Shown here: piece after piece, positions 1 through 34,555 of the stretch
Position numbering within the stretch: the stretch's first letter is position 1
How the letters are laid out: each line of letters starts with the position of its first letter
From: Nitrospira sp.
GTDB taxonomy: Bacteria; Nitrospirota; Nitrospiria; Nitrospirales; Nitrospiraceae
Reading direction: 5' to 3'
Assembly (NCBI GenBank): GCA_016788465.1
Contig: JAEURV010000278.1
Location: 1-34,555, forward strand
DNA length: 34,555 bases
Translations under genes and position numbers: made by a program
Notes under the pieces: generated by a model
Told to the model about the DNA's origin: nothing
Databases searched by the model: none
Seen by the model: only the letters and a program-made list of their open reading frames with translations

Positions 1-30
1 GCCTGAGAAGTTTGATGTGCAACGTACCCA

Positions 31-765
31 CTACACCGTTAAATGCTGCCGGACCATGTCGGCATTCAATTCGTGACTCTTGCCCTGCGCCATCACCGCC
101 CCTTTGGCCATGATGACGTACTTCTCCGCCAGGCGGGCCGCAAAATGGAGCCCCTGCTCGACCAACAAAATTGCAAACCGGCGTGACTGCTTGAACCCGA
201 TGATCACGTCTTCGATTTGATCGACAATCGACGGCTGGATCCCTTCCGTCGGCTCATCCAACAGCAGGAGTTTGGGGCTCGACAAGATCGCCCGTCCGAT
301 CGCCAGCTGTTGTTGTTCCCCGCCGCTCAGCACTCCGCCTGGGCGATGGAGGATCTGAGGCAGCTTGGGGAAAAGGTGATAGACCTCATCGAACGCGTCC
401 TTTTCGGAGATGTCTCCGCTGATGGCCGGCCGATTCCAGTAACCGAGCTGCAGATTTTGATACACGGTCAAATGCGGGATGATCTCTCGACCTTGTGGGA
501 CATAGGCCAGCCCCTTCCGTGCCCGGAGATCCGTCCGATCATGGGTGATATCGGCCCCGTCGAACAGGATCTTGCCGCCCCGCACGGGAAGCAACCCGGT
601 CAGCGTCTTCAGCGTCGTGGTCTTGCCCACCCCGTTCCGGCCCATGAGGCAGACGACCTCGCCCGGTTCGATCGTGAAAGACACGTTCCGGAGAATATGA
701 CTTTCTCCATAGTAGGCATTGACGTGTTCAAGCACCAGCGTTAACCGGTTTGTTTCTTGTGCCAT
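31..765 (-). CDS. urtE: Urea ABC transporter ATP-binding protein UrtE
   Basis: This is one of the two cytoplasmic ATPases that power the UrtABCDE urea importer. The 244-residue protein has a Walker A motif (GRNGVGKTTT, about residues 43-52), an ABC signature LSGGEQQQLAIGRA and a Walker B LLLLDEP followed by TEG. It also has the late EQG segment typical of the branched-chain amino acid/urea (LivF-like) ATPases. The length is normal for the family. It is the last of five genes in the order urtA-urtB-urtC-urtD-urtE, 24 bases after the urtD stop, and a GGAG lies 11 bases before its ATG. The complete five-gene set, with a UrtA-type binding protein, makes urea a better substrate call than branched-chain amino acids. 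Transport activity itself is inferred. Confidence 0.93.
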   Translation of the reverse strand: MAQETNRLTLVLEHVNAYYGESHILRNVSFTIEPGEVVCLMGRNGVGKTTTLKTLTGLLPVRGGKILFDGADITHDRTDLRARKGLAYVPQGREIIPHLTVYQNLQLGYWNRPAISGDISEKDAFDEVYHLFPKLPQILHRPGGVLSGGEQQQLAIGRAILSSPKLLLLDEPTEGIQPSIVDQIEDVIIGFKQSRRFAILLVEQGLHFAARLAEKYVIMAKGAVMAQGKSHELNADMVRQHLTV

Positions 766-789
766 GCGTCACACTGCTCCGTTTCGCAA

Positions 790-1554
790 CTAATGGGCGA
801 CCTTGGCCCGTCCAAGGTAGATGGCTCGTACATGTTCATCCGCTTGCACGGTTTCGACCGTACCCTCGCACACGACCGTCCCTTCCGCCAGCACGGTGAC
901 GATGTTCGCGATCTGTCTTACAAAGTCCATATCATGCTCGATCACGACGATCGCCTGTTTGCCCGCGAGTTTGGTCAGCAACTGGCCGGTCTGTTCTGTT
1001 TCCTTGTCGCTCATACCGGCGACCGGCTCATCCACGAGGAGCAGCGAGGGATCCTGCAAGATCACCATCCCGATTTCCAACCATTGCTTCTGACCGTGAG
1101 ACAAAGACCCGGCTCGATCATGCGCATGCTCCGTCAACCCAATGGTTTCCAATGTCTCGTCAATCCGTTCACGCTCCGCCGGGGTGGACCGTCCCATCAA
1201 GGTCGGGAACACGCCCTTACTGGCACGCTTGACCGAGAGATCCAAATTCTGCCAGACCGACAGGTTCCCATAGATCGATGGAGCCTGGAACTTCCGGCCC
1301 ACGCCGAGCTTGGTGATATCTTCTGCGTTCTTCCCGACCAGATTAATCCCGTTCCCGAACAACACCTTGCCGGACGTCGGCTTGGTCTTGCCGCAAATCA
1401 CATCCAGCAAGGTCGTCTTGCCGGCCCCGTTCGGACCGATCACGACACGAAGCTCGTTGTAATGCACGCTAAAGTTGCAGTTGTTAAGCGCCTTGAATCC
1501 GTCGTAGTCCATGACGACGTTTTGGCAATTAAGGATCAGATTGTCGTTGGTCAC
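790..1554 (-). CDS. urtD: Urea ABC transporter ATP-binding protein UrtD
   Basis: This is the second ATPase of the urea importer and a LivG-like protein of 254 residues. Visible motifs are Walker A GPNGAGKTTLLD (about residues 39-50), the signature SLSHGQKQWLEIGM and Walker B LLLVDEPVAGMSD. The SHGQKQWLEI form of the signature is characteristic of UrtD. It starts with GTG at 1554, and this codon shares four bases (GTGA) with the urtC stop, so the two genes are probably translationally coupled. A GGGAG lies about 10 bases upstream. UrtD pairs with UrtE on the inner face of the membrane, under the permeases UrtB and UrtC. Confidence 0.94.
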   Translation of the reverse strand: MTNDNLILNCQNVVMDYDGFKALNNCNFSVHYNELRVVIGPNGAGKTTLLDVICGKTKPTSGKVLFGNGINLVGKNAEDITKLGVGRKFQAPSIYGNLSVWQNLDLSVKRASKGVFPTLMGRSTPAERERIDETLETIGLTEHAHDRAGSLSHGQKQWLEIGMVILQDPSLLLVDEPVAGMSDKETEQTGQLLTKLAGKQAIVVIEHDMDFVRQIANIVTVLAEGTVVCEGTVETVQADEHVRAIYLGRAKVAH

Positions 1555-2684
1555 GCCGCTGTACTCCCTTCAGCTTTGATCAACGGTGTCGGAGTTTTTT
1601 TCCGATCGGTCAATTTCCGAATCATGCCGAGGAGTCCATCCGGGAACATGGTTACGACCACCACAAAGAGTCCGCCAAGGATAAACGGCCAGGCCTCCGG
1701 GAAATAGTTGGTTAAGACACTCCGGCCATAATTGACGGCTACCGCACCCAAGATCGCTCCGATCAGCGTCCCGCGCCCACCGACCGCCACCCAGATGACC
1801 ACCTCAAGAGACGGCAAGACCCCGATCTGTGCCGGAGTAATGATCCCCACCTGCGGGACATAGAGCATGCCTGATAATCCCGCAAGCCCCGCCGCCACGA
1901 CAAACACGAACAGCTTGAACATCCAGGGCGTATACCCGGAAAAGGTCACACGCGACTCGCTGTCTCGTATCGCGATCAAGACTTTTCCGGCTCGCGAGGC
2001 GACGATCCATCGACAGAAGAGGTACGTCGCGCCAAGGGCCAAGACGGTAATGATATACAAGGCCCGTTGTGTCGAGGGATCGGACAGCCGGTAGCCGAGC
2101 AGCTGCTTGAAATCGGTCAATCCGTTGGTGCCACCCAGCCTGGTCTCGTTCCGATTGAAGACCAACCAGGCGGCAAAGGCCAAGGCTTGCGTGATGATGG
2201 CAAAGTACACACCCTTGATTCGGCTACGAAAGGCCAGAAACCCAAATATTGTGGCGAAGAGAACAGGAACAAGAATGCCCCCGAAGAGAGCGCCGGCAAA
2301 ACTTTTGAATGGATACCAGAAGAGCGGCAGTTCTTTGACCTGTGTCCAGACCATGAAATCCGGAAGCTCACTCCCATAGACGCTTTCCTTCCCGATCTGC
2401 AGGGCGAGGTACATCCCCATGCAATAGGCACCAAATCCGAAAAAGACGCCTTGCCCCATGCTGAGGACACCGCAATACCCCCAGATCAGGTCAAGTCCAA
2501 GCGCAAGAATGGCGAAGCAGAGAAACTTGCCGAATTGGTTCAAGCGAAAGTCAGAGAGATAGAGCCACGAATCTTCCCCAGGCAACACGTTCAAGAGCGG
2601 CAAGACGACCAACAACACGAATCCTGCCACATAAAAGGAGAGTGTTTCGCGGCTGTTTTGTTGAGTGGCCATTTGTTCAGGCAT
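1551..2684 (-). CDS. urtC: Urea ABC transporter permease UrtC
   Basis: This is an integral membrane permease of the LivM type, 377 residues, which forms the urea channel together with UrtB. It has many hydrophobic spans, beginning with FYVAGFVLLVVLPLLNVLPG near residue 17. It also carries the family-typical region around ALGLDLIWGYCGVLSMGQGV (about residues 62-81) and the conserved GGTNGLTDF segment. The C-terminus is charged and cytoplasmic. The start overlaps the urtB stop by 8 bases; AAGGA lies 10 bases upstream of the ATG. A second in-frame ATG at 2672 is possible but has no better ribosome-binding site. The stop overlaps the urtD start by 4 bases. Confidence 0.93.
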   Translation of the reverse strand: MPEQMATQQNSRETLSFYVAGFVLLVVLPLLNVLPGEDSWLYLSDFRLNQFGKFLCFAILALGLDLIWGYCGVLSMGQGVFFGFGAYCMGMYLALQIGKESVYGSELPDFMVWTQVKELPLFWYPFKSFAGALFGGILVPVLFATIFGFLAFRSRIKGVYFAIITQALAFAAWLVFNRNETRLGGTNGLTDFKQLLGYRLSDPSTQRALYIITVLALGATYLFCRWIVASRAGKVLIAIRDSESRVTFSGYTPWMFKLFVFVVAAGLAGLSGMLYVPQVGIITPAQIGVLPSLEVVIWVAVGGRGTLIGAILGAVAVNYGRSVLTNYFPEAWPFILGGLFVVVVTMFPDGLLGMIRKLTDRKKTPTPLIKAEGSTAA

Positions 2685-4254
2685 CGGCGTTGCGTCCTTT
2701 CGCGGCGAACAGGCCTTGCGGCCGCCACTGCAGGAATAAAATCACACCGACCAAGATGAAGACCTTCCCGTAGACGGCTCCACTGACTGGCTCGATCAGT
2801 TTGTTCAACCCGCCGATCCCTAATGAGGCCCAGATGGTTCCAGCCAGCTTCCCGACCCCGCCGGTCACCACCACCATGAACGCATCGACGATATAGTTCT
2901 GCCCGAGTCCTGGATCGACATTGCCCACCATCGTCAGCGCCCAGCCTGCAATGCCGGCGAGTCCCGAGGCAAAGGCGAAGGTATAGGAATCGACTTTCCT
3001 GGTGGGGATACCGAGACACGCACTCATGTTGCGATTCTGCGTGACCGACCGCACTCGCACACCAAGATTCGAGCGGAACAACAAAAAGTAAATCCCCAGC
3101 ACGCACACGATCGACAGGATGATGATGAAAATTCGATTATACGGGAGGTAGACCCCCACCATCACCTGCGCTCCACCGCGTAACGCTTGGGGGGCGATAA
3201 CCGCCGTCAGATCGCCGAAGTACACGCGAGCCGCCTGCATCAGGATCAAGCTCACCCCCCATGTCGCCAAGAGCGTCTCGAGCAGTCGCCCATAGAGAAA
3301 CCGGATCACAGTGGCTTCGAGCACTAATCCGAACAGGGCCGCCGACAAGAACGCGACGGGCAAGGCTACGGGGAAATACCAGTCGAAGTGTTCCGGAGAA
3401 AACCATGCAATGAACGCCTGTTGTGTGATGAAGGTGGCATAGGCCCCGACCATCATCAATTCGCCATGCGCCATATTGATGACGCCCATCAAGCCGAAGA
3501 CGATGGCCAGACCGAGCGACATGATCAGCAGAATGGAACTAAGGCTGATTCCTCTGAACAGCGTTTCAATGCTGCCGGCCCACCAGCTCCACGAATCGAT
3601 CTGTCCGATCGAGGCTTGAGCTGAATCCGCCAACACGCGCTGTTGTTCGGTTGCGCCGCTTTGCGTTCCGGCTTCCACCACATCCTTGAGCGCCGACAGC
3701 CCGTTCTGACTTCTGAGTTCTCCGAGTTTCTTGATGGCGGCCAGTTTGACGGCGTGATCGTCAGACCGAAGCTGGATCAGCTGCGCGGACTCCTCCATCG
3801 TATACTTCACCCACCAGACCTGCTCCTTCACAGCCGCCGCTTCGAGCCACGTGATCGCTTCCGGCCGGCCTGTGCCGACCAGATCAGCAGCAGCGGACCG
3901 CCTCGTATCCGCCTGTTCACTAGTCAGATTGGCATGGTTTTTCAGTAAATCGATCACCGGCTTGATGGCCTGCCTGACGGCTCGATCGGCTTCCGCTCGA
4001 ATCTCATCCAGCTTCGGAATGAGACTCGCATCCCCCTTCTCAATGAGCCATGCGGCCGCTTGACTCCGGAGTGCTGCGTCGTCACCTTTGATGTCGATGA
4101 GAGCCTGCTCGATTGGGTTGGCCGGTGGGACAGACTCTGACGCGGTCGAAGAGACCGCATCAGCGGCCGGCGCTGACGTGGAGAGCAGACCGATCGGAAG
4201 GATGGTCAACAGAACGAACGCGATGACATAGCGTGAGAAACGGTCCAACCCCAT
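2677..4254 (-). CDS. urtB: Urea ABC transporter permease UrtB, with exported N-terminal extension
   Basis: This is a LivH-type permease of the urea importer. The C-terminal part (from about residue 235) carries the membrane spans and the conserved GLAIVFGLMGVINMAHGEL segment. The first 200 or so residues are different: a signal-like hydrophobic helix (YVIAFVLLTILPIGLLS), then an alanine- and charge-rich helical region that looks like HEAT-type repeats. Such an extension is known in UrtB proteins and would face the periplasm. The open frame allows an ATG at 4272, but GGAGG overlaps that codon and lies 11 bases before the ATG at 4254, which is preferred here (525 residues). A 140-base gap with a stem-loop separates it from urtA. 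Confidence 0.92.
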   Translation of the reverse strand: MGLDRFSRYVIAFVLLTILPIGLLSTSAPAADAVSSTASESVPPANPIEQALIDIKGDDAALRSQAAAWLIEKGDASLIPKLDEIRAEADRAVRQAIKPVIDLLKNHANLTSEQADTRRSAAADLVGTGRPEAITWLEAAAVKEQVWWVKYTMEESAQLIQLRSDDHAVKLAAIKKLGELRSQNGLSALKDVVEAGTQSGATEQQRVLADSAQASIGQIDSWSWWAGSIETLFRGISLSSILLIMSLGLAIVFGLMGVINMAHGELMMVGAYATFITQQAFIAWFSPEHFDWYFPVALPVAFLSAALFGLVLEATVIRFLYGRLLETLLATWGVSLILMQAARVYFGDLTAVIAPQALRGGAQVMVGVYLPYNRIFIIILSIVCVLGIYFLLFRSNLGVRVRSVTQNRNMSACLGIPTRKVDSYTFAFASGLAGIAGWALTMVGNVDPGLGQNYIVDAFMVVVTGGVGKLAGTIWASLGIGGLNKLIEPVSGAVYGKVFILVGVILFLQWRPQGLFAAKGRNADA

Positions 4255-4296
4255 CACCAAGATGACCTCCATACCAGGACTTCAGCAACGGCCGTA

Positions 4297-4322
4297 GATG
4301 GAGAGGCCGACCCCTCTCCATC
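4297..4322 (-). promoter_or_regulatory. Stem-loop between urtA and urtB
   Basis: A perfect 10-base stem (arms 4297-4306 and 4313-4322, arm GATGGAGAGG) closes a 6-base loop. It lies about 90 bases after the urtA stop and about 40 bases before urtB. No T-run follows on either strand, so it is not a standard terminator. In binding-protein transporter operons such hairpins often protect the upstream message and give more binding protein than permease; that role is inferred. Part of the arm, GAGAGGCCG, recurs directly at 4325-4333. Confidence 0.5.
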
Positions 4323-4412
4323 AAGAGAGGCCGGCGGATTCCCATTCAGATCCCAGGCCCCTGCGAGAACGGTCCATGACAATGAGCCCCGTCCTCGGTG
4401 TCTCAAGTCTTC

Positions 4413-5780
4413 TTACTTTTGATAGGTCCCTTGATGATTAATCCAATCGCACCCCTTCTCCGGATTCGTATACTCGCTCCACGGTTCAGGTTTCACGAGC
4501 CCCTTGGATCGATGCACGACTTTGAATTGGCCGTTTTTCAAAATTTCGCCGATCAGCACGGGCTTGTGCGTATGCTGATTGCAACAATCCATCATGATTT
4601 CCCCGCCCGGTGCGAGGAATTTCTGGTTGTAGACCGCCGCACGCACCTTGTCCACGTCGGTGGCTCCGGCTTTTTCAACCGCCTGCTTCCACACATACAC
4701 CCCGAAATACGCCGCTTCCATCGGATCGTCGGTGACGCGGTTCTCACCATCCGGTAAGTTGTTTCGCTTGCAGTACGCTTTGAAGTTCGCCACGAACTTC
4801 TTATTCTGTGGGGTATCGACACTTTGATAATAGTTCCATGCCGCCAAATGTCCGACTAAGGCCGTGGTGTCCATGCCACGCAGTTCGTCTTCGGCCACAC
4901 TGAAGGCCATGATCGGCGCGTCTTCTGCCCGCAGTCCCTGGTTGCCGAATTCCTTATAGAACGGGACGTTGCTGTCTCCGTTGATGGTACTGATGACGGC
5001 CGCACCGCCACCGGCGGCAAACTTCTTAATCTTGCCGCAAATGGTTTGATAGTCCTGGTGGTGGAACGGGGTGTATTCTTCCTCAATATTCGACGCCGGT
5101 ACCTTCTTGGCCAACAGCATGGCACGCAGAATTTTATTCGTCGTGCGGGGGTAGACGTAGTCCGTGCCAAGCAGATAGAACTTTTTGTAGCTCCCCCCTT
5201 CTGGACTCATCAGGTATTCCACCGCCGGCGCAGCTTGCTGGTTCACTGCAGCCCCGGTGTAGAACACGTTCCGCGAGCACTCCTCCCCTTCATATTGGAC
5301 CGGATAGAAGAGCAGGCCGTTGTTCTTTTCAAAGACCGGCAACACGGACTTCCGACTCACCGAGGTCCAACAGCCGAACACCACCGACACTTTATCTTCG
5401 AGGAGGAGCTGCTTGGCTTTTTCCGCGAAGAGGTCCCAGTTCGAAGCCGGATCGACGACTTTGGCTTCAATCTGTCTCCCCATGACGCCGCCGGCCTTGT
5501 TGATTTCCTCCACCGCCATCAACACCACATCACGAAGAGAGACTTCACTGATGGCCATCGTGCCGCTGAGCGAATGCAACACGCCAATCTTGATCGGGGG
5601 GCCACCCGCTGCATAGGACAACGCATAATGACCGAGGTTTCCTAAGAGGGCTGCCACCCCGATTCCAGTCGCAACTCTCCCGGTTTGTCCAAGAAATTCT
5701 CTTCGCGAGGATCCAGTCTGTTCGATGGCAGGTGCTACTTCGGTGGCGTTTGGTACATCTTGAGGCAAGTTTTTGTCCAT
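4413..5780 (-). CDS. urtA: Urea ABC transporter substrate-binding protein UrtA (Tat signal)
   Basis: This periplasmic urea-binding protein has 455 residues. The N-terminus has a twin-arginine motif SRREFLG (residues 25-31) followed by a hydrophobic stretch VATGIGVAALLGNLGHYALS, so export of the folded protein by Tat is likely. The mature part starts like type I periplasmic binding proteins (IKIGVLHSLSGTMAISE). It shows UrtA-typical segments such as VFGCWTSVSRKSVLPV, NGLLFYPVQYEGEE and the C-terminal CDWINHQGTYQK. AAGGAG lies 9 bases before the ATG. It is the first gene of the operon, behind a leader of roughly 350 bases if the promoter near 6150 is right. Related amide-binding proteins (FmdD) are the main alternative, but the flanking urtBCDE set supports UrtA. 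Confidence 0.95.
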   Translation of the reverse strand: MDKNLPQDVPNATEVAPAIEQTGSSRREFLGQTGRVATGIGVAALLGNLGHYALSYAAGGPPIKIGVLHSLSGTMAISEVSLRDVVLMAVEEINKAGGVMGRQIEAKVVDPASNWDLFAEKAKQLLLEDKVSVVFGCWTSVSRKSVLPVFEKNNGLLFYPVQYEGEECSRNVFYTGAAVNQQAAPAVEYLMSPEGGSYKKFYLLGTDYVYPRTTNKILRAMLLAKKVPASNIEEEYTPFHHQDYQTICGKIKKFAAGGGAAVISTINGDSNVPFYKEFGNQGLRAEDAPIMAFSVAEDELRGMDTTALVGHLAAWNYYQSVDTPQNKKFVANFKAYCKRNNLPDGENRVTDDPMEAAYFGVYVWKQAVEKAGATDVDKVRAAVYNQKFLAPGGEIMMDCCNQHTHKPVLIGEILKNGQFKVVHRSKGLVKPEPWSEYTNPEKGCDWINHQGTYQK

Positions 5781-6512
5781 ATTGCATCACTCCTTATTCG
5801 TATGCGTGAATTGCAAACTTTCGGTGGATGCCGATCTTCTTAAATTCTGTCCTGACCAGTCCGCCACACAGGCGCCAGCGGTTCGCCATGAAGCCTTTCT
5901 CAACGCGATTCCGGCACAAGACGAGACTGACCGACCTGGCCGATGCTCAGACGATTCCCTCCTTTCCCAACAACGCCTGAACGCTGGTGGAACCTAAGTG
6001 ACACGTGCACGAAAACATGGAAAGCTACCTTTTACGCTGTATCTCATGCCATTGGCAAGTGAATCTACTTAAAAATAGCTCGATGACCTCTGACGAAAGA
6101 GTACTTACCATAGGTCATATCTGCCAATTTGGATGCCGGATTGTATACATTACACCTTCACTGCGTCAAGGGCTTTTCTTGCCGATTGAACAAGGCTACT
6201 CCCGGCAAACCTAGACCAGAAAACCACTCCCCGCAATACGGCCATTTCCGATTCCTCTCTAAAACGAGCCCTGCCGGTTCTAGTTAAGACTCCTACACTC
6301 CCATAACGGGATTGATGGCGATCCACCGTTAGGCACAGAGAACAATACCCGTATACTCTGCCAAGCCGGGAATAATCCGAACGATGCAGCGGAATAACCT
6401 CCACACACATAATGAGTCCATCGATCCCCCTTACCCGTTCTCGCGATTCATTCAAGACGAAACGATCGACACCTTATTCTGAGGAGAGCTGCCCACTGAT
6501 CGACATATCGAC
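5781..6512. other. Intergenic region upstream of urtA; no convincing large gene
   Basis: Roughly 730 bases with only short, compositionally unlikely reading frames. On the minus strand it holds a sigma70-like promoter (6142-6169), a 7-base hairpin (6083-6089 with 6112-6118), a possible 23-codon leader ORF (5947-6018) and an isolated strong Shine-Dalgarno-like AAAGGAGGG (5957-5965) without an ATG behind it. An 11-base palindrome TGCCATTGGCA lies at 6047-6057. I saw no good sigma54 -24/-12 box and no clear NtrC site. This region is the likely seat of urea-operon regulation. Confidence 0.5.
6142..6169 (-). promoter_or_regulatory. Candidate sigma70 promoter of the urt operon
   Basis: Read on the minus strand, TTGACG (6164-6169) matches the -35 consensus at 5 of 6 positions. 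It is followed after 16 bases by TATACA (6142-6147) or after 18 bases by TACAAT (6140-6145). It points toward urtA and would give a leader of about 350 bases. A weaker alternative pair, TTGCCA and TAAAAG 18 bases apart, lies nearer at about 6029-6058. The call is by consensus matching only. Confidence 0.4.
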
Positions 6513-6662
6513 ATGCAGAGAACAGCTGACTTGTTGAGAGTATTCACCATCGCATTTTTTGTTTTTACTGCGTCTTCCTGCTACACTACAACTCAATTTT
6601 TACCGCCAGAGCACCCAACACTATGGATCACATGTCAAATCACACATCATCCCCATCATTGA
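6513..6662 (+). CDS. Possible 49-residue lipoprotein-like small ORF
   Basis: The frame from ATG 6513 encodes 49 residues. It begins with a basic n-region, a hydrophobic stretch (VFTIAFFVFTASS) and a cysteine at a plausible lipobox position (ASSC), then ends in a short polar and histidine-rich tail. Its TGA overlaps the ATG at 6662 of the next gene in the form TGATG, a classic coupling arrangement. No Shine-Dalgarno site is seen at a normal distance; GAGGAG lies 26 bases away. It could be a real small lipoprotein, a leader ORF, or chance. Function is unknown. Confidence 0.33.
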   Translation: MQRTADLLRVFTIAFFVFTASSCYTTTQFLPPEHPTLWITCQITHHPHH

Positions 6663-7567
6663 TGTTAAAGCTGAGTTGGCTGGTACTCGCTTGCTTGCCC
6701 CTCTTGCTTGTCGGGTGTGCAGGCTCTCGTCCAACCACTTCTGTTCATGAGACTCCCCTTGGCTCCGTTTTCCTTGAGCCCGTCTCGGACAGCTCCTTCC
6801 AAGCATCTCATCCGATCAAATTGTCGGAGACAACCGTTGGAGATGTCTTACGGGGCATCCACACCAAAGAAAAATCCGGGTTCCTATTGCTCTTGGGTAA
6901 AGCCGCCAAATCGACGAACTTGAACGATATTCGGACCTTCTCCGAGGATGATATTGCATTCCTGACACCGCATATTACTGCGGCCTTGGCGCAAGCCAAT
7001 CCCACCCAACGCGTTGGGTTCCGCATCTATTCCACAGCGTATATCGCCCCATCCGCCAAGACCGCCCAACAGCGGGAAACGACCGCCGGCTATCTGTTTG
7101 CAGACGGCCTGTCCCTGCATGTGACCTTGACGCAATACCGCCACTATGCGGGAAAGAAATCTGCGGGGAGTCAAAAGGAACCACGCCCGCTTCCGGATAC
7201 CGATGGTCTTCGAGACCGAGAGGTGACGTTCTTGCCGGAAGGAGCGGTTCGTTCCGACGTGTACGATCGATCGAGTTGGATTGGAAAATCAGAAGATCGG
7301 TCACTGGCCATCGACTATCAACTTTTGGCGAGGTTGCTCACGCCGCCTCCAGCGCCCGCTCCGATTCCGCAACCAGTTCCGGTGGTCACGGCACCGCCTC
7401 CGGCAGGACAAGCCATTCCGTCTCAGGCCGCACCGATCGCCACCCAGGACACCGAGCTGCAGGCATTTAAAGAAGAAATGAAGGCACTGCGGAAGAAAGT
7501 CGATGAGCAAGAAGCGGAACTTCAGCGCCTGAAGAATCCCCCGCTCAAGAAAAAACCAACTCCGTAA
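6662..7567 (+). CDS. Putative lipoprotein with proline-rich linker and C-terminal coiled coil
   Basis: From ATG 6662 the protein has 301 residues and begins with a strong lipoprotein signal: hydrophobic WLVLACLPLLLV, then the lipobox LVGC with Cys19. It is therefore probably lipid-anchored on the periplasmic side. The middle domain (about residues 30-225) has mixed alpha/beta character and is not recognised. A proline/alanine-rich linker follows (PPPAPAPIPQPVPV), then a charged heptad-like segment around FKEEMKALRKKVDEQEAELQ and a lysine-rich end. In-frame ATGs at 6623 and 6632 would add 13 or 10 residues. No start has a good Shine-Dalgarno site, and 6662 was chosen for its compact signal peptide and its TGATG overlap with the small upstream ORF. 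Its function is unknown; an envelope or peptidoglycan-associated role would be a guess. Confidence 0.72.
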   Translation: MLKLSWLVLACLPLLLVGCAGSRPTTSVHETPLGSVFLEPVSDSSFQASHPIKLSETTVGDVLRGIHTKEKSGFLLLLGKAAKSTNLNDIRTFSEDDIAFLTPHITAALAQANPTQRVGFRIYSTAYIAPSAKTAQQRETTAGYLFADGLSLHVTLTQYRHYAGKKSAGSQKEPRPLPDTDGLRDREVTFLPEGAVRSDVYDRSSWIGKSEDRSLAIDYQLLARLLTPPPAPAPIPQPVPVVTAPPPAGQAIPSQAAPIATQDTELQAFKEEMKALRKKVDEQEAELQRLKNPPLKKKPTP

Positions 7568-7660
7568 CCAACAGTGGCGCACTCACGTGAAGCCTTACGG
7601 TTTGACAGCCTGGCTCCAGTTTGTGCCTTCGGGGATTCTGCTCAGGCGCGTCTTCCTTGC

Positions 7661-8515
7661 CTACTCCGTCGAAGCAGCCATTTCTGGCTGCGGAGTTGGG
7701 AGAGGATCCAATACCTCTTCGAGAGGAACGACCGATTCCAGTTCACCGTTCACTGGCGCTTCCGCATCTGCGTCGACCGTCTCGACTTCCGCACCGGCGG
7801 ACTGAATCTCATTTCCATCCATCGGCAACAGGGCCTGTTCAGCTTCGCCGAGCTCCTTGAACTCACGCAGCGGCGGCAATTGGGAAAGATCGCTCAACCC
7901 AAAATGCTCAAGGAAGAACTTGGTCGTCCCATACATGATCGGCCGACCTGGGACTTCTTTGCGCCCGACGATTCGCACCAGTTTTCGCTCTAACAACGTG
8001 CGCAGGACACCAGAAGTTTCCACACCTCGGATTTCTTCAATCTCCCCCCGCACCAGCGGCTGCTTATAGGCGATGATGGCCAACGATTCCAGTGCAGATC
8101 TGGACAGTTTTGCCGCCGTCTTGGCCTTGTCCAATCGTTTTACCCAGGAAGCATAATCCTGTTTCGTCACGAGGCGATAACCACCGGCGACCGCGACTAA
8201 TCGCACCCCACGCCCTTCCTGATCGAGCGCTCGGCCGAGATGATGCAAGGCCTCCTCGACTTCCCCCTTCGAGACCGTGCCTATCGCGGCAACAAGGCGT
8301 ACTAGGGGCAACGGTTCTGCTGAGACAAAGAGTAGTGCCTCCAGAATACCCTGAAGCTCGGCTATGCTTTGGGGCCGCTCATCATTGAGACTCTCTGAAT
8401 GCAGCACTTCATTCGTCTCTTCCCTGATCACCGTTTCTTCCGTATTCGCCGCAGGTATGGTTTCCGTTTCCTGCACATCCACCTCATGAACCACATCCGC
8501 CGTCAGTGGCGTCAT
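7661..8515 (-). CDS. scpB: Segregation and condensation protein ScpB
   Basis: ScpB is the winged-helix partner that, as a dimer, binds ScpA and SMC to form the bacterial condensin complex. The core (about residues 50-215) contains the family segments LQGILEALLFVSAEPL, GGYRLVTKQDYASWV, LSRSALESLAIIAYKQP and GRPIMYGTTKFFLEHFGL. The IIAYKQP motif is diagnostic. This protein (284 residues) is longer than a typical ScpB of about 190-200 residues, because of an acidic N-terminal stretch and an acidic/proline-rich C-terminal tail of about 65 residues. The start at 8515 was chosen because its ATG overlaps the scpA stop (ATGA) and a GGAGG with its neighbouring purines lies just upstream. An in-frame ATG at 8527 is less likely. 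Confidence 0.93.
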   Translation of the reverse strand: MTPLTADVVHEVDVQETETIPAANTEETVIREETNEVLHSESLNDERPQSIAELQGILEALLFVSAEPLPLVRLVAAIGTVSKGEVEEALHHLGRALDQEGRGVRLVAVAGGYRLVTKQDYASWVKRLDKAKTAAKLSRSALESLAIIAYKQPLVRGEIEEIRGVETSGVLRTLLERKLVRIVGRKEVPGRPIMYGTTKFFLEHFGLSDLSQLPPLREFKELGEAEQALLPMDGNEIQSAGAEVETVDADAEAPVNGELESVVPLEEVLDPLPTPQPEMAASTE

Positions 8516-9321
8516 GCTCCCCTCCATTCCGCATCAACATCGTCCAGCTCTGCCGGATCAGGCACCAACGAGAACATCCGCGAGACCAGAATCGGTCCGA
8601 ACGTTTCGGCTTGGAACACGCGGGCGACTCGCAAGCGCATCAATTCCAGCAAGGCCAAAAACGTCACGACCACCACCATCCGATGGAGCGATCCTTCGAA
8701 CAGCGCCGCGAACGAGACCGAGTCTTTGCCTTCAAGCGTTTCCAGAATGAGGTTCATTCGTTCCCGAACCGTGAGATTGTCGGGCACGATCTCGATGAGC
8801 CGGCTTTCCGGATTGCGCTCGAGCACGGCTTTGAGCGCGTCGACCAAATCGAACAATGAGAGGTTTTCAAGAGGAAGATCCTCGTCAGCGATTGCTTCGA
8901 TCGGAACAGCGTCCTCACGCCAAAAGATCTCACGCCACATTTTCTCTTGATCATCGAGCTGGCGCGCCGCCTCCTTGTAGGCCTTATATTCGAGCAACCG
9001 ACGGACCAGCTCTTCCCGTGGATCAGGCCCCTCTTCTTCGTCGTCGATCGCCTCGTCAGCCGGCAGCAGCATCTTGGACTTGATCTGCAACAGCGTCGCC
9101 GCCATCACCAAAAAATCTCCCGCGACATTGAGGTTGAGTTCCTCCATCGCCTCCAGGTACTCGATGTACTGCTGGGTAATCATCGCGACTGGGATGTCGT
9201 AGATATTGATCTCGTTTTTCTTGATGAGATGGAGCAGGAGGTCCAGGGGCCCTTCGAAATTTTCGATGCGGACCTTGTACGGCAGCTCTGTTTGCTCAAA
9301 CCCGTCGGCTTGGGATTCCAC
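8512..9321 (-). CDS. scpA: Segregation and condensation protein ScpA
   Basis: ScpA is the kleisin subunit that bridges the SMC heads in bacterial condensin. The 269-residue protein shows the conserved N-terminal helix region (YKVRIENFEGPLDLLLHLIK, then INIYDIPVAMITQQYIEYL) that contacts the SMC neck. An acidic linker EEEGPDPREELVRRLLEYK follows, then the C-terminal winged-helix region with VVVTFLALLELMRL that binds the SMC cap. The length is normal. It starts with GTG and has no Shine-Dalgarno site; a promoter just upstream suggests a leaderless message. scpB follows with a 4-base overlap, so the two are co-translated. Confidence 0.94.
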   Translation of the reverse strand: MESQADGFEQTELPYKVRIENFEGPLDLLLHLIKKNEINIYDIPVAMITQQYIEYLEAMEELNLNVAGDFLVMAATLLQIKSKMLLPADEAIDDEEEGPDPREELVRRLLEYKAYKEAARQLDDQEKMWREIFWREDAVPIEAIADEDLPLENLSLFDLVDALKAVLERNPESRLIEIVPDNLTVRERMNLILETLEGKDSVSFAALFEGSLHRMVVVVTFLALLELMRLRVARVFQAETFGPILVSRMFSLVPDPAELDDVDAEWRGA

Positions 9322-9327
9322 GGCCTG

Positions 9328-9356
9328 TTTATATCAACTTATGGGGAGGGGGGCAA
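9328..9356 (-). promoter_or_regulatory. Candidate scpA promoter, predicted leaderless start
   Basis: On the minus strand TTGCCC (9351-9356) and TATAAA (9328-9333) are separated by exactly 17 bases. The -10 box ends only 6 bases before the scpA GTG, so transcription would begin at or next to the start codon. This agrees with the lack of a ribosome-binding site. The call is by consensus only. Confidence 0.45.
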
Positions 9357-9394
9357 GTCTGATTCTATATATTGGGGGGATAAACAAGTGATCC

Positions 9395-10495
9395 TCATTT
9401 GAGCTTTATCGCATAGGCCACGAGCAACGCTGCCGTGACGAGCAACCCAAACGTCAGCACATACTGTCTGTTCTTGGTGTGAAGGAAGCTGGGGGGCTGG
9501 AGCGGCTCAAGCCGCTTTACCCGAGCGAGCAGCGGCGGATGGTCGAAGCGTGCTCGAGCAAGGTCGTCTTGTTGCCTGAACTCGGCGTTTGAAAAATCAG
9601 CAGGTCCGAGAAATTGGGCGCCGGCAAATAGCGCTTCCCCCTCGAAAACCGTAAAGGTAAAGAAGGTTTCGCGGCTGAAAATCGCGTCGCGAAAACTGAG
9701 ACGACTCTTAAAACGGCCGCCGGAGAATCCTGTCCCCAGGCCGAACCTCGACCGTTCAAACTCCACCGACTGCTCAGCGGTAACTTCCAAAAATTCCGCC
9801 GTCCCGTCGAAGAGCGCGCCGGTACAGTCCACCGACCGCCGAAACACCGATCGGTGAAATCTCGTACTCGGACCGAACTTCGTCTCGCGACAAGCCACCG
9901 GGCCGACAAATTGTCCTTGAACAAAATGCGCCTGTTTTTCAAAGACAGCCCCGGAGAGCTCCACCGTTTCCTGAAAAACCGACCAGGAGAGATCCACCCC
10001 TTCTTTAAATCGAGACCCCTGCAAGTCAACGGGACCCTCAAACCGCAAGGTACTGGCGACCGAACGATGGCGTACCGCACCCTGCACGACGGAATCTCGT
10101 ATCCTGAGCCCTCCACGAACAAGTCGTTGCTCCTGGCTGTGACCAAGATTGTCCTGATTCGGGAGCTGAGCCTCCAACGACGATCTGGAAAGTGCCTGTG
10201 GGATGAGACGGTCAAACAGAACATCCCCCTGAACGATCACCCCAACAAGATCGACCGGATGCCCCCCCTCAAGCGCCTCTATAATCGCCTCACCGCGTAT
10301 GCTATGGGCCTCCCGCTCAACCTGCGTACAGGTTGGTGCGAGATGAAGCACAAGGCCAGCCTCTCGCCCTTGGGTTGATCCCCCCTCGGCAACGCAAGCC
10401 GCATCAGCCTCAGAGAGACCCAGGCAGATCGTAAAGGCAGCCACTAGGACCACCTTTCTATACGCCATCATCGTCCTTGACATGGGAATCCGCAC
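9395..10495 (-). CDS. Exported pentapeptide-repeat-like protein with C-terminal membrane helix
   Basis: This 366-residue protein has a hydrophobic signal segment (VVLVAAFTICLGLSEADA, about residues 15-32) followed by an N-terminal domain of unknown type. From about residue 150 to 320 there is a regular series of units with Phe/Leu at every fifth position, such as RFEGPVDLQGSRFKEGVDLS and ADFSNAEF. This is the A(D/N)LxX pattern of the pentapeptide-repeat right-handed beta-helix. A hydrophobic helix (about residues 346-363) closes the protein, leaving a short KLK tail. It probably sits anchored in the inner membrane with the beta-helix outside the cytoplasm. The start codon at 10495 is GTG; an ATG at 10468, just behind AAGGA, is an alternative that keeps the whole signal peptide. 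No function can be assigned; a scaffold or binding role is only a guess. Confidence 0.75.
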   Translation of the reverse strand: MRIPMSRTMMAYRKVVLVAAFTICLGLSEADAACVAEGGSTQGREAGLVLHLAPTCTQVEREAHSIRGEAIIEALEGGHPVDLVGVIVQGDVLFDRLIPQALSRSSLEAQLPNQDNLGHSQEQRLVRGGLRIRDSVVQGAVRHRSVASTLRFEGPVDLQGSRFKEGVDLSWSVFQETVELSGAVFEKQAHFVQGQFVGPVACRETKFGPSTRFHRSVFRRSVDCTGALFDGTAEFLEVTAEQSVEFERSRFGLGTGFSGGRFKSRLSFRDAIFSRETFFTFTVFEGEALFAGAQFLGPADFSNAEFRQQDDLARARFDHPPLLARVKRLEPLQPPSFLHTKNRQYVLTFGLLVTAALLVAYAIKLK

Positions 10496-10721
10496 AAGCC
10501 CTGAGGGAACGACCAGACGAGCGGACTCGTCTCGCAGGCAACCGAGAAGACTATGCTACCGAAGTACCCAACGACCGCTGCCGGACCTACCCGCAATCCA
10601 GCAGCGATACAGGGCAGTACGCCTAGCCCCACATGCTGAAAACCCTACATCTGCGATAGGCTAGGCACATCGAACGGTACGAGCAAAATCTGTCGTGGGG
10701 TAATCACCGAGTTCCTGGCGA

Positions 10722-11255
10722 CTAATTATGCCGATAATCGTCGTCCAGCAGTTCTTCTGACTTATCGATGAGCGCATCCCCATCATCATCCGTATCGAGA
10801 TCCAGCTCATCTCGGACGTCGTCTTCGTCGAGCTCATCCTCCATCTCGAGATCATCATCCACGACATCCTCATCGTCCAAATCAGCTTCATCCGGCTCTA
10901 TCGGCATAGCCGGCTTCACAGAGACGATTTTCCGTGGCGCCATCTCCTCTTCATCAGCAACCTGCTTGACAGGTTCGTTCGAGGGACTGGGCTTCGGGGG
11001 CGTTTTCTTCGCTGATTTGCTCACCGCTTTCTTGGCTGATTTGCCGGCTGCTTTTTTCGCGACCGGTTTCTTCTTTGACGCGGGTTTGGAGGCCTTGACA
11101 ACCGCACGCTTCTTCACGGCCTTTTTCGCCACTGCCTTTTTGGTTGCTGTTTTCTTGGCAGCGACTTTCTTTGCTGCTTTGTTCTTCGGCGACGGTGCAG
11201 CCTTTTTCGTCTTAGACGGCGCTTTCGCGACGGCTTTCTTCTTTTTGTTCGCCAT
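10722..11255 (-). CDS. Histone H1-like bipolar protein: lysine/alanine-rich N-half, acidic C-half
   Basis: The 177-residue protein has two opposite halves. Residues 1-90 are almost only Lys, Ala, Ser, Thr, Val and Pro with KKAV, AAKK and AKKA repeats, like the C-terminal tails of eukaryotic H1 and of bacterial histone-like proteins. These bind DNA without base preference. Residues about 98-177 are strongly acidic, with runs such as DEADLDDEDVVDDDLEMEDE. It lacks an HU-type fold. The start at 11255 is supported by AGGAGGG 6 bases upstream; a longer frame to 11300 ignores that site. Likely roles are nucleoid compaction or an intrinsically disordered condensate-forming protein, with the acidic half competing for the basic half. 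This is inference. The gene stands alone, with no operon partner. Confidence 0.75.
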   Translation of the reverse strand: MANKKKKAVAKAPSKTKKAAPSPKNKAAKKVAAKKTATKKAVAKKAVKKRAVVKASKPASKKKPVAKKAAGKSAKKAVSKSAKKTPPKPSPSNEPVKQVADEEEMAPRKIVSVKPAMPIEPDEADLDDEDVVDDDLEMEDELDEDDVRDELDLDTDDDGDALIDKSEELLDDDYRHN

Positions 11256-11558
11256 TCCGATCCCTCCTCTTCGTTTCAGCGGGGCACAACGCGCCTCCAT
11301 CTAGCATGAACGAACAGGCTCTTGCAACCACCTCCGTCATGATTTCTACGGCCCCCTAGGTCCCCCCTTACTTTGTGTTCAATAGAAGTGTGCGCTCCGT
11401 CGAGAGCCGGGGAAAAACAGGCCGACGGACATATCACGGAGGCCCATCCAAACCCTCGGTGGCAGCATGCTATGATGATAAAATACCTCGCTGAATCCTT
11501 GGTCATCTTTATGCCTGTTATCAATCGCGGATAAAACGTACGGAGGAATACACCGCCC
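11256..11558. other. Divergent intergenic region with candidate extended -10 promoter
   Basis: This region of about 300 bases has no supported gene. It separates the histone-like gene (leftward) from the cupredoxin gene (rightward) and must carry both promoters. On the plus strand TGCTATGAT (11468-11476) is an extended -10 element (TG-N-TATGAT) that would start transcription about 75 bases before the cupredoxin GTG. No clear -35 accompanies it. The leftward promoter could not be placed. Confidence 0.4.
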
Positions 11559-11936
11559 GTGAACCGACTGCATATCGTAACTATCGCCCTGGGGATTGCG
11601 GCTACTGTAGGAGGACCGGCCCTTGATCTTTCTCCGGCCACAGAGATTCTTATGGAAAATGGCTCACCCTATTATGTCCCGGCTGCCGCGACCGTGGTGA
11701 GCGGCACACCCATCCGCTGGGAGAATCCGACACCGACACATCACACCGTCACGCACAACGGCTGCCTACAAGACGAGAGCCCCTGCCTCTTTAACTCAGG
11801 AACGGTTCCACCGGGAGGACAGTTCACGATCCCAGGCCTGCCCCCTGGGCGATATGCCTATCACTGTGGGATCCACCCCATCATGCGAGGACAGCTCATT
11901 GTGACCGATGATTCATCAACCCCCGCTCGTCTGTAA
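11559..11936 (+). CDS. Plastocyanin/amicyanin-like cupredoxin, exported
   Basis: This is a small blue-copper protein of 125 residues, probably an electron carrier or copper-binding protein outside the cytoplasm. A short N-terminal hydrophobic segment (IVTIALGIAATVGGPAL) acts as a signal peptide or anchor. The type 1 copper ligands are visible: His62 in the HTVTHNG segment, then Cys103, His106 and Met109 in YHCGIHPIM. Two extra cysteines (69 and 76) could form a disulfide. It begins with GTG at 11559, with GGAGG 12 bases upstream. It lies 82 bases before the methyltransferase gene on the same strand, and a link between them is not evident. Several cupredoxins usually occur in nitrite oxidisers, so its exact redox partner cannot be told. 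Confidence 0.88.
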   Translation: MNRLHIVTIALGIAATVGGPALDLSPATEILMENGSPYYVPAAATVVSGTPIRWENPTPTHHTVTHNGCLQDESPCLFNSGTVPPGGQFTIPGLPPGRYAYHCGIHPIMRGQLIVTDDSSTPARL

Positions 11937-11991
11937 GACAGCATCCATTGTCCGCTTGCAGAGGTGCCGACCGCTCCTGTAGCTTACCGAT

Positions 11992-12008
11992 TGTCCGAAT
12001 ATCGGACA
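11992..12008 (+). promoter_or_regulatory. Perfect palindrome, candidate operator before the methyltransferase gene
   Basis: TGTCCGA, a 3-base centre ATA, and TCGGACA form a perfect 7-3-7 inverted repeat ending 10 bases before the ATG at 12019. A second half-site TTGTCCG occurs at 11948-11954, 43 bases upstream of the matching TTGTCCG (11991-11997), about four helical turns. The size and symmetry suit a dimeric repressor of the TetR or Rrf2 kind; the regulator cannot be named. No T-run follows, so it is not a terminator. It could instead form an RNA hairpin over the ribosome-binding region. Confidence 0.5.
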
Positions 12009-12018
12009 CAGAAAGCGC

Positions 12019-13515
12019 ATGACTATGAAGGCTGTTGCCGCCATCCGTAATCCTATCTCCTTGACCGGAGAAACACTGACCCTCTTGGCCTGGCATATCC
12101 CGGACCTTGTTGCCTACCAACATCAGCCAGACGAATGGTGGTTGGCTCCACTCGATGACGACCTCCCATTGATCCGGCTGAACCGCACCGGCTTAGATCT
12201 ACTGAGGGCTATGAACGGCCATACCTCCGTAGAAACCCTCCTTGAACAATATGGCTCCAAGATTTGCGGGCCCGATGGGCAGCCTGGGTCCTGGCACTTG
12301 GAACGGTGGGCAACCCCCAACTACTCCCTCTGCTATTACGGGACTGAACCACCCGGAGGCCACCGACACAAGGCCAAGTGGGATGTGCTGCTCCAACAGG
12401 TGCGAGAAGGCTGGTCAGGGCAAGAAGGCTTTGAAGGCGAGCACCACCTGGAAGAGTTCCATCACCACGAGCTGACCGAAAGCTCGAGAGATGACGGCCA
12501 TTTTGATTTGATTGAAACCACAGTCTCTCATCTCTTCCGAGAGCCAAGCGAAGCCTTGGACGGTCTGACTTATGGTCGACTGCTGATGCGACAACTCAGG
12601 CGACTCGGTTGGTTCGCTCCTAAACCGAAAGTCCTGCTGGAGATCGGTGGCGGCCTCGGATACGTTGCACAGGAACTGGGGAAAGATCTCCTCCCGTTCG
12701 AGAAACAAGGAATCACCTACCTCTCGCTCGACATTACGCAGCCATTCCTCAATCTCCAGATCGCTCGGGCCAAAGCGGGCGGATGGAACGTCACCGGCAC
12801 CAGAGCCAATGCAGAACAGCTGCCGCTGGCTGATCGTTCTGTCGATCTTGTCATCGACAACGAGAACATGGCCGACATGACACCAGTCCAACTGACCAAG
12901 CAGGAACTCGTGTCTGGGATGGGAACGACGGCACAACATCAGGAAGCACTCGATTGGATCAGGCGGCTTCGCCTGCCCATCGAAGCCAATCCACCGGACT
13001 CGGTGATCTTTAACGTAGGGCCGATTCGCTTTGTCGAGGAATTATGGCGGGTGCTCAAACCAGGTGGCCGAGCATTTCTCACTGAGTTCGGCATTGAACA
13101 GGGATGGCCTGCCCCTGTGAAGCTCCCAGGACATACCGAGTACGAGGTGCAGTACAGCCATCTCCGCCAAGCTGTCCGCTGGCTGGGGTTCCAAGAACGC
13201 TATCTGTCACTTCCGCAGTTTCTTGGACTCAAACCCGACACGAAAGTCCTCTGCACCGGCGCCACCTATACCATCCAGCGATTTTGCCAGTCGATCAACC
13301 GCCCCTTCGCCGTACGAGCCTACAGTGAGAAGGAACTCCAGCAAGTCTTAGGCGACCTCCTCCCCAAACTGCAAGGTCTCCACTACCACGATCTCGCCGA
13401 CCCGGCCTGGTTCGGCCTCCAAGACTTCAAAGTGTTGTTACTGGAAAAACCCGGCGGCGCCCCCAAAGCCCAGTTCACGGAGAACAAGGGCTATCGGTGG
13501 TATTCGCAGAAGTAA
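12019..13515 (+). CDS. PqqD-like domain fused to a SAM-dependent methyltransferase
   Basis: The 498-residue protein has two recognisable parts. Residues about 40-80 (IRLNRTGLDLLRAMNGHTSV) look like a PqqD/RRE-type domain, the kind that holds a peptide substrate for radical-SAM or other modifying enzymes. From about residue 200 there is a class I methyltransferase with the glycine motif VLLEIGGGLGYVAQEL. Further along are a motif-II-like ADRSVDLVIDNENMADM and a post-motif LKPGGRAFLTEFG. The region between is His/Glu-rich (HHLEEFHHHELTE). It would methylate an unknown substrate in the cytoplasm. The start is ATG 12019, or ATG 12025, without a strong Shine-Dalgarno site but right behind a palindromic operator candidate. 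No precursor peptide gene is seen nearby. Confidence 0.7.
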   Translation: MTMKAVAAIRNPISLTGETLTLLAWHIPDLVAYQHQPDEWWLAPLDDDLPLIRLNRTGLDLLRAMNGHTSVETLLEQYGSKICGPDGQPGSWHLERWATPNYSLCYYGTEPPGGHRHKAKWDVLLQQVREGWSGQEGFEGEHHLEEFHHHELTESSRDDGHFDLIETTVSHLFREPSEALDGLTYGRLLMRQLRRLGWFAPKPKVLLEIGGGLGYVAQELGKDLLPFEKQGITYLSLDITQPFLNLQIARAKAGGWNVTGTRANAEQLPLADRSVDLVIDNENMADMTPVQLTKQELVSGMGTTAQHQEALDWIRRLRLPIEANPPDSVIFNVGPIRFVEELWRVLKPGGRAFLTEFGIEQGWPAPVKLPGHTEYEVQYSHLRQAVRWLGFQERYLSLPQFLGLKPDTKVLCTGATYTIQRFCQSINRPFAVRAYSEKELQQVLGDLLPKLQGLHYHDLADPAWFGLQDFKVLLLEKPGGAPKAQFTENKGYRWYSQK

Positions 13516-13717
13516 GAAGGTTGAGGGCAAACTGGTTAGTTCCTTGTACTCGCTGACCGCCCACGGGAAAAGGCATTTATCGTGCCGCCCTGAGCAACTA
13601 AAAATGGGCTCGGGTCAAACAAGCTCTGTGTGGCAGTGGTCGTTCAATGCGCGCGGTGGAGAACCGACCAAACTGCCCTCTGCTGGATGGGAAAGATTTC
13701 ACCAAACAGATAGGATA

Positions 13718-14479
13718 TTACTCAACCTCCTTAACCTCGATTGCAAACCTACGATCATCTTGCATACATTCATAGAACTTGACTAGGCATCCTTGATCAG
13801 TTACCCACTCACGAATGCGAGCCCTGTTAGATTCTGGCATTCGTAGCCCAAAGATAACTCCCGTCAATAGCTCAGCAGGATACGGTCGAAGCCCTGCTCC
13901 TCTCTTAGTATCGATGATCCGATATTCTCGCTCATAAGCCCAACCATCGTGCTTCGTCATGAAAGTAAGCTGAACCTGTCTCTCTATCGAGGTGTTGAAG
14001 AATTCGATGGTAGGATATTCAGGAGAATAAAAAACTGGTTCAGCAGCACCAAATATATACGCGTCATTGGCTGCTGAAAATTCGATACAGTACCCACGGT
14101 GCTGTTCTGCATAGTGAGACCACATGAGAATGTTGTCACGAACACTCGATAAGCAGAACAACCCAACGTTACTTAACCAACGTGCAGCGACTTCTTGAAC
14201 CAGCTTTTGCCTCTGATGGTCACGATAATGACCTTCTAGAACAAGATGATCTGTTTCAGCGGCGGCCTTGTCAGGCGTCAGATCAGGGTGCTGTCTTTGA
14301 AGCATCTTTCGAGCTACGTCAGCCTTCTGCTCGGTACTCCCTTCAAATGTGTACCATGGTCTACATTCAAATGGATCATTCAGCTCCCCAGGAGAAGAAA
14401 ACCAAACTTGAGGTGTTACAAATAACTCTTCCGAATATTCGTTCAGATATCCATATTTGTACAGATACTTCACGCTCAC
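13718..14479 (-). CDS. DUF2971 family protein
   Basis: This cytoplasmic protein of 253 residues is recognised as DUF2971 from the opening LYKYGYLNEYSEELFVTPQ, the WFSSPGELNDPFE motif and the LFCLSSVRDNILMWSHYAEQ block. The later EREYRIIDTKRG segment also fits. The family is widespread and patchy, often in variable or defence-associated regions, and its biochemical role is unknown. It begins with GTG at 14479 and overlaps the ppx stop by 4 bases (GTGA), so it may be translated from the ppx message. The gene is clearly lower in GC than its neighbours (about 37% in the line 13981-14040), which suggests recent acquisition. About 200 bases of noncoding DNA follow it before the convergent methyltransferase gene. 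Confidence 0.85.
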   Translation of the reverse strand: MSVKYLYKYGYLNEYSEELFVTPQVWFSSPGELNDPFECRPWYTFEGSTEQKADVARKMLQRQHPDLTPDKAAAETDHLVLEGHYRDHQRQKLVQEVAARWLSNVGLFCLSSVRDNILMWSHYAEQHRGYCIEFSAANDAYIFGAAEPVFYSPEYPTIEFFNTSIERQVQLTFMTKHDGWAYEREYRIIDTKRGAGLRPYPAELLTGVIFGLRMPESNRARIREWVTDQGCLVKFYECMQDDRRFAIEVKEVE

Positions 14480-15432
14480 AATATGAGACTTGTCTTTGCT
14501 AGCTCTAACAGCACCCCTTCCCGCAATCCCAAATCACTCACCAAACATTCTTCCTGCCTAAGCGTCTCCATAATCGTCCTGATGATGATCGCCCCGGCGA
14601 CGATGACTTCTTCTCGATTCCTTTCTAAGCCCGGCAGGCCGATACGCTCGGCTTTCGTTCGACTCAGCAATGTCTGTTCGAGTTCTCGGATCCGGTCGAG
14701 CTTCAGCACATAATTATGGATGCGTGCTGGCTCATAAGCAGGGAGTTTCTGAGCCATGGCAGCCAGAGCTGTGACTGTCCCGGCAGTTCCGACGAACGTG
14801 GCCTGTCGATAGTCACCCATCTCAGCAAGCGCCGCCCTCGTCTCCCGCGTGATCCACTCACGTGCATGGCGCACTTCCTCCTCAGTCGGAGGGTCGTGAC
14901 GCAAAAGTCGCTCACAGAGGCGGACGACTCCTATATCGATAGATCGCGTGATCGGGTTTTGACCTAGCCGATCAAGGATGAATTCCGTACTGCCGCCACC
15001 GATATCCAGCGCCAGAATATCCGTCACTCCAACTGGCAAGCCGGAACGAATGCCGAGTAATGTCCGCCGGGCTTCCTCCTCACCGGAGATGAGTTCAACC
15101 TCCAACCCACACTCTGCTTTCACCCGTGCCAAGAATTCCGCTCGATTGCTGGCATCGCGAACAGCACTGGTCGCCACAACCGCCGTGGCTTCAACCTGAT
15201 AGCTCTCAATGACGCTTTGCCACTCTTGGAGACAGTGGATGACGCGATCCATGGCGGCAGGACTCAGCCGTTTCGTCTGATCGACGCCTTCTCCCAGCCG
15301 GAGAATACGCCGTTCGGATCGAAGTTCTTTGAGAGGATACCCTGAGGCGAGATCTGCAATTAACAACCGACAGGTGAGGGTGCCGATATCAATGCCGGCC
15401 AATCGTCGCGGACGCTTCGTTGGCTCGGTCAT
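14476..15432 (-). CDS. Ppx/GppA family exopolyphosphatase / pppGpp phosphohydrolase
   Basis: The enzyme is of the ASKHA fold and hydrolyses terminal phosphates of polyphosphate or of pppGpp. The 318 residues match the short (single catalytic unit) form. The phosphate-1 loop reads GIDIGTLTCRLLIAD (residues 14-28), with Leu where many relatives have Asn. The catalytic region is LISGEEEARRTLLGI, and the phosphate-2 motif is ALDIGGGSTEFIL. A TAGTVTALAAMAQ adenosine-loop segment and the C-terminal SDLGLREGVLLEL are also present. Its ATG overlaps the preceding coiled-coil gene by 4 bases, and its stop overlaps the DUF2971 start. Whether it prefers polyphosphate or pppGpp cannot be told from sequence. 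Confidence 0.9.
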   Translation of the reverse strand: MTEPTKRPRRLAGIDIGTLTCRLLIADLASGYPLKELRSERRILRLGEGVDQTKRLSPAAMDRVIHCLQEWQSVIESYQVEATAVVATSAVRDASNRAEFLARVKAECGLEVELISGEEEARRTLLGIRSGLPVGVTDILALDIGGGSTEFILDRLGQNPITRSIDIGVVRLCERLLRHDPPTEEEVRHAREWITRETRAALAEMGDYRQATFVGTAGTVTALAAMAQKLPAYEPARIHNYVLKLDRIRELEQTLLSRTKAERIGLPGLERNREEVIVAGAIIIRTIMETLRQEECLVSDLGLREGVLLELAKTSLIL

Positions 15433-15752
15433 TGCTCGTTCCGAATGGCTTCCATCTCGGCTTCCAACTTCTTCTGCGACTCTTTCACAACTTCAACCTC
15501 CTTGACCAGACGCACGATCTCGGCATCGTAGACGACACGCTCGGCCGTTTCTCCCCGCTCCTTCATATCCACCGCCCGCTCGCCTATATCCTTGTACAGA
15601 TCCGACAGTTGCTGATCCAGCTTGCGTAGCTCCAGCCGCATGCGGAGCAGTTCTGTCTCCTCCAGCGCCCGTCCCGCTGCATGGACAGTTCCGAGGCGGA
15701 GCGTGGCAATCCCAGTCCGCAGATCGTCTTTGATTCGCTGCAACAAGCCCAT
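15429..15752 (-). CDS. Small coiled-coil protein of unknown function
   Basis: The protein of 107 residues is nearly all charged helix. Two heptad-like regions (LLRMRLELRKLDQQLSDLYKDI and IVRLVKEVEVVKESQKKLEA) predict a coiled coil. There is no signal peptide or membrane span. The open frame extends to 15875 and into recG, but a GGAG 5 bases before ATG 15752 and the helical start MGLLQRIKDDLRTG support the shorter form. It lies 86 bases after recG, and its stop overlaps the ppx start (ATGA), so it belongs to the recG-ppx transcription unit. I do not recognise a named family. Confidence 0.68.
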   Translation of the reverse strand: MGLLQRIKDDLRTGIATLRLGTVHAAGRALEETELLRMRLELRKLDQQLSDLYKDIGERAVDMKERGETAERVVYDAEIVRLVKEVEVVKESQKKLEAEMEAIRNEQ

Positions 15753-15838
15753 ATGAGCTCCAGATCGACAAAGTAGCATGCGTGAAGCTGACAGCGAGGA
15801 TTCCGTCAGCCTGCCCACCCTGTCGCGTATCAGTTCAT

Positions 15839-18376
15839 TCAGCTGATTGAACCCAACTCCAACTTCTTCTCCCACTTGCGAAGCATGGCTTCGCGCAGTC
15901 CCTGATGGGCTGATTCCGTCAACCCTGGATCAGATTGTAGCAGCGAAAAGGCCTCCTGCCTGGCCTGCTCTAACAGATCGCCATCGCGCACCAGATTGGC
16001 AACGCGAAACTCCGGCATGCCCCATTGACGCAACCCAAAGAACTCACCCGGCCCCCGAATACGCAGATCGTCTTCGGCAATGACGAACCCATCGTTTGAC
16101 CGGACGAGCGCCTCTAACCGTTCCCTAGCCGCCGACATCGATTCTTCACTGCCCAGCGTCCTTCTGCGTGATTCCGCTTTCCCCCGTCCTAGGTTTTGCG
16201 CCATCAACAGACAATAGGCTTGATGACTGCTCCGCCCGACTCGTCCGCGCAATTGATGCAACTGAGCGAGCCCAAATCGTTCGGCATGTTCAATCAGGAT
16301 GACCGTCGCGTTCGGGACATCCACGCCGACTTCAATGACAGTTGTGGCGATCAATAACTGAATGGTACCGGCTTTAAAGTCGGCCATCACCTCTTCTTTT
16401 TCCGAAGCCTTCATGCGTCCATGCAACAGGCCAACACGAAAGTCCGAAAACTCTCCATTCCGCAATTGTTCCGCACCCTGAATTGCCGCCTGGAGGTCGA
16501 CCTTCTCCGATTCTTCCACCAACGGATAGACGATGTAGGCTTGTTTGCCGGCATATAATTCATCGTGCACAATCTGATAGGCTCGCCGCCGTTGTCCATC
16601 GTTAAATAAAAACGTCCGCACCGGCTTGCGCCCTGGAGGCATGGCATCGATAACCGACACGTCAAGATCACCATAGACCGTCATCGCCAGCGTGCGGGGA
16701 ATCGGAGTCGCGGTGAGCACGAGCACATCCGGTTTATAACCCTTCTCGATCATCGCCTTTCGCTGCAACACTCCAAACTTGTGCTGTTCATCGATGACCG
16801 CTAAACCCAAACTCTTGAATGTAACGCCTTGCTGCAACAACGCATGGGTCCCGATCGCCACCTGAACCGCTCCCGCAGCTAACTGTTCGGCCTGCGCACT
16901 CTTGATCGACGCTTTCTCGCCGCCGCGCATCAAGACCGTCTGCAACCCCAAAGCCTGCAACATTCCTGAAAGATTCCGATAATGCTGTTCGGCAAGAATT
17001 TCTGTCGGGGCCATCAAGGCCGCCTGATAGCCAGACCCACAAGCCATGACGATGGCCTGTACCGCGACCGCTGTCTTTCCTGAGCCCACATCCCCCTGAA
17101 CTAACCGATTCATAGGGCGTGGCGAAATCATGTCCCGAAATATTTCGCGAATGACTCGCTCCTGAGCCCCCGTAAGCCGAAATGGTAAAAGACCGGTCAG
17201 CTGTGCGAGCAAGGGAGTTCTGGGATTGAACCGCACCTCTTTCCGCTCTTCATGGACCGCTCGATGCCTAGACGCCAACGCCAACTGCAGCAGTAAGAGT
17301 TCCTCAAACGCCAACCGCCGATGGGCCGCCGTCTTTCCACGCTCCAGCAGATGACCATCCGTTCCCGCCTTTGGGAAATGCACATCCTGGAACGCCTCAT
17401 GGATCGGAATCAGCCGCTGCCTCGCCCGAAGCGGTGCCGGCAAATGATCAATGAGATCCATCCTATGGTCGGTCAAGACATTTCGCACGAGGACCCGCAT
17501 CTGACGAGAGGTCCACCCTTTGGTTTCATGATACACAGGGACGATTCGTCCAACATGCAGCGTCGATTCCAGACCTTCTCCGACGACCTCGTACTGTGCA
17601 ACATCCATCCGTGGCACCATCCAGTCCCCTCGACCAGAGATCACCCGCCCGCTCAACATCACACGAGTTCCAACCGTCAGAACCTCTTCCAGATAGGGCT
17701 GATTGAAGAACACCACTTCCAGACGGCCGGACTGATCTTCGATGCCGACCTCCAGCACACTCAGCCGTCGATTTCTTGTCCGTTTTGCTTCACACTTTCC
17801 GACCATTCCACAAATTGACGCCACCATCCCCGGGACAAGATTTCCGATCGGTGTCATGACCGATCGATCCTCGTACCGCCAAGGGATGCTCCAGAGGACA
17901 TCTTCGACCGTTTCGATGCGTAGTCGTTGTAAAACCGTGGTGCGCTTCGGTCCAACCCCCTTAGCGAATCGGACAGGAAGCCGCCAGAGCTCGGTTCGTC
18001 CTCCATCAGTCGATGCGGGTTCAGGAACAGATCCCGACGGCAACGTCGGAGGAGCCGCAGGCTGCTGCGCGGCCTTTCGAAGAGCTTGGATGTGCGCCCC
18101 CGCCGTACGCAAGCGACGACGTTGTTCATCAAGAGAAAGAGACGATGGAAAGTCAACGAAGAGGTCGCGAAGTGAAATCAGGCGCGCTTCAATCGCCTTG
18201 GGATACGGCTGTTGGCGAAGAGCCGACAGCACCTGGGTGGAGATAAAATCACTGAGATTAGTAACCGCCTTCAGATGGGCGCCATCATCTCGAGTCGCAA
18301 ACTCAATCGGCCGAGCGATGCGATCCAGCCATTCCTCAAGCGGCCCCAACAGACCCGATTCAGTCTCCGCCTGCAT
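15839..18376 (-). CDS. recG: ATP-dependent DNA helicase RecG
   Basis: RecG reverses stalled replication forks and processes branched recombination intermediates. The wedge (OB) domain lies near KGVGPKRTTVLQRLRIETVEDVLW. The helicase part shows Walker A GDVGSGKTAVAVQA, the DEQH-box VIDEQHKFGVLQRK, motif III TATPIPRTLAMTVYGDLD, and motif VI QLRGRVGRSSHQAYCLL followed by the TRG-type end. From ATG 18376 it has 845 residues, about 150 more than the E. coli protein. The excess is an N-terminal alpha-helical extension seen in several other phyla. A longer frame to 18508 would run into the start of the divergent gene and is not favoured; no start has a clear Shine-Dalgarno site. Confidence 0.95.
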   Translation of the reverse strand: MQAETESGLLGPLEEWLDRIARPIEFATRDDGAHLKAVTNLSDFISTQVLSALRQQPYPKAIEARLISLRDLFVDFPSSLSLDEQRRRLRTAGAHIQALRKAAQQPAAPPTLPSGSVPEPASTDGGRTELWRLPVRFAKGVGPKRTTVLQRLRIETVEDVLWSIPWRYEDRSVMTPIGNLVPGMVASICGMVGKCEAKRTRNRRLSVLEVGIEDQSGRLEVVFFNQPYLEEVLTVGTRVMLSGRVISGRGDWMVPRMDVAQYEVVGEGLESTLHVGRIVPVYHETKGWTSRQMRVLVRNVLTDHRMDLIDHLPAPLRARQRLIPIHEAFQDVHFPKAGTDGHLLERGKTAAHRRLAFEELLLLQLALASRHRAVHEERKEVRFNPRTPLLAQLTGLLPFRLTGAQERVIREIFRDMISPRPMNRLVQGDVGSGKTAVAVQAIVMACGSGYQAALMAPTEILAEQHYRNLSGMLQALGLQTVLMRGGEKASIKSAQAEQLAAGAVQVAIGTHALLQQGVTFKSLGLAVIDEQHKFGVLQRKAMIEKGYKPDVLVLTATPIPRTLAMTVYGDLDVSVIDAMPPGRKPVRTFLFNDGQRRRAYQIVHDELYAGKQAYIVYPLVEESEKVDLQAAIQGAEQLRNGEFSDFRVGLLHGRMKASEKEEVMADFKAGTIQLLIATTVIEVGVDVPNATVILIEHAERFGLAQLHQLRGRVGRSSHQAYCLLMAQNLGRGKAESRRRTLGSEESMSAARERLEALVRSNDGFVIAEDDLRIRGPGEFFGLRQWGMPEFRVANLVRDGDLLEQARQEAFSLLQSDPGLTESAHQGLREAMLRKWEKKLELGSIS

Positions 18377-18507
18377 ATGGCGGACGATCGTAGCACAGCA
18401 CCGCTCCGTGCACAACGCGACCGACCCGATCAGCCAAGCATTCGTCGGCTTCTTTTTCCAGATTGCTTGGTCACATTTTCCTAGGGTGCTACACTCTTGC
18501 CAGACCA

Positions 18508-19920
18508 ATGTACCGCCGCAATATTCGCCATATCCTGATCCCGCTCGCGATCGGCCTGGCCCTCCTGATCGGGTACAACCTCTTTCTGAAGCCGCTCCAT
18601 CCTTCGCTGACTAGTCCGACGGAAACCGTCGAATCCGTCCCCCCACCACCAGCACCGCCGCAGAGTAAACCCTCGCAGAGTGAATCACGGCTGGTTCGCG
18701 CACTTGACCAGACCGTCATCCCATCGACTCCACATCAATCGCTCTTGGAAGGAATTCGTGATGAAGTTGAAAAGCATAATCTTTCACTGGCGGAACATAA
18801 GCTGAAAGCACTCCCGGCATCCGTCCTATCGGACGGACAATCCAAACCCTTCGTCGCCATCCTGTGGAACAATCTCGGCTTGCAACAGGAACGTCTTCAG
18901 GGCACCGGTGCGTCTATCAATGCGTTTAAGAGGGCGGCGGAACTTGACGATACGAACCCCATCATCCTGATGAACCTTGCCCAAGCCTATTGGGAGCAGC
19001 GCGATCGGGCACTCAATGCGGAGTTCTTGACGAAATTGATGAAGGTAGCCCCAGACGACCCCTTCCCTCACCTTGCGATGGCCGACTTGTTGCAGGAACA
19101 GGATGACCTGAATGGAGCCACAATGCACTTGGCCCAGGCCAGTCAACGGGTAAAGCAAGACCCGGCACTCCAGTCCTATCTAGCCACCGTCACGGCAAAA
19201 GTTCAGCGCACGCGATCGGTCGAATCCCGCATGACCGCGCGAAGCAGCACTCATTTTGTCGTGAAGTTCGACGGGGAGGAGGACCAGAGCACCTGGACGT
19301 CAGTGTTGGAGATTCTCGAGGAGGCTTATCGAGACATCGGCCAGAAATTTGGGCAGTTCCCGACAAAACCCATCATGGTCGTCCTCCACGCAAAAGAATC
19401 CTTCCAGAGTTCGACTGGAAGCCCTGCGTGGGCTGATGGACTCTATGATCCCACGCTTGGGCGAATCCAGATTCCCACACAGGGAGCGACAACGGATAGG
19501 AAATGGCTTGCCACTGTGCTCCGTCACGAGTACGTCCATGCTCTGCTCCATGACCGTCTAGGACCACATGCCGCAACCCTCCCGACCTGGTTGAACGAAG
19601 GCCTGGCCATGCAACTGGCCGGAGATTCATGGCCCGATCTCAAAGAAACCATGCACGGCGAGATCAAGGTGATTCCATTGACTTCTCTGGAAGGTCCTTG
19701 GGGCGGACTTTCAGCCGAAGCTTCGATCGTCGCCTACTCAGAGGCCAATTCGGCAGTCAACTATTTGCTGGAGCGATGGGGCATGGCCCGCATCGACGAT
19801 CTTGTGAAAGCCTTCCAGGCAAAGGCTTCCGTGGCAACTGCATTCCAGGACAAACTGCTGATCTCGTATGAGCAGTTCCAACGTCAATGGCTTGAGCGCT
19901 TCGAACAAGCCCGTTCCTAG
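18508..19920 (+). CDS. Membrane-anchored TPR protein with peptidase MA-like zinc protease domain
   Basis: The 470-residue protein starts with an N-terminal anchor (ILIPLAIGLALLIGYNLFL, residues 9-27). A proline-rich linker follows, then a TPR region (about 85-230, with WNNLGLQQERLQGTGASINAFKR split over repeats). The C-terminal gluzincin domain has the zinc motif HEYVH (residues 340-344) and the downstream glutamate in WLNEGLA (Glu364). This is the arrangement of the peptidase MA family. It should act in the periplasm; substrates are unknown. ATG 18508 was chosen over 18463 because the shorter form begins with a clean signal anchor. A weak promoter (TTGGTC, 17 bases, TACACT at 18490) lies just before it. 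The stop is followed by a convergent gene. Confidence 0.82.
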   Translation: MYRRNIRHILIPLAIGLALLIGYNLFLKPLHPSLTSPTETVESVPPPPAPPQSKPSQSESRLVRALDQTVIPSTPHQSLLEGIRDEVEKHNLSLAEHKLKALPASVLSDGQSKPFVAILWNNLGLQQERLQGTGASINAFKRAAELDDTNPIILMNLAQAYWEQRDRALNAEFLTKLMKVAPDDPFPHLAMADLLQEQDDLNGATMHLAQASQRVKQDPALQSYLATVTAKVQRTRSVESRMTARSSTHFVVKFDGEEDQSTWTSVLEILEEAYRDIGQKFGQFPTKPIMVVLHAKESFQSSTGSPAWADGLYDPTLGRIQIPTQGATTDRKWLATVLRHEYVHALLHDRLGPHAATLPTWLNEGLAMQLAGDSWPDLKETMHGEIKVIPLTSLEGPWGGLSAEASIVAYSEANSAVNYLLERWGMARIDDLVKAFQAKASVATAFQDKLLISYEQFQRQWLERFEQARS

Positions 19921-19965
19921 TCTTCCCCTGGTATGACGGTTGGATCGCTGGGAGAACAAGCACCA

Positions 19966-20844
19966 TCAAATGGGCACGGGTACCGACTCCTCCTGCGGCT
20001 GCTGAGGCCAGACAGGCAGTAAATCAGCCTGATCATTCAGCGGCTCCTGGTGGCTTCCCTCTTCAGACTCTCGTGGAGACAATTGATCTTCCCAAAGGAT
20101 CTTCTTCCCGCTGGGATCATACATGCGAATTCTTAACTCAAACCGGTGAAAAGTGTTTGACGAAATTCGCCCCGACAGCGTAGACCGATCCGTGATCGAA
20201 TGGAGATGAGGAGTTCCACCCAGGACCGTAGTAAACTCATCCTCCCAGACGAGAGAGCCGGTTGCCGCATCTACCGCACGCAATGAGAATATCGGCTGTT
20301 CGCTAGACGGCTGCCCTGCACGGACTCTTGTGATGGTGGCCCGACTAAATTTTCGAGTCGAAACGGCTTGCCCCCTGCCCTTTCCATCAGGTTGCACGAG
20401 GTTGAGTCGGCCTTCCCATTCGAATATCCCGGTATTCGCGTCGTAGACTCGCAAAACGAAGTTGGAGAGATCTGTAGCCCCTGGTCCGACACCACCCGCA
20501 AAAATACGGCCCCCCTCGTTCTTTCTTGCTCCATCACCTTCCTTGACCGTCAGTTCATAGACGTCATCGGATATGATCGCACCTGAGTCCGCCTCGTAAA
20601 CCTTCACCGAAATCGCGGACACCGAACCGATCTGATACCCAAACCCTGCCGCCACAATGGCCTTCTTATCTGTGGAAACGACCTGAGCCAGCGCTTGATC
20701 AGTCCCACCGTAGATCCCGCACAATCCAATAAAGGCCACCAAGCTCAGGACCCTCAAACAACGGATTCCTACAGCCCAGCGCTTTTGCTCTATGGTACGA
20801 GCTGAGTGCCCAAAAGATGGTGGAAAGTCGAATGTTTGTGACAT
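19966..20844 (-). CDS. Exported protein with four short WE-type repeats, function unknown
   Basis: The 292-residue protein has a late hydrophobic signal segment (CLRVLSLVAFIGLCGIYGG, about residues 29-47) and a likely cleavage after ALAQ (residues 51-54). The mature part carries four spaced copies of a unit like VYDANTGIFEWEGRL: near residues 80-95 (degenerate), 130-148, 188-204 (AVDAATGSLVWEDEF) and 237-254 (MYDPSGKKILWEDQL). These resemble blades of PQQ-type beta-propellers, but four units in this length are too few for a full propeller. The end is Pro/Gln/Glu-rich. AGGAGG sits close to the ATG inside a long hairpin, suggesting translational control. The gene is alone; its partner on the left is convergent. 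Confidence 0.7.
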   Translation of the reverse strand: MSQTFDFPPSFGHSARTIEQKRWAVGIRCLRVLSLVAFIGLCGIYGGTDQALAQVVSTDKKAIVAAGFGYQIGSVSAISVKVYEADSGAIISDDVYELTVKEGDGARKNEGGRIFAGGVGPGATDLSNFVLRVYDANTGIFEWEGRLNLVQPDGKGRGQAVSTRKFSRATITRVRAGQPSSEQPIFSLRAVDAATGSLVWEDEFTTVLGGTPHLHSITDRSTLSGRISSNTFHRFELRIRMYDPSGKKILWEDQLSPRESEEGSHQEPLNDQADLLPVWPQQPQEESVPVPI

Positions 20845-20845
20845 G

Positions 20846-20884
20846 TATCCTCCTCAGAATGTGGAGGCATTCTGAATGAGGATA
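20846..20884 (-). promoter_or_regulatory. Hairpin enclosing the ribosome-binding site of the exported repeat protein
   Basis: On the minus strand TATCCTC (20878-20884) pairs with GAGGATA (20846-20852). After a small internal bulge, TCAGAATG (20868-20875) pairs perfectly with CATTCTGA (20854-20861), leaving a 6-base loop. The 15 base pairs end two bases before the ATG triplet at 20844, and the Shine-Dalgarno GGAGG (20849-20853) is buried in the stem. This layout is that of a translational switch or RNA thermometer; the function is inferred. Confidence 0.5.
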
Positions 20885-21448
20885 GGAGGTCGGTAAATTC
20901 CTCACTGATGGGATGAATCCCCTCTAAAGAAGGTGCACAAAGAGACACAGCCCAGTGGGGTTGAGCCTATCCCCTGGCAAGCGCTGCGACACCAAACTAT
21001 CGATACTGATGACGTGCCACGAAGCAATAGCCCCATTCTGCTAACTTCCGCACCCTGCCAAACAGTAGCTCCCACAGCATCGGTGTCCCACCTGGCAGAT
21101 TGGGAAGAACGGGGGAAAATACGTCGAGTCTCGGAAGGACCTTCCCGGAAAGTTGAATGAAGTCGGCTGTCTCATGTTGAGCAAGGCAATACCGCTGACT
21201 AAGCACAGGCCTAGCCACTTCACATTGATACGCAATCAATCTGATGCTTGTCACCGGCTCGCCGCTCACACGCCATTTTTGCAGACACACAGCGCCGACA
21301 TTTCGCGTCATCAATCAGAAGGCCGCCCGCATCGGAAACAGACTCTTCTCCTGATCTTTAGACTCCATGATACCCTCCCTCCATCAACCTACGCGTGACT
21401 GCACGGCACCCATTGCCGACCTTTTCCTCAACAGTCTATAGTGACTCA
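20885..21448. other. Noncoding region, about 560 bases
   Basis: No reading frame here looks like a gene: the longest minus-strand frame (20997-21314) has no ribosome-binding site and an irregular composition. It separates two divergent genes and must hold their promoters, which I could not place firmly. The only structure seen is a compact palindrome GGAAGG-A-CCTTCC at 21133-21145. Confidence 0.4.
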
Positions 21449-21850
21449 ATGCAAAACAATCCTTTGCTTATTCTATTGCTCAGTACGTTCATTGTGGAGG
21501 CCGGATTTCTCTTCCTTGAGAACAGTTCATCCTTCGCGTCAGGCATGGCGTGGAAATTCGGTTTTTTCGTCTTCCTACCTCTTGGACTGTCCCTTCTGGT
21601 TTGGTTCAAGTTTAGATGGGGTGCGGCGGTTTGCGTCTTCTATGCAACGATCGGATTGGCTATCGACATCGCAACGGTGGTTCAGACCCTCTCAACAGAG
21701 GCCGCTGCTGTTGCTCCCATGATGGCCAGCATCGTCAGCGGGCTGTTCTATTTTTGCTTGATCCTTTTTGGGTGGCAATCATTCTTGGCCGTGGACCAGG
21801 AACTGAGGCCTCCCAAATTCCCCCCTCCCAATCCTCCGTCCCTTTCCTAA
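21449..21850 (+). CDS. Small four-helix membrane protein, function unknown
   Basis: From ATG 21449 the protein has 133 residues and four hydrophobic helices (about 5-24, 35-54, 58-78, 88-110), then a proline-rich tail (PPKFPPPNPPSLS). It has no recognisable catalytic motif. The frame opens 54 bases earlier at a GTG, but ATG 21449 gives a natural membrane-protein start. No good Shine-Dalgarno site precedes either. Its last 116 bases lie opposite the end of the methyltransferase gene, an unusually long convergent overlap. Integral membrane location is well supported; function is not. Confidence 0.65.
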   Translation: MQNNPLLILLLSTFIVEAGFLFLENSSSFASGMAWKFGFFVFLPLGLSLLVWFKFRWGAAVCVFYATIGLAIDIATVVQTLSTEAAAVAPMMASIVSGLFYFCLILFGWQSFLAVDQELRPPKFPPPNPPSLS

Positions 21851-22802
21851 TCGGAACGGGCTTGATACCGACGAAACCGGCTTGTTTCAGCCACTTCGCC
21901 GTCTCTGAGGCGGTATAGGTATTCCCCTGTTCGGTAAATAAGAGCATCGAGACGGCAAACAAGCTGGATTCCGACGGGTATAAACCTTCGTGGTCATGCA
22001 GAAAGGCATCTTGAATGATCAATCGACCACCAGGATTTAGAGCGGTACGAGCTCGGCGAAAGATAGCCTGGTTTTCTTTCGGTGAATAGAGGTGCAACAC
22101 ATTGGAGTACCAGATGACATCATACGTACCAGGGATCGATTCCTTGGAAAAATCGAGTGGGATATAGGAAAGCCGCCGCCCCGCCTTGTGAGTAGACGCG
22201 ATTTCCTTGGCTACCTCAAGCGCAGGCTCTCGATCACAGACAGTCGCACGCAACCTTGGATTCTTGGTAAGGAATGCCAGGGCATAGGTACCAGGCCCCC
22301 CACCGAGATCCAACAGCGTTTGGGCCTGACCAAGATGAAGCTGCGCCGTAATCGCCGGAGCAATCTCCAACGTCCGGTGATGCATCGCCCAGGTGAATTG
22401 ACGCCGATGGTCTTGGCTATCCGGCACATCATGATCAAGGGGCAATCCGCTCCGCACAGACTCAACCAACCGGATCCAGTCCGCCCAATGACTCCTGATC
22501 AGATTGAGATAGTCGCCCCGATAGGCAGGGTGATTGGCATTGAGCGCCGTCGCCCCAAGCCTACTATTTCTATAGACACAGCCCCTTTTGTGTAGCACTC
22601 CCGCAGAGGCAAGATTACGACAAAGGATGTTGAGACCCCGCTCACTGAGCTTCAGCTTCTTGGCTAGCGTGGTCAACGTCCATGCTCGATCTCCAATCAC
22701 CGTAAACAGATCCACCTCAAGCGCCGCCAACAGTACTCTCGGCAATCGATAGCCAGAAATCGCATCGCGAAATTCATCAAACGTCGCGAGCCGAGACTTC
22801 AC
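21735..22802 (-). CDS. SAM-dependent O-methyltransferase-like protein
   Basis: The 355-residue protein has the two-part build of plant-type/bacterial O-methyltransferases. An N-terminal winged-helix dimerisation domain (RLPRVLLAALEVDLFTVIGD, then LAKKLKLSERGLNILCRNL) comes first. The Rossmann methyltransferase domain follows, with TLLDLGGGPGTYALAF, DREPALEVAKE, YDVIWYSNVLHLY and LNPGGRLIIQDAFL. Relatives methylate small hydroxylated aromatics, but homologues act in bacteriochlorophyll, carotenoid and antibiotic pathways, so the substrate is open. GTG 22802 overlaps the upstream stop in GTGA and is preferred to a frame start at 22832. The last 35 or so residues extend beyond the usual domain end, exactly where the gene overlaps the convergent membrane-protein gene. 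Confidence 0.82.
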   Translation of the reverse strand: MKSRLATFDEFRDAISGYRLPRVLLAALEVDLFTVIGDRAWTLTTLAKKLKLSERGLNILCRNLASAGVLHKRGCVYRNSRLGATALNANHPAYRGDYLNLIRSHWADWIRLVESVRSGLPLDHDVPDSQDHRRQFTWAMHHRTLEIAPAITAQLHLGQAQTLLDLGGGPGTYALAFLTKNPRLRATVCDREPALEVAKEIASTHKAGRRLSYIPLDFSKESIPGTYDVIWYSNVLHLYSPKENQAIFRRARTALNPGGRLIIQDAFLHDHEGLYPSESSLFAVSMLLFTEQGNTYTASETAKWLKQAGFVGIKPVPIRKGTEDWEGGIWEASVPGPRPRMIATQKGSSKNRTAR

Positions 22803-23236
22803 GCAGCACCCCCAATTTGACGACGACACCATCGTACAAGATCTTCAACTTTCGGTCGGTTCTGAAGATCAACTGGACGTGCAAAGGTGATCGCGACAAA
22901 CTCATCGGTCATCTCTGTTTCTTCGACAAACCCTGATTGCAGCAACAGCGCGCGATACTTGGAGACGGTGGGCTGAAGAAAATACTTCGCTTGCTTGGCC
23001 ACCTCGTCGGTTCCTAAATCCTCCGGAGTCCCATCCGACATCAGCGCCATCACCTCATCCATCGCCACACCATACTGACACAGGACTTTCCCCTCCGGTC
23101 GAATTTCTAACAACCACCCATCATCGCCAAGGTCCATGACCAGTGGTCCGTTCGGTTCCAGCTCGTATAGCTGGGGAAACGTCTGCACGAGGTCGGCACG
23201 CAACTGCGGCCAGGTCGGAGCAGTAAGTTCAGCCAT
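22799..23236 (-). CDS. Conserved-looking hypothetical protein, 145 residues
   Basis: It is a soluble, acidic protein with no signal peptide and no motif I recognise. The visible layout is a short alpha/beta N-terminus (LVMDLGDDGWLLEIRPEGKVLCQYG) and a helical middle (AMDEVMALMSDGTPEDLGTDEVAK). A C-terminal part ends in VEDLVRWCRRQIGG. AAGGAG lies 8 bases before the ATG. The start overlaps the TPR gene stop by 8 bases and the stop overlaps the methyltransferase start, so all are made from one message. Confidence 0.72.
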   Translation of the reverse strand: MAELTAPTWPQLRADLVQTFPQLYELEPNGPLVMDLGDDGWLLEIRPEGKVLCQYGVAMDEVMALMSDGTPEDLGTDEVAKQAKYFLQPTVSKYRALLLQSGFVEETEMTDEFVAITFARPVDLQNRPKVEDLVRWCRRQIGGAA

Positions 23237-24032
23237 GCTGGTGACTCCTTACTAAACGATTTCGAAGCTCCTTAAGACGCTGTGTATTTTCTTCAAGTTT
23301 TGGCAGGTGGTACTTCCGATCCATGCACACAACCTGTTCGAGTAGGTCAGCAGCCTCATGCAAGCGTCCCATGTCTTCATAGCACTGCACTAACACGTAG
23401 CGAGCACCGCCCACACGAAGTTCATCGCGTAACCGTTCCGCAATTGATTGACTGGTCTGACAACAGGCAATCGCGTCCTCATAGCGCTGCTGCATCAAGA
23501 AGGTCCTCCCGATCATGCGCCAGGCATCTGCCATACCACTGTGATTCCCTACATGACGCATGAGCACTAATGACTGTTCGTAGCAACGAATCGCCTCGTC
23601 GAATTGGCCGGTTTCTCTGGCCACCAACCCGAGATCCGAAAACAATACCGCCTTGGCCGCTTCATCATGGGTTTTGGTCATGAGATCGAGCGCTTCCAGA
23701 TAATAGGCGCGTGCCCGGTCCCATTCACCCGCATCAGCCCGTAGATTCCCCAAGTTAGCCAGAGTTGTGCCGATACCTTTGTCATCGCCGAGTATTTTTT
23801 GCAGCTCGAGGACTTCTTGATAATGCGCCAGCGCCGCGTCCCGCCGTCCGCTCACTGCACAGATATTTCCAAGATTACCGAGGGTCGCGACCAACGCACG
23901 TTGGTCACCTGTGAGCCGATCGCATTCGAGTGCCTTGGCATAGCAGGCATAGGCTTCTGTATAGTAGCCTCGCGAGAAATGCTCATTGCCCTGGCGATTC
24001 AGTTCTTCAGAGAGGCCGTTTCGAAGGGTCAT
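23229..24032 (-). CDS. Tetratricopeptide repeat protein
   Basis: The 267-residue protein is built of about six TPR units with the Kinesin-light-chain-like spacing of 40 residues. Examples are GNEHFSRGYYTEAYACYAKA, GNICAVSGRRDAALAHYQEV and GLVARETGQFDEAIRCYEQS. There is no signal peptide, so it should be a cytoplasmic scaffold for protein-protein contacts. Its ATG overlaps the stop of the metallo-beta-lactamase-like gene (ATGA), and its stop overlaps the next gene by 8 bases. The tight packing suggests that it works with one of these neighbours, but the partner is unknown. Confidence 0.85.
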   Translation of the reverse strand: MTLRNGLSEELNRQGNEHFSRGYYTEAYACYAKALECDRLTGDQRALVATLGNLGNICAVSGRRDAALAHYQEVLELQKILGDDKGIGTTLANLGNLRADAGEWDRARAYYLEALDLMTKTHDEAAKAVLFSDLGLVARETGQFDEAIRCYEQSLVLMRHVGNHSGMADAWRMIGRTFLMQQRYEDAIACCQTSQSIAERLRDELRVGGARYVLVQCYEDMGRLHEAADLLEQVVCMDRKYHLPKLEENTQRLKELRNRLVRSHQHG

Positions 24033-24631
24033 GACGGCGACGTGAGCAACCGTTCGACCTGCTGCTTTCCACCATTCAGAATGGACGTACCATCTCCCAC
24101 GAGGAGAGCATCAAATTCATATTTCAACAGACGTCGAAGTCCCTCTTTGGCCTTTGCCGCATCGGCATACTTGTCAGCCGGAAGCATGCTTACGGAACCA
24201 GACGGTTTACCAATCAGTGCATCGCCGACAATCACAATACCACGTCCCTGTTGAATGAATAAGGCGCTTTCTCCTGGCGACTTCTGATCCGCCAGGTTGA
24301 CCACCCAAATCCCACCAGGCAGGAGCTCTCCGTCTTTGTACGTTTTCGTCGGGGTTACATCCATCTGGGCCACATCAGCCTCCGGCACCAACAGCTGACA
24401 CCGAAATTCTGTCCGATACGTGACCGCTTCTCGTACATGGTCTCGGTTGGTAACAATGATGTAATCGATTGGCCCCTGACGGCATAGGATGGTCCGTGCC
24501 TCATCCGTCATTGGCGGGGGATCGACCAGGATCTTGTGTTCACCGATTGTTAGCAACAACCCGTTGAAGTCGAGTTGTTTCTCGTCTGAAAACCATGACC
24601 ATTGCCAAATGCTCGGTAGGACTTGTTTCAT
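24029..24631 (-). CDS. Metallo-beta-lactamase-fold protein with altered metal site
   Basis: The 200-residue protein follows the MBL fold: LLLTIGEHKILVDPPPM, then YIIVTNRDHVREA where the metal motif HxHxDH should be. GRGIVIVGDALIG and FDALLVGDGTSIL follow in place of the later metal-binding His/Asp strands. Of the motif only His65 is clear, and the usual GHG near the end is GDG. Members of such degenerate subgroups may bind one metal or none, so hydrolase activity is uncertain. The protein is cytoplasmic, and its gene comes 47 bases after the 79-residue gene. The stop overlaps the TPR gene by 4 bases. Confidence 0.75.
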   Translation of the reverse strand: MKQVLPSIWQWSWFSDEKQLDFNGLLLTIGEHKILVDPPPMTDEARTILCRQGPIDYIIVTNRDHVREAVTYRTEFRCQLLVPEADVAQMDVTPTKTYKDGELLPGGIWVVNLADQKSPGESALFIQQGRGIVIVGDALIGKPSGSVSMLPADKYADAAKAKEGLRRLLKYEFDALLVGDGTSILNGGKQQVERLLTSPS

Positions 24632-24678
24632 GGGAAGAGATCTTTCTTCGGATGGCTAGCCCAGGGATCCACAAACTG

Positions 24679-24918
24679 TCACAGGGCTGCAATGGCCTCC
24701 CTCACTACTTTCGTCACCTTGGCCTGGATACTTACATCATGAGGTAAATCAACAATGTCGTCTTCCGGCACCGTAATGAATTTCCGGCTGGATCCTTTAG
24801 TCAACGAGATTAAGAACAGGCTGTTGGATGGCGTTACCGGGATCACGACCTGCACAGCATCATCAAGCCCCTTCACCAGTTCCAGAAACTGTTGTTTCCC
24901 CTCCTCCATTTCATCCAT
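24679..24918 (-). CDS. Small hypothetical protein, 79 residues
   Basis: It is a small acidic soluble protein. It starts with a helix (EEGKQQFLELVKGLDD), continues with two beta-like stretches (VQVVIPVTPSNSLFLISLTKG and KFITVPEDDIVDLP) and ends with a helix KVTKVVREAIAAL. AAGGAG lies 11 bases before the ATG, which supports it as a true gene. It is probably the first gene of the MBL-TPR-methyltransferase cluster. No family is recognised. Confidence 0.65.
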   Translation of the reverse strand: MDEMEEGKQQFLELVKGLDDAVQVVIPVTPSNSLFLISLTKGSSRKFITVPEDDIVDLPHDVSIQAKVTKVVREAIAAL

Positions 24919-25153
24919 CGTTACGTGATCTCCTTACCTTTCATGGTTCACGACTTCTTTGTACCGCCGGCGACAAGGTGCCAAGCTGAGCACTTTAAGG
25001 GGGAACTAGGGAGCTGCCTCACCACAGTCTCTCCCGTCAGCAAACACTCCTCATCTCCCACGCGCCACTAAGTCGGTCATGAGGGCATCGTACCACGGCA
25101 ATTTTTCGAGCGGCAACCGCAGGGCGGGAGAAACTTTACCACTGGCAGAGCTT

Positions 25154-25486
25154 CTACTGGTTCAGCATGTCTTTGAGCTGCTCCTTGGCATCGCCTTCGA
25201 ACCGCACGAACTCGAGTCCGCATCGATCCCCTTCCTTCCACCTGACAATAGCAAGGGCAATGACGATCGATGGTCTGGCACTCGGGGGTTGCACATGGAG
25301 ACTCAGGCGTGCGCCGATCGGAGGCTGGATGTTGCTCTTAATCTCGCCACCGGCGAGCGTCAGATTCGTCACAGTTCCATGACCTGATCCGTCATCTCCG
25401 GTAAACGAAACAGGATAATCGACCGGGACACGTGGCCGACCTCTGGATTGCAAAACATTCTTCTCGTCGTTCTCTGATGTCGCCAT
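25154..25486 (-). CDS. PilZ domain protein
   Basis: This is a stand-alone PilZ domain of 110 residues, a possible cyclic-di-GMP receptor. The RxxxR motif is present as RGRPR (residues 15-19). The second motif, usually (D/N)xSxxG, reads NLTLAG (41-46), with Thr instead of Ser. The barrel continues through LSLHVQPP and ends with VRWKEGDRCGLEFVRF. The Thr is a mild change, so binding is probable but not certain. The gene starts 8 bases after purF and may share its transcript, although a functional link to purine synthesis is not known. Confidence 0.83.
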   Translation of the reverse strand: MATSENDEKNVLQSRGRPRVPVDYPVSFTGDDGSGHGTVTNLTLAGGEIKSNIQPPIGARLSLHVQPPSARPSIVIALAIVRWKEGDRCGLEFVRFEGDAKEQLKDMLNQ

Positions 25487-25494
25487 GCGTTTGA

Positions 25495-26925
25495 TCAGCG
25501 CGCCGTCTCGAACAGGCCTAACTGCAATTCTTCTGCTCGAGTGAATGGAATGGGATAGCGCTCAGTGAAGCAGGCCGTACAGTACTGATCAGGTGTTCGC
25601 GGTGCCGATTTCAACATGCCGTCCAGGCTGAGATACGCCAGGCTATCGGCAGTAATGTACTTGCGGATCTCTTCGATCGAATGGTCGGAAGCGATCAGTT
25701 CCTTCTTGGTTGGTGTGTCGATGCCATAAAAGCAGGGTGAAATGATCGGCGGCGAACTGATCCGCATGTGGATTTCCTTTGCCCCGGCTTGCCGAATCAT
25801 TTTCACGATCTTCCGGCTCGTCGTGCCACGGACCAACGAATCATCGATCACAACAACGCGCTTTCCATGCAACACTTCGGGCACAGCATTAAGCTTGACC
25901 TTTACACCGAAATGACGAATCGACTGCTCCGGCTCGATGAAGGTTCGCCCCACGTAGTGATTACGAATCAGCCCGGCTTCAAATCGCACACCCGCCCCTT
26001 CGGCATAACCAAGCGCCGCCGGCACACCGGAGTCTGGAACAGGGATGACAATATCCGCCGGCACCCATGACTCTTGGGCCAACTGTCTTCCCAACGCCTT
26101 CCGTATGGTATAGACCGCATCACTTCCAAAGATGCGACTGTCCGGCCTGGAAAAATAGACATACTCAAACACACACATAGCCGGAGACGTCTTGGGGAAC
26201 GGATGGTGGCTATCGAGTCCTTGATCGCTGATCACGATCAATTCACCGGGTTCCACCTCTCGTACATATTCGGCATCAAGCAAGTCGAATGCGCATGTCT
26301 CGGAAGCAACAACCCAGCCGCTACGGAGCCGACCGATACAGAGCGGCCTCAGACCATAGGGATCACGCGCGGCAATGAGCCCGTTATCGGTCATCAACAC
26401 CACCGAGAAGGCCCCTCGCACCTGACTCAATGCATCGACGACTCTCGAGAGAAATGAGCCTGCACGAGAATGTGCGATGAGATGAATGATGACCTCGCTG
26501 TCCGAGGTTGATTGGAAAATCGCCCCGTAGGCTTCCAGCTCGTGCCGAAGCATCTGGGCATTAATGAGATTCCCGTTATGCGCTAAGGCAAGATTGCCGA
26601 GTGCAAAATTCACCGTCAGCGGCTGCACATTCTTCAAATCATTGCCGCCGGTTGTGGAGTAGCGGTTATGTCCGATGGCCATATGACCGGGTAATTTCTC
26701 CAAGACCGACTTGTGAAAAATGTCGGCCACCAGCCCCATGCCTTTCTGAATGCAAAACTGCTCTCCGTCTCCCGCAACGATCCCGGAGGCCTCTTGGCCG
26801 CGATGCTGTAAAGCATACAATCCCAAGTAAGTCAGATTGGCCGCTTCTTCATGACCGTACACGCCGAAGACCGCACACTCGTCATGGAACTTATCGGGGG
26901 ATACGATTGGCAGTTGTTTCTGCAT
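25495..26925 (-). CDS. purF: Amidophosphoribosyltransferase PurF, Fe-S type
   Basis: PurF makes phosphoribosylamine from PRPP and glutamine, the first step of purine synthesis. A propeptide of 16 residues precedes catalytic Cys17 ([14 protein letters not shown]), as in the Bacillus-type enzyme that is cleaved to expose the cysteine. The glutaminase part continues through [12 protein letters not shown]-like residues ([12 protein letters not shown]). The PRPP loop [14 protein letters not shown] is clear. Cysteines in AMCVFEY, SPCFYGI and QYCTACF match the set that holds a [4Fe-4S] cluster in that group. ATG 26925 gives 476 residues; a TTG at 26946, directly after the purL stop, would add 7. It follows purL without a gap. 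Confidence 0.95.
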
Positions 26926-26946
26926 GATCCTTCGAGACTCAGACAA

Positions 26947-29199
26947 TTAGACAGGGTGCAACGATCTCTCCAACGAACCGGCCCATCGATCCAACAAGCC
27001 GGACACCGGCTGATCGATCAGACATGGCTTTGTTCCCTCATGTCCAACAGAGATGACCAAGCGATCACCCGACACCCTACCGATCACATCGGCTGGCACG
27101 CCGAACGATCGCGCCTGATCGAGCACAGCTTGGCGATGGCTCGGTTTCACGGAAACCACAACGCGAGACTGACTCTCTCCGAACAGGACTGCGTCGTTTC
27201 GAAGCTGTCCCTTCTTCAAGGTTATCACCGCGCCTCGAATCCCGTCATATCCCGAAATACAGCTTTCAGCCAACGCCACGGCGACACCGCCATCCGAACA
27301 ATCATGCGCAGACTGTAGAAGCCCGGCATGGATCAGCGACAGGACACAATCATGAAGGACCTTCTCACTCTCCAGGTTCAAGTAGGGCGGGGATCCCTGT
27401 TCACGAGCCTGCACGACCTTGATGTACTCCGACCCTCCCAAATCCTCTCGAGTGTTCCCGAGCAAGATGATGTCGTCTCCCTCTGACTTGAACCACTGTG
27501 TCATCGTCTGCTCTGCATTCTCGATCAGTCCGACCATGCCTAGCATGGGAGTGGGATAAATGGAGAGCCCGTTCGTTTCGTTATAAAAGCTGACATTCCC
27601 ACTCACGATGGGGATCTGAAAGCGTTCACAAGCATCTTTCATGCCCTCGATCGCCATCACAAATTGCCACATGATATCGGGACGCTCAGGATTGCCGAAA
27701 TTAAGACAATCGGTCAACCCGATCGGAACGGCCCCGGAACAAACAAGATTTCTAGCCGCTTCAGCGACAGCAAGACGGGCTCCTTCATAGGGATTCAACA
27801 AGCAATAGCGGCTGTTGCAATCAACGGTCATGGCCACGGCTTTGTTCGTACCCTTGATCCGCACCACGGCCGAATCGGATCCTGGTCGGACCATCGTGTT
27901 GGTCCGCACCATATGATCATATTGTTCATAGACCCACCGCTTACTAGCGATGGTGGGAGATTCTAGCAACGCCACTAATGCCGCGTTCGCATCCTTGATG
28001 TCGGGGATCAGGTCATAATTGAGATTCGTCAGCATATCTTGATACGCCGGAGGCTGGTAGGGCCGTTCGTAACGAGGACCGTCGTCGGCCAATGCCTTCG
28101 CTGGAATCTCCGCGACGACCGTTCCTTGATCCAGGATGCGCAAGATGCCGTCAGCAGTCACTTTCCCAACCACCGCAACATCCAGATCCCACTTCCGGCA
28201 CACCGCGATACACTCTTCTTCCTTGCCGGCTTTCGCCACCATCAACATACGCTCTTGCGACTCGGACAGCAGGATTTCATACGGCGTCATCCCCGGTTCA
28301 CGCCGAGGCACGACCGTGAGATCCAGCTCGATCCCATTTCCGGCGCGAGAAGCCATTTCGCAAGACGAACTCGTCAATCCTGCAGCCCCCATGTCTTGAA
28401 TTCCGACAAGTAAATCACGCTCCATCAACTCAAGACAGGCCTCCAGCAAGAGTTTCTCGGTAAAAGGATCTCCGACCTGTACAGTAGGACGCTTTTGCTC
28501 AGAGGTATCGTCGAAGGAGTCACTCGCCATGGTCGCGCCATGAATCCCGTCACGACCCGTCTTGGAACCAAAATAGATCACAGGATTTCCAACGCCGGCA
28601 GCCGTGCCTCGGAAAATCTTGTCCTTCTTGGCAATCCCCAGACAGAACACATTGACCAGCGGATTGAGGGCATAGATGTCGTTGAAGACGATCTCTCCCC
28701 CCACAGTCGGCACTCCCATACAATTGCCGTAGCCGGCAATACCGGAGACAACCCCCTTCATAAGATGGCGATTCTTTGGGGAATGCAATTCTCCAAACCG
28801 GAGGGAATCCAGCAACGCAATCGGCCTTGCCCCCATCGTGAAGATATCGCGCAGAATGCCGCCGACTCCGGTCGCCGCACCTTGATAGGGTTCAATGAAC
28901 GAGGGGTGGTTATGCGATTCCATCTTGAAGACCACACAAAGCCCATCTCCGATATCGACCGCACCGGCATTTTCTCCAGGGCCCTGTACCACACGAGGCC
29001 CCGTCGTCGGCAATTTCTTCAAATGTACGCGCGAGCTTTTGTACGAGCAATGCTCGGACCACATCACGGAAAACATTCCGAGTTCGGTGATGTTGGGCTC
29101 ACGCCCCAAAATATCGGTGATTTTCTTATACTCGTCGCTCGTCAGATTGTGCTGAGCGATCAGGTCTGGGGTGATAGGGGGCATGCGGGCCTGCATCAT
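26947..29199 (-). CDS. purL: Phosphoribosylformylglycinamidine synthase subunit PurL
   Basis: This is the ATP-dependent synthetase subunit that turns FGAR into FGAM using ammonia from PurQ. The 750-residue small form requires PurS and PurQ, both encoded just upstream. Visible motifs are [11 protein letters not shown] with the catalytic His, the nucleotide-binding [12 protein letters not shown], and the glycine-rich [38 protein letters not shown] and, in the second half, [14 protein letters not shown] are also present. The ATG at 29199 has no strong Shine-Dalgarno site; internal ATGs at 29196 and 29184 are possible. A hairpin at 29304-29338 separates it from the upstream secreted-protein gene, so purL-purF may have its own promoter. 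Confidence 0.96.
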
Positions 29200-29303
29200 A
29201 CTTTAAGATGTCACAGTCATCATGACTTACAAGAGAATCGCTTGGACCACGCCAAGATCAGCTCACTGCTGCACATGCCATAGATGTGGTGATGACATAA
29301 ATA

Positions 29304-29338
29304 GACCGGCGAAGCACCTATTTCGTACCCCGCCGGTC
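29304..29338 (-). terminator. Candidate terminator hairpin after the secreted-protein gene
   Basis: An 8-base GC-rich stem, GACCGGCG (29304-29311) with CGCCGGTC (29331-29338), encloses a 19-base loop. On the minus strand it is followed by TATTTATG, a weak U-tract. It lies 32 bases after the stop of the upstream gene and about 105 bases before purL. It would end or attenuate transcription between purQ and purL. The loop is long, so it may not be an efficient terminator. Confidence 0.45.
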
Positions 29339-29370
29339 CGTCACTCTGAATCGTACGACCCGAGCGTACC

Positions 29371-29709
29371 TTATTGCACTTCCACCTTCACGCTCGCTTC
29401 AGCAGCCAATGTTTGATGATCCTTATCCGCCGCTACGATCTTGATGACATGGGTACCGGGAGCCATGCCCTTCACTGACTTCTTGTCCCATCCCTTTTGG
29501 TAAACATCATCTACAAAACAATGGGCATGTGTCGCCTGACTGCCTACTTGGAGATCATAGACGATCTCAACATCACTCCCAACCTTGGCGCCGGCTGCCG
29601 GGCTCTTGATGGTGATCTTGCTGCCGTCATCGGTCGCGGCGAATGCCGAAAGACCGGAACCCAAGGTCAACATGCTGACTGCTGCCAATACTGCTGCTAC
29701 ACGCTTCAT
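29371..29709 (-). CDS. Small secreted Ig-like protein
   Basis: From ATG 29709 the protein has 112 residues with a clear signal peptide (RVAAVLAAVSMLTLGSGLSAFA, cleavage near residue 24). The mature 88 residues look like one beta-sandwich domain: ITIKSPAAGAKVGSDVEIVY, then APGTHVIKIVAADKDH and SVKVEVQ. This resembles Ig-like or cadherin-type folds and some copper/metal-handling periplasmic proteins; no catalytic motif is seen. Two residues, His61 and His63 around Cys64 (HAHCF), could bind metal. GAGGAGGG lies 5 bases before the ATG; the longer frame to 29760 lacks this support. It sits between purQ and purL, odd company for a periplasmic protein. Confidence 0.78.
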   Translation of the reverse strand: MKRVAAVLAAVSMLTLGSGLSAFAATDDGSKITIKSPAAGAKVGSDVEIVYDLQVGSQATHAHCFVDDVYQKGWDKKSVKGMAPGTHVIKIVAADKDHQTLAAEASVKVEVQ

Positions 29710-29841
29710 CTCGACCCTCCTCATGTATAAGAAAGAAATGTAAAACTGATCTACAAGCAACTAACCCAATACTTTACCGCGGGAATAGTCCATCTTCAAT
29801 CCTCTGCCGCCCGACCTCACTGGAACGATCGCAGTCCCCGT

Positions 29842-30555
29842 TCATCCTGCTCCAACTGATTGTTTTTGTCCCATTGACGTGAGCATCGATTGGAAGATGA
29901 GCCGTCCATCCTCATTCCCCAGCATTGCTTCCGCACAACGTTCAGGATGCGGCATCATCCCAAGGACATTCCCGCCGGCATTCCGAATGCCGGCGATATT
30001 ATCGAGTGACCCATTCGGACATGCGTCCGGCATGACTCTGCCATCTGCTGTACAATAGCGGAAGATCACCTGTGCATTGGCTTGAAGCCCCGCCAAGGTC
30101 ACTGGATCGGTGTAATAGTTCCCATCTGCATGTGCGACAGGAATCTTGAGCACCTGACCAGGTTTGCAAGCATTCGTAAATGGCGTGGCAGCGTTCTCAA
30201 CTTTCACATACGTCTCACGACAGATGAAATGCAGCGATCTATTCCGCAGCATGGCTCCTGGCAATAACCCAGCCTCCAAGAGAATCTGAAATCCATTGCA
30301 AATCCCCAGCACCAACCCGCCCCCAGCGGCAAATTGTTTGACCGCCTGCATCACCGGGGAAAACCGGGCGATCGCCCCCGTGCGGAGATAGTCACCATAG
30401 GAAAACCCACCCGGCAGGATGACTGCATCCAAGCCGGCTAAGGAAGCTTCTTTATGCCACACCATAGTAACCGCTTGCCCTAGCACATCCTGGCAGACAT
30501 GCCGGCAATCGTGATCGCAGTTACTCCCTGGGAAAACGACGACACCGATGTTCAT
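29842..30555 (-). CDS. purQ: Phosphoribosylformylglycinamidine synthase subunit PurQ
   Basis: This glutaminase subunit supplies ammonia to PurL. It is a class I glutamine amidotransferase of 237 residues. The catalytic cysteine is Cys86 in [12 protein letters not shown], and the His/Glu pair is His203 and Glu205 in [10 protein letters not shown]. The start, [17 protein letters not shown], is typical for PurQ. No Shine-Dalgarno site precedes the ATG because the 95 bases between purS and purQ are taken up by an imperfect inverted repeat. PurS, PurQ and PurL together make the three-subunit enzyme common outside the Proteobacteria. Confidence 0.96.
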
Positions 30556-30568
30556 AAGTCAGTTCTGA

Positions 30569-30651
30569 GTGCTGGGTGCTGAGTCCTGAGACCGGGCGAG
30601 CCTTCCGAACGTTCTCGAAGCCCTCGTTACTCAATTCTCAGCACACAGCGC
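30569..30651. repeat. Imperfect inverted repeat between purS and purQ
   Basis: Arms 30569-30590 and 30630-30651 match at 17 of 22 positions, with an uninterrupted core GTGCTGAG/CTCAGCAC. The 39-base centre holds the smaller palindrome GAACGTTC (30607-30614). The right arm ends on the purS stop codon. GCTGAG/CTCAGC-type repeats of this kind are often REP-like elements scattered between genes. It could protect or process the message. A genome count would be needed to prove the repeat nature. Confidence 0.5.
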
Positions 30652-30890
30652 TATCCCAATTCGTATCGATATTCTTCAATGATTGTATTCGCCAAGAGCT
30701 TCTCGCACATCGATTTCACTTGAACCTCGGCCTTTGCCTTGTCTGACTCTTGAAGATCCAGCTCCATATATTTCCCGACACGAACATTGGCCGCATGCTT
30801 AAACCCCAGCGAGTCCAGCGCATGCTCGATGGCCTTCCCCTGTGGGTCAAGAATCCCCTGTTTCAATGTCACATGAATTTTGGCTTTCAC
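30651..30890 (-). CDS. purS: Phosphoribosylformylglycinamidine synthase subunit PurS
   Basis: This is the small subunit that links PurL and PurQ and helps channel ammonia. The 79 residues match the family: KAKIHVTLKQGILDPQGKAI, then HALDSLGFKHAANVRVGKYM and the end MCEKLLANTIIEEYRYEL. It starts with GTG at 30890, which overlaps the upstream stop by four bases (GTGA). GGAGG lies 7 bases before it, inside the upstream gene. Confidence 0.96.
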   Translation of the reverse strand: MKAKIHVTLKQGILDPQGKAIEHALDSLGFKHAANVRVGKYMELDLQESDKAKAEVQVKSMCEKLLANTIIEEYRYELG

Positions 30891-31105
30891 AACCTACCCT
30901 CCCGCTTCTCTTCGGCATCATTCAGCCGATCCACATACTTCTTGATCCAGAGGATCACGGCAACGGTAAGCCCGCCACAAAATACCAACCCCACGAACGC
31001 CCAGCGCCACGGGGACTCATTCAGCCGATAGGCCATCACGCCAACAATGGCCGCCCAGACGACTACCGATGCGATCAGCCCATAATTCAAATACGCCCGC
31101 AGCAT
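30887..31105 (-). CDS. Small two-helix membrane protein, function unknown
   Basis: The 72-residue protein has two hydrophobic helices (about residues 9-26 and 35-54) and a charged C-terminal tail (KKYVDRLNDAEEKREGRL). A purine-rich GGAGAGAGAGAAGAG directly precedes the ATG. It overlaps purS by 4 bases, so it is made together with it. No family is recognised; the place in a purine operon need not reflect its role. Confidence 0.72.
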   Translation of the reverse strand: MLRAYLNYGLIASVVVWAAIVGVMAYRLNESPWRWAFVGLVFCGGLTVAVILWIKKYVDRLNDAEEKREGRL

Positions 31106-31134
31106 CTCTTCTCTCTCTCCATCCTTGCGTTCTT

Positions 31135-31259
31135 GAAGGGGACGGCGGGGTTGTCCTCAACTGCGCGCATGCAACGAGCATCACCCACTTTATTCACACT
31201 CCAAATTAGTCCTGTATGCGCGTTGCGCGAGCAACGAGGACGATCCTGCCGTCCCCTTC
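31135..31259. repeat. Long imperfect inverted repeat directly after purC
   Basis: The outer arms 31135-31158 and 31236-31259 match at 21 of 24 positions and share GAAGGGGACGGC at their ends. Pairing continues inward less perfectly: 31166-31182 and 31212-31228 share 13 of 17 positions. The whole 125-base unit, with a roughly 30-base AT-richer centre, could fold into a long hairpin in RNA or be a small non-autonomous mobile element (MITE/REP type). It begins right next to the purC stop codon. No target-site duplication was found by eye. Confidence 0.6.
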
Positions 31260-31964
31260 TTACCCGCACACCCGTTTCAACACCTCCTGATACGCCTCCT
31301 CGATCTTCCCCATATCTTTTCGAAACCGATCCTTATCCATCGACTCGCCTGTCGCTACATCCCACAAGCGGCAGGTGTCCGGTGAAATTTCGTCTGCCAG
31401 AATCAGCTTATTATGAAAGACACCAAATTCTAGTTTAAAATCAACCAGTTGCATCTTCCGTTCGGCAAAGAACGGCTTCAGAATCTTATTCACCGCATGC
31501 CCCAGCTCACGCAGCTCCCGCAAGACACCGGGCGTCGCGATATTCATCAACCGCAAATGGTCGTCATTGACCAATGGATCACCCAACGCATCGTTCTTGT
31601 AATAAAACTCAACGATCGCCGGATCAATCCGATTCCCCTCTTTCAATCCCAATCGCTTCACCAGACTGCCTGCCACTGTATTTCGCACGACGACCTCGAC
31701 CGGGACGATTCGAACGCGCTTCGCAAGCATCTCGCGATCATTCAACCGGTCCACAAAATGCGTACGGATCCCGCCCTGCTCCAGGAGTCGAAAGAGCCGC
31801 TCCGAGACCTTGTTATTGATCACCCCTTTTTCAACGATGGTGCCGCGTTTCTGTGCATTGAAGGCTGTCGCATCGTCCTTGAAATACTGGATGACCTGGT
31901 CGGGATTCCCGGTCGAAAAGATTTTCTTCGCCTTGCCTTCGTAGAGCAGTTCCCCTGTCGTCAT
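31260..31964 (-). CDS. purC: Phosphoribosylaminoimidazole-succinocarboxamide synthase PurC
   Basis: This is SAICAR synthetase, joining CAIR and aspartate with ATP. The 234-residue protein starts with the family pattern LLYEGKAKKIFSTGNPDQVI. It contains YFKDDATAFNAQKRG, then VRNTVAGSLVKRLG and the signature region LVDFKLEFGVFHNKLILADE, followed by EISPDTCRLWD. GAGG lies 7 bases before the ATG. It follows cld by 21 bases and is followed directly by a long inverted repeat. Confidence 0.97.
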   Translation of the reverse strand: MTTGELLYEGKAKKIFSTGNPDQVIQYFKDDATAFNAQKRGTIVEKGVINNKVSERLFRLLEQGGIRTHFVDRLNDREMLAKRVRIVPVEVVVRNTVAGSLVKRLGLKEGNRIDPAIVEFYYKNDALGDPLVNDDHLRLMNIATPGVLRELRELGHAVNKILKPFFAERKMQLVDFKLEFGVFHNKLILADEISPDTCRLWDVATGESMDKDRFRKDMGKIEEAYQEVLKRVCG

Positions 31965-31985
31965 AATCAGACCTCAGCCTTCAGC

Positions 31986-32780
31986 TCACTGGACCAACGA
32001 CTCAATGATCTCGTCGACGGATTGCAGCACCCCAAGGAGAGTGGGGTGGCCGAGTCGACGAACATACTGAAACTCTTTCACCTTCTCAAGGGACAGCACC
32101 AGACTATGAAAGTCTTCCAGCTTCGATGTTTCGAAATAGGTAATGAAGTCGATGTCGTCCAAACCCGTAGAATGATAGAGCTTCCGTTTGACAGTCTTTA
32201 AGTACGGGAGTGCGGCGACGGTATGCTCCTGCATCATGGCCGCCTGCTTTTCACGATCCAGGCCCCACCATTCAGCCGATTTCTTAACCGGGATGACGAT
32301 CACATAGGGTTTCGGGCCTGGCTCACTGGGAGACATGAGATCCGCCTTTGTCTGCTCAGAAAATCCAGGAACATAGGTCGGTTTCTTCGTAAGCCCATGC
32401 ATGATTCCGGCTGTCTTGAGATGTCTCCCGAATTGGCTACTCTTCAAGTCGAGCAAAAACGCTTGAATGTCACGCAATTCCATCGCATGAATACGGAACA
32501 GCACATCGGCATGATCAGAAAGCCCGCGAAGCAGATACAGATCGATCGCCACATGCTCCCGATGTTGCTCCACCACTCCTTTGAGCGTCGCCAACCGAGC
32601 GATACGGATCGAAGAGTCGATCTTCCCCCACTGGTCATCAAGCGCAAAGACGGCGAAACTGCCATAGACCCCCGAATCAGTCAGGAGCTTCTCTCGATCG
32701 ACTCCTGCAGAAACGGGGCCATACCATAACCCTACGAGGAAGAGACAATAGATCACCGTCCTCAGAGGCAAGAAAGTCAT
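31986..32780 (-). CDS. cld: Chlorite dismutase, periplasmic (Nitrospira type)
   Basis: This heme b enzyme splits chlorite into chloride and oxygen. From ATG 32780 it has 264 residues with a signal peptide (VIYCLFLVGLWYGPVSA, residues 9-25), so it should be periplasmic. The body matches, from memory, the Nitrospira defluvii enzyme, with segments YLLRGLSDHADVLFRIHA, KKPTYVPGF, RKLYHSTGLDD and DFITYFET. The proximal heme ligand is His186 and the distal arginine is Arg199, 13 residues later, equivalent to His160 and Arg173 of that protein. Both key residues and the long pentameric form support a true chlorite dismutase rather than the HemQ group. The ATG overlaps the purB stop (ATGA), placing it inside the purine operon. 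A frame start at 32885 would run far into purB and spoil the signal peptide. Confidence 0.93.
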   Translation of the reverse strand: MTFLPLRTVIYCLFLVGLWYGPVSAGVDREKLLTDSGVYGSFAVFALDDQWGKIDSSIRIARLATLKGVVEQHREHVAIDLYLLRGLSDHADVLFRIHAMELRDIQAFLLDLKSSQFGRHLKTAGIMHGLTKKPTYVPGFSEQTKADLMSPSEPGPKPYVIVIPVKKSAEWWGLDREKQAAMMQEHTVAALPYLKTVKRKLYHSTGLDDIDFITYFETSKLEDFHSLVLSLEKVKEFQYVRRLGHPTLLGVLQSVDEIIESLVQ

Positions 32781-34114
32781 GACCTCAATCCCTTCTTCTT
32801 GCTGCCGGACGACGTCCTGACCCGTCCAAATACCCGTCGATAGATTTGGTCGAGATGGCGCAGATAGTATTGGGGGTTGAAACAAGTGGCAATCTCTCGT
32901 CCGGTCAGATGTTGCGAGATAAAGAGATCCTTTTCAGCCAATTCCTGCAGTGGACCGCCGCCACGCCAGGACACCATCGCATTCCGCTGAACCGCTTCGT
33001 ATGACTCTTTGCGTTGCGCACCCTTCTCGATGAGCGCCAACAGCAACCGCTGCGAATAGACAAGCCCCCCGGTCAGTTCAAGATTCCGCCTCATGCGCTC
33101 CGGATAGACAACCAGATGCTCGATGAGATCCGTGACCTTGGCCAGCATGTAATCAACCAGAATCGTACTGTCCGGCATGATCACCCGCTCCACCGACGAA
33201 TGGCTGATGTCACGTTCATGCCAGAGCGCGACGTTTTCCATAGCTGCGAGACTATTCGCCCGCACGAGTCTGGCCAGTCCACACAAATTCTCCGAGACAA
33301 TCGGATTCCGCTTGTGGGGCATCGCCGAGGATCCCTTTTGGCCTTCCGAGAAATATTCTTCGGCCTCGAGCACTTCCGTCCGCTGCAAGTGCCGAATCTC
33401 CGTGGCAATTTTCTCGATACTGGCCGCCAGCAGGGCGAGCGCCGTCGCATAGGACGCGTGGCGATCTCGCTGGACCACCTGGTTCGAAACAGGATCGGCC
33501 TTCAAGCCGAGCTTGGCGCAGACATACTCTTCGATCTCAGGCCCCTGATGCGCAAAGGTCCCCATGGCACCGGATAATTTGCCGACCGCAATCTCGTTCC
33601 TGACCGACCGCAACCGTACCTGATGACGGCTGACTTCCTCGTACCAGAGGGCGAGTTTCAGCCCAAAAGAGATCGGCTCACCGTGAATGCCGTGAGACCG
33701 CCCTACCATCACCAAGTCTTTGTACCGGAAGGACTGCTGCTGTAAGACAGTCAGCAGCCGTTCGACGCCGCATAGGATCAAGTCAAGCGCCTCGGTCATT
33801 TGCACGGCCAGTGACGTATCAACGATATCCGACGAGGTCAGTCCCATGTGAAGAAATCGATGATCCGGTCCCACCGTGTCCATGAGCGATTCCAGGAAGG
33901 CGATTACATCATGTTTGGTGACCTTCTCAATTTCAGCGATCCGGCCGACATCGATTCTGGCCCGCTTCCTGATTCGAGCAGCCGTTCCGCGAGGGGCCTG
34001 TTTAGCCTGTTCAAACGCCGCACAGGCTTGCAGCTCGACCTCCAGCCAGATCTCATACTTGTGCTTCAAGTCCCAAATGGCTTTCATTTGGGGACGTGTG
34101 TACCGTTCAATCAC
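32777..34114 (-). CDS. purB: Adenylosuccinate lyase PurB
   Basis: PurB acts twice in purine synthesis, releasing fumarate from SAICAR and from adenylosuccinate. Segments of the fumarase/aspartase superfamily are present: [16 protein letters not shown], then [16 protein letters not shown] and the signature [11 protein letters not shown] with the catalytic Ser in the preceding loop. It starts as [13 protein letters not shown], typical for PurB. GTG at 34114 was chosen: it overlaps the nusB stop (GTGA) and has GGAGGAG 9 bases upstream, giving 445 residues. An ATG at 34132 is in frame but overlaps that very site. The stop overlaps the cld start. Confidence 0.96.
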
Positions 34115-34555
34115 CGTTCTGCTCTCCTCCACATCGGCCGATTCGGGTCCGCCCTCTTCGCGGACAATCGTGAGTCGGTTGCCAATGCCTTGTCCAGCAC
34201 GGCATTCACAAACTTGGAGGCATCGTCATCTCCGAAACTCTTGGCCAACTCAATCGATTCATCCATCGTCACCTTCGCAGGAACCTCATCGAGCCATAGC
34301 AACTCGTATAGCCCGGCACGCAAAATATTGCGGTCGACGATGGGCATACGACTCACCGTCCAATTCGTCGCATACTTCGCGATAGTGGCGTCCAGCTCCT
34401 TCCGATGTTCCAACACGCCCCGAACCAGCTGCTCTGCAAAAGCCCGAGACTCCTCGGAAGCGGAGTACTCTCGCCAAAACTCATCCAGGCGAAGCTCCCC
34501 CTTTCCATGAATATCGTGCTGAAAGAGAATCTGCAAGGCGCGCTCGCGAGCCTGA
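34111..34555 (-). CDS. nusB: Transcription antitermination factor NusB, 5' end cut by window edge
   Basis: NusB binds boxA RNA with NusE and supports rRNA antitermination. The frame runs off the right edge: the residues before the internal TTG read QARERA, then [11 protein letters not shown]. This is the usual NusB helix 1, so the true start lies outside. Visible family segments are [38 protein letters not shown] and the end [15 protein letters not shown]-like ([28 protein letters not shown], split). Its stop overlaps the purB GTG by 4 bases. Confidence 0.93.

Follow-up and report, generated by a model that had tools for sequence, protein, structure and literature searches.

Translational RNA thermometers, as they are generally understood, hold the Shine-Dalgarno (SD) sequence in a helix near the AUG, and a hairpin of this appearance precedes a gene on the minus strand of the stretch of Nitrospira DNA analysed here (the window, 34,555 nucleotides). 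It differs from thermometers in that no melting is seen between 10 and 50 °C in silico, and in that the predicted mRNA is without one of the two arms. A second familiar arrangement is the activator-dependent sigma70 promoter with a short leader. Weak hexamers 17-18 nt apart, upstream dyads, a CA at the predicted start and an SD within 21 nt are features that the locus has in common with such promoters, whereas the first base of its -10 element is a C in the leaders used, where the selection pattern required it. The third system is phage T4 gene e, whose inhibitory stem, as outlined in PMC3014915, carries late promoters in its 5' strand; the transcripts from these promoters lack that strand. 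Set beside that outline, the Nitrospira locus is alike in that, by calculation, a stable stem sequesters the SD when the RNA is extended upstream. A conserved promoter-like sequence, which falls short of the consensus threshold, lies in the 5' strand of this stem, and transcripts begun at the predicted start would lack that strand. The locus differs in being a cellular gene of a nitrifying bacterium, with a predicted promoter that is sigma70-like and not of the T4 late type.

The hairpin, the gene behind it and the open reading frame in front of it are arranged as follows:
20846..20884, minus strand: reported hairpin, with the 5' arm at 20884-20868 (bulge A20877), the loop at 20867-20862 and the 3' arm at 20861-20846, the latter including GGAGG at 20853-20849
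19966..20844, minus strand: downstream gene for a 292-aa protein with a hydrophobic helix at the N-terminus and, in a model of low confidence, a beta-rich structure
20997..21314, minus strand: ORF upstream of the gene in the same orientation, with a weak DCC1-like match (Pfam E 0.0041, which misses the cut-off)

An earlier note, made from the sequence alone, had placed the hairpin at exactly this position with the whole GGAGG inside the stem, and in both respects it was right. It had described 15 base pairs (7 plus 8, with a small bulge) ending two bases from the ATG; the stem and the bulge are there, but RNAfold gives 7 + 9 pairs, one of them U-G, around a one-base bulge, and a single base, C20845, separates the hairpin from the ATG at 20844. 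The minus-strand sequence from 20884 to 20846 is TATCCTC-A-TTCAGAATG-CCTCCA-CATTCTGAG-GAGGATA. A 61-nt piece with the hairpin folds at -21.8 kcal/mol (z = -4.93), and none of 200 shuffled sequences was equally stable. As background served 260 SD-bearing gene starts of the same genome, the studied one included, which a simple script of our own collected from 394,632 bases (the window and 20 other stretches). Raw folding energy was equal or lower in 16 of the 259 other starts, and the SD was equally paired in 25 of the 237 others with a scorable SD, while a z as low as that of the studied gene (-6.04 for a 58-nt piece) was reached by 0/259. The hairpin is thus real and much stronger than composition predicts, whereas a buried SD as such, taken alone, is not rare in this genome.

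Orthologs of the downstream gene were found in 52 of the 98 genomes searched, all within the genus Nitrospira (52/59), and none was found in the 39 other genomes of the order. Where the loci reach far enough, the gene order is a methyltransferase, a divergent membrane-protein gene, often the DCC1-like ORF, the leader, the gene itself and a convergent peptidase-like gene; the DCC1-like ORF went undetected in 10 of 44 compared loci although its neighbours were found. As to the protein, Pfam returned PQQ_2 alone, below the cut-off, and a PDB sequence search gave three weak matches, two of them quinoprotein-like. The AlphaFold2 model is of low confidence (pLDDT 60.6), and a Foldseek search with it found no match at E 0.001 or better.

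The comparison of leaders started from 79 oriented loci. A box-to-CANAAT pattern was matched by 54 distinct segments from them; 22 further ones were duplicates, and 3 missed it. The pattern required GGAAT and CANAAT with 20-25 bases between them, so that the invariance of these two elements is partly a product of selection; the spacing of 22-23 and the CA described below were not demanded. The three misses are L039, L044 and L046; a start was absent in L050 and too distant in L049. L102 was dropped because it is cut by a contig end, as were L109 and L110, pattern matches on other contigs, and the third pattern match of genome G113 was left out. Also left out were the ortholog loci of G009 and a fragment in G032, whose leader was taken from another contig (L108). 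Alignment A1 consists of 52 leaders, and A2 of 25 of these 52, hand-chosen as nearly gap-free (24 distinct). A set of 69 leaders comprises the 52 and 17 more, some of which repeat earlier loci, so that 55 of the 69 are distinct in their arms. SD opening was compared in 61 distinct leaders, 44 with CCTC in the spacer and 17 without.

Around and upstream of the hairpin, these leaders share a block with the following elements:
20919..20932, minus strand: P1, a dyad or hairpin CTTC...GGGG at the start of the conserved block; the sole RNAalifold helix in the 52 A1 leaders
20897..20914, minus strand: second dyad-like box, ATCCCATCAGTGAGGAAT, recognized by sequence and conservation and abutting the -35 element; TTCCCACAGTGGGGAAT in some other sublineages
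20892..20897, minus strand: -35-like TTTACC, with the T fixed by the pattern, A at 100% and C at 96% (55 distinct weighted leaders), 17-18 nt from CANAAT
20869..20874, minus strand: -10-like CAGAAT, within the hairpin's 5' arm; ranked first within 250 nt by a sigma70 matrix entered by hand in 56/69 leaders
20862..20862, minus strand: predicted transcription start, the A of a conserved CA and the last base of the hairpin loop
20845..20862, minus strand: predicted 18-nt 5' untranslated leader, ACATTCTGAGGAGGATAC; 16-21 nt long in 69/69 leaders if CA is the start

The genus-wide layout is TTtAC, 17-18 nt, CANAAT and a CA about 7 nt further on, preceded by two GC-rich dyads, and it is this promoter-like layout, and not the pairing, that is under the strongest genus-wide constraint. 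The distance from GGAAT to CANAAT is 22 (57 leaders) or 23 (12 leaders) in all 69, and most of the bases between vary. The A of CA follows CANAAT by 7 nt in 60/69, by 6 in eight and by 8 in one, and when the leaders are anchored on CANAAT alone, the two columns contain 77% C and 80% A, while the distance from CANAAT to the ATG varies from 21 to 27 (52 leaders). The pattern GRGGAATNNAC-N17-19-CANAATR has 66 matches in 63 of 79 Nitrospira genomes, against none for the reversed-pattern control. That 61 of these 63 genomes have one match each (G026 has two, G113 three) is a further difference from activator-dependent sigma70 promoters. There is no sign of a regulon, since in the window's own genome the box with up to three mismatches occurs at 28 places, compared with 19 for its reversed control, and an exact search with the complete pattern finds only the place in the window. 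Information content climbs steeply over P1, the box, TTTAC and CANAATGC. Most of the spacer carries little of it, CCTC excepted, and it reappears at the SD and the ATG.

With this hand-entered sigma70 matrix, the CANAAT site ranks among the top three within 250 nt upstream in 63/69 leaders and among the top ten in 69/69, and the best placement falls at CANAAT in 67/69, with a mean score of 6.3 compared with -4.2 at the same place in shuffled sequences. Of the protein-anchored leaders that miss the pattern, L046 has its site at first rank, with CATGAT at the -10 place, and L044 at second, while L039 has no good site. That the hexamers act as a promoter is suggested by these rankings and spacings; against it weigh a match to only 8/12 consensus bases in the window, at a spacing of 17, and the rival places that outscore the CANAAT site in 13/69 leaders. 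A consensus scan of 20700-21400 at 9/12 or better found no promoter, and the titles and abstract openings returned by a literature search held nothing on Nitrospira transcript starts or thermometers.

We consider it probable that the hairpin lies across the promoter and start of the gene itself, and that the normal mRNA, beginning at 20862, lacks the 5' arm. Of the two arms, the 5' one would be promoter DNA, namely the -10 region with the adjoining spacer, and the 3' one nearly the whole 18-nt mRNA leader including the SD. Because the predicted start lies in the loop, the 5' arm would be excluded from the normal mRNA, and the SD would be less occluded. Control of expression would lie at the promoter and probably work through the two upstream dyads, of which the box at 20897..20914 is a possible activator site. 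An RNA reading through from upstream, for which the co-oriented ORF at 20997..21314 is a possible source, would carry both arms and would be translated more poorly. Two observations on the dyads may be added. Between 20897 and 20922, a GGGGAWT-like sequence occurs both in the 3' arm of P1 and in the box, at a distance of about 18-19 bases (distant relatives have GGGGAATC ... GGGGAATA), and TTCCC stands inverted between the two repeats, which may be paired activator sites. The sequence CAGTGGGGAAT (20897-20907; also in distant leaders, for instance L049), with CACAATGG some way behind it, seems to resemble part of bacterial 16S rRNA, which we take to be probably a coincidence; no 16S rRNA match was found in the window's genome.

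What would the two kinds of RNA mean for translation? In the 44 distinct CCTC leaders, opening the SD costs on average 9.9 kcal/mol in the extended RNA as compared with 4.7 kcal/mol in an RNA that begins at CA, and the cost is higher by more than 2 kcal/mol in 38/44. The corresponding values for the 17 distinct leaders that lack CCTC are 5.4 and 4.2 kcal/mol, with a rise of more than 2 kcal/mol in 6/17; the burial is mostly lost there, and the promoter-like block remains. For the window itself the opening at 37 °C costs 8.3 and 5.3 kcal/mol, respectively, and loss of the 5' arm brings a calculated gain of only 3 kcal/mol, a point against the promoter reading. The earlier idea that the stem blocks translation is supported in a restricted form: initiation would be hindered in RNA with both arms, and the SD would be less occluded in the predicted normal mRNA. 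An RNA thermometer, in which warmth melts the stem and frees the SD, had been considered as well, and the buried SD fits it. In the extended RNA of the window, the calculated opening cost falls only from 11.9 kcal/mol at 10 °C to 9.7 at 25 °C and is still 7.2 at 50 °C, and because no melting is calculated between 10 and 50 °C, we regard a thermometer as highly improbable and rejected it, the SD not being freed within the growth range. The thermometer or switch that the earlier note had in mind is not supported for the normal mRNA, since conserved promoter-like sequence overlaps the 5' arm and the start is predicted in the loop, the temperature scan shows no melting, and the burial is mostly gone in leaders without CCTC. 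That homologous genes of relatives lack the pairing, which the note had named as a refutation, turned out to be partly the case, the burial being mostly gone in these 17 leaders; in near relatives the stem recurs.

A possibility that we hold more tentatively than the promoter reading is that the hairpin, in addition to that reading, is itself selected and silences RNA that arrives from upstream, like the stem of phage T4 gene e. As such transcripts would be silenced, the protein would be made only when the gene's own promoter fires. The predicted geometry is that of gene e as outlined in PMC3014915, and the rise in SD opening cost in the CCTC leaders speaks for it. Three of the four CCTC:GAGG pairs are invariant in the 24 distinct near leaders, which exceeds what a promoter spacer needs and counts against the promoter reading by itself. 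In the 25 nearest leaders RNAalifold retains the SD hairpin and a helix of 3 pairs besides P1, which is all that it retains in the 52. Over the 16 pairs of A2 (24 distinct leaders), 83.2% are formed compared with 81.3% in shuffles (1/500 as high), and the covariation score is 0.114 compared with 0.089 (5/500 as high), but the three pairs changed on both sides were reached by 352/500 shuffles. When arms were swapped among leaders, with statistics uncorrected for kinship, the native combinations folded better in the 32 distinct near leaders (-17.68 vs -15.97 kcal/mol, 0/2000 permutations) and in 14 others (-9.86 vs -9.03 kcal/mol, 29/2000), and sets thinned to 24, 18 and 12 gave 1-5/2000 permutations. 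Compensation between the arms, for which the earlier note had suggested looking in relatives, is weak. Among 27 nearest disjoint leader pairs, a rough kinship correction in which the pairs are not fully independent, 12 were for compensation, 4 against and 11 near zero (mean +1.11 kcal/mol), and the p of 0.046 is marginal; an earlier set of 25 pairs had given 14 for and 4 against (p = 0.051). Duplexes of spacer and leader were better than those with shuffled spacers (p < 0.05) in 21/55 leaders, the window's own p being 0.18. In one group of leaders (L013, L015, L018 and kin), 4 additional nt separate the SD from the ATG, which makes the predicted leader 21 nt long, and the stem is rearranged.

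Further points against a selected hairpin are the leaders without CCTC, in which it is mostly lost, and the lack of any relation between its strength and a detectable co-oriented DCC gene in 44 loci (25/34 with and 8/10 without such a gene, p = 1). A tie between read-through silencing and the co-oriented DCC gene was dropped for this lack of association. Taken together, the comparisons suggest some selected or inherited pairing in a part of the genus and little in the rest.

A different origin of the extended RNA would be a transcript that regularly starts upstream of P1. The conserved block of about 105 nt could then be an undescribed, Nitrospira-specific leader RNA, i.e. a cis-regulatory RNA in which P1 and the GTGGGGAAT box sense a ligand or protein and switch the SD hairpin as expression platform. 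The block does reach the SD, and the SD pairing is extreme for its composition. P1, in relatives commonly CCCCTC-TTTC-GAGGGG, suits an RNA hairpin, since over four of its pairs in A1 there are 48 U-G cells as compared with one C-A cell (the change is mainly C to T in the 5' arm), and the pairing is kept by G-U. P1 also persists in orthologs for which the upstream neighbour that was detected points the other way, and a terminator would serve no purpose there. Because of the G-U pairs of P1 and the three invariant CCTC:GAGG pairs, this RNA is kept as a candidate, but we think it unlikely. The 52-leader consensus fold retains P1 alone, the fixed spacing of 22-23 nt across mostly variable bases is promoter-like, and no second promoter was seen at a fixed place 41-160 bases before the box, since information there is only 0.07-0.22 bit per base (10-base bins), in a profile that is blind to a promoter upstream of P1 at varying distance. 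Rfam 15 gave no match above the gathering threshold in the whole window and three sub-threshold matches in 20800-21000 (E 0.4 to 2.3), by which a known cis-regulatory RNA family was rejected.

The pairing could finally be a by-product of DNA symmetry, if the 16-pair imperfect inverted repeat around the predicted start, covering the -10 element, were the operator of a repressor. The long inner arm of this repeat is a trait of the nearest leaders, and one inner arm, the 5' CAGAATG, is nearly invariant while its partner varies, which also favours the promoter reading, so we regard an operator as improbable, and slightly more so than the leader RNA.

The locus, in which the arm that hides the SD is probably promoter, shows how a textbook-looking SD hairpin can arise by folding DNA that lies upstream of a transcription start. 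It also provides a genus-wide regulatory block in nitrifying bacteria. Should selection nevertheless maintain the hairpin, this would be the phage T4 gene e design in a cellular version, a cheap way of keeping a gene quiet in read-through RNA.
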